From positions 240,689-304,688 of the forward strand of contig MPMG01000002.1 in assembly GCA_002238485.1 (NCBI GenBank): 64,000 bases of DNA. Direction: 5' to 3'. The first letter of the stretch is position 1. Each line of letters begins with the position of its first letter. The stretch is from Chloroflexi bacterium bin20. Its GTDB lineage: Bacteria; Chloroflexota; Anaerolineae; Aggregatilineales; Phototrophicaceae. The notes under the pieces are model-generated. The model made no database searches and had not been told where the DNA came from. It saw only the letters and a program-made list of their open reading frames with translations. Positions 1 to 64,000 of this stretch are shown one piece after another. A program made the translations under genes and the position numbers.

Positions 1-475
1 CACGAAAAGAAAAGGCCCGTCCACAAAAGCCTTCTGCCATCAACTGCCTGGCGAGCGTCAGAGCCGGGAAGAAGCGAAAATTGAATGTCAGCTGCGCCTT
101 GACGCCAGCGGCACGCACGGCTTCTGCCATCTCAAAGGCTTCGCTTTCATTCATGGCCAGTGGCTTTTCGCAATAAATGTGCTTGCCAGCGGCTGCGGCA
201 GCCAGAGCGATCTCGTGATGCGAGTTGTTGGGCGTGCAGATGTCGATGGCGTCGATGTCATCGCGCGCCAGCAGGTCGCGATAGTCGGCGCTGTATTCGT
301 CACAGCCGATTTCGTCAGCGGCGGCACGGGCGGTGGATTCGCGCGTGGTGGCTACAGCCGAGATCTGTATGCTGTCGGCGGGCAAGCCATAGTGGAAAGG
401 GATGGCGCGGTAGGCGGCGGCATGCACGCGCCCGATCCCGCCATAGCCGATCAGCCCGATTTTGATGTTTGGCAT
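1..475 (-). CDS. Gfo/Idh/MocA family oxidoreductase, C-terminus cut by window start
   Basis: Reverse-strand translation from ATG at 475 gives MPNIKIGLIGYGGIGRVHA..., a Rossmann GxGxxG start, and an EKPLA motif; frame open to position 1. Confidence 0.85.
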   Translation of the reverse strand, partial: MPNIKIGLIGYGGIGRVHAAAYRAIPFHYGLPADSIQISAVATTRESTARAAADEIGCDEYSADYRDLLARDDIDAIDICTPNNSHHEIALAAAAAGKHIYCEKPLAMNESEAFEMAEAVRAAGVKAQLTFNFRFFPALTLARQLMAEGFCGRAFSFR

Positions 476-505
476 CGTGTTCTTTCCTTGTTTCTATGTG
501 GCAAA

Positions 506-1267
506 TCATTTCCCCCGCATTGCCGCGCGCAGCTTGTTCACAGCCGCCGTGATTTCGCCAGTGCCTGGCTGCAGCTTGCCATTGGGTCCTTTCAGCAGCG
601 GCGACGAAAACTCGCCGACGGTCATGCCAGCCGCGATGAACTCGCCGACATTGCCAGCATTCAAGCCGCCATCTTCCATCAGCTCAATGCGGTCGGTCAT
701 GTCGGCTGCCGCAATCATGTCGTGCAGCTGGTGGATGGTGCGCAAGACGTTGGGGTCGATTGTATGCGGGCTGCCGCCGCCAGTCGTGGCTTTCCAAAAT
801 GGCGCGCGGCTTTCGTATTCAATGATGTCGATATGCGGATGGATGAACTGCTCGAATGCGACAGCTGGCAGTCCCTGCCAAGCCCAGACGCCCACTTTCA
901 AGCCCAGCTTCTCTTTGATGTACGTGATATTTTGGAAGATCATCTCGTTGGTCGTCTCCAGCGGCAGGCTGATCAGACTGACGCCCAGGTCGGCCAGCTG
1001 GTCGAAGACGTTGAAGCCGGGGCGCATCATTTGCAGTTGCGCTTCGACCTCCAGCGATGTGCTCTTGCAGACGGCTTCAATAATATCGTAGCCGCCGCGG
1101 GGCATGGCGAAATCCATGTACTTGCCGTCTCGCACTTCAATATGCAGCCAGTCGACGCCAGCCGCCTCGAGTTCTTGCACCTGCGCGCCCAACACGGCGT
1201 AATCCGCCCAAAACAAACCAGCCGCGATTTTGCACTGCTGCGTTACCTGTCCGATTGGCATGCTCAT
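506..1267 (-). CDS. Ribulose-phosphate 3-epimerase family protein
   Basis: 253 aa TIM-barrel-like sequence: DWLHIEVRDGKYM...IELMEDGGLNAGNVGEFIAAGMTVGEFSSPL. Confidence 0.7.
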   Translation of the reverse strand: MSMPIGQVTQQCKIAAGLFWADYAVLGAQVQELEAAGVDWLHIEVRDGKYMDFAMPRGGYDIIEAVCKSTSLEVEAQLQMMRPGFNVFDQLADLGVSLISLPLETTNEMIFQNITYIKEKLGLKVGVWAWQGLPAVAFEQFIHPHIDIIEYESRAPFWKATTGGGSPHTIDPNVLRTIHQLHDMIAAADMTDRIELMEDGGLNAGNVGEFIAAGMTVGEFSSPLLKGPNGKLQPGTGEITAAVNKLRAAMRGK

Positions 1268-1305
1268 CCTCCTGATACCATGCGAAACCTCAGCGCTGTA
1301 GCCAA

Positions 1306-2292
1306 TTACCTCAGAGGGTTGGCCCTGGGGGGAGTTTCCAGCACGCTGGCAGCCGTCTGCTCATCGGTGACCAGCACATCAATCGCGCCACTGGCCAGCG
1401 CTCCGTGGATGGCGCGCGCTTTGTTTCGTCCCACAGCCACGGCGATGGTCTGCGGCACCGCGCACAGCTCGTCCAACGTAACGCCGATGATGCGCCCGTT
1501 CAGTTCGCAGGGGAAAAGCTGCCCGGCGCTGTCGAAGATCTGCCAAGCCATATCGCCGGCCGCGCCACATCGCCGATAGGCACGCAGCTGGTCTGAATCG
1601 GCGACACCTGCACGCACGAAGCCCGATGTGGCCGGGTCGAGGTTGCCAATGCCCACCAGGGCGATATCCGCGCGCCGCACCTGGGCCAACGTATGCCCGA
1701 CCACCGCCTGCTGACGGATGATTGCGGCGGCTTCGGCATTATCCGCCAGCAAGGGCGACGACAAATACTGCGCTTGCCCGCCCAGCTTCTGCGCCAGCTG
1801 CCGAGTCAACGCCGAGCTGTCGTATTCTTTGAGCGCCTGGGGCAGGCTGCCGGTGGCTTGCACGACAGTGACATCGGCATGGAAGTCGCGACGGATGGCG
1901 CTGATGACTTCATAGGTGGTGCTTCCAAAGCAGATGGACATGGTCGCGCCGGCCGTCAGCGCCTCTTCCAGATAGCGCGCCGCCAGTTGCGCTGTTTGCC
2001 GCAGCAGCAGCACCGCATCGCCCACGCCCGATTGCAGCGCCAGCGCCTGTCGCAAGCCAAAACGCCGCATCAGCCGCTCTTCCAGCTCACCCGCCCGTTT
2101 GAGCGGATAGTCGATCGAGATGCGCACCACTTGCGTTTCGCGCGCTTCTTTCAAAAGTCGATAAACCTTCACGCGCGACAAATCCAGCGCCGCAGCGATC
2201 TGGCTCTGCGTCAACTCGCGTTCGTAATACATGGCCGCCACCTTTGCCAGCAGCTCGTGATGGGCGGCATTGAGCAGTGACGGCACAGCCAT
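1306..2292 (-). CDS. SorC/DeoR-type sugar-binding transcriptional regulator
   Basis: N-terminal HTH (AMYYERELTQSQIAAALDLSRVKVYRLLKEA) plus SorC-like effector domain. Confidence 0.85.
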   Translation of the reverse strand: MAVPSLLNAAHHELLAKVAAMYYERELTQSQIAAALDLSRVKVYRLLKEARETQVVRISIDYPLKRAGELEERLMRRFGLRQALALQSGVGDAVLLLRQTAQLAARYLEEALTAGATMSICFGSTTYEVISAIRRDFHADVTVVQATGSLPQALKEYDSSALTRQLAQKLGGQAQYLSSPLLADNAEAAAIIRQQAVVGHTLAQVRRADIALVGIGNLDPATSGFVRAGVADSDQLRAYRRCGAAGDMAWQIFDSAGQLFPCELNGRIIGVTLDELCAVPQTIAVAVGRNKARAIHGALASGAIDVLVTDEQTAASVLETPPRANPLR

Positions 2293-4755
2293 CTAGATGC
2301 CGTCCCGGCTGCGGCGCAGCATCTCGCGCGTGGATTGGTCTGTCGCCGGTCGATGACCGGGCAGCGGCAATATGCGCTGGTGAATCGTGTCGATGATGGC
2401 GGCGGCGCTGGGGAAGAAAGCCTCGTCCAGTTCGGCTGGCGGGGTGATCCAGTTGCGGGCGCCCAGCACAGCCACCGGCGCATCCAAGAAGTCAAATGCC
2501 AGTTGGCTCAAGTTGGATGCCAGACTGTGCAGGAAAGAGCCGCGTTCTGTGGCGTCCGATACCAGCAACGCACGCCCGGTTTTCCGCGCCGATTCTAGCA
2601 GCGGCTGCAAGTTGAGCGGGTTCAAAAAGCGGGCATCGATGACTTCGGCGCTCAGGTTGTGCTGGTTTTGCAAGCGCTCCGCCGCCTCCAGCGCTCGATA
2701 CAGCGCCGCGCCGATGGTGATGATGCTGATGTCGGCGCCAGCGCGATGAATTTGCGGTTCGCCTTCGGGCACTTCGTAATAATCGACTGGCACGCCGCCC
2801 GCAAAGAGCGTCTCGGGCTGGCTGTAGAGTCGCTGACTTTCGAAGAAGACGACCGGGTCTGTGCCGCGCAGCGCCCGATTTAGCATACCTTTGGCATCGT
2901 AGGGCGTGGCGGGAAAGTAGACTTTCAAGCCCGGGATATGCGCGACCAGCGAGCTCCAGTCTTGCGAATGCTGCGCGCCATATTTCATGCCCACCGAGAC
3001 GCGCAGCACCAGTGGCATGCGCAAGGCATTGGCAGACATAGCTTGCCACTTTGCCATTTGGTTGAAGATTTCATCGCCCGCCCGCCCCATGAAATCGCAA
3101 TACATCAATTCAGGCACGGCACGTCCACCCGCCAGCGCATAGCCGACTGCCGTGCCTACGATGGCTGCTTCGCTGATGGGGCTGTTAAACAGGCGATGGT
3201 AGGGAATAGCTTCGGTGAGTCCGCGATAGGCCCCAAATGCCCCGCCCCAGTCGCGGTTTTCTTCTCCATAGGCGATCATGCTCGGGTCGGCGTAAAAGCG
3301 GTGCAACATCGCTTCAAAGATGGCTTCAGCATAAGTCAGTGTGCGCAGCCTGGGCGTGGGCGCTCCATCGCTGTCGAAGCCGAAACGATGCTTTGCCGCC
3401 GTGACGCCGAGCCGCGTCTTGTCCAGAGGCAGCAGCACCTCGGGTTCTCGGTCGTCCAGCGCCTCGGCTGTCTGGTTGGAGAACATCATCGCGCCGATCG
3501 CATCGCCAGCGGGGTCGAGGCCTGGTGACAAGTCCGGGTCGATAGCGGCGCGAATGACAGTCTCGATCTGCCTGACGATGCTTTCGTCGATCGCGGCCAG
3601 CTGCGCGCCGTCGGCATGTCCATTTTGGCAGAGATAATCGGCATAACTGCGCAGGGAGTCCTGCGCGCGCCACAGCTCAATTTCGTCACGCTCGCGGTAG
3701 GACGAGGCATCGCTGGGTGAATGCCCGCTGTAGCGATAGGTAATGACATCCAGCAGAGCCGGACCGCGCCCTTCCAGCAACAGAGATTTCTTGCGGCGGG
3801 TGGCATCGGCAACAGCCAGCGGATCATAGCCATCAATGCGCTCGGCGTGCATGGCATCGGCATTGACGCCCAATGCCACGCGGGCCAGCATGCCGTGTCC
3901 TAGCGTTTCTCCCTGGGGCTGCCCGCCCATGCCATAAAAATTGTTGACAAAATTGAACAGAATCGGCGGCGCGCCACCCAGCTCGGCATCCCACAATGTG
4001 TGATATTGGTCCATGGCGGCGAAGTTGAGCGCTTCCCAGACAGGACCGCTGGCCACGGACGAATCGCCGATATTGACGATGACGATGCCCGGCTTGCGAT
4101 TGATCCGTTTGTAGAGCGCCATGCCCAGGGCGATATCGGCGCTGCCGCCCACAATGGCGTTGTTGGGCATGATGCCAAAAGGCGGAAAGAAGGTGTGCAT
4201 GCTGCCGCCCATGCCCTTGTTAAAGCCGGTCACGCGGGCGAAAATCTCGGCATAGGCGCTATAGATCAGCCAATCCCGCGCCAGCGAATGTTCATTCGTA
4301 TAGTCGTCCAGCGACTCCACGACAGTCAGAGCCGCCGCGTCCATGTAGCCTTCCATAGTGCGCAGCAGATGCGCCGCGTCCAGCTGACGAATAGCCGCCA
4401 GCCCTTTCGCCAAGATCTCGCCGTGGCTGCGGTGGCTGCCCAGGATGAAGTCACAGGCATCCAGCGCCAGACATTGCCCGACAGCCGCCGCTTCTTGCCC
4501 GATCGACAGATGCGCTGGTCCACTGTGCTGATAGGCAATGCCGCGATAGGCGCCAGCTTTTTTGATGCTGTCCAGCGCTGTTTCGAACTCGCGGATGAGG
4601 CGCATGTCGTGATACACCATCAGCAGCTGCTCCCGCGAATAATGCGCGGCTTCGGCGATTGGATCGCGCTGGTAGGCATTGACCGGGATCTGCGGCGCGC
4701 AAATGACGTTGCGGCTGCGCGCCTCGGTCGGATCAATGGTCAGGGATTTGGGCAT
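2293..4755 (-). CDS. 2-oxoacid dehydrogenase E1, fused alpha and beta subunits
   Basis: TPP-binding alpha half ([17 protein letters not shown]...NN) followed by transketolase-like beta half; ATG at 4755 preferred over the ORF start at 4809, which overlaps the E2 stop. Confidence 0.85.
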
Positions 4756-4786
4756 CGACGATGTCCTTCTGATTTTCTTTCTGAGA

Positions 4787-6070
4787 TCAGCCCAGCGCCA
4801 GCAGGTCAATATCGGCGATATTGCGGCAGAGCGCCCTCAAGAAACGGGCGGCCGGCGCGCCATCCACCACTTGGTGATTGATGGTCAGCGACAAGCTGAT
4901 ATGCGGGACAAAGGCCACTTCTCCCTCGCCTTCGATTGGCTTCAGCTGCATGGCGCCCAGGCCCAGCAAAGCTACCTGCGGTGGATTCAACAGTGGCGTG
5001 AAGCTCTCGATGCCCAGCGAGCCCAGATTGCTGACGGTGAAGGTGCCGCCATGCAGCTGATCGGGCAGGATCTTGCCAGCCCGACAAGCCTCTGCCAGCT
5101 GCTGGGCGTCTTCTGCCAGCTTTCGTAGCGGGAGTTGGTCGGCATCGCGCAGCACCGGCGCCAGCAAACCTCGCTCAGTATCCACCGCTTGCGCCAGATG
5201 GACAGCTGCGTGCTGATAGATAGTGTCGTTTTCAAAGAGCGCGTTGATGTTGGGGAATTGCGGCAGAGTGCGGGCCGCGGCAAAAAGCAGCAGCTCGTTG
5301 ATGCCGACGCCGCGCAATCCCAGGGATTCGGGACTATTTTTCAGGCGGGCGCGGAATGCTTTCAGCGCAGTCGCATCGGCATTTGCATGCATTGTCAGCT
5401 GCGCTGTGCTTTGCAGGGAATGCAGCATGCGCGTGGCGATCGTCTTGCGCGTGCCTCGCAGCGGGATTTCTGCAACAGCGCGCGACTCGGCGACCGGCAA
5501 AAGGTCGGCTTTCTTGACGCGACCGGGAGTTGCCTCGCCCAAAGTGTAGTCGCCGCTGTCCAGCATGGCTTGGGCAACCGGACTTACGCTTGGTCTGTTC
5601 TTCAGCGCCGCTTCAATATCGCGCTCGATAATCCGTCCCTCCGGTCCGCTGCCCGACACATCGCTGGTATCGAGTCGCTTGCGCTGGGCCAGGTTGCGCG
5701 CTCGTGGCGAGATTTTCTGGCGCGTTTCTGACTCGACAACAGGGGGTGGCGGAGAATCGACAGGGACGGGCAACGTGTTGGCAGGACTCTTTTGCGCTGG
5801 CTGGAAAGACCGCCAATCATCAAGTGGCTCGCCGGCTTCGCCAACCACAGCAAGATCAGAAAGCACCGGCGCTTCTTCGCCCACATCGACCAAGCGCGCC
5901 AGCAATGTTCCAGTGGCCGAGCTTTCGACTTCCAGGGTGGCTTTGTCGGTTTCGATCTCGCAGAGCAGGTCGCCGGCGGTGATGCTGTCGCCAATCTCAA
6001 CATGCCAGGCGAGGATGATGGCGCTTTCGACTGTATTGCCCAGCTTGGGCAAAATGATGCTTTCCGCCAC
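4787..6070 (-). CDS. Dihydrolipoamide acyltransferase E2 (lipoyl, peripheral-subunit-binding and catalytic domains)
   Basis: Lipoyl motif [21 protein letters not shown] linker domain; C-terminal [15 protein letters not shown]. Confidence 0.9.
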
Positions 6071-6176
6071 GAGCGACCCCCGTGCATTTGCACAGCATCA
6101 GTTCATTTGCACAGAGTGTATGCTAGTTCAGCAGGTTTGTCAAGGGCTGTGCTGTGGCTTGCGCGCTCTATGCAGT

Positions 6177-8324
<2,148 letters not shown>

Positions 8325-8386
8325 GGTCGGCTGGTCTGTCCATCGCTGTTCACATTGTACCTGCTGCGCGGGTAGAACGTTATACT

Positions 8387-9352
8387 ATGCGCATGCAAAC
8401 GCGACCCGCCACTTCTGTGCTGGATCTGATCGGCCAGACGCCACTGGTCGAGTTGGCGCGCATCACCCGCGAGCTGGACGGGCAGATTTTCGCCAAAGTC
8501 GAATTCCTTAATCCCGGCTATTCCAAGAAAGACCGCATCGCGCTGCAACTCATCAAAGACGCAGAAGCCAGCGGCGCGCTGCAAAGAGGCGATACAGTCG
8601 TCGAACTGACCAGCGGCAACACGGGCACGGGCTTGGCGATCGTCTGCGCAGCCAAGGGCTATCATTTTGTGGCGGTCATGTCGCGCGGCAATTCGCCAGA
8701 GCGCGCGCGCATGATGACGGCGCTGGGCGCAGAAGTCGTGCTGGTCGATCAATGCGCTGGCTCGGCGCCCGGCGAAGTATCGGGCGAAGACCTGGCGCTG
8801 GTGGAAGCGCGCGCCCAGGCAATCGTCGGCGAGCGCAAAGCTTTTCGCGCCGACCAATTTCAGCTGGCTGGCAATGCCCGCGCCCACTACCTGCACACGG
8901 CGCCGGAGATTTGGCAGCAAAGCGGCGGCATCGATGTCTTTTGCGACTTCATCGGCAGCGGCGGCTCATTCGCCGGCTGCGCGCGTTATTTCAAAGAGCG
9001 CAACCCGTCCCTGCGCTGCTATGTGGTGGAGCCGGCGGGCGCTGCGGCTTTTGCAGGCGAAGCGGTCAGCCGACCCAATCACAAAATCCAGGGCGGTGGT
9101 TATGCCATGTGCCAGCTTGCGCAGATCGACCGCGCGCTGGTGGATGGCTGCCTGCAGGTCGGCGATGTGGCGGCCGCGGAGATGACGCGAAGGCTGGCAA
9201 GCGAAGAAGGCCTATTCGCCGGTTATTCCTCCGGCGCAAATCTGGCGGCGGCGCTGCAATTGCTGGGCGGCGCAGAGCGTGGCGCGCGCATCGCCATCCT
9301 GCTCTGCGATAGCGGCTTGAAATACCTGAGCGGCGATCTGTTTCGCGCATGA
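8387..9352 (+). CDS. Cysteine synthase/cystathionine beta-synthase family PLP enzyme
   Basis: DLIGQTPLVEL, SKKDR lysine motif, TSGNTGTGLA. Confidence 0.85.
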   Translation: MRMQTRPATSVLDLIGQTPLVELARITRELDGQIFAKVEFLNPGYSKKDRIALQLIKDAEASGALQRGDTVVELTSGNTGTGLAIVCAAKGYHFVAVMSRGNSPERARMMTALGAEVVLVDQCAGSAPGEVSGEDLALVEARAQAIVGERKAFRADQFQLAGNARAHYLHTAPEIWQQSGGIDVFCDFIGSGGSFAGCARYFKERNPSLRCYVVEPAGAAAFAGEAVSRPNHKIQGGGYAMCQLAQIDRALVDGCLQVGDVAAAEMTRRLASEEGLFAGYSSGANLAAALQLLGGAERGARIAILLCDSGLKYLSGDLFRA

Positions 9353-9456
9353 GTAAACAAAAGTACGGCATGAAAGGGTAAGCACATAGACACAAGGGAT
9401 AGCAATCTGTGACTGTGTAAGGGCGAGCCATTGGGTCGACCGTCGCTTTGCTTGGT

Positions 9457-10290
9457 TCACTGCCCCAGCCGCCAGCGCAGATGCCGCCACAGCAGCCAGG
9501 CCGCGCACTCGCGCATCAACAGCACCAGCCCGACAGCCACCAGCCACCAGCCGCGGCTCGTCATCCACAGGCCCAGCAGCAGTGGCAGCAGTCCCAACGC
9601 CAGGTACAGGCACAGCCCGGCAAAGGCCACATCGCGACGCTGCCAGTCGAAGGCGCTCGCCCACATGCCGCAGACCACCGCCACCGCCAGGGTCTGCGCC
9701 AACTGCGCATAATAAACCGCCAGCCCCAACGCCAGCAGCAGCAGCAAACGCGTTTGTTCACCGCCCAAAATTTGCTGGTCGGTGAGCGCCAGCCAAATGC
9801 CGAGCAGCGCCAGCAGCAGCCAAAAGGCCACGCCCAGCCACAGCGTCAATCGCGCCAGAAACCGCAGCGGCAACAGCCAGACTCCGCGCTGTGCGATGCC
9901 GATAGCGCAAGACCAGGTCGCTCGCAATGGACCGCCCGGCAGCGCGCAAAGCAGCGGCCAGGTGTGCCAATGCCGTTCTCGCGCGATGCCCGCCAAAATC
10001 TCGCTGGTCAGCAGCGCGCCCAGCAACGGCACGATGGCCGGCAGCAACAGCGGCGACAGCACCAGCAACGTAAGCAGGACGACTGGCAGCGTGAAAAACA
10101 GCATCAAGAACTGTGGCGCATAGAAGAGCGAGCCAATGCCAAGAACAACCACCAACAGCAGCAGCTTGCGCGAGGCAGGCCAGGGCGATCCTTGGCGCGC
10201 TATAGGTCGATCTGCCTGGCTCAAGCGTCGGACAAGCGGGTCGTCGCGGTCGGGCTGCGCCAGCGCCTGCCACAGTCGCCAAGAAAGCAC
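9457..10290 (-). CDS. Multi-spanning membrane protein of unknown function
   Basis: 277 aa with several long hydrophobic segments; directly downstream of the chaperonin-like gene. Confidence 0.6.
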   Translation of the reverse strand: MLSWRLWQALAQPDRDDPLVRRLSQADRPIARQGSPWPASRKLLLLVVVLGIGSLFYAPQFLMLFFTLPVVLLTLLVLSPLLLPAIVPLLGALLTSEILAGIARERHWHTWPLLCALPGGPLRATWSCAIGIAQRGVWLLPLRFLARLTLWLGVAFWLLLALLGIWLALTDQQILGGEQTRLLLLLALGLAVYYAQLAQTLAVAVVCGMWASAFDWQRRDVAFAGLCLYLALGLLPLLLGLWMTSRGWWLVAVGLVLLMRECAAWLLWRHLRWRLGQ

Positions 10291-10295
10291 GGCGA

Positions 10296-11945
10296 TCAGG
10301 GGCTGTAACTGGAAGGCGGCGTGGCGTGATGCAGAAGCACATCAATGGTCAGCGCCAATGCCGCGCTGCTGACGGCTTTGTGCAGCGATGCTTCGACAAC
10401 CGAAGCCACATCGACAATGCCCGCCGACAGCATATCGACTGCCTCGCCGCTGCGCGCATCAATGCCCGTGCCAGGCGCTTCGCCATCCAAACGGGCGACA
10501 GTCGCGCCATCATAGCCGGCGTTGCTGCAAATCGTCCGCAATGGCATCTCCAGCGCCCGCAGCAGGATGCGCCGCGCCGCGCGAGATTCGAAGTCGCCGG
10601 TCGGCTGATCGCGCAGGGCATCGCGAATCGCCCAGAGCGCCGCGCCGCCACCGGGCACGACGCCATCGCGCAGCGCCTGCCGCAGCGATTTGGCGGTCTC
10701 TTTTGCCAGGGCGATGCGCGCATCCATCCGCGCCGGCAGCCCATCGCCGATGCGCAGAATGGCCACACCACCGAGGATCTTGCCCACACGCGCCCGCAGG
10801 ACAGACTCGCTGTCTTTGCCACGCGCATAGTCCAACTGCTCCAGCAGATCGGCCAGGTGCTCGGTCAATTCCTGCTGGTTGTCGCGGTCGGATACCAGCC
10901 CGAAGAGGTTGCGTTCGACCCAGACTTGCTTGGCGCTGCCCAGCCGAGCCGTCTTCATGCCGCGCAATGTGTCGCCAGCCGCTTTGTACAAGGGTGTCGC
11001 GCCGCTGATGACCGCCATGTCCATGAGGTGCGCATGTTGATGCTGGGGGGTTTCGCCCGGCGTCTTGACCGCCACCACGCGGAATTGTTCGGGCTTTTTG
11101 TTGGCGAGGATGAAATTGATGACCGGCTCACTGAACTTGCCGCCGACCAACAGCAAATTCTTTGCGCCGGCTTGCATCAACGCGGCGAAGAGCGTCGCGA
11201 CCTCGTCCAGCGATTCGATATCCAGGTCGCTGAGCATGATGGCGCTGTCATTCATGACCATGCGGTCGGGTTCTTTGCCGCCACGCAGCATAGCTCGGGA
11301 TACCGCGCCACGATTCCAGTACATGCCGCGCATATAGTCGTGGGCGATCTCGCGCCGATGACCGCGCCGCACATCCAGCTGCCCATATTCGCCGATGAAG
11401 TCGAAGATTTCGCCCAGCCGCTCCGCCAGTTCTCGGTCCTGGCAGATGCTATGCGCCAGCTGTGCCAGTTTGTCTCGACCTTCGATTGCGGTCATTTGCT
11501 GCCGCAACGCGTTCAGGGCGAGTTCCAGTTGCCGATTCAACTCGCCCCGCAAACGCATGGCATCCGCGCCAGCGACAATGACGCGCAGACCATCGCTGAC
11601 GATTGTCTGGAAGAGCAGCGCCGCTGTCGCCGTGCCATCGCCCAGCTCGTCATAGAGCTGCCAGAGCATGCCGCGAAACAGCATCGCGCCCATGTCTTCA
11701 TCACGGTCGGGCAGGTCGGTGATGCGCCGCGCGATCAGTCCGCCTTTGTCCAGCAGCTCTGGCGGCTTTTCGGCGTCTGCCAGGTCAAAAGCTATCGAAC
11801 GCGGAATGGGGCCGAGAGTGGGGCGGATCGCATCGGCGATCAGATTGATGCCGCGCAGCAGCGCCAACGATGCGTCGGGTTGGAAGACCAGCCGGTCTGC
11901 CTTCTCCCCGACCCGACGGGGGGACTGAGGGGGGTCTACGCTCAA
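10296..11945 (-). CDS. Divergent GroEL/Cpn60-like chaperonin; TTG start, exact start uncertain
   Basis: LLRGINLIADAIRPTLGP, LGDGTATAALLFQTI, RDGVVPGGGAALWAIRDAL, colinear with GroEL; no GGM tail. Confidence 0.8.
   Translation of the reverse strand: MSVDPPQSPRRVGEKADRLVFQPDASLALLRGINLIADAIRPTLGPIPRSIAFDLADAEKPPELLDKGGLIARRITDLPDRDEDMGAMLFRGMLWQLYDELGDGTATAALLFQTIVSDGLRVIVAGADAMRLRGELNRQLELALNALRQQMTAIEGRDKLAQLAHSICQDRELAERLGEIFDFIGEYGQLDVRRGHRREIAHDYMRGMYWNRGAVSRAMLRGGKEPDRMVMNDSAIMLSDLDIESLDEVATLFAALMQAGAKNLLLVGGKFSEPVINFILANKKPEQFRVVAVKTPGETPQHQHAHLMDMAVISGATPLYKAAGDTLRGMKTARLGSAKQVWVERNLFGLVSDRDNQQELTEHLADLLEQLDYARGKDSESVLRARVGKILGGVAILRIGDGLPARMDARIALAKETAKSLRQALRDGVVPGGGAALWAIRDALRDQPTGDFESRAARRILLRALEMPLRTICSNAGYDGATVARLDGEAPGTGIDARSGEAVDMLSAGIVDVASVVEASLHKAVSSAALALTIDVLLHHATPPSSYSP
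11906..11935 (+). repeat. Family B-like hairpin core inside the 5' end of the chaperonin-like ORF
   Basis: ccccgacccgacggggggactgaggggggt. Confidence 0.75.
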
Positions 11946-12811
11946 CCGCGGATCGCCCCTTGAGTCAAACCAGCGATGATCTGTCGCTGCATCAGCACAA
12001 AGACGATCAAAATCGGCAGGGTGCTCAGGAAAGACGCCGCCATGATTGCGCCAATCTCCACATCGTAGGGGCCATCCATGGTAGCGATGCCGATGCTAAG
12101 CAGGTACTTTGTGTCATCGTGCAGCACGACCAGGGGCCACAAGAAGTCGTTCCAGGTATTCACGAATGTCAAAATCGCCACCACGCCCAGCGCTGGCCGC
12201 ACCAACGGGATGATGATGCGATGGAAAATGCCGATCTCCGATGCGCCGTCGATGCGTGCCGCGTCCATCAATTCGTCGGGCACGGCTTCAATATACTGGC
12301 GCATCAGAAAGATATTGAAGGCGCCGACAATGCCCGGAATGATGACCGCCCAATAGGTATCGATCCAGCCGAAATCACGCATGAGCAGAAAGAGCGGGAT
12401 GAGGATCACATGGAAGGGCAAGGTCAGCGTCGCCAGCACCAGGAAGAAACAAAAGCGCTTGAAACGAAACTCGTATTTGGCGAATGCCGCCCCGGCCAGC
12501 GCCGCGAAGTAGACGCCCAGGACGGTGCGAATGCCTGCCGTGAAGATGGTGTTTCCATACCAGATTATGAAGTTCGTATCGTTGAAGAGCTTGACATAAT
12601 TATGTCCATGCCATTCGCGCGGCATGATCGTCACCGGCAAAGAATACAGCTCGCCCTGCTGACGAAAACTGGCGGTGATCATATAGATGAAAGGGATGGC
12701 GCTCACCAGCACGCCAAACAACACGGCCGTGTTCATAAACATCAGGTTGGGGCGGCTGCCGGCCAGCGGTCCGCCACGTTTGCCTTTCCGCATCGCGCTC
12801 ACACTTTCCAA
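11942..12811 (-). CDS. Carbohydrate ABC transporter permease (MalG-like)
   Basis: EAA loop DAARIDGASEIGIFHRIIIPLVRPALG; C-terminal GLTQGAIRG. Confidence 0.9.
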   Translation of the reverse strand: MESVSAMRKGKRGGPLAGSRPNLMFMNTAVLFGVLVSAIPFIYMITASFRQQGELYSLPVTIMPREWHGHNYVKLFNDTNFIIWYGNTIFTAGIRTVLGVYFAALAGAAFAKYEFRFKRFCFFLVLATLTLPFHVILIPLFLLMRDFGWIDTYWAVIIPGIVGAFNIFLMRQYIEAVPDELMDAARIDGASEIGIFHRIIIPLVRPALGVVAILTFVNTWNDFLWPLVVLHDDTKYLLSIGIATMDGPYDVEIGAIMAASFLSTLPILIVFVLMQRQIIAGLTQGAIRG

Positions 12812-13767
12812 AACCGAAATAGCAGCAACTGGACGCCCGTGACCAGCAGGATGATCACGGTAAGCACATAACCGATTGCGGACGCATAACCCATGCGGAA
12901 GTTGTCAAAGCCCATGAAGAAGAGATACATCAGCGGGAACAGCCCCGAGTCTTGCGGTCCCGCGCCGCTATCAAAGAGCAGATAGGGCTGGGTGAAAAGA
13001 CTGAACGAGCCGATCAAGCCGGTGATGATGACGAAGACAAAGACCGGTCGCAAGAAGGGAATGGTGATATGCCAAAAGACACGCAGTGTGCCCGCGCCAT
13101 CGATGCGCGCCGCTTCTTTCAAGTCGTCCGGCACATTCTGCAAGCCCGCTAAGAAGAATAGCGAGTTATAACCCACCCAGGTCCACAAGCCCAGAATGAT
13201 CAGCGCCGGCATCACGAAGTCTTTATCTTTGATCCAGCCGATGCTTTCCAGGCCAAACAGGCCGATCACGGCATTCAACAAGCCATAGCGCTCATCAAAG
13301 ACCAGCGTGAAGATCCAGGCGACGACAATGGCCGAGGTGATATAAGGCGCAAAGAAGGCTAATCGTGCCAGAGTCTTGAAGCGAACATGTGGCGCATTCA
13401 TCAGCAGCGCCACGCCCAGGGCCAGCGGCATCTGGATTAGCACCGTGCCCGCGGCGAACTCCGCGCCATTGATGATGGCCGTGCGAAAGCGCTTGTCTTT
13501 GGTCAGCAGGCGCTCATAATTATCCAGCCCCTTGTATTCCAACACCACGCCGCCGCCTTCTTCCGGGCTATAAAAGCCGCGCACACGTTGAAAACTGAGG
13601 AAGAAAGCCGCGCCGGCCGGATAGACCGTGAAGATCAAAAAAGACAGCAGAAAAGGCGATAGAAAAATATAGGGGATGACCTTGCGCTGGTTGCGCGACC
13701 ACCAACCCGAAACGGGCCAGCCTTTTGCTCGCTTGTTTACGGTCATGGCACTGGCAGACACGACCAT
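12799..13767 (-). CDS. Carbohydrate ABC transporter permease (MalF-like)
   Basis: EAARIDGAGTLRVFWHITIPFLRPV motif, several TM segments. Confidence 0.9.
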   Translation of the reverse strand: MVVSASAMTVNKRAKGWPVSGWWSRNQRKVIPYIFLSPFLLSFLIFTVYPAGAAFFLSFQRVRGFYSPEEGGGVVLEYKGLDNYERLLTKDKRFRTAIINGAEFAAGTVLIQMPLALGVALLMNAPHVRFKTLARLAFFAPYITSAIVVAWIFTLVFDERYGLLNAVIGLFGLESIGWIKDKDFVMPALIILGLWTWVGYNSLFFLAGLQNVPDDLKEAARIDGAGTLRVFWHITIPFLRPVFVFVIITGLIGSFSLFTQPYLLFDSGAGPQDSGLFPLMYLFFMGFDNFRMGYASAIGYVLTVIILLVTGVQLLLFRFWKV

Positions 13768-13793
13768 CGCTCCATGGATTGCGCGCTACGCCA

Positions 13794-13823
13794 AATCCCT
13801 CCCCCATAAGCGAAGGAGGGATT
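13794..13823. repeat. Inverted repeat between binding-protein and permease genes
   Basis: AATCCCTCC...GGAGGGATT, 9-bp perfect arms. Confidence 0.85.
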
Positions 13824-13848
13824 GCTTGCATCTGGCGCAGGGATACAC

Positions 13849-15144
13849 CTATTTGTTGAACTCGAACTCGTCGATAGCTTCCTGGATAGCTGCTTCTGGG
13901 TCTGCTCCATCGAGCATGACCGGCTGCACGATCAGGCGGTTGACGGCGTCCACGAAGAGCGTCCAATAGGGGCTGACATTGACCTCGGCCATAGCGGAAG
14001 CGGCTTCGGCGATGAACTCGCCCGGCTTCTGCCCGCTGAAGTAGTCATCGGTGCGCAGCAGTTCTTCGGCATCCCAGACCGGCTTGTAGGACGGGAAGAG
14101 GTTCATGCGGCGGAAAGCCAGCAGCGAGCCTTCGGCGGTGAGGTTGCAGACGCGGATGAATTCCCAGGCTGCTTCTTTGTTTTCGGACGCGGCGGTGATG
14201 CCCATGCCGGTGCCGCCACGGGGGACAGTCGCAAAGCCGCCATCGCCCCACATGGGCAGCGGACGCATCTTCCACAAGCCTGCCAGATCGGGGGCGTTCT
14301 GCTTCATAAAGCCTTGATACCAAGGCGCGCCCCAGACGGTGATGTAGGCAGCTTCGTTCATGAGCGCATATTGGGCATCGCCTGTGCCTTGCTCAATGTA
14401 GACGCCGCTGTCCAGTTGCGCCTTCTGCCAGTTCAAAATGTCGATCGCCAACTGGCTCTGCACTTGCACATTGTCTTCGGCATCGAAGAACTCGCCGCCA
14501 GCCTGATGGAACTGGACATAAAAATCTGCCCAGCTTTGTGTAGCGAGCGGGAAGAGACCATGCCCGGCATCCATCGCGCCGCCGCCCAGCATGTTGACGA
14601 ATTCGTCCCAGGTCGCGGGCGCTTCGGCATCCATGCCCAGCTCGTCAAATATGTCGTGGCGATAATAGAGCAGCACGGGGTTGACCTCGTTGCCGACTCC
14701 ATAGATGTTGCCGCGCACAGTCCAGGGCTTGGTCGCGGACGGGATGGACAGGTCTTCCAGTTGCTCGCCGATGTGGTCGTTGAGCGGGGCATAGGGCTCG
14801 CTGCCGGCATCGCGCACGAACTGGCCCATAGCCGAGATTTCGATATCGACCATATCGGGGATGCCCGCGCCAGCCACGAAGGCCGCTTGCAGCTTGGGCC
14901 ACAGGTCGGCGTAGGGCGTCAGCGACAGGTCGACATTGACATTGGGGTGCATGTCGGTCCATAGCTCTTCGACCAGGTTCTGCATCCACTCGTCACGATT
15001 GTTGGCGAAACCCCACAAGGAAATGGTGATCTCGTCATCCTGGGCGCGCACCAAGCCGACGGGCAATGCCGCAAAGCCGCTGGCGGCCAGCGCTGTCGAA
15101 GCCGCTTTCAAAAAGTCGCGGCGCGAAAGTTTCTTGTCAGACAT
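13849..15144 (-). CDS. Extracellular carbohydrate-binding protein, Tat-type signal
   Basis: SRRDFLKAASTALAASGFAALPVG signal; SBP family 1-like body. Confidence 0.9.
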   Translation of the reverse strand: MSDKKLSRRDFLKAASTALAASGFAALPVGLVRAQDDEITISLWGFANNRDEWMQNLVEELWTDMHPNVNVDLSLTPYADLWPKLQAAFVAGAGIPDMVDIEISAMGQFVRDAGSEPYAPLNDHIGEQLEDLSIPSATKPWTVRGNIYGVGNEVNPVLLYYRHDIFDELGMDAEAPATWDEFVNMLGGGAMDAGHGLFPLATQSWADFYVQFHQAGGEFFDAEDNVQVQSQLAIDILNWQKAQLDSGVYIEQGTGDAQYALMNEAAYITVWGAPWYQGFMKQNAPDLAGLWKMRPLPMWGDGGFATVPRGGTGMGITAASENKEAAWEFIRVCNLTAEGSLLAFRRMNLFPSYKPVWDAEELLRTDDYFSGQKPGEFIAEAASAMAEVNVSPYWTLFVDAVNRLIVQPVMLDGADPEAAIQEAIDEFEFNK

Positions 15145-15228
15145 AGTTGGCTCCTTCTACTTGTACTGCCTGCGAATAGATAGAGTGCACACAGCAAGCA
15201 TAGCCCATAGCGGCGCGATGCGCAAATG
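15114..15228. repeat. Direct repeat copy A (115 bp), 5' end and leader of the binding-protein gene
   Basis: Matches 16420-16534 with 3 mismatches at offset 1306. Confidence 0.95.
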
Positions 15229-15362
15229 GATATGCCGGACATGGGTCTGTCGTCAACAAATTGGCAACCTCCAGGGCAATCGTCGTAGGGATTGTCATTC
15301 CAACGGGCAGAGCGAGGGGCTTGTCACGGGCGGATCTGTCCCGCCCCGTTGCATCTGCGCTT

Positions 15363-15827
15363 TCAGGAGTCGAATAGCGGCTGCACGGGAGTCATGCCGC
15401 CACTGCCGATGTCCGCGTATTGCCGCGAGCCAAGCTGGAACAGCAAAATCATCGTATACATCAGATGACGGGGCGAGTTCCACAAGGAGAGGCAGTCTTC
15501 ATAAGCCTTTGCCAATAGCGGCAGCGTTTCATTGATGGCGGGAAGGTCTATCGTGGCAGCCAGGGCGTCCACATTTACCGGTCCAACACGAACGCGACGC
15601 TCCGCCACCTGTCTGGCAGCATCGACACTCTGGATGTACAGAGCGAAAGCGGCTTGATCGGATATGTCAGACGTTGCCGCTGCCAGCAAGCAAACACAGC
15701 GCTGCGCAACAGGTGTCAGCAACTCAAGCGCTTCATCGGCATGGGGGATGGGCAGCTTTCCGTCCGCTCCTGATTCCAAAGGCAACCGACTCTCTTCATA
15801 GCCGTGTGGCAGGTTCGGGATTGTCAT
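15363..15827 (-). CDS. Hypothetical protein (154 aa)
   Basis: Open reading frame between the direct repeats; no recognised family. Confidence 0.5.
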   Translation of the reverse strand: MTIPNLPHGYEESRLPLESGADGKLPIPHADEALELLTPVAQRCVCLLAAATSDISDQAAFALYIQSVDAARQVAERRVRVGPVNVDALAATIDLPAINETLPLLAKAYEDCLSLWNSPRHLMYTMILLFQLGSRQYADIGSGGMTPVQPLFDS

Positions 15828-15875
15828 GGTCGCGTTTTCTCTAAAGCAATGTGGCCGCTGCGCGTGCAGCAGACT

Positions 15876-16409
15876 TTAAGTACAAAACGACACATATTTC
15901 CATCGTGGCGCAGTACCCTGCAGAACAAACCGCCAAGGCCAATGTCCTTGCATTTGATCGCTGTGCCAAAAGAAACAGAGCGAGGTCGGACAATAGTGAC
16001 TCAAGGTTTGTCCTCGTGATCTGCTAGGTTGAAACTCGTGATGCACATTGAGACTTCCTTGTCCCATACCACCGAATAGAGTAACCCGCCGGTCAATTTG
16101 ACACCATTGATACCATTCATCGCGATGCCATTGCTGTGATGTCTGGGAAGAGTTCACGCCGCTCTGGGCGTATTGGATTGCTTGTGTGATCTGTGCCTCA
16201 GGAATCCCGACTCTACGCAATTGATCAATTGCGTCCGCGTCCCTATTCGCAAGACTTTCTCCACTTACAATACCCACACTGCTGTCAGACGAGTCGGCCG
16301 GCGAACTACCAGTTGGAGAAGTCTGACCTTTCACGATGCCCGAAATGGCGCTTACAACGACAACGACTATCAAGAATGTTGCTATGCGATAACCTCTCAC
16401 TACGCACAA
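15876..16409 (-). CDS. Hypothetical secreted or membrane-anchored protein, C-terminal part doubtful
   Basis: N-terminal hydrophobic segment YRIATFLIVVVVVSAISGIV then Ser-rich region; TTG start. Confidence 0.35.
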   Translation of the reverse strand: MCVVRGYRIATFLIVVVVVSAISGIVKGQTSPTGSSPADSSDSSVGIVSGESLANRDADAIDQLRRVGIPEAQITQAIQYAQSGVNSSQTSQQWHRDEWYQWCQIDRRVTLFGGMGQGSLNVHHEFQPSRSRGQTLSHYCPTSLCFFWHSDQMQGHWPWRFVLQGTAPRWKYVSFCT

Positions 16410-16419
16410 GCCTGCATCG

Positions 16420-16534
16420 AGTCGCGGCGCGAAAGTTTCTTGTCAGACATAGTTGGCTCCTTCTACTTGTACTGCCTGCGAATAGATAGAGTGCACGCAA
16501 CAGGCATAGCCCATAGCGGCGCGATGCGCAAATG
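16420..16534. repeat. Direct repeat copy B (115 bp)
   Basis: Matches 15114-15228 with 3 mismatches. Confidence 0.95.
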
Positions 16535-16646
16535 CAACTAGCGGAAATTTAGCCCGCAAGCTGCCAAACCGCATTTGCCTGGCATGGACGCGGAACTTGT
16601 GCTATTCCGTGTACGCGGCAAGAGCGAGGCGCAGAGGGGATAATCA

Positions 16647-17186
16647 ATGACCGTGTATTCTATCATTGAACTGCCCATGACCCGCTGGCGAGAGGCGCGC
16701 GCATTACGGCTGCATGCGCTGCAGACCGACCCCAGCGCCTTCGCATCCAGCTATGCCGATGAGCTGGCATTCGCCGATGATGTCTGGCTGGCGCGGGCGC
16801 ATTCTGCAGAGCGGCGGGCCGGCAATATGACATTCTTTGCGCAGCTTGATGGCGAGCTGACAGGCATGGCCGGCGCGAACTGGTCGCAGCGCGAAAAGAA
16901 CCAGCATGTCGCGAATGTGTATGGCGTCTATGTGCTGCCAGCGCAACGTGGCAAAGGCATCGGGGGCGCCTTGATGCAAGGCCTGCTGGATGAATTGGCG
17001 CGCATGCCGCAGATCGAAAAAGTCGGCTTGCAGGTCAACAGCGAGGAGCAGGCGGCGGTCGCGCTATACGCCAGAATGGGCTTTGCGACAGTCGGCAAGG
17101 CAATCCGCGAACTCAAAGTGGGCGGGACTTACTACGACCTGGACTACATGGAACTGCACTTCAGCAAGGCGAAGGATGAAGCATAG
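16647..17186 (+). CDS. GNAT family N-acetyltransferase
   Basis: VYVLPAQRGKGIGGALMQGLLDEL...LQVNSEEQAAVALYARMGF. Confidence 0.9.
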   Translation: MTVYSIIELPMTRWREARALRLHALQTDPSAFASSYADELAFADDVWLARAHSAERRAGNMTFFAQLDGELTGMAGANWSQREKNQHVANVYGVYVLPAQRGKGIGGALMQGLLDELARMPQIEKVGLQVNSEEQAAVALYARMGFATVGKAIRELKVGGTYYDLDYMELHFSKAKDEA

Positions 17187-17207
17187 AGGGCGCAGATCTT
17201 TGCTGTA

Positions 17208-17228
17208 GGGGCGATACTTGTGTCGCCC
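17208..17228. repeat. Family A palindrome, 'GATACTTGTGTCGCCC' variant
   Basis: ggggcgatacttgtgtcgccc; matched by 38120-38140 (reverse) and 23634-23654. Confidence 0.85.
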
Positions 17229-18064
17229 TAAGCCTTCACCGCGCCGCTGGTCAAGCCGCTGATGAACTGGCGCATCGCCACCGCGAATACGCAAAGCAGA
17301 GGAATGGACGAAATCACATAGCCGGCGAAGAGCGTGCCCCAGTCGGTTTCGTAGGCGGACGAGAATTGCATCAAGCCCTGCGCCAAGGGCATCTTGCTCT
17401 TGTCGGTGATGGTAACCAGGGGCCAGATCAAGTCATTCCAGGTGCTGATCAACGTGGTCATCGCCACCGTGGCGATCATCGGCCGCGCCAGGGGTACGGA
17501 TACATAGGCGAAGACCTGCCATTCTGCCGCGCCATCCACATAAGCCGCATCGAAAAGCTCCTGCGGCAGCGACTCGAAATACGAGCGCATCAGCCAGGTG
17601 GACAAAACCAAACCGCCACTGACCCAGACGCTGATCAAGGCCAGGGGCGTGTTGACCATGCCCAGATCGCGCACCAGCACAAAACGCGGCGCCAGCGTCA
17701 AAACGCCCGGCACCATGATCAAGGTGATAAAGGCCAGGAATATGACCGTCTTGAAAGGGAAGCGAAAACGCGCGAAGACATAACCCGCCACCGATGCAAT
17801 AGCCGCGATCAGGCAGATGGTCGTGCCCGAATAGAGCACGCTGTTGACGATATAGCGCCAGATGATGCGAAATGCCGAGCTGTAATTGCCCAGCTGGAAA
17901 GGCAGCTCGGGCAACCAGAAGTTGTGATAAAATTGCGTGTTGGATTTCAGCGAGGTGATGACCACCAGCGCCAGCGGAAAAAAGGTCACAATCCCGAAGC
18001 AGACCAGCACCGCCTGGAAGGGCATATCGCGGTTGCCGAGGATGAAACGCAGCCGTTTGCGCAT
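17228..18064 (-). CDS. Carbohydrate ABC transporter permease
   Basis: DAAYVDGAAEWQVFAYVSVPLARPM; start set at MRKRLRF rather than the longer ORF. Confidence 0.88.
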   Translation of the reverse strand: MRKRLRFILGNRDMPFQAVLVCFGIVTFFPLALVVITSLKSNTQFYHNFWLPELPFQLGNYSSAFRIIWRYIVNSVLYSGTTICLIAAIASVAGYVFARFRFPFKTVIFLAFITLIMVPGVLTLAPRFVLVRDLGMVNTPLALISVWVSGGLVLSTWLMRSYFESLPQELFDAAYVDGAAEWQVFAYVSVPLARPMIATVAMTTLISTWNDLIWPLVTITDKSKMPLAQGLMQFSSAYETDWGTLFAGYVISSIPLLCVFAVAMRQFISGLTSGAVKA

Positions 18065-18078
18065 GTTTCGCCGCCCCC

Positions 18079-19026
18079 TTAGTCCGCCGTCGCGCCTGAG
18101 GAAACACGCAGGTTGATCACGGTCAGCGCCAGCATGCCCACGAACAACACCACACCGATCGCCGAGGCGTATCCGAATTCCAGGAAGCTGAACGCCGACT
18201 GAAAAAGCTGCAAAGCCGGCACCATGGTGCTGTAGCCCGGTCCGCCATCGGTCATGACCAGGAAGAGATCGAAGCGCTGCGTCATGAAGAGCATGGTGAG
18301 GATCATAGCCAGGGTGATCTGTCGGCGTGTCATGGGAATGTCGATGAAAAAGAGCCGCCGCCAAAAGCCCGCGCCATCAATGGACGCGCTTTCGTGCACT
18401 TCCTGCGGGATAGTCTGCAAGCCGCCCAAAATGATCAGAAATTGCAGAGTCGGCAGCCACGGGAAGCGCACAAAAGACAGCGCCCACATGGCTGTCAGCG
18501 GATCGCCCAGCCAGGCATGCGTATAGGCGCCCAAGCCCAGCAACTCCAGCCCCTCGTTGAGCAGACCGACCTGCGGATTGTAGATGAAGCGCCAGATCAG
18601 GTAATTCAAGATGGTAGGCACGACCATGGGGAAGACGAAAATGATCTTCCACCAATAGGACCAGCGGGCGCTGCGCAGGTTGATGATCATCTCGGCGGCG
18701 AAGAACGGCAGGACAGTCTGCATGACGACGCGAAAGATCACGAAGCCGACCAGATTGCTGAGCGCCACGCGGAAAGTGCGGTCGCTCAACAGGCGCTCAT
18801 AATTCTCCAGCCCGACATAGATGTGCACCTTGCCGCCATTCCAGATGTAGAGCGAATTGTAGAGCGCGCTGAAAGCCGGCAGCCACTCAAATAGCAGCAG
18901 CAGCGTCACCGGGACGAGCAGCGCCAGGTAGAGCCATTTTGCCCGCCAGATGCGCGCTGGCAGCGGACCGCGGCTGAGGCGCAGGCTGTGGCTGGAACTG
19001 CCTGAGGCGGCTTGTCGCGAGAACAT
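18079..19026 (-). CDS. Carbohydrate ABC transporter permease
   Basis: HESASIDGAGFWRRLFFIDIPMTRRQ motif, TM segments. Confidence 0.88.
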   Translation of the reverse strand: MFSRQAASGSSSHSLRLSRGPLPARIWRAKWLYLALLVPVTLLLLFEWLPAFSALYNSLYIWNGGKVHIYVGLENYERLLSDRTFRVALSNLVGFVIFRVVMQTVLPFFAAEMIINLRSARWSYWWKIIFVFPMVVPTILNYLIWRFIYNPQVGLLNEGLELLGLGAYTHAWLGDPLTAMWALSFVRFPWLPTLQFLIILGGLQTIPQEVHESASIDGAGFWRRLFFIDIPMTRRQITLAMILTMLFMTQRFDLFLVMTDGGPGYSTMVPALQLFQSAFSFLEFGYASAIGVVLFVGMLALTVINLRVSSGATAD

Positions 19027-19066
19027 CGTGATACGCCCTTCGTCCTCCGGCCCCGTCTCCCCACAT

Positions 19067-19111
19067 CGCGGGCAGGCGATTGATGCCCTGCAGCGAGTAT
19101 CGCCTGCCGCG
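19067..19111. repeat. Inverted repeat between binding-protein and permease genes
   Basis: CGCGGGCAGGCGAT...ATCGCCTGCCGCG, one bulge. Confidence 0.85.
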
Positions 19112-19208
19112 AGTACTGACTATTGCAACCCCTCCCTCATCTTGGGGGCGCGTAGACACGGACCCGCCGGGGAGGGGCGTTGGGGTGGGGGTGAAGTTCG
19201 TATGGACA

Positions 19209-20672
19209 TTACTCCATCTGGAAGTCGCAGGTCCATTCGTTTTCGGCGATGACGACGCGCGCTTCGCGGGTCATCAGGCGGTCTTCTTCAGCGATCAACG
19301 TCTCGAGGTCGATCTGGTCAGTGAAGTACTCCTGCATGAGGCGGCGGTGGTCTTCACCATAACGGCGGCTGAGGCGCGGGTCGGGGTCTTTCAGCGCGCG
19401 GATGGGCAGCTCCAGGAAAGCCAGGGTCGGCTTGAGCGCGTCCGGCACATCCAGCCCCTTCTGCGTGGGGATGCTGCGCGGCGATTCGGTTACGACGCGT
19501 CCCCATTGCGGCTGGGCGGTCAAGTACATGAAGAAGTCGATGACCTGGTCTTCTATGCCTTCGCGGCGCGCGCGATCGGTCATGGTGAAGCCGGCCGTGA
19601 AGCCGCCGACCAGGTAGGAGCTGTCATTGTTGGCGGCGTGCGGGCTGGTGGTTTCGGTAATAGGCGGGAAGTAGCTGATGCCCCAGTTGAAATCGGCGTC
19701 GCGGGTTACATTGAGAGTCTGGCTGGCGGCATTGCCCAGCAAGAACGGTACCTCGCCGGTGATGAACAGGCGATAGGCTTCGTCCCAGGTCATGGTCGCA
19801 TAACCGTCCACCCAGGTCGGCTCGAAGTCGGCCAGCAGCTGCAGCCAATCGGCGAAAGCATCGTCGTTGGCGCTGATCAAGCCATTTTGAATGGCGCAGG
19901 CGAATTCGCGCTGGTTCAAGGCGTGCCAGCTTGCGCCCGGCTCCCACCAGCTTTCGATGTGGTCGATGTAGAAGCTGGTCAGGCTGGTGCCATCAAACCA
20001 GTTGTAGGTATAGGGCGTGGCGGTGGACATGCTCATGGCCAAAGGCTCGTAGCCGGCTTCTGCCAAAGCGCCCATCTCGTCGATCATCGTCTCCCAGTCT
20101 TGCCACAGCGAGTAGTCAATGTCGAATTCGGTGTCGATGCCGTTGGCTTCCAGCATGTCGATGTTATAGAAGAAGCCGACCGCCACCGCGTTCACGGTCA
20201 CGACATACTGGTTGCCGCTGCCGGTGTGGAAAGTCGTATTCCAGACGACATCGGGGATAGCGTCTGCCCAGCGTTCGTGGCCCGGCGTGCCTTCGGGAAT
20301 GTAGGGATTGGGCATCTCAATATAGTCATTGAGCGGCACATACCAGTCATTGCCCTGCTCTTGCCAGACGCGGATGTAATTGTTGACGATGATATGCGGC
20401 TCGTTTTGGCCATTGAAGACCGTGCTGCGCCATTGATCGCCCGAGATATTGTCCGGCGTGTCAATCAGCTCGATATTGACACCAGGATTCATGGCTTCGT
20501 ATTCGGCGACTACCTCGTTCATCAAGCTCGGCGGATTCGGATTGTTCTCGGTCGGTTCATCCGGGTAGTAGGCGCCGACGGTCGTAAAAATAGTGACTTC
20601 GTCCTGCGCCAGCCCGATCAATGCGCCAAAGACCAGCAAAACGAGCGAAACAAACAGCAAACGTTTGAACAT
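19209..20672 (-). CDS. Extracellular carbohydrate-binding protein
   Basis: Sec-type signal MFKRLLFVSLVLLVFGALIGLAQ; SBP family 1-like. Confidence 0.88.
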   Translation of the reverse strand: MFKRLLFVSLVLLVFGALIGLAQDEVTIFTTVGAYYPDEPTENNPNPPSLMNEVVAEYEAMNPGVNIELIDTPDNISGDQWRSTVFNGQNEPHIIVNNYIRVWQEQGNDWYVPLNDYIEMPNPYIPEGTPGHERWADAIPDVVWNTTFHTGSGNQYVVTVNAVAVGFFYNIDMLEANGIDTEFDIDYSLWQDWETMIDEMGALAEAGYEPLAMSMSTATPYTYNWFDGTSLTSFYIDHIESWWEPGASWHALNQREFACAIQNGLISANDDAFADWLQLLADFEPTWVDGYATMTWDEAYRLFITGEVPFLLGNAASQTLNVTRDADFNWGISYFPPITETTSPHAANNDSSYLVGGFTAGFTMTDRARREGIEDQVIDFFMYLTAQPQWGRVVTESPRSIPTQKGLDVPDALKPTLAFLELPIRALKDPDPRLSRRYGEDHRRLMQEYFTDQIDLETLIAEEDRLMTREARVVIAENEWTCDFQME

Positions 20673-20771
20673 CAGAAACTCCTCCTAAGCGATATGACAA
20701 GGCATGGAAAGACGACTTTCACACGCAAGGATAACCAATTTGCGCAGAGGCTGCAACGATTCCGAAAACTC

Positions 20772-20880
20772 GGGAGTGTCTATTTCCGTGTATGTTGGGC
20801 TTGCCCCATCCCCCAATCTGTCGTAGAAATCCGCGTGCGCCGTTGCCTCCCCCCGACTTTTCGGGGGACCGAGGGGGTGC
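20772..20880 (+). repeat. Long intergenic repeat, family B, copy 1
   Basis: gggagtgtctatttccgtgtatg...cctccccccgacttttcgggggaccgaggggg; near-match to reverse complement of 37974-38083. Confidence 0.85.
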
Positions 20881-20958
20881 CTGTATCCAGCAAATTAGCC
20901 ACTCCCCGAAAACTCTTTGCGCCCGCTATCGTTCAAATTCGGGCGAGTCGCTGCGTCC

Positions 20959-22017
20959 CTACAACTCGCCCAAAAAGTCATGCAGCGCCGCATTGAACTC
21001 CGCCGCTTTTTCGACGAAGGGACTGTGTCCGCAATCGGCGAGGATGACCTCTTTCACACTGCCGCCAGCCTCCACATAGGCAGCGAGCACGGCTTTGGTC
21101 TGGGCGATCATGGGCTGGGGCGGGCAGACCTCGTCGCCGGGCCAACCCGGGATCACGCCCAGCTTGCCAAAGGTCGCCAGGTCGAAGAAAGACATATCGG
21201 CGATAACCTGGTCGCTGTCGCCGCGCAGCCACAAAACCGGCGGCTTATTCTCCAATGCAGCCAGGCGCAGCGGATCGGGCTGGTTGTTTGGCGCCATGGC
21301 GTTCAGCACGCCCCACCTGCCCGGCGCGACCTGGGGCCAATTGTCCGATGCCACGAAGTCGCCGGGATAATCTCGCTCGTCTGTGTGCGTGGTCAGCACG
21401 CTGCTCAACAAGTCTTCTTCGCGCGGGGAGATATAGCCTGGCTTCCAATAAAAGTTGTTCATGACATGGCGCGGCGTCATCTCACCATCGCCGCGTTCGC
21501 CATCGCGCAGCAGTTGCGAAAATTGTGGATTGGCGACTCCACCGCCACTGCCAGCAGCATCCTCGGCGCAGAGCCTGCCAGCCGCGTCTTTCGTCCCGCC
21601 AAATCCATAAGGCGAAACCGGCGCGACAAAGGCGGCGCTCAACAAGCGCTCTGGGGCATCGCCCAGCAACTGCCACAGCAGGCCGCCGCCCATCGAATGC
21701 CCGACCACATGCGCCTTCTCAATGTCCAGCGCGTCCATCAGCGCCAGCACATCATCGGACATATCCGCCATCCCGCGCGAGCCATCGACCACGGCTGCGG
21801 GGTCGGCATCGCCAAAGCCGCGTTGATCCAGCGCCACACAACGATATCCAGCCGGCATCGCCAGCATGGTCTCTTCCCAGAATGTTGCGGAGGTGAGGTT
21901 GCCATGTACGAAGACGACCGGCGTGCCCGCTTCGTCGCCACTGAACAAGACGCGTGTTGTCAGGCGTTTTGAAGCGATCGATCGCGCAGTGATGCCGGGT
22001 AGCGTGGGGACAGGCAT
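20959..22017 (-). CDS. Alpha/beta hydrolase
   Basis: VVFVHGNLTS, VVGHSMGGGLLWQL nucleophile elbow, DCGHSPFVEK; start set at MPVPTL. Confidence 0.88.
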   Translation of the reverse strand: MPVPTLPGITARSIASKRLTTRVLFSGDEAGTPVVFVHGNLTSATFWEETMLAMPAGYRCVALDQRGFGDADPAAVVDGSRGMADMSDDVLALMDALDIEKAHVVGHSMGGGLLWQLLGDAPERLLSAAFVAPVSPYGFGGTKDAAGRLCAEDAAGSGGGVANPQFSQLLRDGERGDGEMTPRHVMNNFYWKPGYISPREEDLLSSVLTTHTDERDYPGDFVASDNWPQVAPGRWGVLNAMAPNNQPDPLRLAALENKPPVLWLRGDSDQVIADMSFFDLATFGKLGVIPGWPGDEVCPPQPMIAQTKAVLAAYVEAGGSVKEVILADCGHSPFVEKAAEFNAALHDFLGEL

Positions 22018-22162
22018 GGGATTGCTCCTAGTGGCTGGTGTCGCATACATTCTAGCATAATGGCAGCGCATGGCGTAAAAACTCCCTCCTCATCCTGATG
22101 GGGTTACTGAGAGGGTTGCCTCGCCCCTACGCGGCACATCATCCGAATTGGGAGTTGCGCTT

Positions 22163-22193
22163 CCCTCCGACCTGTCGGGGGACCGAGGGGAGT
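22163..22193 (+). repeat. Family B-like hairpin core
   Basis: ccctccgacctgtcgggggaccgaggggagt. Confidence 0.7.
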
Positions 22194-22242
22194 CCGCAGT
22201 TCAGCTTTTCCGTTACACTATCCAGCGACAAACGCAACCATA

Positions 22243-23634
22243 ATGGTGATCCCCATGGATACAGTTCCCTTCCCCAAAGTTGTCGTCATCGGCGCGGGCA
22301 GCCTGTTTTTCGGCCGCCAAGCCATCTGGCAGATGACGCAGTCCGAGCACCTGCGTTGTGGCTGTCTGGCGCTGGTCGACACCGACGCCGAGCGGCTCGA
22401 CAAAATGGGCAGACTGGCACAGCTGGTCGCCGCGGAAACTGGCGCGCCACTGCGTATCGAGGCACATACCAACTGGAAAGATGCGCTGCCGGGCGCAGAC
22501 TTCGTCGTGCTCAGCTTCGCGGTCGACACAGTGCGCTACCGCGGACTGGATTGCCAGATCAGCGCGCGTTATGGGCTGCGCATGTGCAGCGGCGACACCA
22601 TCGGGCCGGGCGGCATCATGCGTGCCTTGCGCGACCTGCCAGCCATCCTGGAATGCGCCAGCGATGTCGCCCGCCTCTGCCCGGATGCCTGGCTCATCAA
22701 TTACATCAATCCCAGCGCGGTCAATGGCATTGCCCTGGCTCGCTTCGCACCTGCCGTGAAGAGCTTCGCGCTTTGCGATTCGCTGCATATGCCGCATGTG
22801 AAGATTCGCTATGCTATCTTGGCTGGGCTGATCGACCATGCCAGCCAGTGGCATGCCGCGCTGGATGCCGACTTCGACCTGCGCATTGCCGGCGTCAATC
22901 ACTTTACCTGGTTGCTGCGCGCGCGCTATCAAGAACGCGATATCATGCCACAGATCGCCGACTCCATCCGCCGTCGTTCTGCCACAAGCGACCCGGCAGG
23001 CAAAGGCGCAAAAGCCCTGCACAACGATGCCATCACTTGCCAGCTAAGCGACATCTTCGGCTGCATCCCCGCCTGCACCGCCCACACCAAAGAATATGTG
23101 CGCTTTTATCAGGGACGGGGACTGCTGCCGGGCGAGATCCCGCCGCTGACCCTGTGGGAAACCGAAGCTCGTTATGCCCGCCATGCCGATATGTGGCGCG
23201 AAGTTGACGAGACGCTGAGTGGCGCCTTGCCCATCGACGGCTTCCTGAAGCGGCACGGACCCGACCATGCCACCGATATCATCGAAACCATGGTGGGCGG
23301 GCTGAGGCGTCCGTATTACATCAACACAGCCAATAATGGCGCTGTCGGCAATCTGGGCGATGACGCCTTTCTGGAGCTGCTCTGCGATGTGGATGGGCAG
23401 GGTCCGCGACCGCGACCGGTGGGCGATATGCCGCTGGGCCTGCGCGGGATGACGCAGTTGGTGCTGGATACGCATGAATTGACAGCCGAGGCGGTGGCAA
23501 AGGGCGATTATGCTACCCTGCGGCGCGCCATCATGACCGACCCGCTGACGAACGCAATCGAAGATGCCGATGCCATATTGCGCGATCTGCTGGCGGCACA
23601 GCGGGATGCGCTGCCTGCGCCGTTTCGAGTGTAG
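22243..23634 (+). CDS. Glycoside hydrolase family 4 (alpha-galactosidase/glucosidase type)
   Basis: KVVVIGAGSLFFGRQ, GDTIGPGGIMRALRD, INYINPSAV. Confidence 0.88.
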   Translation: MVIPMDTVPFPKVVVIGAGSLFFGRQAIWQMTQSEHLRCGCLALVDTDAERLDKMGRLAQLVAAETGAPLRIEAHTNWKDALPGADFVVLSFAVDTVRYRGLDCQISARYGLRMCSGDTIGPGGIMRALRDLPAILECASDVARLCPDAWLINYINPSAVNGIALARFAPAVKSFALCDSLHMPHVKIRYAILAGLIDHASQWHAALDADFDLRIAGVNHFTWLLRARYQERDIMPQIADSIRRRSATSDPAGKGAKALHNDAITCQLSDIFGCIPACTAHTKEYVRFYQGRGLLPGEIPPLTLWETEARYARHADMWREVDETLSGALPIDGFLKRHGPDHATDIIETMVGGLRRPYYINTANNGAVGNLGDDAFLELLCDVDGQGPRPRPVGDMPLGLRGMTQLVLDTHELTAEAVAKGDYATLRRAIMTDPLTNAIEDADAILRDLLAAQRDALPAPFRV

Positions 23635-23654
23635 GGACGATACTTGTCTCGCCC
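23634..23654. repeat. Family A palindrome variant
   Basis: gggacgatacttgtctcgccc. Confidence 0.8.
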
Positions 23655-23799
23655 AACTATTTCGGGCGAATTGACGGGCGACCCAAGGCCCCCTCCCCAC
23701 AGATTCCACTCGCATGACGTACTTGGACTTGCTTCTGTGGTAAAACAAGCAGCACAAGATTCATCCGCTCATCCCGAGGCCGGGACCGAAGGAGCTTGC

Positions 23800-25884
23800 A
23801 TGCCTGCCACCATCATCCTGGCAGTCGATATCGGCGGCACGTTCACCGACATTGTCGCGCTCGACAAACAGGGCGCGCGCATCGCAGTCGAAAAGCTGCT
23901 GACCACTTATCCCGATCCCTCGGTCGCGGTCAGCCAAGGCCTGCGCAGCCTGCTGGAGCGCGAGAGGTTCCCGCCCGAGTCGCTTCGCTATGTTGTGCAT
24001 GGCACCACGCTGATCGCCAATACGTTGATCGAACGGACAGGCGCAAAGACCGCCCTGCTGGCCACGGCTGGCTTCCGCGATGCCATCGAGATCGGCAACG
24101 AGGGGCGTTATGACATGTATGATCTGGCGCTACAGAAGCCACAGCCGCTTGCGCCGCGACATTTGCGATTTGATGTGCCAGAGCGCATGCTGGCGGATGG
24201 CCGAGTCTACAAGCCGCTGGACGAAGAAGCGCTGCGAGACATCTGCCGCCATCTGCGCGGGTTGGAGATAGAAGCGGTCGGCATCTGCTTCTTGCACGCC
24301 TATACCAACCCAGCCCACGAAGCGCTGGCGCTGCAAATCGCGCGCGAAGAATTGCCCGAGGCGGCCGTATCCGCATCGCACCTGGTTGCGCCCGGCATGC
24401 GCGAATATCCACGCACGTCCACCACCATCGCCAATGCCTATGTCCAGCCCATCACCAAGCACTATCTGACGCGACTGGAGCGCGACCTGCAGGCGGCGCG
24501 CATCGCCGCTCCCCTGAATATCATGCTCAGCAGCGGCGGCACGACCACTGTGGCGGCAGCGCGCAACTTTCCCATCCGCCTGGTGGAAAGCGGGCCGGCT
24601 GGCGGCGCGCTGGCTGGCGTCTATTGGGGGCGCTTGCTGGGGCAGCGCGATGTGCTGGCATTCGACATGGGCGGCACCACAGCCAAAGCCGCTCTCACAC
24701 GACATGGCGAACTGGCCATCAGCAACCAGTCCGAGGTGGCGCATGTGCATCGCTTCAAACGTGGCAGTGGCTTGCCTCTGATGGTGCCGATGATCGAACT
24801 GATCGAAATTGGCGCGGGCGGTGGCAGCATCGCCAGGCTCAACGCGCTGGGCTTGCCGACTGTGGGGCCGCAGAGCGCTGGCAGCTCGCCGGGACCAGCC
24901 GCCTATCAACTGGGCGGGACGCAGCCGACCGTCACCGATGCCGATTTGCTGCTGGGTTACTTGAATCCCGATTATTTTGCTGGCGGCGCGATCCAACTGG
25001 ACGCCGATGCCGCGCGGACAGCCTACACCAATCTGGCATCCGCGCTGGATATGCCGCTGGAGCGCATGGCTTGGGGCGTGCATCAACTGGTCAACGAGAA
25101 CATGGCTGCCGCAGCGCGCGTGCATGCGGCCGAGCGTGGGCTGGAGATCCGGCGCTATTGCATGGTGGCGACCGGCGGCGCAGGACCCGTGCATGCTTGT
25201 GGCGTGGCCAACGGCTTGGGCATAGAGCGCATCATCATCCCGCCGCTGGCTGGCGTGGGCAGCGCCTTTGGTTTCCTCACCGCGCCTATCGCCTTCGACT
25301 TTACGCGCAGCTATGTCAGGGTGCTCAGCGACATCGACCTGGACGCGCTCAACACCATTCTGCGGGGGCTGGAGCGGGACGGCACACAAATTGTGCAGGC
25401 GGCTGGCGTATCCGCCGCCGATATTCGCGTGCAACTGACTATCGACATGCGTTATGTCGGGCAGGGCTATGAAGTGCGTGTGCCTTTCCCCATGGAGACC
25501 TTGACGCGCGCGCATATCCAGCGCATGCAAGGAGTCTTTGAAAGCGAATACCGCGCCTTCTATGGGCAGCTTGCGGAAGGCGTGCCTATCGAAGCCGTCA
25601 ATTGGCGCGTGCTCATCAGCGGTCCACAGCCGCAGGTGGAAAGCCCGCCCCCACCCCAGAGCGGCCAACACGAACCCGTGACTATGCGTCCCCTGCGTTT
25701 TTCTCCCGATGCCGAACCTGTGCCCACTCCCGTGTATCGCCGCCAGCAATTGGCAGCCGGCTGGTCGGAGCGGGGCCCGCTGATTATTGAAGAAGCGGCC
25801 TCAACGACTGTCGCGTTGCCGGGCTGGTCGGCGCAACTGGCGGATGGCGCTTGCTTGCTGCTGACGAAAGACGGGGCTGGATAA
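23800..25884 (+). CDS. Hydantoinase/oxoprolinase family protein (HyuA-like)
   Basis: AVDIGGTFTDIVAL, HGTTLIANTLIERTGAKTALLATAGFRD, AFDMGGTTAKA; GGAG upstream of ATG. Confidence 0.92.
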   Translation: MPATIILAVDIGGTFTDIVALDKQGARIAVEKLLTTYPDPSVAVSQGLRSLLERERFPPESLRYVVHGTTLIANTLIERTGAKTALLATAGFRDAIEIGNEGRYDMYDLALQKPQPLAPRHLRFDVPERMLADGRVYKPLDEEALRDICRHLRGLEIEAVGICFLHAYTNPAHEALALQIAREELPEAAVSASHLVAPGMREYPRTSTTIANAYVQPITKHYLTRLERDLQAARIAAPLNIMLSSGGTTTVAAARNFPIRLVESGPAGGALAGVYWGRLLGQRDVLAFDMGGTTAKAALTRHGELAISNQSEVAHVHRFKRGSGLPLMVPMIELIEIGAGGGSIARLNALGLPTVGPQSAGSSPGPAAYQLGGTQPTVTDADLLLGYLNPDYFAGGAIQLDADAARTAYTNLASALDMPLERMAWGVHQLVNENMAAAARVHAAERGLEIRRYCMVATGGAGPVHACGVANGLGIERIIIPPLAGVGSAFGFLTAPIAFDFTRSYVRVLSDIDLDALNTILRGLERDGTQIVQAAGVSAADIRVQLTIDMRYVGQGYEVRVPFPMETLTRAHIQRMQGVFESEYRAFYGQLAEGVPIEAVNWRVLISGPQPQVESPPPPQSGQHEPVTMRPLRFSPDAEPVPTPVYRRQQLAAGWSERGPLIIEEAASTTVALPGWSAQLADGACLLLTKDGAG

Positions 25885-25923
25885 TAGCATGGACAAATCG
25901 CTAGTGGCAAAGGCAGACAGAAC

Positions 25924-27576
25924 ATGATCGACCCCATCACGCTGGAAGTGATCTGGCGGCGGCTCATCTCGGTCGTGGATGAACAGGCGGCTGCGCTCAT
26001 TCACAGCTCGTTCACGACTGTCGTGCGCGAGGCGGGCGATTTGTCGGCGGGCGTATTCGACAGGGCTGGCAATATGGTGGCGCAGTCGGTCACTGGCACG
26101 CCCGGGCACATCAACACCATGGCGAATTGTGTGCGCAAGTTCATCGTGCCGCAGCATCCAATCGACACGCTGCAACCTGGCGACACCTTGATCACCAACG
26201 ACCCATGGGAAGCCAGCGGACATCTCTTTGATCTGACAATCGTATCGCCTGTTTTTTATCGTGGGCGGGGCGTAGCTTTTTTCGCCAGCACCTGCCACGC
26301 GGTCGATATTGGCGGCGCAACCATGGGCGGCGATGCGCGCTCGGTGCACGAAGAAGGGCTGGCCATCCCGCTGATGAAGCTCTTCAAAGCGGGCAAAGCC
26401 AACCAGGAACTTTTTGATATCATCCGCGCCAATGTGCGTGTGCCCGACCAGGTCATCGGCGATATCTATGCGCAGGAAGTCGGCAACCAGGTCGGCGCGC
26501 ACAAGTTAATCGAGATGCTGGACGAGTATGACCTGCCCGATATTGAAGAAGTCTCCGCGTCCATTTTGCGCCGAACGGAAGCGGCTGTGCGCGCTGCCAT
26601 CCGCGACCTTCCCGATGGCAGCTGCCGCAACACCATCCAGATCGATGGCTTCGATGCTCCGCTGACCATCGCCTGCGAGATCACGGTGGCGGGAGACGAA
26701 TTGCGCGTTGATTACGCCGGCAGCTCGCCCCAGGTCGACCGTGGCATCAATGTCGTGCTCAATTACACGCATGCCTATACCACCTACACCTTGATGGCTG
26801 CGCTTGCGCCGGGCATCCCCAACAACGAAGGCGCTTTTCGTCCCATCCAGGTCAGCGCGCCCACAGGCAGCATATTGAATTGCCGCCGCCCGGCGCCGGT
26901 CAGCGCGCGTCATCTGATCGGTCATTTTGTCAGCCAGCCGCTGCTGACGGCGCTGGCACAGATCGTGCCGCAGCGCGTGATCGCCAATGGCTCGGCCGGC
27001 TTGTGGAATACAATGATGGACGGCCTGGACGCGGATGGCGAGGAGTTCGCCTACATTTTCTTTTCGGCCGGCGGCATGGGGGCGGCGCAGGACCGTGATG
27101 GGCTGTCCGCAACCGCCTTCCCCAGCGGCATCATGGGCGTGCCAGTCGAAGCCATCGAAACAGCAGCGCCCTTGCTGATGCACCGGCGCGAGCTGCGCGT
27201 TGATTCGGGTGGGGCTGGGCAATTCCGTGGCGGCCTGGGGCAAGTGATGGAGCTGGAGATCATCACCGGCGCGCCAGCCACGCACAGCTGCATGTACGAC
27301 CGCACCAAGCGACCGGCGCTGGGCTTGCAGGGAGGGCGGTCAGGCTCACCTGGCAAAGTCAGCTTGTCGGATGGCACAGAACCGCATCCCAAGAGCCATT
27401 ACAGCTTGCAGCCGGGGCAGCGCGTGATCTTGGAGCTGCCGGGCGGTGGTGGCTTTGGCGATCCATCCCAGCGCGATCTACGGCACGTGCTGGACGATGT
27501 GCGTGCGGGATATGTGTCCAGCGAGGCGGCCGCGCGCGATTATGGCGTGGTCATTGACGACATAGAAGTTGAATGA
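25924..27576 (+). CDS. Hydantoinase B/oxoprolinase family protein (HyuB-like)
   Basis: MIDPITLEVIWRRLISVVDE, TNDPWEASGHLFDLTI, LELPGGGGFGDPSQR. Confidence 0.92.
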   Translation: MIDPITLEVIWRRLISVVDEQAAALIHSSFTTVVREAGDLSAGVFDRAGNMVAQSVTGTPGHINTMANCVRKFIVPQHPIDTLQPGDTLITNDPWEASGHLFDLTIVSPVFYRGRGVAFFASTCHAVDIGGATMGGDARSVHEEGLAIPLMKLFKAGKANQELFDIIRANVRVPDQVIGDIYAQEVGNQVGAHKLIEMLDEYDLPDIEEVSASILRRTEAAVRAAIRDLPDGSCRNTIQIDGFDAPLTIACEITVAGDELRVDYAGSSPQVDRGINVVLNYTHAYTTYTLMAALAPGIPNNEGAFRPIQVSAPTGSILNCRRPAPVSARHLIGHFVSQPLLTALAQIVPQRVIANGSAGLWNTMMDGLDADGEEFAYIFFSAGGMGAAQDRDGLSATAFPSGIMGVPVEAIETAAPLLMHRRELRVDSGGAGQFRGGLGQVMELEIITGAPATHSCMYDRTKRPALGLQGGRSGSPGKVSLSDGTEPHPKSHYSLQPGQRVILELPGGGGFGDPSQRDLRHVLDDVRAGYVSSEAAARDYGVVIDDIEVE

Positions 27577-27650
27577 TTGAAACCGCTTGGTCCCCCATCT
27601 GAACAGGCGAAGCAAACATACTCCCATCCAGATGAAGAGGCTGAGGAGGG

Positions 27651-28085
27651 CTACTCTCGCGCGGCATTCAGTACAGCCAGCGCCTTGCGAGCGATGGACA
27701 CGGTCGGATTGGCACTGGTGCCCGGCGCGCGTTCCATCAGGACTTCCAGAAAGAATTCGTCCACAGCAAAGAGCGCGACCGACCCGTACAGACCGCGACC
27801 CAGTACATGCGGCTGCGGAAAATCTTCAATGGAGTTTTCTTCCTCGATGCCCTCGCGGATATCTTTCATCCGCAGGTAATGCGCCATAGCATATTCCGCC
27901 GAGTCGAATTGCGCGAAAGTCATCTGGAAGTTGTTCGCCATCTGATCAATATACGCGACACGGAAACCGCGCCCATTCTGAATGTTGCGCGGGGCGCCTA
28001 CGCCCTCATCAAAGCGTGAAAGGTCGCGCCGCCACTGCGTATTGGTGATGATCTGATTGGGCAGGCTGTCGAGCACAACCTGCAA
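27651..28085 (-). CDS. Second copy of the adjacent lipoprotein domain, separated from it by an in-frame TGA
   Basis: LGRGLYGSVALFAVDEFFLEVLME parallels FGSGLYGSFALFQIDNYFFEVYVE of the upstream ORF; same frame, TTG start 3 codons after TGA. Confidence 0.55.
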   Translation of the reverse strand: MQVVLDSLPNQIITNTQWRRDLSRFDEGVGAPRNIQNGRGFRVAYIDQMANNFQMTFAQFDSAEYAMAHYLRMKDIREGIEEENSIEDFPQPHVLGRGLYGSVALFAVDEFFLEVLMERAPGTSANPTVSIARKALAVLNAARE

Positions 28086-28094
28086 GACATCTCT

Positions 28095-28769
28095 TCAACC
28101 GTCATCCATCGCCGAGCTGTCGGCAGCCGCTTCAAAGGCGCTGCGGTTGCGCTCGAAGAATTTGATCGTCTCGCTGGCTAGTGGTGTTAGAGGGCTGTTG
28201 GCGGTGGTGAAAATCTCGACATAGACTTCAAAGAAGTAATTGTCGATCTGGAAGAGCGCGAAAGAGCCATACAAGCCCGAGCCAAATGCGTTGGGACTGG
28301 GGAAGGCATCGTCCTGCTCCAGATCGACATCGGCGGAGCGCAGTCCGTGCTTGCGCTCAAACTCGGCGGCTGCGCCAGCTTCGTCGGAGAAGATAACGAA
28401 GTTAAGCAGCATCCTGCTGCCTTGCTGCGAGCCATAGGGGATAGCGCGACCGACAGCGGGACGGCGGATGCCACGGATATTGCGCACCTCCGCTTCGCCA
28501 CCCTCATATGGGCGCTTCCATTCTTCGACCGCAGGCAGGGGATCGGGCAACAGTTCAATCAGTTGCTCCATGATGCTCAAATTGACCTCGTAGGGATCAA
28601 CAAAGTCAGCTGGAGCAGGCGTCGGCGACGGCGTCGCGCTCGGTTCGGGCGTCGGCGTCGGCGTCGGCGTGATATCCAGACTGTCCTCCGGGCGGCAGCC
28701 GCTGAAAACCAACGCGGCGATCAAAGCCAATATCAGCAAGCCTCTCTGTCGAAAAGGAGTCCGATTCAT
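28095..28769 (-). CDS. Putative lipoprotein with Thr/Pro linker
   Basis: Lipobox-like LVFSGC, TPTPTPTPEPSATPSPTPAP linker; ATGA overlap with the ABC ATPase gene. Confidence 0.8.
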   Translation of the reverse strand: MNRTPFRQRGLLILALIAALVFSGCRPEDSLDITPTPTPTPEPSATPSPTPAPADFVDPYEVNLSIMEQLIELLPDPLPAVEEWKRPYEGGEAEVRNIRGIRRPAVGRAIPYGSQQGSRMLLNFVIFSDEAGAAAEFERKHGLRSADVDLEQDDAFPSPNAFGSGLYGSFALFQIDNYFFEVYVEIFTTANSPLTPLASETIKFFERNRSAFEAAADSSAMDDG

Positions 28770-29572
28770 GCCACATCTCCATTTTCTTCATGGTAGAGAC
28801 GCAAGCGCTCGGGGATCTGCCCGGTGACGATCATATCGGCGACTTCGTTTTCACTCACTTCGCTCTTGTGGAAATCGCCGAGCTTATGCCCGCGCTCAAT
28901 AATGGTGAAGCGGTCGGCCACCTCGTATACATGGCGGATATTGTGCGTGATGAAGATGACGCTCATGCCTTTTTCTTTGGCGGCAATGGTGTAGTCGAGC
29001 ACCTTCTGCGTCTCGCCAACCGATAGCGCCGAAGTGGGTTCGTCAAGAATCAAGAGCTTTTTACCGAAGTAAACGGCGCGGCCGATCGCGACTGACTGCC
29101 GCTCGCCACCAGACATATTGCCGACAGTCTCTTCGGAATCGCGAATGTGAATGCCAACATCGGCCAAAGCCCGAATCGATTCGCTCGCCATTTTCTTCTT
29201 GTCGAGGAAGCTGAAAGGACCGATTTCATAGGTGGGTTCTTGACCGAGCCAGAAGTTGCGGGCAATGCTCATCAGGGGGACCAGCGCCAGATCCTGGTGC
29301 ACCGTTTCAATGCCGAGCTCGCGGGCGTCGTGCGGCGAGTTGATCTTCACCGCCTCATCGTCGAAGAAGATCTGCCCGCGAGTCAGGGAATGGTAACCGG
29401 TCAACACCTTGATCAGGGTCGATTTGCCAGCGCCATTATCGCCGAGCAAACCGACAATCTCTTGACGATCGACGTGAAAGTCGATGCCGCGCAGCACCTG
29501 AACGCTGCCGAAATACTTGTGGATATCGATCATATCCACCAGGGCATTATCGTTTTTCTGCTTATATTCCAT
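28766..29572 (-). CDS. Sugar-type ABC transporter ATP-binding protein, single ATPase domain
   Basis: Walker A GDNGAGKST, signature MSGGERQ, Walker B LLILDEPTSAL. Confidence 0.92.
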   Translation of the reverse strand: MEYKQKNDNALVDMIDIHKYFGSVQVLRGIDFHVDRQEIVGLLGDNGAGKSTLIKVLTGYHSLTRGQIFFDDEAVKINSPHDARELGIETVHQDLALVPLMSIARNFWLGQEPTYEIGPFSFLDKKKMASESIRALADVGIHIRDSEETVGNMSGGERQSVAIGRAVYFGKKLLILDEPTSALSVGETQKVLDYTIAAKEKGMSVIFITHNIRHVYEVADRFTIIERGHKLGDFHKSEVSENEVADMIVTGQIPERLRLYHEENGDVA

Positions 29573-29584
29573 AAATGACGCTCC

Positions 29585-31711
29585 CTAATTCTGCCGCGCG
29601 CCGCGCACCAAGGTATTGAGGACGACGGCCGCGATGATGATGACGCCGATGGTGCCGGAGAATAGACGGGATTCGATGCCGACCAATACCAGACCGGTCT
29701 GCAGCATGCCGAAGATCAGCGCGCCAAGCAATGAGCCGACGACGCTGCCATAGCCGCCGGTCAGCAATGCGCCGCCGATCACCGTCATGGCGATGACTTC
29801 AAGCTCCCAACCTGTGCCTTTGAGCGGATCGACGCCCGGGTTTCGCGCTGTTTCATAGATAGCGGCGATACCGGTTAAAACAGCGACGATGACAAAGTTC
29901 TGCAGCTTGACGCGATCGACATTGACGCCTTGCGCGCGCGCCGCCCCTTCGTTGCCGCCGGTGGCGAAGATGCTATTGCCGAACGATGTGCTGGTCAGGA
30001 CGACATGGAAGATCGCCACGAAAATGAACCACCAGACGATCGCCAGGCGAACATTGGCATTCCGCGGTATCTGCATATGGAAGAAATCGCCTTCGGAACC
30101 GATTGCGAGCACCCGGCCATTGAACAGGTCGAAGTAGCCGACTTCGACAATCTCGCCGCCGCTGGCGCTGCCATGATAAGAAAGGACAGCCCCCAACCAG
30201 GCAACGATGGCGAGCAGAATCAGCGCGACCAGCGCGAGAATGACGGCGCGTACGATGGCGCCGCTGGTGCCAAAATCGCCATGATTCTCACGGATGGACC
30301 AGGCATGCGTCGCCCCTCGGTACAAGACGGGCAAGACGCGATAAGCGGTGAATGCGACAACGGCGAGGCCGATCACTGCCAGCGCCAAGAAGACGATGTT
30401 GCTGATGCCGATCACCGGGAGAGCTTCGTGATGGTCGCTGTAGCGCAGAATCCGCCCCCCCGCGATGGCGACCAGCGTAATCGCGCGGAAGGCGAGCATT
30501 GTCCCCAAGGTAACGATAAAAGAAGGTATTCGTGTTGAAATCAAGAGGACGCCGTTAATCGCGCCAAGAATGAAGGCGATAAAAACGGCGAGCAAAGCCG
30601 CCGGTATGGGCCCGACCACGCCGAATATCGGCGCGCCATGCGTCATGAAGTTCATAAACGACAGCGCGGTGACGCCCAGGATCGAGCCGACCGACAAATC
30701 GAACTCGCCCGAGATCATCAGGTAGGTGACGCCGATGGCGATAACGCCCTTGGTCGCCACATTGCTGAGGAAGGACGCGACCGAACTCGGTTCAAGGAAT
30801 AGATCGGTCGCCATGGTGAAGCCCATGAAGATGGCGATGAAACCGATGATGGCGCCGGCGCTCGGAGACTTGGCGAGCTCGGCGCGGATAAACTTGCCCG
30901 GAGTCAAAGCCAGCGCCCGCCGCAGTTCATCCGATTGTTCTTCTACCTGACGAACCACGCGATAGCAGAATAAGCCGGGCAAGAAAAACAGCAGACCAGC
31001 GAGCAGCCGATGATTTTCCGCATCGCGAATCGTTGTTTGACCAGGATACTCTGGAACCATCACCGCTCCAGCGACCAAGAAGCCGATCACGCCCACACCT
31101 AGCACCACCAGAATCGCCTGAACGAACTTGCGCGGCGGCGAGACGATCATCCGTGTGCCCGGCCGATCGCGCAATGATTCCAGAGGCGGGATCAAGAATA
31201 CGAGCAGCGCCAGCAGCGCCACGAGCGCGATAATGAAGAGGCTGATGCTGATCAGCGCTTCGCCTATTGACAAAGCAACTGCAGCCAAGCCGCTGGCCTC
31301 TTCGCTGATCAAAGCTCGCAGGTCGCTCACCTGGCCCAGCAAAAGCGAGAACTTCAAGCCAACCGGGATCGCCACGCTGAGCAAGATCGCGCCGCCAATC
31401 ATGACGGTTACGAAAAACATCCACTGTGACCAGCGCAAGCTCGCTTGCTCGCGCGAGTAAAGCCCTATCGCCGTCCGCAAACAACAGACAGCGTAAACGA
31501 GGCTGATAACGGTAATGAGGATTTCGATTGTGTTTAAACCCTGGCTCCAGCGCAGGATGTTGTCTCGCTCGCCCAAGGGGATCCAGCCAAAGTATGTGCC
31601 GTATGCGATGGCGAAACCAAGGATTGCAAAGCCAGACGACAGAAATGTGACGAGCCTGCCGATGTTTGAAGCTTCGCGCTTGCCTTCGTAATATGCTTTC
31701 ATCATAAGCAA
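29585..31711 (-). CDS. RbsC/XylH-type ABC transporter permease, N-terminally extended
   Basis: 708 aa; EFDLSVGSILG...GATGGNEGAARAQGVNVDRVK-type region, about 270 aa extra hydrophobic N-terminus. Confidence 0.88.
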   Translation of the reverse strand: MLMMKAYYEGKREASNIGRLVTFLSSGFAILGFAIAYGTYFGWIPLGERDNILRWSQGLNTIEILITVISLVYAVCCLRTAIGLYSREQASLRWSQWMFFVTVMIGGAILLSVAIPVGLKFSLLLGQVSDLRALISEEASGLAAVALSIGEALISISLFIIALVALLALLVFLIPPLESLRDRPGTRMIVSPPRKFVQAILVVLGVGVIGFLVAGAVMVPEYPGQTTIRDAENHRLLAGLLFFLPGLFCYRVVRQVEEQSDELRRALALTPGKFIRAELAKSPSAGAIIGFIAIFMGFTMATDLFLEPSSVASFLSNVATKGVIAIGVTYLMISGEFDLSVGSILGVTALSFMNFMTHGAPIFGVVGPIPAALLAVFIAFILGAINGVLLISTRIPSFIVTLGTMLAFRAITLVAIAGGRILRYSDHHEALPVIGISNIVFLALAVIGLAVVAFTAYRVLPVLYRGATHAWSIRENHGDFGTSGAIVRAVILALVALILLAIVAWLGAVLSYHGSASGGEIVEVGYFDLFNGRVLAIGSEGDFFHMQIPRNANVRLAIVWWFIFVAIFHVVLTSTSFGNSIFATGGNEGAARAQGVNVDRVKLQNFVIVAVLTGIAAIYETARNPGVDPLKGTGWELEVIAMTVIGGALLTGGYGSVVGSLLGALIFGMLQTGLVLVGIESRLFSGTIGVIIIAAVVLNTLVRGARQN

Positions 31712-31784
31712 TCACTCGAATATGGCTAATTGGGTAACAGAAATAGTTCAGGCTTATTCAACTGAACTCTGCGGACAAACAAGA

Positions 31785-31826
31785 TAATAAAAAACAAAAG
31801 TGGATGGGGGTATAGCCCCCACCCAC
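31785..31826 (-). terminator. Rho-independent terminator/attenuator between binding protein and permease genes
   Basis: On the minus strand GTGGGTGGGGG-CTATA-CCCCCATCCAC followed by TTTTGTTTTTTATT. Confidence 0.8.
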
Positions 31827-31845
31827 TACGATTGCCGATTTCGGC

Positions 31846-32832
31846 TTAGCGATAACCCTGGGCGGTCAGCTCGATGATGGCATCGACATTGCTGCCGTCG
31901 ATGACGCCAGGACCGGTCAGAATATCGCCACCCGGAGCCATCTTGAACTGGCTGTTCAGGTAGAGCCACATGATCGTCTCGAAACCTTGCAGGTAAGGCT
32001 GCTGGTCGATCGCCTGGATCAAGTAGCCGTTCTGGATCATTTCATAGATCTCAGCGCTGGTATCATGTGTGGTAGCGAAGATGTCGCCCGCCATGACGCC
32101 AGATTCCTGAACGTACAAGTTCAATGAACTCGCCGGGTTGGGACCAAGGCTGAATACAGCGTTGGTATCGGGGTTGGCGCTGAAGTAGTCGGCGAACGTG
32201 CCGGCGGAGGCTGTCACATCGTTGTTGATGGTCAGCTGATCCAGCGGGATGCCAGCTTCTTCAAATACCGAGCGCACGCCCGCGCAACGGGCTTCCAGAC
32301 CACTGTGTCCAACTTCCTGGATCGGGCATACGCCTCTGGCGATCTCGACTCCAGCGGCATCGGCTGCGTCGAGGACAGCGTTCGCGTTGGAGCGTCCGCC
32401 CAAGAACTCGTTAGCGCCGATATAGAAGAGAGTCGGCAGCGCATCCGGGGTGCCGGCGTTGGGATCAGCCGTGTTGAACACGATCACAGGAATACCAGCT
32501 TCAGCGGCGCGGTTGACGCCGTCGCGAATAACCTCTGGATTGGGAACGGTGGTGCCGATGCCGTCGTTGTTGCGCGCCAAGGCAGCATCCCAATAACCGG
32601 CCATATCATCGATATTGTCAACGGGGTCCGACAGCCAAGCACAGTCCGCATTCAGCAGGCTGCAAGCATCTTCCATACCCTTGATCACCACGACCCAGAA
32701 GGGATTCCCGATGCCGCCATGGCTGACCATGCTGAAAGTCAGCTGGTCTTGCGCGCCAACGCCACCAACAGCGGCAATCATAATGCCCAGCGCCAAAAGC
32801 AGCACCGGAATTGTACGAAGTAACGTTCTCAT
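31846..32832 (-). CDS. Periplasmic sugar-binding protein (RbsB-like)
   Basis: Signal MRTLLRTIPVLLLALGIMIAAVGGVGAQ; Peripla_BP_4-like body; start set at 32832, not the long ORF start. Confidence 0.88.
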   Translation of the reverse strand: MRTLLRTIPVLLLALGIMIAAVGGVGAQDQLTFSMVSHGGIGNPFWVVVIKGMEDACSLLNADCAWLSDPVDNIDDMAGYWDAALARNNDGIGTTVPNPEVIRDGVNRAAEAGIPVIVFNTADPNAGTPDALPTLFYIGANEFLGGRSNANAVLDAADAAGVEIARGVCPIQEVGHSGLEARCAGVRSVFEEAGIPLDQLTINNDVTASAGTFADYFSANPDTNAVFSLGPNPASSLNLYVQESGVMAGDIFATTHDTSAEIYEMIQNGYLIQAIDQQPYLQGFETIMWLYLNSQFKMAPGGDILTGPGVIDGSNVDAIIELTAQGYR

Positions 32833-32871
32833 TGCGTTTCTCCTCGAAACTAGCGAATGTGTAGATTGCCC

Positions 32872-32886
32872 CAGGCAAAATGCCTG
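32872..32886. promoter_or_regulatory. Candidate operator palindrome upstream of the RbsB-like gene
   Basis: CAGGCA-AAA-TGCCTG about 40 bp upstream of the start at 32832. Confidence 0.4.
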
Positions 32887-33118
32887 TAGAGACCATAATA
32901 CGCTGCGCGTGCTTCCCGCCGCAGTCCACGCATTGTAGCGCGCTTTTGTTGAATTGCAAAGTGTCGTGTTTTTGGGTTTGCGCCAGGCTATCTGGTGCAG
33001 GGGCGAACCAGGGACTCGCCCAGATGAGTGGAAATTTTGCAGCAACGGGCGTTTCGGCGATACGCCCCCTATACCGCGGCGAATTGTGGAGGGGCGCCCG
33101 GGGACCGAGGGGGGATTC

Positions 33119-34027
33119 TTACAGCGACGCGCGCAATGTCGCCGAATCCATGCGCCTCCAGGAACAGAATCCGGTGTCGTCACGCAATCGCGCAGTTTCC
33201 AACCAGCCCCGCCGCGTTACTGGTGGCTCGCTGTGTTCGGAATCGGCAAGTATGCGAAGACTTGTGCCTGGCAGCGCCTGCTGGATCCGCAGTGCCAGCT
33301 CGAGGTTGTTCAAAACATCGCCACTGGCCAGTTGATACAGCGGGTGATTCAGTTTCTCTGCCGCCAGCAGCGCCACCAACGCCCGTCCAATATCTGGCGC
33401 ATACGTCCATTCTCGCGATTCTTGAGGGCGTGGCAGGGCGATCTCGCCGCTCGTCGATGCTTGATGCAACAGTCGCGCAACCAGGCTCAGCCGCGGGCGA
33501 GTCGGTCGCATCGTCTCGTGCGGTCCATAAATCGCGCCCAGTCGCGCGCACAGCACATCGCGCCCACTCTCGCGCAGGGTTGCCGCTGTCGCTTCCATTT
33601 GCGCTTTTGCCACGCCATAGGCTCCCTGCGGATTCGGCGGACGGTCGGGGCTGATCGGCATGGCGGACGTGGCCTGGAACAGCGCATCGGAGCTGAGACA
33701 GATGACACGCGCGATTGCCTGCTTTTGAGCATATGCCAACGTGGCAGACAAGGTCTCGTTATTGGCGCGCAGTTGCGACTCGGGCGGCGTATCGAGCGCG
33801 TCGGTGATGAAGGCAGCATGCACCAGCGCCTGTGCCCGGAGTGGCGGCATTTGCCTGCAATCGGCTGTGATAGTCTGCAAGCTTGGCGCAACGAACTTGT
33901 CAAAGTGGCGGTCGATGGCATAGAGGTCTGCGCCGGCAGCCAGCAGGGCCGCAGCGATGTTGCGCCCCAGGAAGCCACCCGCGCCCGTCACAAGAATTGT
34001 TTGCCCTGCCAGCGGTCGCTGTGTCAT
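33119..34027 (-). CDS. NAD-dependent epimerase/dehydratase
   Basis: TILVTGAGGFLGRNIAAAL, YGVAKAQME; start set at MTQRPL. Confidence 0.88.
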   Translation of the reverse strand: MTQRPLAGQTILVTGAGGFLGRNIAAALLAAGADLYAIDRHFDKFVAPSLQTITADCRQMPPLRAQALVHAAFITDALDTPPESQLRANNETLSATLAYAQKQAIARVICLSSDALFQATSAMPISPDRPPNPQGAYGVAKAQMEATAATLRESGRDVLCARLGAIYGPHETMRPTRPRLSLVARLLHQASTSGEIALPRPQESREWTYAPDIGRALVALLAAEKLNHPLYQLASGDVLNNLELALRIQQALPGTSLRILADSEHSEPPVTRRGWLETARLRDDTGFCSWRRMDSATLRASL

Positions 34028-34100
34028 AATTGCGCCTGGACTAGGATAGGCGATGAGGGATAGCACAAAGTCAAGTTCGCCGCAATAGGAGGAGCAGCCT

Positions 34101-34421
34101 GTGCAGCCAAATTGGGTGCTGAAAGAAGACGAAGCCATCGAACTGCTGGCGCTGCTCATCACCTCGGCGCGCATCCAAATGGACGAGCCAGCGCATTATG
34201 GTCCGCTGCGCCTGCTGACCGCCACCGAACGCCTGAGCAGCCTTATTGAAGCGCGCAGCTCGCAGAAGTCACGCGGCTTTTTGCAAGACAATATCGAGCG
34301 CATCCCCGAAATGCACATGCTGATGTCGGATGTGGAAGCCTATACCGAGGGGCTGGATGCCTTGTGTCGGGCGGTGGCGGAATGTTTGCTGCGGCACAGC
34401 GCGCTGGAGAACGAGTCATGA
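34101..34421 (+). CDS. Small conserved protein (DUF6092-like from memory)
   Basis: 106 aa, EAIELLALLITSARIQMDEPAHYGPLRLLTATERL; ATGA overlap with nitroreductase. Confidence 0.6.
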   Translation: MQPNWVLKEDEAIELLALLITSARIQMDEPAHYGPLRLLTATERLSSLIEARSSQKSRGFLQDNIERIPEMHMLMSDVEAYTEGLDALCRAVAECLLRHSALENES

Positions 34422-34951
34422 GCGAGGCGCTGCGCAATATCAAAACGCGGCGAGTCGTGCGCGAGATGAGCGGCGAGGCAGTCGAACGCGAGCAGATTGA
34501 AGCCATTCTGGAGGCAGCTCGCTGGGCGCCCAGCGGCGGCAATCTGCGCCCCAACCGCTATATCGTCATTGAAGATGAAGAGACTCGGCGTCTGCTGCGG
34601 CTGGTCGCGCCCGGCATGTTTCAGCGCGCGCCAGTCTTGATATTGATCTGCACGAACTGGCAGGTGGTGGCGCAGCATCACTTGCCCGCGCAGGACCGCG
34701 CTTTGCTGATCGATATCGGCACAGCGGCGCAAACCATGATGCTAGCGGCGCATGCGCTGGGATTGGCGTCGGGGCCTGTGACTTCGTACAGCAAAGAGGC
34801 GGTGCGCGTCATTCTCAATCTGCCCGCGCATTATTCGCCAGAGATGTTCATCTGCATCGGTCATAAAGCCGAAACGGCGCGTCCCGGCATGCGCGCCTGG
34901 CAGCCTATCACCTGGCGCGACCTCACGCACTGGGAGCGCTTTGCGACATAA
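34418..34951 (+). CDS. Nitroreductase family protein
   Basis: IKTRRVVREMSGEAVEREQIEAILEAARWAPSGGNLRPNRYIVI. Confidence 0.9.
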   Translation: MSEALRNIKTRRVVREMSGEAVEREQIEAILEAARWAPSGGNLRPNRYIVIEDEETRRLLRLVAPGMFQRAPVLILICTNWQVVAQHHLPAQDRALLIDIGTAAQTMMLAAHALGLASGPVTSYSKEAVRVILNLPAHYSPEMFICIGHKAETARPGMRAWQPITWRDLTHWERFAT

Positions 34952-35027
34952 AGATGCCTGTTGGGATTGGCTCGCAATCCAGACTTCACCAGACTTCAAT
35001 AGTAGGGGCGATTTCGCGCGGGACTAG

Positions 35028-36524
35028 CTAGCCTTCCAGCCTTGAAGGGGATGGTTCCGGGGGAATGTGGGGCATTTTTCGCCGCCGAGCCCGAACCACT
35101 GTCAGCGTCTCGCGCAGACTCCAGCCAGCCACCGCCGCAAAGGACAGCGCATACACCAGCAGATAAGGCGCCAACTGCGGCTGCAATCCCCAAGCCAGCA
35201 CAGCCGCCCACAGCGCATAGGCCATCAGCGCCAGTTCCAGCCATAGCATGGGCGAAAGCGAAAGCGCATAGGCATTGCGCGCCCAATCTCGCGCGAATTT
35301 GGGTGTGCGTTGGAAGTCGCCGTGCCTGCCCAGCAACGTGCCCAGCACAGCCAGGCTGTTGCAAAGCGACATGCCACTGCCCAGCAGCAGCAGCGCGGGA
35401 AAGGCGCTCAAACCACGCAGCCAGTCGTCATACAGACGCATTTGCCCGGCTGCATACATCAGCGGCGGCGCAAGTGCCAACAACCCCAGCGGCGCCAGCG
35501 GCAATCCGCCCAGCGCATCTGCCAGCAGCAAAGGCGGCGTCAGCAGCAGCAGCAGCAGCATCAACAGCGGCGGCAGGTATTGGCACAAATGCTGCACCGC
35601 CATGATCTTCTGCGCGGCGCTCAAGTTGGAAGCCAGCAGGGGACGCGCCAGCTTGCGCAGGCATTGCGTATTGCCGCTCGCCCAGCGCGCCTGCTGTTGT
35701 TTGTAGGCTGCCAGTTGCGGCGGAATCTCGCCCGGCGCCTCGACATCTGGCAAGAATAGCGAAGTCCAGCCAGCCATCTGGGCGCGGTAGCTCAGGTCGA
35801 GGTCTTCGGTGAGCGTGTCGGCCGACCAGCCGCCGGCTTCTTCGATGCAGCGCCGCCGCCAGATGCCGCCCGTGCCATTAAAAGGCACCAGCCAGCCGCT
35901 GCGGTTGCGCGCCGCCTGTTCCACCACAAAATGCGTGTCGATGCTCAGCTTCTGCGCGCGTGTCAGGCTGTTTTCCTCGGCGTTGAGGTGTCCCCAGCGG
36001 CTCTGCACAATGCCGAGTGCGGGGTCGGCCACCAGGTGCGGCAGGGTGCGCCTCAAAAAGTCGGGTGGGGGAATAAAATCGGCATCGAAAATGGCGATGT
36101 AGTCGTCGGACGTGTCTTGCATGCCCTGTGCCAAAGCGCCCGCTTTGAAACCGGCGCGCTCGGCTCGGCGGATGTGCTGGACACGAAAGCCTGCTTCTCC
36201 CAGCGCTGCCAGTTTCCGCGACACCAGATGGACAGTGCGGTCGGTAGAGTCGTCAAGCGCCTGGATCAGCAGTTTGTCGCGCGGGTAGTCCAGAGCGGCG
36301 ATGGCATCAATCAAGCGCAGGGCGACATTGGCTTCGTTGTAGAGCGGCAGTTGCACGGTGATGGCCGGCAGGTCGCTATCGGGCAAAGTAACTGGATCAG
36401 CGGGAGATGCGGCGCGAGTCCGCCAGTAGCGCCACAAGAGAAGCGCTTGCCCAGCCGTGTACATGCCCAGCGCCAACGCGCAAAGCACATAAAGCGTAGT
36501 CAGCAGAGAAATCATCGTCGGCAT
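35028..36524 (-). CDS. Membrane glycosyltransferase family 2 (cellulose-synthase-like)
   Basis: ITVQLPLYNEANVALRLIDAI, FDADFIPPPDFL, QQQARWASGNTQCLRK plus C-terminal TM segments. Confidence 0.9.
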   Translation of the reverse strand: MPTMISLLTTLYVLCALALGMYTAGQALLLWRYWRTRAASPADPVTLPDSDLPAITVQLPLYNEANVALRLIDAIAALDYPRDKLLIQALDDSTDRTVHLVSRKLAALGEAGFRVQHIRRAERAGFKAGALAQGMQDTSDDYIAIFDADFIPPPDFLRRTLPHLVADPALGIVQSRWGHLNAEENSLTRAQKLSIDTHFVVEQAARNRSGWLVPFNGTGGIWRRRCIEEAGGWSADTLTEDLDLSYRAQMAGWTSLFLPDVEAPGEIPPQLAAYKQQQARWASGNTQCLRKLARPLLASNLSAAQKIMAVQHLCQYLPPLLMLLLLLLTPPLLLADALGGLPLAPLGLLALAPPLMYAAGQMRLYDDWLRGLSAFPALLLLGSGMSLCNSLAVLGTLLGRHGDFQRTPKFARDWARNAYALSLSPMLWLELALMAYALWAAVLAWGLQPQLAPYLLVYALSFAAVAGWSLRETLTVVRARRRKMPHIPPEPSPSRLEG

Positions 36525-36720
36525 TCTAAAAGCGCGGGGACAAACTGGCAAGGTGTATCAGTCCGTGCAAAACCTGGGCACGAAGATACAAAGTCTTTGC
36601 CACAAAGAAATTGAGGCACAGAGATTATTATGCTGTGTAGGGGCGAGCAATTGGGTCGCTTGCGAAGCCAGGAACTTGTCGATAGAGTATGAATAGTGCA
36701 AATGTGCTAGGAAGCGCGCT

Positions 36721-37794
36721 ATGGACAGGCACTTGTTTTATGCTGGCGACAACCTCGAGGGGCTGGAGTTGCTCAAGCGGCGGGGGCTGCGAGCCGACCT
36801 GGTATACATTGATCCGCCTTTTGCGACTGGCAATGATTTTCTGATTGGTGAAAGGCGCGCCAACACAATCAGCGGCAGTGGCGCGATTGCCTATTCCGAC
36901 CGCAGAAAAGGCAGAGAATACCTTGACGTGCTGAAGCATCAGCTACGAGCCGTAAAAGAAGTGATGTCTGCCGCTGGTTCAATCTATGTGCATATCGGCA
37001 TGGCGGTCGAGCATCGCGTGCGGTTGCTGCTGGACGAAGTGTTTGGCGCTCACAATTTTCGCAACAGCATCACACGGATCAAATGCAATCCCAAGAACTT
37101 CCACCGAAACTCCTATGGCAATATCAAGGACACGATTCTCTTCTATTCGCTATCGCCAAAGACTCTAACCTGGCATCCGCAGCGGGAGGCGCTGAGTGAG
37201 GGCGATATTGAGCGGCTCTATCCTCTGGTAGACGAGTTGGGCAGGCGCTACACAACCACGCCGCTGCATGCGCCAGGCGTGACGAGAAATGGAAAAACTG
37301 GGCAAGCATGGCGTGGCATGAATCCGCCCGAAGGCCGCCACTGGCGCTATGCTCCTGACAAGTTGGACGACCTGGATGCGCAGGGTCGCATCGCCTGGAG
37401 CTCGACAGGCAATCCGCGGCTCATCAAATATGCAGAGTTTGCAAAGGGCAAGCTGCCGCAAGATGTATGGGAATACAAAGACCCGCAAAATCCGCTTTAT
37501 CCCACGCAGAAGAATGCCGATATGCTCGAGCGAATCATTTTGACTTCGTCTGATCCAGGCGACACGGTCTTGGATTGCTTTGCCGGCAGTGGCGAGACCT
37601 TGCTGCAAGCGCACAGGCTGGGCAGGCGCTTCGTTGGCATGGACAATTCTGCTGCGGCGCAGGCAGTCATCCGGGCGCGGATACAGGCTATCAATACGGA
37701 ATGGATCACTCAGGATGACAACACTAGACTTCGAGTATGTAGAGCGGCAGGTCAATCGCGAAAACTTGCTCGCAGTAAAACGGGAAGTCACTGA
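36721..37794 (+). CDS. Site-specific DNA methyltransferase (N4/N6, Mod-like)
   Basis: VYIDPPFATGNDF, IHIGMAVEHRVRLLLDEVFG, DTVLDCFAGSGETLLQAHRLGRRFVGMD. Confidence 0.88.
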   Translation: MDRHLFYAGDNLEGLELLKRRGLRADLVYIDPPFATGNDFLIGERRANTISGSGAIAYSDRRKGREYLDVLKHQLRAVKEVMSAAGSIYVHIGMAVEHRVRLLLDEVFGAHNFRNSITRIKCNPKNFHRNSYGNIKDTILFYSLSPKTLTWHPQREALSEGDIERLYPLVDELGRRYTTTPLHAPGVTRNGKTGQAWRGMNPPEGRHWRYAPDKLDDLDAQGRIAWSSTGNPRLIKYAEFAKGKLPQDVWEYKDPQNPLYPTQKNADMLERIILTSSDPGDTVLDCFAGSGETLLQAHRLGRRFVGMDNSAAAQAVIRARIQAINTEWITQDDNTRLRVCRAAGQSRKLARSKTGSH

Positions 37795-37972
37795 GCGGTC
37801 ACCGCGGCTACGCAGGCGAATTCTGCACTTTTCAAACTGGTTGATGGCGCATATTACGACGAATACCGTATCAGCCAGCTCCAGAATCTCATCCGGCTTC
37901 AGCCACCTCGCAGTTATGTCGCCAGCGTCAACTCCTTGCAGAATAGGGAGTGGCGAATGTTGTGGTTAAAGA
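37717..37972 (+). pseudogene. Possible frameshifted/truncated gene remnant after the methyltransferase
   Basis: MTTLDFEYVERQVNRENLLAVKREVTERSPRLRRRI then coding-like LVDGAYYDEYRISQLQNLIRLQPPRSYVASVNSLQNREWRMLW in another frame, ending at a repeat. Confidence 0.4.
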
Positions 37973-37973
37973 C

Positions 37974-38083
37974 ACCCCCCTCAGTCCCCCCGAAAAGTCG
38001 GGGGGAGGCAACGGCGCGCGCGGATTTCTACGCATGTCGGGGGATGGGGAAAGTCCCCACATACACGAAAATAGACACTCCCC
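37974..38083 (-). repeat. Long intergenic repeat, family B, copy 2 (inverted)
   Basis: Reverse complement gggagtgtctattttcgtgtatgtgg...cctccccccgacttttcggggggactgaggggggt. Confidence 0.85.
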
Positions 38084-38119
38084 AGAATATGCTGCACACC
38101 TTGGCTCGGGAATAGTGGC

Positions 38120-38140
38120 GGGCGACACAAGTATCGCGCC
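38120..38140. repeat. Family A palindrome variant, opposite orientation
   Basis: gggcgacacaagtatcgcgcc. Confidence 0.8.
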
Positions 38141-38165
38141 TGCAATGCCCCTCTGCATCTCCCCG

Positions 38166-38726
38166 CTACTCGATATTCGCATGACGCGCATTCATGTCGC
38201 GTTCATCCACGCCCAGCGCTTCTTTCAGCCGTATCACCAGCAGATCGCAGGTCAAGCCCAGGCAGTGCTCAAAGAGCGCGCCCATCACCAAGACAGACTC
38301 GTCGCCGCTGCCACCGTTGGCTTTGAAATTGGTGGCGGGGATGTACACCAGGCTATCCACCGCGTGCGCAATGGGCGAATCCAGATTGCCGCAAATCGCC
38401 GCCAGACTCAGGCCTGTGCCCGCCAGCGATTCGACTGCGCCGACGAGACTGCGCGTGCGTCCCGATGAAGAGCCGACCAACAGCAAATCTCCCCTGCCGA
38501 TGGCTGGCGCGGTGACATCATCGACCACATGCACAGCCAGCCCCAGGTGCATCAGCCGCATGGCAAAGGCGCGCATCTGCAGACCAGTGCGTCCCTTGCC
38601 CGCGATGAACACCCGCCGCGCCGACAAAATCGCTCGCTGCAGCGCATCAATCTGCGCCGGATCGACTCGCTTCAATGCCCCGCCGATATCCGCGAGGATG
38701 GCGTCAATCAACTCGGCTGTGCTCAT
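38166..38726 (-). CDS. 6-phospho-3-hexuloisomerase, SIS domain
   Basis: RVFIAGKGRTGLQMRAFAMRLMHLGLAVHVVDDVTAPAIGRGDLLLVGSSSGRT. Confidence 0.88.
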   Translation of the reverse strand: MSTAELIDAILADIGGALKRVDPAQIDALQRAILSARRVFIAGKGRTGLQMRAFAMRLMHLGLAVHVVDDVTAPAIGRGDLLLVGSSSGRTRSLVGAVESLAGTGLSLAAICGNLDSPIAHAVDSLVYIPATNFKANGGSGDESVLVMGALFEHCLGLTCDLLVIRLKEALGVDERDMNARHANIE

Positions 38727-39354
38727 GGTTGCGAATCCTCTCGGCGAATCGTCTGGCCATTGTCGCTGGATCGCTGGTCCTGGTGATGGCGCCACCGACG
38801 ATGATGATCTGCGGCAGACAGGGCAAGATCTGCGGAAGCGCGTCCAGTGTAAGGCCGCCGGCGATAGCCAGCTGCGCCTCGGGCAGTTGCCTGTGCAGCT
38901 CTGCCAACAGGGCATACGGAGCGGCTTGTGATGCTTGCAGGTCTTGCGCGCGGTGCAGGCAGAGCGCATCGCAGCCCAAGGCCAGCAGCCGCCGTCCGCG
39001 CATGAGCGGATCCGCCACTTGCATCATGTCCGCCATCACGCGTTTGCCATGTGTCCGTGCAGCCTGCGCGGCGCCGGCAATGGTGGCATCGTTCGCCAGC
39101 CCCAGCACTGTGACGAAATCGGCGCCAGCAGCGAAGGCGATATCCGCTTCCAGGTCGCCGGCGTCCATGATTTTCAGGTCGGCGAGCAGGGTCAGCGCCG
39201 GATACAAAGCGCGGATTTTCCGCACAGCGCGCATGCCTTCGCGGTAGATCAGCGGCGTGCCCACCTCGGCGATATCAATATGCGGACGCGTCTCTGCCAG
39301 AATATCCAGCGCTGCGGAGAGTTCACCATCCAGCGCAAGCTGCAGTTTGAGCAT
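38704..39354 (-). CDS. 3-hexulose-6-phosphate synthase (OMPDC family)
   Basis: LKLQLALDG...DIAEVGTPLIYREGMRAVRKIR...LLADLKIMDAGDLEADIAFAAGADFVTVLG. Confidence 0.88.
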   Translation of the reverse strand: MLKLQLALDGELSAALDILAETRPHIDIAEVGTPLIYREGMRAVRKIRALYPALTLLADLKIMDAGDLEADIAFAAGADFVTVLGLANDATIAGAAQAARTHGKRVMADMMQVADPLMRGRRLLALGCDALCLHRAQDLQASQAAPYALLAELHRQLPEAQLAIAGGLTLDALPQILPCLPQIIIVGGAITRTSDPATMARRFAERIRNHEHSRVD

Positions 39355-39651
39355 GGTCGAGATTCCTGTTTCTTGCAACGCTAGTGTATCGGCAGTTTGT
39401 GCGGGCTGCTGCTGTGGCGCAGAGCAATCGGGCGCGCCAAATTCTGGGCATATGAGATCCAAGCCCCATCCCCGACAAGCAGTGTTTACGCTGTACGCCA
39501 CTTCCTGTGTCTACAGGAAGAAAGCCCCGCCCTCATTTTGGGGGAGAGGTTTGGCTGGGGGCAGCGGGCGACCCATCGGCTCGCTCCAACTTCGCAAGCT
39601 GTCCGCTCTGTGGTTACAATACGCACCCAGACTCGAATCAGGGAGGCGCGC

Positions 39652-40557
39652 ATGCCAGCCAAGATTGTCGTCGCGGGCAGTTTCAACACCGACTTGACCT
39701 CGTATATGCAGCGCATGCCACGCCCCGGCGAGACTGTGCATGGCGAGCGCTTCGTCACCGGCGCGGGCGGCAAAGGCAGCAACCAGGCAGTCGCAGCAGC
39801 GCGGCTTGGCGCGGATGTCACGTTCATCGGGCGGCTGGGCAAGGATGTCTTTGCCGAGCTGGCCTACGAGATCTGGGATGCCGAGGGCGTCAACCGCGAT
39901 TATGTGGCGCAAGATGACGAAGTGGCCACCGGAGTCGCGCCGATTTTGGTCGATAGCAGCGGCGAAAACTCTATCGTGGTCGTGCTGGGGGCGAATCTGC
40001 GCGTGCAACCAGCCGATATAGACGCAGCGCGCGACAAAATCGCTGAAGCCGACATCTTGATCGTGCAGCTGGAGATCAACCTGGATATGGTGACCTATGC
40101 GCTGCAGGTGGCGAAGGCGGAAGGCCTAACCACTATTCTTAATCCCGCGCCGGCCGCTGCCTTGCCCGCCGAGACCCTGGCGCTCGCGGATTATCTCACG
40201 CCCAACCAGACAGAACTGGAAGCGCTGGGGGTTGGCGGGGCTGTCGTCGAGGCGGCGCGCTCTTTGTTGACTCGCGACGATCAGACGGCGGTGGTTACCC
40301 TGGGCTCGGCTGGCGCGCAAATCGTGAGCGGCGCAGAAACGGCGCTTGTGCGCAGCTTTGATGTGGATGTGGTAGATACGACTGGCGCGGGCGATGCTTT
40401 TACTGCCGGGCTGGCGGTGGCGCTGGCAGAAGGCGCAGGGCTGGCAGCGGCTGTGCGCTTTGCCAACGCCTCGGCGGCGCTGTGCGTGACCAAGCCTGGC
40501 ACTGCTCGCAGCACGCCATATCGCCACGAAGTCGATGCGCTGCTAGCAGCAGAATAA
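39652..40557 (+). CDS. rbsK: Ribokinase
   Basis: GSFNTDLTSYMQRMPRPGETV, TGAGGKGSNQAVAAARLGA, DTTGAGDAFTAGLA. Confidence 0.92.
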   Translation: MPAKIVVAGSFNTDLTSYMQRMPRPGETVHGERFVTGAGGKGSNQAVAAARLGADVTFIGRLGKDVFAELAYEIWDAEGVNRDYVAQDDEVATGVAPILVDSSGENSIVVVLGANLRVQPADIDAARDKIAEADILIVQLEINLDMVTYALQVAKAEGLTTILNPAPAAALPAETLALADYLTPNQTELEALGVGGAVVEAARSLLTRDDQTAVVTLGSAGAQIVSGAETALVRSFDVDVVDTTGAGDAFTAGLAVALAEGAGLAAAVRFANASAALCVTKPGTARSTPYRHEVDALLAAE

Positions 40558-40574
40558 TGCCACGCGTACTTTGT

Positions 40575-40604
40575 CCCCGACTTTTCGGGGGGAACCGAGG
40601 GGAG
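40575..40604 (+). repeat. Family B hairpin core
   Basis: ccccgacttttcggggggaaccgagggga. Confidence 0.8.
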
Positions 40605-40607
40605 TGC

Positions 40608-40628
40608 GGGCGACCCAATGGCTCGCCC
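40608..40628. repeat. Family A palindrome
   Basis: gggcgacccaatggctcgccc, identical to 58290-58310. Confidence 0.9.
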
Positions 40629-40665
40629 CTACAGAAACCGCGGGGGTCAGAGAGGAAAACGGGAT

Positions 40666-41397
40666 ATGGCCAGCAATCTATGCGGCAAAGTCGTCATTAT
40701 CACCGGCGCGAGCAGTGGCATCGGCGCGGCGCTGGCACGAGCCTTGTCCGGGGCGGGCTGTCGCTTGACGTTGGCGGCGCGTTCACTGGACAAATTGCAG
40801 GCCCTGGCGGAGGAATTGCCTGGCGAGACGCTGGTCCTTCGCGCCGATATGCTGCAAGCACCCGATATCGAGAATATGGTGAGACGCACCCAAGAACGAT
40901 TCGGCGCTGTAGATGTACTCTGCGCCAACGCCGGCATCTTCATCCAGGGCGACTTCGCCGATTATGACATGGACGCCGTGAGCGACATGCTGCGCATCAA
41001 TATCGAGGGGGTGCTGCGCTGCGCCCACGCCGTCATCCCCATCATGCGCGATCAGTCCAGCGGCGATATCCTCGTCACCAGTTCCATCGCCGGGCATGCC
41101 GAGCTGCATCGCGGTCCAGCCTACGGCGCGACCAAACACGCCATAGAAACCATCGTCAACACGTTGCGGCGACAATTGGCGGGCTCGGGCATCCGCGTGA
41201 TGTCTCTGGCCCCGGGCAAAGTGGCAAACGAGCTGTGGGGTTATGAAGACGCGGCAGAAATCGAGCGGCTGTCGGTGGCTGAGGGCGGCTGGCTGCGCTC
41301 GGACGATGTGGCGGCGGCGGGATTGTTCATGCTCAGCCGTCCCCGCCATGTGACCGTGCGCACCGTGGTGATGGTGCCGCGTCATCAAGAAGCCTGA
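40666..41397 (+). CDS. SDR family NAD(P)-dependent oxidoreductase
   Basis: VVIITGASSGIGAALARAL, NAGIF, YGATKHAIE. Confidence 0.92.
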   Translation: MASNLCGKVVIITGASSGIGAALARALSGAGCRLTLAARSLDKLQALAEELPGETLVLRADMLQAPDIENMVRRTQERFGAVDVLCANAGIFIQGDFADYDMDAVSDMLRINIEGVLRCAHAVIPIMRDQSSGDILVTSSIAGHAELHRGPAYGATKHAIETIVNTLRRQLAGSGIRVMSLAPGKVANELWGYEDAAEIERLSVAEGGWLRSDDVAAAGLFMLSRPRHVTVRTVVMVPRHQEA

Positions 41398-42566
41398 TGA
41401 CAAAAACGGCTGTGGTTACGCTGGGGCTGGAAGTCTTTCTGCGTGAGCGCCTCGATCTGGTTGCTGGCAAGCGAGCGGCGCTCTTGGCTTGTCCCAGCAG
41501 CATCGACAGCCAGTTGCGCAGCAGCCTGGAACGTCTGCGCGCCGAGCCCGCCGTCAATTTGGTCGCGCTCTTTGGTCCCGAGCATGGCCTGCGCGGCGAT
41601 GCCCAAGCGGGCAGTCCTGTGCAAAATGCTCGCGACTCGCTCACGAGCCTGCCTGTGCACAGCCTGTATGGAACGACGCACAAGCCCAGTCCCGAAATGC
41701 TGCGCGGCATTGATGTCATACTCATCGACCTGCCCGATGGCGGCGTGCGCTTCTATACCTACCTGGCTACGGCGCTGAATGTCCTGCGGGCAGCGGCGGA
41801 TGCTGGAATCGAGGTTGTGCTGCTGGATCGTCCAGCGCCCCTGGGTGGCGCGCGCGTTGAAGGACCTCTCCTGCGCAGAGCCTGGCGCTCTTTCGTCGGC
41901 CCCTTCGAGCTGCCCGTCCGTTATGGCATGACCATGGGCGAGGTGGCGCAACTGGTCAACGCGGCAGAGATTGGCTGCGCCCTGACGATTGTGCCCATGC
42001 GCGGCTGGCGGCGGGATATGAGCTACGCTGACACCGGGCTGCCATTTGTGCCCTCATCGCCCAATCTGCCCACGTTGGAAGCCATGCTGCTGTACCCCGG
42101 CGCCTGCCTGGTCGAAGGCACGAATTTGTCCGAGGCGCGCGGCACGACCAAGCCTTTTGAATACTTCGGCGCGCCCTGGATTAACGCCGAAACGTTGGCT
42201 GTAGCGCTGAATGGGCTGGGTTTGGCCGGTCTGCGCTTCCGTCCCGTCTACTTCGTGCCCACCTTCAGCAAGCATCAAGGCGAGCTTTGCGCTGGCGTGC
42301 AGATCTACATGCTCGACCGCGAAGCCTGTCAGCCAGTCGCCGCCATGCTGCAGGTGCTTGCTGCGATCAAAATGCGTTATGCGGATGACTTTGCCTGGCG
42401 CGAATCTTGGCAAGCCGCCGCGCCACCGCCCATCGACTTGCTCTATGGCAGTGACGATTTGCGGCTCGCCATCGACGCGGGGCGGCCTGTGGACGAGTTG
42501 ATCGCTGGCTGGGCAGATGACCTGCGCGCATTCGAGGCGCTGTGGGCGCAGCATTTGCTGTATTGA
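41397..42566 (+). CDS. DUF1343/NamZ-like exo-beta-N-acetylmuramidase family protein
   Basis: NLVALFGPEHGLRGDAQAG, DLPDGGVRFYTYLATALNVL, LYPGACLVEGTNLSEARGTTKPFEYFGAPW; 1-nt overlap with the SDR gene. Confidence 0.85.
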   Translation: MTKTAVVTLGLEVFLRERLDLVAGKRAALLACPSSIDSQLRSSLERLRAEPAVNLVALFGPEHGLRGDAQAGSPVQNARDSLTSLPVHSLYGTTHKPSPEMLRGIDVILIDLPDGGVRFYTYLATALNVLRAAADAGIEVVLLDRPAPLGGARVEGPLLRRAWRSFVGPFELPVRYGMTMGEVAQLVNAAEIGCALTIVPMRGWRRDMSYADTGLPFVPSSPNLPTLEAMLLYPGACLVEGTNLSEARGTTKPFEYFGAPWINAETLAVALNGLGLAGLRFRPVYFVPTFSKHQGELCAGVQIYMLDREACQPVAAMLQVLAAIKMRYADDFAWRESWQAAAPPPIDLLYGSDDLRLAIDAGRPVDELIAGWADDLRAFEALWAQHLLY

Positions 42567-42614
42567 GGATGGGTAGGGAAAGTAATCAAAGTCAGCTGGC
42601 AACAGAAACGGCCT

Positions 42615-43226
42615 CTAGGTGTTATACCTGCGCACAAGTCCCGGTTCGCTGTGATAGTCTTCTGGTAGCGCCACGCGACTTAGATAGAATGCGAAACGGC
42701 TACTGAGATGCTCGAGGTAAGGGCTACGCAGTCGGCAGCGTCTGTGCGTCTCGCCGAGTTCAATCCGTTTGTAGAGTTCGCCAGTTGGCACAGAAAAGTA
42801 TCGTTTGAAGTCGATGACAAGTTCATCGATTCCCTGTTCTTGCAGGTCGAGACTACTCTCCACTTTGGAAAAGAATTGATAGCGTTCATCTTTGTTTTGC
42901 TTGACTCTGCGCCAGATTCTAGATTTGTCGGTGTTTTTGGAACCGTCGACAGCGATGATTTGCCTTGCTGCGGAGATGGCAGGCATCGCTTCGCACAAGA
43001 GAATGCTGGGTATCGTTCTGTCACGCGCATCGGGCTTCGTTCTCGAATTGAAGTCCCAGTCGAGGTCGCAATCTTGCGAAAGAACATAGGCAAAAGCGTG
43101 ATTGCGCCGTATGGCACGGGGCGATTCTTGAGCGATGGTGTGCAATTCTACGAACAACTGTACAACATTGGACAGCAATTCACCTTGCCGCAAAGCCGAC
43201 TCGGGCACGGATTTGGCGTAGATCAT
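42615..43226 (-). CDS. Uncharacterised protein with AYVLSQDCDLDWDF motif
   Basis: 203 aa; stop/start overlap with the upstream ORF in the same cassette. Confidence 0.7.
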   Translation of the reverse strand: MIYAKSVPESALRQGELLSNVVQLFVELHTIAQESPRAIRRNHAFAYVLSQDCDLDWDFNSRTKPDARDRTIPSILLCEAMPAISAARQIIAVDGSKNTDKSRIWRRVKQNKDERYQFFSKVESSLDLQEQGIDELVIDFKRYFSVPTGELYKRIELGETHRRCRLRSPYLEHLSSRFAFYLSRVALPEDYHSEPGLVRRYNT

Positions 43227-43777
43227 ACGCGCTCAGCGGTTTCCTCATATTCGTCCCAGTCGATTTGCCACGCCGGAGCAGGTTCGTTGCCGGTAACTGT
43301 CACGGAAACTGGAGTCAGCTTTACACCGCTGTCAGCGCCTTTGCCTCGGGTGGCATAGGCCTGCAAGTTGCGAATGTCATTGCAAGTCCCAAGCAAATCG
43401 CCAAACCCCCACTTGGGCAGCGTAGGCAGTTCCATGCCCAGTTCAAATGCGCCGTCCAACCTGTCTCGGTCTATGAATCGCATAGCGATCAAAGCCAGCG
43501 CCGCGCGTTTCGTTATGTCTTCCAATTCGCGATTCAAGCCGAGCAATTGCGAGCGATGACCCAAGATGATCAGATAACGAAATAGCAGGCTTTCCAGCGA
43601 ATCCGCTATGTCAATAATTTGCCGATCCGCCTCTGTCGTCATCAAGTCGGCGCTGGTGGCAATCGTTTGATCATGTGGCTGGCTCTGGACCCATGGCCGT
43701 GTGTAAGGGATCAAGGATGCACCAGCGGAAGAAGTTTCTGTTGAGTATGTTGAATTCACTTGCGCGGCTAATGACAT
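43223..43777 (-). CDS. Uncharacterised protein (start uncertain: 43777 or 43642)
   Basis: Alpha-helical 140-184 aa protein between the TIGR04255-like gene and the 203-aa gene. Confidence 0.6.
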   Translation of the reverse strand: MSLAAQVNSTYSTETSSAGASLIPYTRPWVQSQPHDQTIATSADLMTTEADRQIIDIADSLESLLFRYLIILGHRSQLLGLNRELEDITKRAALALIAMRFIDRDRLDGAFELGMELPTLPKWGFGDLLGTCNDIRNLQAYATRGKGADSGVKLTPVSVTVTGNEPAPAWQIDWDEYEETAERV

Positions 43778-44492
43778 TGTTGACCTCCGCAGGAACTTCG
43801 TCGCTTGTAAACAAGTCATTATCTAGCAAAAACACCAAGTCGCTGTCTTGCGATTCGCTGGCGTGGGCTAGCCCATGACTAACGCGGATAAAGTCGCCGG
43901 CCGCGTTCATGCTTAGGGAAAATACGCCATTCTGCTCCACGATCTCAGGCTCGTAGTCAGGAAGTCCCAGTGGTCCCAGTACCTGCGGCGCAATCAAGTC
44001 CCGCCAAGGCACATTCGCAAGCTCCATTGCATTTCGGTCTATAGCATTCTGATACCGCAAACCCAGCCTGCTGATAGAGTCGGGCGCATAAACCGAAATG
44101 AGCGCATGAACCATTTTTTCCAAATGCTCACGAAAGTCTTCCCACCGTCGGTATGTCCGCGTCTGTAGAGCCACAAAATCTCGCGCTAAAGTGATAGTCC
44201 AGTTCTTGTCTTTGCTCAAGAATTGATATCTTCGTCTATCTGAAGCAATCAGCACTTGTCTCAGATCTTGTGGGATCAACTCCGCTATAGCAGGAGGCAA
44301 TGGAATATCATCGCTTTCCGCTGCCGCTTGAAACAGCGGAAAGTCACTGCGTATTTTATCCTGAAAGGCGGCGGGCAGAGCCGATTCTATCGACAGTATC
44401 GGCGGAAACATGAGTTGGCAGATAACCGACTGCAAGGGATTATTGCGATAGATCACCCGCTCGACGTCAGAAAACAAGTTCTGGAAGTGCAA
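43671..44492 (-). CDS. TIGR04255 family-like protein
   Basis: NNPLQSVICQLMFPPILSIESALPAAFQDKIRSDFPLF ... FFRWCILDPLHTAMGPEP resemble the N- and C-terminal signatures of the family as recalled. Confidence 0.75.
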   Translation of the reverse strand: MHFQNLFSDVERVIYRNNPLQSVICQLMFPPILSIESALPAAFQDKIRSDFPLFQAAAESDDIPLPPAIAELIPQDLRQVLIASDRRRYQFLSKDKNWTITLARDFVALQTRTYRRWEDFREHLEKMVHALISVYAPDSISRLGLRYQNAIDRNAMELANVPWRDLIAPQVLGPLGLPDYEPEIVEQNGVFSLSMNAAGDFIRVSHGLAHASESQDSDLVFLLDNDLFTSDEVPAEVNNVISRASEFNILNRNFFRWCILDPLHTAMGPEPAT

Positions 44493-44574
44493 TGATTTGC
44501 CTCACTATGGCGATTGATACGAGTATACACACGCTATGTAATTTGCGCATTAGAGATTTTAAGTTAGTCAAAAC

Positions 44575-45816
44575 TCACCGTCTCCGCATGATATCCTCAG
44601 CCAGGGTCAGCAGTTCGTCGCGGCGGCTCGCATCCACATCACGGCTTTCGAAGTAGCGCGCGAGCAACTGCAGCGGACTGAGTTCTTCTGCGCTTTTGCC
44701 CAGCCGGGCGCGCGTGCTCCGCTCTATATCTTTGCGCAAGCCCGCCATGTGAAAAAGGCCCGACCGTCGCAGCGCCCGATGAATCTGCCCTTCGTTCAGC
44801 AGCGTCTCGCTTTCGGGAGTCAGCGCAATGTGCAGCCGCAGCACAGCATCGCGCAACTCTTGCGCTTCCAGCGCTGCCAGCACAGACTGGGTCGGGTCGA
44901 GGCTATCGCGGCAATCGACCTCGATAGTCAGCAGCTTGCGCGCATTCAGTTGCACGAATTGCCAGTCGGCCCGCCCGCGCCGCAGCTCTACCCAGCAGAA
45001 GCCCTTGGCCGCGCCTTCTTCGCCAAAGTCGATGCGCTCGATGCTGCCGCTATAGACCACTGGCGGCCAGTCGGCCTGCCCATGAGTCAGATTCTGGTGC
45101 TGATGGATATGCCCCAGCGCGACATAATCCCAGCCCGCATCGGCAATGCAGTCCAGCCCCACCGCCACATCGCGCCCCAGCATGACGCCGCGTTCGCTGC
45201 CCCACATTGCGCCTTCCAGCGAAAAATGCCCAGCCAGGAGCTTTGGCGCATCGTCATTTGCCAAAGTCTGTGCTTGCTGCGCCAGCGCTGTCAATTGCTC
45301 GATCAGCGCCAGCTTCAGGGCTTCGTCCTGTTCGGCAATAGTCAGACCGCGCATGTCCTCATGTGCCAGCAGCCGCGCGCGCATGGGATAAGGCGCTGCG
45401 CCCAGCACGATATCGCCGCGCCGGGTGCCGATGCGCCGCGTCTCATAATCCTGCGCCACCCAGATGCCAGCCAGCGCCAGTGTGTCAAATATCTCGATGC
45501 TGGAGGCTTTGGCGGCATTCAAGGGCAGGTCGTGATTGCCCGCCAGCAGCAGAGTCGGCGCAAGCTGCGATAGCCGCAAGACTCGCTCGGCGAATTCGCG
45601 CTGGATGGTCGGGTTGGGGCTGCGCGTGCGGAAGGCATCGCCAGCAAAAACAACCAGATCCACCTCGCGGGCTTCGGCAAAGTCGATCATGTCGTCCAGC
45701 CGCGCCAGAAAGTCGACGATGCGGCTGCTGATGCCATGCTGGGGGTCGGTCTTGCCGAAGTTGGCCATGCCGACATGCACATCGGCGAAATGCAAAACGC
45801 GAATAGGCGGCTTCAT
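44575..45816 (-). CDS. SbcD/Mre11-like metallophosphoesterase (DNA repair exonuclease)
   Basis: VLHFADVHVG, VVFAGDAF, LLAGNHDLP, LAGHFSLEG, YVALGHIHQHQ, YSGSIERIDFGEE. Confidence 0.9.
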   Translation of the reverse strand: MKPPIRVLHFADVHVGMANFGKTDPQHGISSRIVDFLARLDDMIDFAEAREVDLVVFAGDAFRTRSPNPTIQREFAERVLRLSQLAPTLLLAGNHDLPLNAAKASSIEIFDTLALAGIWVAQDYETRRIGTRRGDIVLGAAPYPMRARLLAHEDMRGLTIAEQDEALKLALIEQLTALAQQAQTLANDDAPKLLAGHFSLEGAMWGSERGVMLGRDVAVGLDCIADAGWDYVALGHIHQHQNLTHGQADWPPVVYSGSIERIDFGEEGAAKGFCWVELRRGRADWQFVQLNARKLLTIEVDCRDSLDPTQSVLAALEAQELRDAVLRLHIALTPESETLLNEGQIHRALRRSGLFHMAGLRKDIERSTRARLGKSAEELSPLQLLARYFESRDVDASRRDELLTLAEDIMRRR

Positions 45817-45825
45817 GCGCCGCGC

Positions 45826-46215
45826 TCACTCGCCCAGGCGGTGATCTTCGTCACCCGTGCCGACAGGCTCGTTGGTGGTGGTAACGCTGGTCCATTGCGG
45901 ATGGTCGCCGCGCAGATGTCCAAAGATGGGTTTTTCATTGCGCAGGATATCGACGAAGGCGTGGATATCGCTGATTACCATGAAGATCGAGCCGCGCCGA
46001 TTGGCGACATCGACCTGCGGGGCGGGCACAGGGCTATCGGGCGCGAGGAAATAAACATCCAGGCGATACTCTTGCTGGTCACTCGTGCCAGCGCCGCTGC
46101 AGCGCACCAAGCCGCGGATGCGCGCCTGCACCTCGCCGAAGTCGCGCACTTCCAGCTGCCGCCAGATGACCATGTACCGCTTGATTTCAAAGACCGCCAC
46201 GCGCTGGTCTACCAT
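45826..46215 (-). CDS. Hypothetical protein (129 aa)
   Basis: ORF directly upstream of the SbcD-like gene, same strand. Confidence 0.6.
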   Translation of the reverse strand: MVDQRVAVFEIKRYMVIWRQLEVRDFGEVQARIRGLVRCSGAGTSDQQEYRLDVYFLAPDSPVPAPQVDVANRRGSIFMVISDIHAFVDILRNEKPIFGHLRGDHPQWTSVTTTNEPVGTGDEDHRLGE

Positions 46216-46346
46216 CGCAATCGTCCTGAGGTTTCGTTTTGAACCTGCCGCTGCATTCTAGCACTGTCGGCGCGAATCTGCTGCGCGCTGTGCTACACTA
46301 CCGCACAGCAAACAAAATACGCACAATGTTCAGCGAGGACTTTCTT

Positions 46347-47372
46347 ATGCAAGTCGCAGACACAGCCGCGCGCGCTTACGAACAAGTTCTTGTCAGCGTC
46401 GAGCAGTACAAAGCCTTCCGCCGCGATGGATTTCTGCATGTGCCAGGACTAATCGCAGGAGACGAGGTGGCGCAGCTGGCGCGCTTCACCGAAGACATGA
46501 TGGCCGGTCGCTGTCGCCTGCCCGGCATCCCCGCCCCGCCCGCCGACCTGGCCGAAGCAGAACGGCGCCATTTCTACGAGCGCATCCATATGCCGCATCG
46601 CAGCTGCGAACTCGCCGAACGTTTCCTGCTGCATCCGCGCGTGGTTGATGTGCTGGAAGCGTTGATTGGTCCCGATGTGCTGGCGCTGCAAACCATGCTC
46701 TTTTTCAAGCAGCCGGGCCAAGCCGGGCAGGGCTTTCATCAAGATTCTTATTATATCCCCACCCAGCCCGACAGCTTAATTGGCGCCTGGATCGCCATTG
46801 ACGCCGCCACCGAAGAAAACGGCTGCCTGTGGATGACGCCTGGCTCCCAATTCGAGCCGATTTATCCTGACTGCGATGGCGCGTCTGAACAAGGCGACAC
46901 CTTGCTGGACGATATCCCCGCCATCCAGTCCGCCAGCCACCCCGATCCCGATGTCAACACCTTGGCGCAAATCGCCCTGCGCTATGGCAAGGAAATCCCC
47001 GTGCCCGCCCAACCCGGCGATGTCATATTCTTCGGCGGGCATATCTTCCATCGCTCGCACCGCAACCATGCCGATGTGTCTCGCCGCGCATTTGTGAGCC
47101 ACTATTGCAACGCTCGCTCGCGCGTGCCCTGGAATCATGGCATTCCCTACACGGGCGAATACGAAGGCGCTGCCGCCAATCATGTGCACATCCTGGCGCG
47201 TGGCACGACTCACCTGCCCTATGCCCAACCGGCTTTTGGCAGTCCCTGCGCCGCCAATATGCCCGGGCTTTATGGCGAACGTTTTGATGACCAGCGAACA
47301 CGCTCGATGATGGGCGATGGCAACGGCTTTATGGTGCTGGTGCCGCACGATGCAGCCACTCACGACCACTAG
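46347..47372 (+). CDS. Phytanoyl-CoA dioxygenase (PhyH) family protein
   Basis: YKAFRRDGFLHVPGLIAGDEV, FHQDSYYIPTQPDSLIGAWIAID, ENGCLWMTPGSQ; AGGA before ATG 46347. Confidence 0.9.
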   Translation: MQVADTAARAYEQVLVSVEQYKAFRRDGFLHVPGLIAGDEVAQLARFTEDMMAGRCRLPGIPAPPADLAEAERRHFYERIHMPHRSCELAERFLLHPRVVDVLEALIGPDVLALQTMLFFKQPGQAGQGFHQDSYYIPTQPDSLIGAWIAIDAATEENGCLWMTPGSQFEPIYPDCDGASEQGDTLLDDIPAIQSASHPDPDVNTLAQIALRYGKEIPVPAQPGDVIFFGGHIFHRSHRNHADVSRRAFVSHYCNARSRVPWNHGIPYTGEYEGAAANHVHILARGTTHLPYAQPAFGSPCAANMPGLYGERFDDQRTRSMMGDGNGFMVLVPHDAATHDH

Positions 47373-47386
47373 CGGGAGCGACAGTC

Positions 47387-48184
47387 ATGATCTTTGATAG
47401 TCCCTATGCCCTTTCCGATGGCCAGGTGGCTGCCTACCAGCGCGATGGCCATATCCTGCTGGATGATGTGCTTCCCGCGCAGCATATCGAGCCTTATCAC
47501 GAGGCAATCGTGCAGACGGTCGCCCGGCGCAACACAGAAACGCGCGCGCTGAAAGACCGCGATACCTATGGCATGGCTTTCTTGCAGACGACGAACTTGT
47601 GGGAGCACAGCGCAGTCGTCAAGGAATACGTGATGGCGCGGCGTTTCGCTGGCATCGCGGCGCGGCTGATGGGTGTGCGGCGCGTGCGGCTCTATCATGA
47701 CCAGGCGCTATTCAAAGAAGCGGGCGGCGGCCTCACGCCCTGGCACCAAGACCAGCATTATTGGCCCCTCGCCACCGACAAGACCACCACCATGTGGATG
47801 ACGCTGGCGGATATCCGTGCCGAAATGGGCACCCTGCGCTTCGCATCGGGCTCGCATGCCGATGGTTACCTGGGCGACATCCCGATATCGGACGAATCCG
47901 AGTCGCAGCTGCGCGAATTTGTGCACGAGCGCGGCTTCACGCTGCAGCAGGCAGACGCCATGCGCGCCGGCAGCGCCACTTTTCACAGCGGCTGGACCCT
48001 GCATTCCGCACCGCCCAATGGTTCGGACTCCCTGCGCCCCGCCATGACCGTCATCTATTATGCCGATGGCACGTTGGTGGGCGAGCTGGACAACAAGAAT
48101 CGGCTGGGAGATCGCGACCGCTGGCTGCCTGGCACGCAGCCCGGCGAACTGGCGGCATCGCATTTGAATCCCACGCTGGGCTGA
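47387..48184 (+). CDS. Phytanoyl-CoA dioxygenase (PhyH) family protein
   Basis: AYQRDGHILLDDVLPA, TPWHQDQHYWPLATDKTTTMWMTLAD, HSGWTLHSAPPN. Confidence 0.9.
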   Translation: MIFDSPYALSDGQVAAYQRDGHILLDDVLPAQHIEPYHEAIVQTVARRNTETRALKDRDTYGMAFLQTTNLWEHSAVVKEYVMARRFAGIAARLMGVRRVRLYHDQALFKEAGGGLTPWHQDQHYWPLATDKTTTMWMTLADIRAEMGTLRFASGSHADGYLGDIPISDESESQLREFVHERGFTLQQADAMRAGSATFHSGWTLHSAPPNGSDSLRPAMTVIYYADGTLVGELDNKNRLGDRDRWLPGTQPGELAASHLNPTLG

Positions 48185-48326
48185 TGCGCGGTCTAGCTGC
48201 AAGCGAGCTAAACGCATTTTTTTCACCACAGAGGCACTGAGGGCACAGAGGAAATCCCTGGTGTTCGTTGTCTCTGCTCGTAAATTGTTGTGCTCTTAGC
48301 ACCGTGCTGAATCCCGCAGGTTGCGC

Positions 48327-48360
48327 CTCCCCCCGACTTTTCGGGGGGACCGAGGGGGGT
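48327..48360 (+). repeat. Family B hairpin core
   Basis: cctccccccgacttttcggggggaccgaggggggt core. Confidence 0.85.
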
Positions 48361-48406
48361 CAAATCGCGCTTGAACTCCCCGCGCAGATTGACTATGCTG
48401 GCGCGC

Positions 48407-49933
48407 ATGCCCAACTTCATCATCGCCCACGACCTCGGCACGACTGGCAACAAAGCCACGCTCTACGACCGCGAAGGAAGGCTGGCAGGCGCGGCATTCC
48501 ATGCCTACGACACCGAATATGCCCACACTGGCTGGGCAGAACAGAACCCGCAGGACTGGTGGCGGGCCGTCTGCTCGTCCACGCGCCAGTTGCTGGCTGA
48601 AACGCGGGTGCCCGCGGACGACATCGCCTGCATCACTTTCAGCGGGCAGATGATGGGCGCAGTCCCGCTGGACAAGCAAGCGCGCCCACTGCGCAACGCC
48701 ATTATCTGGGCGGATCAACGCGCCCTTGCACAAGAACGGGCAATCGGCGGAGTCGTCAGTTTTGATGACATGTACCAGATCAGCGGGCATCGCCTCAGCG
48801 CATCCTATTCGCTGGCGAAGATACTCTGGCTGCGCGACAACCAACCCGATATCTATGCCCAAACGCACAAATTCATGCAGGCCAAAGATGCCATCGTAGC
48901 GCGCTTGACCGGCGAATTCGTCACCGAGCCCTCCGACGCCTCCAGCACGAACCTCTATGACTTGCGGCGCGGCGAGTGGTCGGCGCAGATCATTGATGCT
49001 GTGCAGCTGGATGCGGACAAACTGCCGCAGTTGCGCCAGTCGACCGATGTGGTTGGCGCGGTGCGTGCCGATGTGGCGGACGAAGTCGGCGTATTGGCTG
49101 GCACGCCGGTTGTCATCGGCGGCGGCGATGGGGCTTGCGCGGCGGCCGGGGCCGGCGTCGTCAGCGAAGGCAGCGCCTACAATTATGTCGGTTCATCTTC
49201 GTGGATCGCCATCAGCACGCCAGCGCCAATCTATGATCCTGCCCACCGCACCTTCACATTTGGGCATGTCATCCCCGATATGTTCATGCCCACTGGCACC
49301 ATGCAGGCGGCCGGCGCGAGCTACCAATGGACGCGCGACCAGCTGGCAAGCCTGGAAGCCGAAACAGCCGAGCGCCTGGGCATCAACGTTTATGAGCTGA
49401 TGAACTTGCAGATCGAGAAAATTCTGCCCGGCGCAGAAGGGCTCTTCTTCTTGCCCTACCTGCTGGGCGAACGCAGTCCGCGCTGGAATCCGCATGCCCG
49501 CGGCGCATTCATCGGGCTGACGATCCGGCATACGCGCGCGCATATGCTGCGGGCGGTGCTGGAAGGCGTTACCTTGAATCTGCGTGTGATATTGGACGCC
49601 TTCCGCGCGCAAGGCACACAGATCGATGCCATGCGGCTCATTGGCGGCGGCGCCAGCGGACGAGTCTGGAATCAGATCATGGCCGATATCTATGGCCTGC
49701 CCGTGAAGCGCTTGAGCATCCTGGAAGAAGCGACATCCATGGGCGCGGCGCTGGTGGGTGGCGTGGGCGTTGGCATGTACGCCGGCTTCGAGATGAGCGA
49801 GCAGATGAATCGGGTGGCTGCCACCATCCCGCCCGAACCTTCCAACCAGGCGCTCTACGAAAAGATGCTGCCCCTCTTCGACCGCCTCTATGCGTCGTTT
49901 GCGCCTGTATTTGACGAGATTGCCGAGCTATAG
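48407..49933 (+). CDS. FGGY carbohydrate kinase (xylulokinase-like)
   Basis: IIAHDLGTTGNKATLYD, GGDGACAAAGAG, RLIGGGASGRVWNQIMADI. Confidence 0.9.
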   Translation: MPNFIIAHDLGTTGNKATLYDREGRLAGAAFHAYDTEYAHTGWAEQNPQDWWRAVCSSTRQLLAETRVPADDIACITFSGQMMGAVPLDKQARPLRNAIIWADQRALAQERAIGGVVSFDDMYQISGHRLSASYSLAKILWLRDNQPDIYAQTHKFMQAKDAIVARLTGEFVTEPSDASSTNLYDLRRGEWSAQIIDAVQLDADKLPQLRQSTDVVGAVRADVADEVGVLAGTPVVIGGGDGACAAAGAGVVSEGSAYNYVGSSSWIAISTPAPIYDPAHRTFTFGHVIPDMFMPTGTMQAAGASYQWTRDQLASLEAETAERLGINVYELMNLQIEKILPGAEGLFFLPYLLGERSPRWNPHARGAFIGLTIRHTRAHMLRAVLEGVTLNLRVILDAFRAQGTQIDAMRLIGGGASGRVWNQIMADIYGLPVKRLSILEEATSMGAALVGGVGVGMYAGFEMSEQMNRVAATIPPEPSNQALYEKMLPLFDRLYASFAPVFDEIAEL

Positions 49934-49989
49934 AGCGTTCAGCGCAGAAGAAGATAGATGTTAAAACGAGGGACCGAGAGGGAAAGACC

Positions 49990-50895
49990 GTGACCGCGCA
50001 ATTCCTCTTCATCGGCGTCAGCACGGGCGCCTCGTCTATCCGACGCATCTTCCCGCGCTGGATGCAGTTGCTGGGCTTGGATGCCGAGCTGGTAGGCCTA
50101 GATCTGCCATTGCGCGCGCCAGCCGCGACTTATCGTGAAATCGCTGCGCGCATCATCGAAGATCGGCGCATCAAAGGCGCGTTGATCACCGCACACAAAA
50201 TCGACTTTCTGCGCGCTTGTCACGATCTGCTTGACTGGCTCGATCCCTACGCCGAGATCTGCGCGGAAGTGTCTTGCCTGGTCAAGCGCGCTGGGCGGCT
50301 GCTGGGCTATGCCAAAGACCCGCTGTCATCGGCGCTGGCATTGCAGCGATTCCTGCCCGAACAGCACTGGACTAGCGAGCGCGATGTGCTGTGTTTGGGC
50401 GCTGGCGGGGCAGCGATCGCCATCAGCGTCTGCCTGGCACAGCGCGCGGAAGAACAGGGCGGGCCACGCCGCTTTGTGCTGACGGATATCTTGCCAGAGC
50501 GCCTGGACTCGATCCGCCAGGTGCATGCGCGGCTCGATACATCCGTGCAATTCTCGTATCCGCTCTGCCACAGCGCGACCGACAATGACGCCCTGCTGCG
50601 CGGTCTGCCGCCGGGTTCGCTGGTCATCAATGCGACCGGGCTGGGCAAAGACGCGCCTGGCTCGCCCCTGACCGATGACGCGCGCTTCCCGCAAGACGGA
50701 TTGGTGTGGGAGCTGAATTATCGCGGCGAGCGGGATTTTATGCGCCAGGCAAGGGCGCAGGCAGACCAAAAGCAACTGCACATTGAAGATGGCTGGGCTT
50801 ACTTCTTGCATGGCTGGACGGAAGTGGTCGCCGAGGTGTTTGGCCTGGCGCTGGACGATGCGCTCTTCGCGCGGCTGGCTGCTGCGGCTGCTTAA
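49990..50895 (+). CDS. Shikimate dehydrogenase-like oxidoreductase
   Basis: FIGVSTGASSIRRIFPRWMQLLGLDAELVGLDLPL, LCLGAGGAAIAIS, INATGLGKD, DGWAYFLHGWTEVVAEVFG. Confidence 0.75.
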   Translation: MTAQFLFIGVSTGASSIRRIFPRWMQLLGLDAELVGLDLPLRAPAATYREIAARIIEDRRIKGALITAHKIDFLRACHDLLDWLDPYAEICAEVSCLVKRAGRLLGYAKDPLSSALALQRFLPEQHWTSERDVLCLGAGGAAIAISVCLAQRAEEQGGPRRFVLTDILPERLDSIRQVHARLDTSVQFSYPLCHSATDNDALLRGLPPGSLVINATGLGKDAPGSPLTDDARFPQDGLVWELNYRGERDFMRQARAQADQKQLHIEDGWAYFLHGWTEVVAEVFGLALDDALFARLAAAAA

Positions 50896-50990
50896 GCCCC
50901 TGCATCCCCCTTGTCCTCTGTGGTTGGATCTTTTCTTTGCGGTTACAATTCGCGCATTGTCTGTACCGTAGCGTCCATCGGTGATCGCCT

Positions 50991-51566
50991 ATGAATCGAA
51001 CCCAGCCCTTTATAACCGAAATCGACTTTGCCAGCGGAGTCCTTTCGCCTGCTCGCAACATCTATCAGCGCCGTCTCAGCGACATGCCTGGCTATTATGC
51101 CGAACGAGCCGCTGTCGAGCGCATCCTGGCTGACGAAGGCGACCGCTTGATCTATGAAGTGCAGAGCATCACGCTGCCGGCCGATGAAGGCCAGTTGCCG
51201 CATTGCACGACGCGCATTTTGCCTGGGCGCATCGGCGCTGAATTTCACATGACCAAGGGGCATTTTCACGCCCGCCGCGAACAAGGCGAAGTCTATTTCG
51301 GCTTGTCTGGGCAGGGCATGCTGCTGCTGCAGACCGCAGACGGCGCAACCAGCGCTCAGCCCATGCAAGCGGGAACAGCCGCCTATGTGCCGCCATACTG
51401 GGCGCACCGCACGGTCAATATCGGCGCTGAGGACTTCGTCTTTTTTTGCGTGTGGACCGCCGAAGCCGGGCACGATTACGCCACCATTGAGCGCGACGGC
51501 TTTCGCAAGCTGATTGTCCTGCGAGATGGGCAGCCGGCCATCATCGACAACCCGAAATCCGCCTGA
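50991..51566 (+). CDS. Cupin-type glucose-6-phosphate isomerase
   Basis: GRIGAEFHMTKGHFHARREQGEVYFGLSGQGMLLLQT...YVPPYWAHRTVN. Confidence 0.88.
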   Translation: MNRTQPFITEIDFASGVLSPARNIYQRRLSDMPGYYAERAAVERILADEGDRLIYEVQSITLPADEGQLPHCTTRILPGRIGAEFHMTKGHFHARREQGEVYFGLSGQGMLLLQTADGATSAQPMQAGTAAYVPPYWAHRTVNIGAEDFVFFCVWTAEAGHDYATIERDGFRKLIVLRDGQPAIIDNPKSA

Positions 51567-51584
51567 AGAAAGCGGGGCAGGCCC

Positions 51585-53003
51585 ATGGACAAGCCCAATA
51601 TCATCCTCATCATCACCGACCAGCAACGGTACGACACCATCAACGCGCTGGGTTTCCCCTACATGGATACGCCCAACCTCGACCGTCTGGCGCGCGAGGG
51701 AGTCAGCTTCGACAATTGCCACATCACTGCGCCATCCTGCGCGCCAGCCCGCGCCAGCTTGTTCACCGGCTATTATCCGCATGTCACCGGCATCATGCGC
51801 AATGGCGACCGCTGGCGGCGCAGTTGGGTCGAAGATCTAGCAAGCGTTGGCTTTCACTGCGTCAACATCGGCAAAATGCACAGCAATCCTTTTGAAACGC
51901 CGCTGGGCTTTCATGAGCGTTATGTCGTGGAAAACAAAGACCGCTACCTGGAAGGGCGTTATTACTTCGATGAATGGGACAAGGCGCTGGCTGCGCAAGG
52001 ACTGGTCAAGCAGCAGCGCGAAAGTTATCGGCAGCGCACTGATTACCGCGAGCGAATGGGCGCGTTCAGCTGGGACTTGCCGCCGCACTTGCAGTCGGAC
52101 AATTTTGTGGGCGGGCTGGCGCAATGGTGGCTGCGCAGTCATCCGCAGACGCAGCCGCTCTTCTTGCAGATCGGCTTCCCCGGTCCGCATCCGCCTTATG
52201 ACCCCACGCCCGACGCCGCTATCGAATATATCGACCGCGAGCTGCCCCTGCCCAGCGTTACACAAGCCGAGCTGGATTCGCAGCCGCCGCCTTTCCAGCG
52301 CCTGCGCCAGCACAACACCGAGATCGACCACGACTCCATCGTCCACCTCGAGAAGCCGACGCGCTTGCAGCTGCAGCGACTGCGCGCCTATTACGCCGCC
52401 AATGTCAGCATGATCGACCAGCAGGTCGGGCAGATCATGGACGCGCTGGACGAGCAGGGCTACCTGGAAAACAGCGTTGTCATCTTCACTAGCGATCATG
52501 GCGATTGCCTGGGCGACCACGGGCATATCCAAAAGTGGACGATGTACGACATCATCACGCGTGTGCCAGCGCTGTTTTGGGCGCCTGGTCGCTTCCAGGC
52601 CGGCGCGCGAATCGGCGATCTGTGCCAGTGGATGGATATAGGACCGACCGTGCTGGAGCTGGCGGGCGTGCAGCCGCCCAACATGCAGGCGCAGTCGCTG
52701 CTGCCGGCGCTGAAGGGCGAAGCGTGGCAAGGGCGCGAATTGGTCTTCGCCGAGCATCCAGCCGATGGCGTCTATGAAGGACCCTTCATGACCATGGTCC
52801 GCGGCAAGCGCTACAAGCTCGTGCACTTCGCCGGGCAGTCTTACGGGCAACTCTTCGACTTGCAAGCCGATCCCTGGGAAGTCGACAACCGCTGGGATGA
52901 CGAGTCGCTGGCGGACACAAAGCGCGACCTGCTGGATGCGCTGCTGGACTGGCGCATCGAAAGCGCTGTGCAGACGCGGGATGTTTTTCAGGATTATCGC
53001 TAG
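51585..53003 (+). CDS. Sulfatase, Cys-type CxPxR active site
   Basis: PNIILIITDQQRYD, APSCAPARASLFTGYYPH. Confidence 0.92.
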   Translation: MDKPNIILIITDQQRYDTINALGFPYMDTPNLDRLAREGVSFDNCHITAPSCAPARASLFTGYYPHVTGIMRNGDRWRRSWVEDLASVGFHCVNIGKMHSNPFETPLGFHERYVVENKDRYLEGRYYFDEWDKALAAQGLVKQQRESYRQRTDYRERMGAFSWDLPPHLQSDNFVGGLAQWWLRSHPQTQPLFLQIGFPGPHPPYDPTPDAAIEYIDRELPLPSVTQAELDSQPPPFQRLRQHNTEIDHDSIVHLEKPTRLQLQRLRAYYAANVSMIDQQVGQIMDALDEQGYLENSVVIFTSDHGDCLGDHGHIQKWTMYDIITRVPALFWAPGRFQAGARIGDLCQWMDIGPTVLELAGVQPPNMQAQSLLPALKGEAWQGRELVFAEHPADGVYEGPFMTMVRGKRYKLVHFAGQSYGQLFDLQADPWEVDNRWDDESLADTKRDLLDALLDWRIESAVQTRDVFQDYR

Positions 53004-53100
53004 TCGCCCCCTGTGTTTCAAAAACAGCCGATTCACGCTACAATCTGGCTCTGCGAGCGATCGCACCCTTCATCTATCACTACACAACAGGAGCAAACCC

Positions 53101-54570
<1,470 letters not shown>

Positions 54571-54597
54571 CTTGCATTAGCCAAGTCCCAATATAGC

Positions 54598-54618
54598 GGG
54601 CGACCTGATAGGTCGCCC
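54598..54618. repeat. Perfect inverted repeat GGGCGACCT-gat-AGGTCGCCC
   Basis: 9-bp perfect arms, 3-nt loop, between binding protein and permease genes. Confidence 0.9.
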
Positions 54619-54639
54619 CTCATCTGATGTGCTATTGTA

Positions 54640-54660
54640 GGGTCAACCGTTGGTTGACCC
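54640..54660. repeat. Perfect inverted repeat GGGTCAACC-gtt-GGTTGACCC
   Basis: Second 9-bp/3-nt hairpin with the same architecture. Confidence 0.9.
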
Positions 54661-54731
54661 ACTTATTCTTGATCTTCGGTAAACTTCGTTAGCTCATCGA
54701 CGACTACCACAAAAGGTAGCTAAGGGATCAC

Positions 54732-55721
54732 GTGGCAGCATCTGCCAGCAGCATGAGCACCGTGCGCGAAGACCGCATCATGAAGCGCGTCTTCCTCAGT
54801 CCCGCTGTGGTGATTCTGCTGGCTTTGTCGATCTTCCCGCTTTTGTGGTCGCTGGGCATCAGCTTCACCGATATGCAGCGCGGCGGCAGCACCATCGCTC
54901 GCCAGGCGGCAGCCGAAGGCATAGAAAGCGGCGTCGGTTTCCTGGGATTGGGCTTCGAGCTGACGGGGCGCAACTACGAACGTCTGCTGGGCGATACGCG
55001 CCTGCACAGCACCGTGCGCAACACGATGATTTATGTATTCTTCGGCGTATGCATCCAGTACATCATCGGCTTGGGCTTGGCGACCGTGCTCAACCAGCCC
55101 TTCCGCGGGCGCAATATCGTGCGCGTCATCTTTTTGATGCCCATGATGATGACGCCGGTGGCAGCCGCTTATACCGGGCGCATGTTCTTCGACTCCAATC
55201 CGCTGCGTTCGCCCCTGGCGCACTTCTTGCGAGAGGCTGGCAAAGCGATCGGGCTGGAACGTGGCATCTCCGTGCCTTGGTTCACCGACTTGAGCTGGGC
55301 GCCGGTGGCCATCCTGATCATTGATGCCTGGCAATGGATTCCCTTCATGACCTTGATTCTGCTGGCGGGCATGCAAGCCATCCCCGAAGACATATACGAA
55401 GCGGCGCGGGTGGATGGGGCGAATGTCATGCAGATTTTCGCGCGCGTCACCCTGCCCATCCTGCTGCCCATCTCGCTGACGGTCATCCTCATTCGCGGGC
55501 TGGAGATCTTCAAAATCATCGATGTCATCGTGGTGACGACCGGCGGCGGACCGGGCAGCGCCACCGAGTCGCTGACGCTCTACATCTTCGAGCAAGCGCT
55601 GAGCAACGGCAATTATGGTTATGCCAGCGCCATCGCCTATGTTTTGCTGGTTCTGGTGATCATCTTCGCCACCATCTTCCTGGCGACTGGACGGCGACTA
55701 GGCGGGCTGAGGGCAGACTGA
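54732..55721 (+). CDS. Carbohydrate ABC transporter permease
   Basis: [31 protein letters not shown] start or downstream ATG at 54753/54780. Confidence 0.88.
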
Positions 55722-56620
55722 TGGCCAAGAAAGCGAAAAGCAAAAGGCGCAACTGGCGCAGCAGCCGGCGACCGCTGTGGCAATCGGCGCTGCTCTATGC
55801 CATCGTGGTCTTGTGGTGCTTTATCGTGCTCTTCCCCTTCTATTGGCTGGGCACGACCTCGGTGAAGCGCCCCATTGATGTCAGCCGCGGACCCAAATAC
55901 ATCCCCTACCGCGACTTCCAGCCTATCCCCGACCACTGGGATGAAATGTTCGGCAGCCAACGCGAGTCGACCGAGCGCCACTTCCGCAACAGCCTGGTAT
56001 CAGCGATCGGCAGCACGATTTTGTCGGTCATCATCGGCGCGATGGCCGGCTATGGCTTGTCGCGCTTTCGTTATTTCTGGGGACGTCTGGGCTGGGACAA
56101 TGACAATATCGCCTTTTGGATCATATCGCAGCGTTTTCTGCCGCCGGCTATTTTCATCGTGCCCTTCCTGCTGCTCTACAATTTCTTCGGCTTGGTCGAT
56201 ACCTACCCGGGGCTGATCCTCGCCTATACGATGTTCAATATCCCATTCGCGGTGTGGATCATGCGCGACTTTTTTGACGGGCTGCCGGTCGACCTAGAAG
56301 AGAGCGCGCGCGTGGATGGCGCGACCCGCTGGCAGGCATTCATGCGCATCGTGCTGCCGCTCAGCGCGCCGGGCTTGGTGGCCGTGGCGATTTTCTCGTT
56401 CATTTTCGCCTGGAATGAATACCTGTTTGCGCTGATGCTGACGAATTATCAAGCCATCACCATGCCGGTGCTCATCGCCGGGCAAAACAATACACGCGGC
56501 ATCGAATGGTGGTTCATCAGCGCGCTGACTCTGATGGCCGTGGTGCCCGTCATCATCATGGGCTTGTTGCTGGAGCGCTTCATCACGCGCGGTCTGACGG
56601 CCGGCGCGGTCAAGGGATAA
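55721..56620 (+). CDS. Carbohydrate ABC transporter permease
   Basis: [28 protein letters not shown]; 1-nt overlap with upstream permease. Confidence 0.9.
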
Positions 56621-56689
56621 CCCCCTCGCCTCAACGCTGTCCTCTGTGCTTCGGCATTTGCCTGATGCGGCGGACCGAGCGCGGTTATC

Positions 56690-58186
56690 TCACAGTCCCA
56701 GCTTCCAGGCTGCTTCGTTCCAGCGCAGGGCGTCTTTGAAAGCGCGCAGTTCGGTGCGTTCATCGATCTGCACATAGTCCACACCCGCCATCTCGCAGAA
56801 GTCGTAGAGGTGCTCGGTCCTCAGGGATTGGCTGAAGACGGTGTGATGCGCGCCGCCAGCGTATATCCAGGCGGCCGCCCCGATCGACAGGCTGGGATGT
56901 GGCTGCCAAAGGGCGCGCGCCACCGGCAGCTTGGGCAGGGGCTGTTCCGGGTCTATACAAGTGACTGTGTTGACGATCATGCGGAAGCGGTCGCCCATAT
57001 CCACCAGCGAAGCATTCAAAGCCGCGCCAGCCGCCGTATCAAATACCAGCCGGGCTGGATCCGCCTTGCCGCCGATGCCCAGCGGATGCACTTCTAGGGA
57101 GGGCGTCTGCGCCGCGATCGACGGGCAGACTTCCAGCATGTGCGCGCCCAGCACCGCCTGCCGCCCCGGGGCGAAGTGGTAGGTGTAATCTTCCATGAAG
57201 GATGTGCCGCCGGGCAATCCCTGCGCCATCACCTTCAGCGAGCGCAGCAGCGCCGCCGTCTTCCAGTCGCCTTCTGCGCCAAAGCCATAACCCGCCGCCA
57301 TCAGCCGCTGCACCGCCAGGCCCGGCAGCTGCGCCAAGCCATGCAGATTCTCGAATGTGGTGGTGAAGGCCTCAAAACCGCCCTCGCGCAGGAAAGCGCC
57401 CAAGCCCAGCTCGATGCGCGCCGCTTCACGGATGGCAGCATGCCGCTCGCCGCCTTTGCACAACTCAGCGCTCATGTGATAGCTGGCTTCATATTCGTCT
57501 GTCAGCGCGTCGATCTCGGCATCGCTGGCTTGATTGACGACATCCACCAGATCGCCCAAGCCATAGCCATTGACGGAGTAGCCGAATTGCGCCTGTGCCG
57601 CGACCTTATCGCCTTCGGTGACGGCGACATGACGCATATTATCGCCGAAACGCGCCACTTTCATGCCCTGCGTAGCCTGCCAGGCCCCCGCCGCCCGCGC
57701 CCACACGCCAACCTGCGCCTGCACTGCCGCGTCCTGCCAATGCCCGACCACCACTTTGCGCCGCAAACGCAGCCGACTCATCATGAAGCCGAATTCGCGG
57801 TCTCCATGCGCCGCCTGATTGAGGTTCATGAAGTCCATGTCGATCTCTGACCAGGGGATGTCGCGGTTGTATTGACTGTGCAGGTGCAGCAGCGGCTTCT
57901 GCAAAGCCGACAAGCCAGCGATCCAGTTCTTGGCGGGGGAGAAGGTGTGCATCCAGGCGATGACGCCGACGCAATTGGCTGTACTGTTGGCGGCGCTGCA
58001 TAGGCTGTAGATCTCTTCGGGCGTCGTCAGCACCGGTTTGTAGACGATGTTCAGCGGGATGGCGTCGCAGTTGTCCAGGTGGGCGGCGATCTCCCGCGAA
58101 TGCTGCCCGACCTGCTCGATGGCTTCGGGTCCATAGAGGTGCTGGCTGCCAGTGAGGAACCAGATTTCGTAAGTGCTTAGTGGCAT
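56690..58186 (-). CDS. araA: L-arabinose isomerase
   Basis: [54 protein letters not shown]. Confidence 0.96.
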
Positions 58187-58289
58187 GTTCTAATCCTCAT
58201 CGCGTCATGAATGTGCGAGTTTTCCTGTCTGTTTGCGCACTCGCTGCGCCCTCAGCAAGTCCAAGTAAGAATTGAAACGAATTTGTGGC

Positions 58290-58310
58290 GGGCGACCCAA
58301 TGGCTCGCCC
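58290..58310. repeat. Family A palindrome
   Basis: gggcgacccaatggctcgccc, identical to 40608-40628. Confidence 0.9.
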
Positions 58311-58346
58311 CTACATCATCCCCTGTGCCTCTGTGTCAAAACATAA

Positions 58347-59000
58347 TCAGCGCTGTCCATACACATTCTGATAGCGCTCGTGCAGGCTGTCGATGTCGCT
58401 TTGCGCGATTGGGATGACCTCGCCTAGTTGCCGCGCTGTCCAGACGATGGCCGCGTTGTCTTCGGTCATCACCGCTGCTTTGACGGCATCTCGCGCGCTC
58501 TTGCCAACCGTGAACACGCCATGATTTTGCAGCAGCGTGGCGGGACTGCGATGCCCGCGCAAGGCATGCACGACCAGCTCGCCGATGTCTTCGCCGCCGA
58601 TCAATGCGAAGCCGGCGCAGGGTATTTCGCCGCCGAATTCGTCGGCCATGGCGGTGGTGATGCAGGGGATGGGCTGGCCGACCACAGCAAAGGCGGTGGC
58701 ATAACGCGAATGGGTGTGCGCCACGCCATGGACCGCGGACATGTGGCGGTAGATGGCGCAGTGCGAGGCGGTGTCCGATGACGGCGCGTGATCGCCCTGG
58801 ACGACGCGCCCCTGCAAGTCGACCACGACCATGTTCTCGGGCCTCAGCTCGTCAAAAAGGACGCCGCTGGGTTTGATAACGACCAGGTTGCTGGCGGGGT
58901 CGCGGGCGGAGATATTGCCGCTGGTCCAAGCGACCAGGTTGTTGCGCGGCAGCTCGGCGTGCAAGCGGCAGACTTCGTGGCGGAGCTGGGGGAGGAGCAT
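58347..59000 (-). CDS. araD: L-ribulose-5-phosphate 4-epimerase (class II aldolase family)
   Basis: VAWTSGNISARDP, VVIKPSGVLFDEL, SSDTASHCAIYRHMSAVHGVAHTHSRYATAFAV, LLQNHGVFTVG. Confidence 0.92.
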   Translation of the reverse strand: MLLPQLRHEVCRLHAELPRNNLVAWTSGNISARDPASNLVVIKPSGVLFDELRPENMVVVDLQGRVVQGDHAPSSDTASHCAIYRHMSAVHGVAHTHSRYATAFAVVGQPIPCITTAMADEFGGEIPCAGFALIGGEDIGELVVHALRGHRSPATLLQNHGVFTVGKSARDAVKAAVMTEDNAAIVWTARQLGEVIPIAQSDIDSLHERYQNVYGQR

Positions 59001-59009
59001 GGGTGTGGC

Positions 59010-59120
59010 CTAGGCTGTTTTGCAGCGAACCATCTCATACAGTCGCTTGACATCCAGCCCCGTCAGCGACGCGACTTCCACGACCGACAAATAGCTTCGC
59101 TCTGCGTAGTCTTTGCTCAT
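59010..59120 (-). CDS. 36-aa small ORF with HTH-like sequence
   Basis: MSKDYAERSYLSVVEVASLTGLDVKRLYEMVRCKTA, between DUF4870-like gene and araD on the same strand; below the ORF-track length cut-off. Confidence 0.45.
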   Translation of the reverse strand: MSKDYAERSYLSVVEVASLTGLDVKRLYEMVRCKTA

Positions 59121-59132
59121 GACCGCTGTGGA

Positions 59133-59510
59133 TTATGCGCCACCCCGCTCAAACACGCGCAACTTAACCCGATTGGCGAGAGGGATCGTCCGCTCTTCGC
59201 CACGCAAAGCAAACCAAAGGCTGACGATCCAGTTCACCGCCAAGAAGATAGCCATGGCAATCACCAGCGAAAACAGCGAAATCGAAAATATGGGTCCGAT
59301 CACTGGCACCTGCGCCAGCACAAATCCTGCCACCGCCCAGGCCACCAGGCTCAGCGCCAAAGTCAAGAGCGCGCCGATGCTCTGCGCCGCATGCAGGCGG
59401 GTCAAGGGATTGCCACGGTCCAGCGCCAAGCCAAGCAGGCCGCCCAGCAAAGGCAGCACATAGGCCAGCGCCGCCAAGAGACGAGACCCCTCTTTAGGCT
59501 TCTGCGACAT
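59133..59510 (-). CDS. Small membrane protein (DUF4870-like)
   Basis: 125 aa, [25 protein letters not shown]...[12 protein letters not shown], several TM segments. Confidence 0.65.
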
Positions 59511-60519
59511 CGATCACCCCCTGCAGTTCCAGCTCATCGGCGAAGTGACAGCGCGCCACATGCCCGGGACCGATCTCCACCAGCGGCGGCGCCTGCTCGC
59601 GACAGATATCCTGCGCATAACGGCAGCGCGGATGGAATACGCAACCCGCCGGTGGATTGGCCGGGCTGGGCACATCGCCTTCCAGGATGACGCGCTCCAT
59701 TTTGATCAGCGGATCAGCCGGCGGCACGGCCGATACCAGCGCTTCGGTGTAGGGATGCCGCGGATTGTGCAGCAGCTCGTCGGTCGGCGCCAGCTCCACC
59801 AGCTTGCCCACATACATCACGGCGATGCGGTCGCAGATGTGCTCGACCACAGACAAATCGTGCGAGATGAAGATGAAAGTCAGCCGCATCTCGTCTTTTA
59901 GCGATTGAAGCAGATTGAGCACCTGCGCCTGCACCGAAACATCCAGCGCCGACACGGGCTCATCGGCGACGATCAGCCGCGGATTGAGCGCCAGGGTGCG
60001 CGCCACGCCGATCCGCTGCCGCTGCCCGCCGCTGAATTCGTGCGGATAACGTCCCATATAGGCGGGTTTCAATCCCACCGACTCCATCAATTCGGCGACT
60101 CGCGCTGTGATCTCGTCGCCACTGGCTGTGCCGTGAATCACGATGGGCTCGGCGATGATATCGCGCACGGTCAAGCGCGGATTGAGTGAACTGAAGGGGT
60201 CTTGGAAGATCATGCGCATCTCTTTGCGCAGGTCTTTCATTTCGCGCTTGCTCAGCTTCGCGACATCCACCCAGCTGCCATCGGCGCGATGAAAAAGCAC
60301 TTCGCCGCCCGTGGGGTCATAGAGCCGCAGCAGCGCGCGCCCGACCGTCGTCTTGCCACAGCCGCTTTCGCCGACCAGCCCCATCACTTCGCGCTCGACC
60401 AACTCGAAGCTGACGCCATCGACCGCCTTGATGGTGCCGACCTGGCGCTGCAGCAGGCCCTGCCGCAGGGGGAAGTGCATCTTCAGGTCATTGACCTTGA
60501 GGATGATGTCTCGTTCCAT
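59494..60519 (-). CDS. Oligopeptide/dipeptide ABC transporter ATP-binding protein (OppF-type)
   Basis: [35 protein letters not shown]-terminal [19 protein letters not shown]. Confidence 0.92.
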
Positions 60520-60591
60520 AGTCGATCCGTCGCTTCCTTAGAATTGGGCTGGGCGCGGACGACCCACTGACTCGCCCCTGCGGACTGCGGA

Positions 60592-61725
60592 TTACAAATT
60601 CGAATAGGGGTCGGCTGCATCGCGCAAGCCATCGCCCAGGAAGTTCAGCCCCAGCACCGCCACCACGATGAAGATGACCGGCGTGAGGATCCAGGTATTC
60701 TGGCCCAGGGTCTCCAGGCTTTGCGCGCTCTTCATCAAGAAGCCCCAGCTCGTCAGCGGCTCCTGTATGCCGATGCCCAGAAAGCTGAGGAAAGCCTCCG
60801 CCAAAATAATCTGCGGGATCATCAGCGTCAAAACCACGATGACATGGCTCAACGTGTTGGGATACAGATGCTTGAAGATAATCCGGAAGTCGCCTGCGCC
60901 CTGCTCCTTCGCCGCCAGGATGAAGTCGGTTTCGCGCAGGGAAAGCACCTTGCCGCGCACCTCGCGCGCCAGCACCGCCCAGCGCAAGAAGGGGAAAATG
61001 AATACCATCATCAGAAAGCGCTGCTCGCCGGACCAAGTCTTCGGTATCACCGCCACCAGCGCCAACCAAAGCGGCAACTCTGGGAAAGACATGATCACTT
61101 CTACTAATCGTTGAATGACATTGTCGATGGCGCCGCCATAATAACCCGAAATCACGCCAACAGACGACCCGACAACGATGGCAATCACAGCCGCCAGGAT
61201 GCTCAGCGACAGCGAAACGCGCCCCGCCAGGCAGATGCGCCCCCAGAGGTCGCGCCCGAAGCGGTCTGTGCCCAGCAGATGCAGCTTCACTCCGTCCGTG
61301 TCGATGCCAAAAAGGTGCAGGTCGGTTGTGATGATGCCGAAGAGCTTGTACTCCCAGCTGCGCACAAAGAACTGCACATGGAAGGGGCTTTCGGTATCGA
61401 TCTTGGGGCGCGCCTGATAGGTGACTGGGTCGATTTCCAAGGTCTGTTTGTAGACAAAGGGACGGAACTGGAAGGCGCCATCGACATCAAAAAAGCGGAT
61501 CTGCGTGGGCGGCGTGTACGAATCGCCCAGCGTGGTCGCATACAAGTCGTAGGGCGAGAAGAACTCGGGAAACATCGCCAGCACAATGAGCATGACGACC
61601 ATCAGACCGCCGACGATGGCCGCCTTGCTGCGGCTAAATCGCTGCCAGACGAGATGCAGATAAGAGTCGCTGCTCTCTTCCATCTCCTCTTCAATGCGTT
61701 CTTCGTTGATTTCCAATTCCTGCAC
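60592..61725 (-). CDS. Oligopeptide ABC transporter permease (OppC-type)
   Basis: [60 protein letters not shown]. Confidence 0.92.
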
Positions 61726-61742
61726 GTTTCACCTGTCCGCGG

Positions 61743-62741
61743 TCAACTGAAGGAAATGCGCGGGTCGAGCACAGCAAGCACCATATCGGCGATGAAATTG
61801 CCCGCAATTAACAGAATGCCGTACAGCAGCATGATGCTGCCGGAAAGATATACATCCTGCTTAAGCAGCGCTTCAACAAACATCGGCGCCATCGTCGGGA
61901 TGCCAAAGACGATGGCCGCTTCCAGCTCGCCCTGAAACATATAGGGCAGCACCGTACCCTGGTAGGCGATGATCGGATGTAGCGCGTTCGGCACCGCATG
62001 TCGATTGATCACCTTTCGTTCTTCCAGTCCCTTGCTGCGCGCTGTCGTCACATATTGCTGATTCAGCACATCGAGAAGATTGCCGCGCATCACGCGCATA
62101 TTCCGCGCCACGCCGCCCAATCCCGCGATGAGGATCACCGGCCCCACATGCTTGAGCAGATCAATGGCTTTAGCTATCGACCAGTCGGCGTAACGGAACT
62201 CTGGCGAATGCAGCGCCGAGACATGCTCCCAGCCCAGACTAAAGGCCAAAAAGTACATGATTATCAGCGCCAGGGAAAAGCGCGGGAAAGATGTCGCGAA
62301 GAAGGCGAATGTCGCCGCCACATTGTCGGCCACGCTATATTGGCGATTGGCGACATAAATGCCCAGCAGAATGCCGACAATTGACGAAATGGCGTGCGCC
62401 GCCAAAGCAATGCCCAGCGTACGCGGCAGGCGCTGCGCCAGCAACTGGCTGACATCCACGCGCTGCGAGAATGACCAGCCAAAATCGCCCTCAAACACGA
62501 TTGCGCCCAGCCACTTGAGATACTGGATGGGCAGGGGATCGAGCAAGCCATACTTGTCGCGCAATCGGTCGGCTGCTTCTTGCGCTTCTTCTTCCGATGC
62601 GCCGCCCAGCCCGACCAACTCTTGTTTGTAGACATCGGCGAAATCACCAGGCGGTATCTGAATGATGACGAAAGCCACGATCGTGATGACGATCAAAATG
62701 AGAATTGATGATATCAGCCGCTGCGCGATAAAGCGGAGCAT
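61743..62741 (-). CDS. Oligopeptide ABC transporter permease (OppB-type)
   Basis: MLRFIAQRLISSILILIVITIVAFVIIQIPPGD, VTTARSKGLEERKVINRHAVPNAL. Confidence 0.92.
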   Translation of the reverse strand: MLRFIAQRLISSILILIVITIVAFVIIQIPPGDFADVYKQELVGLGGASEEEAQEAADRLRDKYGLLDPLPIQYLKWLGAIVFEGDFGWSFSQRVDVSQLLAQRLPRTLGIALAAHAISSIVGILLGIYVANRQYSVADNVAATFAFFATSFPRFSLALIIMYFLAFSLGWEHVSALHSPEFRYADWSIAKAIDLLKHVGPVILIAGLGGVARNMRVMRGNLLDVLNQQYVTTARSKGLEERKVINRHAVPNALHPIIAYQGTVLPYMFQGELEAAIVFGIPTMAPMFVEALLKQDVYLSGSIMLLYGILLIAGNFIADMVLAVLDPRISFS

Positions 62742-62903
62742 AGGCGGGCGACCCTTCAGTCAGCGAATGCTGTTGGCAAGTAAGCCTGTCGAGTATAAAT
62801 CATCTTTTGCAAAAGCCACAACCGGGACGCGATGCTCACGCCCCGTCGCTAAGCCAATATGGGGAGAAGAGCGCAGGCTCATCCCCCCAGAATTGACTTC
62901 GGA

Positions 62904-64000
62904 TTACATATCGTCCATGCCATAGTCGGGCAGGGTACCGGGGAAGATCTCGGCGATCTGCTCATCCGGGTTGACCCAAACGGCTTCCGGAATCACATTG
63001 CCCCAGGTCCACTGGTAGAAATAGGGCGGCGCGCCAACAGGGATGTTGTTGAAGCGCTTCGCCAAGCCCAAGCCATAACGACCCACAACGCCGCCAACCG
63101 TGTAGGAATTCTCGGTATACAGCTGGTTGTAGCGCGAGAGCAGGTCGACGCGGGCGCCAAAGTCCGGCTCCAGGCAGAAGGCGTTGATGACATCAACGAT
63201 CTCCGCTTCGAAGTCCAGCAATTCGCGCGAGCCGCCATCGGCGCGGTGGAAGTCGGGCGTGATGTCGGTTACGGGACCCAAATCCTGGCAGCGGGTGAAG
63301 GAAGTGGTGAATTCCTGCCCGATGCGGTCAACGCGCATTTCCCAGGTGCCTGTGGTGATGGCGTCATTGGCTGCCGGTCCCTGCAGCGGGCGCAGGTTCA
63401 CCTGAATGCCAACATCCTGCATCAGCAGCACAAAGGCTTCGCCGATCTGCCCGGTGGCCTCGGCAGCTACGCTGGTATCCAGCACGACGACCAGGTTGTC
63501 GCCAGCCAGGGAACCATCGGTCCAGTTCAAAATGCCGTCACCATCCGTGTCCTCAAAGCCCAGCTCTGCCAGCAGCGCGCGGGCCGATTCGGATGAGTAG
63601 GGGTAGTGGACGACGCTGTCGATATCGAAGTAGGGCGAGCCTGGCGTGATGCCACCGGCGAAGGCGCGCATGAAGGGACCGCGGATGATCGCTTGCCCGA
63701 TGCCGTCGCCATCCACCGCATGCTGGACGGCCCGGCGGAAACGAGCATTGCGGAAGAGCGCTCGCAGCGCCTCGTCGCGTTCGTCTTGCACGCCCAGGGT
63801 CGCCGACAGGTTGAACTGAATGTCGAAGGCGAGGGTTTCGGGACCCCACTCAATATAGAAGTGCGCGTCATCTTCTTGCGAACGCGTGATGGCTTCTACA
63901 TAGGTGCTGGGGTTTTCGAGGTTGGTGTGGTCAATCGAACCAGCCAGCGTACCCAGGGTACGGCCGATGCCGCTGGGACCCTTCTCGAAAGTTACTTCTT
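62904..64000 (-). CDS. Oligopeptide ABC transporter substrate-binding protein, N-terminus beyond window
   Basis: SBP family 5-like (NARFRRAVQHAVDGDGIGQAI); frame open through position 64000. Confidence 0.88.
   Translation of the reverse strand, partial: EVTFEKGPSGIGRTLGTLAGSIDHTNLENPSTYVEAITRSQEDDAHFYIEWGPETLAFDIQFNLSATLGVQDERDEALRALFRNARFRRAVQHAVDGDGIGQAIIRGPFMRAFAGGITPGSPYFDIDSVVHYPYSSESARALLAELGFEDTDGDGILNWTDGSLAGDNLVVVLDTSVAAEATGQIGEAFVLLMQDVGIQVNLRPLQGPAANDAITTGTWEMRVDRIGQEFTTSFTRCQDLGPVTDITPDFHRADGGSRELLDFEAEIVDVINAFCLEPDFGARVDLLSRYNQLYTENSYTVGGVVGRYGLGLAKRFNNIPVGAPPYFYQWTWGNVIPEAVWVNPDEQIAEIFPGTLPDYGMDDM

Follow-up and report, generated by a model that had tools for sequence, protein, structure and literature searches.

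Organization of the cassette

The window, i.e., the whole stretch of 64,000 nucleotides from Chloroflexi bacterium bin20 that was analysed, harbours three tightly packed minus-strand genes next to an sbcD-like gene, all of which lie where the original prediction had placed them. The three genes, termed T, Mid and S, form a compact low-GC operon on the minus strand (window positions 42615-44492), which together with its borders comprises the following features:

45816..44575, minus strand: sbcD-like housekeeping nuclease gene (TIGR00619, E=5e-34)
44493..44574, minus strand: spacer of 82 nt between sbcD and T, carrying the T Shine-Dalgarno sequence GTGAGG
44492..43671, minus strand: T, TIGR04255 protein of 273 aa with a TTG start (NCBIfam, 9.3e-44)
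43223..43777, minus strand: Mid, the middle gene, 184 aa from ATG 43777, putative antitoxin/adapter with an acidic C-terminus
43226..42615, minus strand: S, the SQDCDL protein, 203 aa, putative RNase toxin/effector as judged from a structural model
42567..42614, no strand: downstream junction, from the S stop codon to the 3' end of the convergent NamZ gene

Mid and S are linked by a 4-nt ATGA overlap. The GC content of the cassette amounts to 51.5% versus 60.0% for the whole window, in agreement with the lower-GC stretch noticed originally, and a value as low as this is reached by just 0.3% of the window stretches of the same size. Neither S nor Mid finds a match in Pfam, NCBIfam, PADLOC or PHROGs, and the window Mid contains no domain recognisable in family searches. 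Taken together, the data summarized below suggest that T, Mid and S, in this order, constitute a tripartite toxin-antitoxin-like module. The trio recurs in several phyla and thus is more than a chance arrangement. Elsewhere in the window (38166-39501), two overlapping minus-strand genes look, by eye and from their translation only, like a hexulose-phosphate synthase and an isomerase; the pair sits within a sugar/NamZ/xylulokinase region.

T is a member of the TIGR04255 family

T matches the TIGR04255 model with E=9.3e-44 and a score of 150.1 bits against a curated cut-off of 30, and the alignment spans model positions 2-252 of 252. No function is assigned to the family in NCBIfam, and its name was not found in the literature searched. 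The family is widespread: members occur in 39 of the 399 Chloroflexota genomes sampled and also on plasmids of several phyla. An AlphaFold2 model of T, built from an alignment of 28 sequences (A1; shallow for folding), consists of two alpha/beta repeats and reaches a pLDDT of 89.9. Fold searches with this model yielded no convincing match; TBP-like entries recur weakly, and a two-repeat, TBP-like topology is only a hint from the model. Kinship of T with McsB/guanidino-kinases or TBP was dismissed at TM-scores of ~0.3 and rmsd values >9 A, and a match to the Sp100 bromodomain (E 2e-4), being local, of partial length and without fold support, was put down to chance.

S adopts a predicted MazF-like fold

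The AlphaFold2 model of S, which likewise derives from a shallow alignment (31 sequences), has a pLDDT of 91.4 and is MazF-like by predicted fold. The top 50 PDB matches listed are MazF toxins throughout (50/50), with E values from 1e-3 to 7e-2 and probabilities of 0.87-1.00 among these listed matches. The corresponding TM-scores are moderate, ranging from 0.52 to 0.67 when normalised by MazF length and not exceeding 0.40 when normalised by the query. At the sequence level, profile similarity between S and the MazF proteins of relatives was not detected (hhalign E 0.87), S and its homologues do not match PemK/MazF in Pfam or NCBIfam, and the PDB holds no sequence match worth the name. It is therefore the predicted fold that connects S with MazF, and given the missing profile similarity S is not placed in PF02452.

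Within the S alignment (A2), the motifs RQxE, QDCDLDWD and DFK as well as R62, C78 and R162 are invariant; the invariant polar residues are Q51, D52, C53, D54, D56, D58, D139, K141 and R162. Judging from the model, S most likely represents a MazF-fold effector with endoribonuclease activity.

Recurrence of the trio and mobile carriers

A scan of 85,462 species genomes retrieved 31 S loci. T is located immediately upstream of S in 28 of them, which belong to Chloroflexota, Cyanobacteria, Acidobacteriota and Planctomycetota; the partners hence recur beside TIGR04255 genes, the neighbourhood that the original prediction had proposed to check. Among the remaining three loci, one (L081) is truncated where its contig stops, and two (L079 and L082) comprise Mid and S without T. 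In the genus of the window, separate genome-wide searches for T and for S return the identical 12 of 34 genomes. A complete T-Mid-S trio adjoining an AbiJ-type gene is found on a Methylocystis plasmid, and T operons are present on conjugative plasmids and on phage/viral contigs. S was not found in viral contigs, and no E. coli relatives of a cassette on a Klebsiella plasmid were found. The survey of the distribution is weighted to Chloroflexota and Cyanobacteria. The joint occurrence in the genus, the spread of the trio across phyla and the mobile T operons provide good support for the initial notion of a mobile accessory module with co-inherited partners.

Mid starts inside T

The best start codon of Mid, ATG 43777, follows a GGAGG Shine-Dalgarno sequence and is internal to T. 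The resulting protein of 184 aa supersedes the sizes of 140 or 198 aa considered earlier, and the overlap with T extends over 107 nt in the +1 frame. After deduplication, 40 of the 45 loci have Mid in the +1 frame of T. In 37 loci, no stop codon interrupts the overlap frame over 36 codons or more, compared with 9 loci expected upon synonymous shuffling of T codons; the loci are related, and hence no formal probability is attached to this comparison. Across phyla, almost all loci of the window type place the Mid ATG 103-124 nt before the T stop codon. This conserved internal ATG is usually preceded by a Shine-Dalgarno sequence and often is the only good start available. In the distant cassettes L023, L024 and L025, Mid begins at an ATGA overlap instead.

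The two T-less Mid-S pairs (L079:5656-6582 and L082:5615-6579) stem from two Calothrix-like cyanobacteria, and in both the Mid N-terminus has been lost. As far as can be read from these sequences, the pairs suggest that Mid-S is the minimal unit. The absence of the Mid N-terminus where T is missing fits an N-terminus tied to T, and suggests that the T-overlapping part of Mid may depend on T.

The sbcD site and allele swapping

A close homologue of sbcD is present in 61 of 61 relatives, including cassette-free congeners, and in nearly all congeners it is found behind the same small gene. The cassettes of the genus are always located downstream of sbcD in the same orientation, and the remaining neighbourhood varies; the linkage is contained in a single contig in 11 genomes and was inferred from contig ends in 1. 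Outside the genus, the flanks of the cassette loci (1.5-6 kb) do not contain sbcD. Since sbcD is universal in the relatives and lacking from these flanks, SbcD is not a component of the cassette, a role that is also ruled out by the phylogenetic incongruence described below. The original prediction had left the membership of SbcD unclear: its housekeeping nature is upheld, and its participation in the cassette is not. In this genus, sbcD is the genomic anchor of the cassette.

Where SbcD identity to the window is highest (84-90%), the relatives have sbcD adjacent to NamZ at a distance of 13-28 nt, for instance 24 nt, which corresponds to a clean empty site. Mapped on the SbcD tree, the presence of the cassette requires 10 changes, a result no better than that of random labels. 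The T proteins at the sbcD site of the genus form one clade (100/99), and their identity correlates with that of S (r 0.75) and hardly with that of SbcD (r 0.08). Accordingly, the genomes G415 and G420 share 91% identity in SbcD but only 42% in T, and G404 and G416 share 62% in SbcD, 75% in T and 87% in S. In AU tests, neither T (p 8e-48) nor S (p 1e-4) is compatible with the SbcD tree, and T is likewise incompatible with the S tree (p 1e-6). The conflict of the T and S histories with that of SbcD indicates that cassettes have been exchanged as alleles at a fixed site. Convincing cassette remnants are absent after sbcD in cassette-free congeners, and therefore, there is no sign of decaying copies; a lone Mid-like match in one congener (G411) covers 40 residues with 27% identity (E 0.004) and lies on the opposite strand.

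Upstream of T, several congeners show a TATAAT-type promoter-like box and a GCGAC..GTCGC palindrome, features which are less clear in the window. The box, in several cases combined with the GCGAC-N-GTCGC palindrome and followed by TTACGTA, is seen in L107, L115, L116, L119, L121, L122 and others. From its sequence, the palindrome region might possibly serve as an operator or a 5' hairpin. A second promoter type upstream of T accompanies G403, G407 and G425. Furthermore, a gene for a ~459-aa ADP-ribosylglycohydrolase-like protein lies between sbcD and T in three congeners (L119, L120 and L121), and in the cassette-free close relatives G406 and G419 this gene also seems to start behind sbcD. The genome G415 contains a second, distant T (L098, contig C11) away from sbcD and with another partner set.

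Different third genes follow T

The third genes were surveyed at 42 T loci away from the sbcD site, taken from Chloroflexota genomes, plasmids and a phage record. In these loci, T precedes a middle gene and then a third gene, for which there are a few kinds. A short S takes the third position in 5/42 loci. In 15 of the 42, the third protein is a longer homologue of S (hhalign 95.8%, E 3e-9) encoded behind an HTH-bearing Mid, and the one Mid of this class that was tested matches HTH_3 and an Xre-like antitoxin HTH.

HEPN proteins are the third product at nine of the 42 loci, PF05168 being matched by 5 of the 7 tested (best 4e-6). These operons (L006, L008, L014, L018, L019, L022, L026, L030 and L034) encode third proteins with RAYYAAF and RNxADY motifs, unnamed in NCBIfam and often found behind a conserved middle protein of ~170-200 aa. 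Another 5/42 loci (L011, L017, L020, L021 and L033) end in an “ILYRRI” family, the members of which comprise 116-152 aa, feature the pattern ILYRRI...ISSxAF...SVDR and lack a convincing Pfam or NCBIfam match; a “WDxYGA” middle protein precedes three of these five. A further type of 218-231 aa with a GMGLTCAT motif occurs on a Rhizobium plasmid and an integrase-linked viral contig (L003:5503-6159 and L177:2542-3237). A PIN domain considered for L035 was discarded, as the match is too weak.

Given the variation of the third genes behind T, TIGR04255 appears to be the constant element of a tripartite, modular system of toxin-antitoxin-like type, in which the third gene is swapped. MazF-fold and HEPN proteins are typical RNase toxins, and this is the main ground for reading the operons as toxin-antitoxin modules.

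Proposed mechanism and alternative explanations

We consider it probable that S is a growth-arresting, RNase-like effector, Mid an antitoxin or adapter and T a sensor or chaperone that controls the release of S. According to this model, S would stop growth once released, as its predicted fold suggests, and Mid, translated from within and just past T, would keep S inactive through its C-terminal tail. The assignment of Mid as antitoxin/adapter draws on the gene order, on the variability of Mid and on the Xre-like HTH in the Mids of another cassette class. T would stabilise the Mid-S complex, either as a sensor or as a chaperone, and it would let the complex set S free once triggered, for example by an infecting phage or when the operon is lost.

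The main rival, which overlaps with the toxin-antitoxin reading and which we deem rather unlikely by comparison, is a dedicated anti-phage (abortive-infection) system devoid of addiction, where T senses a phage product, Mid couples and S acts as the effector. The patchy presence and the allele swapping of the cassette fit an arms race, T operons travel on phage/viral contigs and conjugative plasmids, one cassette adjoins the AbiJ-type abortive-infection gene, and a few lie beside type I R-M, DarT or ThiF/multiubiquitin genes. However, T, Mid and S have no match in PADLOC-DB 2.0.0, and the neighbours of S loci are mostly ordinary: AbiJ, type I R-M, DarT and PIN genes are scattered among 120 proteins scanned, and type I specificity genes account for 3/120, figures that stand without a control set. 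This evidence for a location in defence islands is weak, and as far as the sequences tell, a role of the cassette in phage defence is a plausible one.

Still less probable is a non-toxic regulatory or RNA/DNA-binding module, in which S would place an SH3-like barrel on nucleic acid, T would bind a small molecule or nucleic acid, and the operon would regulate the host. S lacks sequence similarity to MazF, many SH3-like barrels are non-nucleases, and HTH-containing Mids do occur in another cassette class, all of which would agree with such a module. Yet, the 50 listed fold matches of S are exclusively MazF proteins and not a mix of barrels, the HEPN third genes contribute a second fold typical of RNase toxins, the invariant polar residues of S look as if they formed an active site, and the cassette can be dispensed with and is swapped.

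That the three genes modify the function of SbcD within a repair operon is highly improbable and already largely refuted by the phylogenetic incongruence. In favour of it, the cassettes of the genus keep a constant, co-oriented position downstream of sbcD in otherwise variable surroundings. Against it stand the presence of sbcD in all relatives with or without a cassette, its absence from the flanks of non-genus cassettes, the rejection of the SbcD tree by the T and S histories and the promoter-like region that T possesses on its own in relatives.

Returning to the preferred toxin-antitoxin reading, the finding that TIGR04255 comes first in operons whose last gene encodes a predicted MazF-fold or a HEPN protein suggests a testable role for the family as sensor, chaperone or antitoxin, which would concern modular toxin-antitoxin or abortive-infection systems. 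Two items are newly named, the SQxCD proteins as a superfamily of predicted MazF-like effectors and the conserved overlap of genes that are out of phase, and the allele swapping after sbcD offers a natural experiment on module exchange. More tentatively, TIGR04255 might mark a large and so far undescribed group of tripartite toxin-antitoxin systems with an immune role. In such systems, a constant T would control effectors that are unrelated and exchangeable (MazF-fold, HEPN and others) and that each come with a specific middle gene; the adapter would start in an alternative frame inside T, and alleles would be swapped at a fixed chromosomal site, in this genus after sbcD.

Comparison with known systems

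Tripartite toxin-antitoxin systems (TAC) and constant antitoxin domains paired with many toxins (Panacea) are already known. The databases and literature searched yielded no case in which a constant, separately encoded TIGR04255 protein is combined with exchangeable middle and effector genes. T is a clear, full-length member of TIGR04255 (sporadTIGR04255), a family that appears here as the constant part of three-gene modules.

The cassette has the layout of type II toxin-antitoxin systems, i.e., a small overlapping operon with a putative antitoxin gene before the toxin gene. It is reminiscent of MazEF/PemIK/Kis-Kid in the predicted MazF-like fold of S and in the small, linked upstream gene that overlaps S in the manner of an antitoxin. 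In contrast to these systems, S shows no profile similarity, is longer and carries other invariant motifs (RQxE, QDCDLDWD), and the cassette has T as an extra gene and a Mid in which no antitoxin domain is recognised. MNT-HEPN systems resemble the class of T operons that ends in a HEPN protein, but an MNT nucleotidyltransferase is not seen in these operons, and T plus a class-specific middle gene take its place.

TAC systems consist of three genes, coding for a HigB toxin, an antitoxin and a SecB-like extra protein (PMC9098466). The cassette shares with them the number of genes and an additional protein by which the antitoxin could be controlled, yet T is the first gene and yields no SecB match in family searches or among the listed fold matches, and S is predicted to be MazF-like, whereas the TAC toxin is HigB. 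Finally, the Panacea-domain antitoxins form a hyperpromiscuous network of two-gene systems, in which the domain resides inside the antitoxin (PMC10440598). The likeness lies in one constant family that is paired with many unrelated toxins; in the cassettes, however, the constant protein has a first gene of its own, and the middle and third genes vary in concert.
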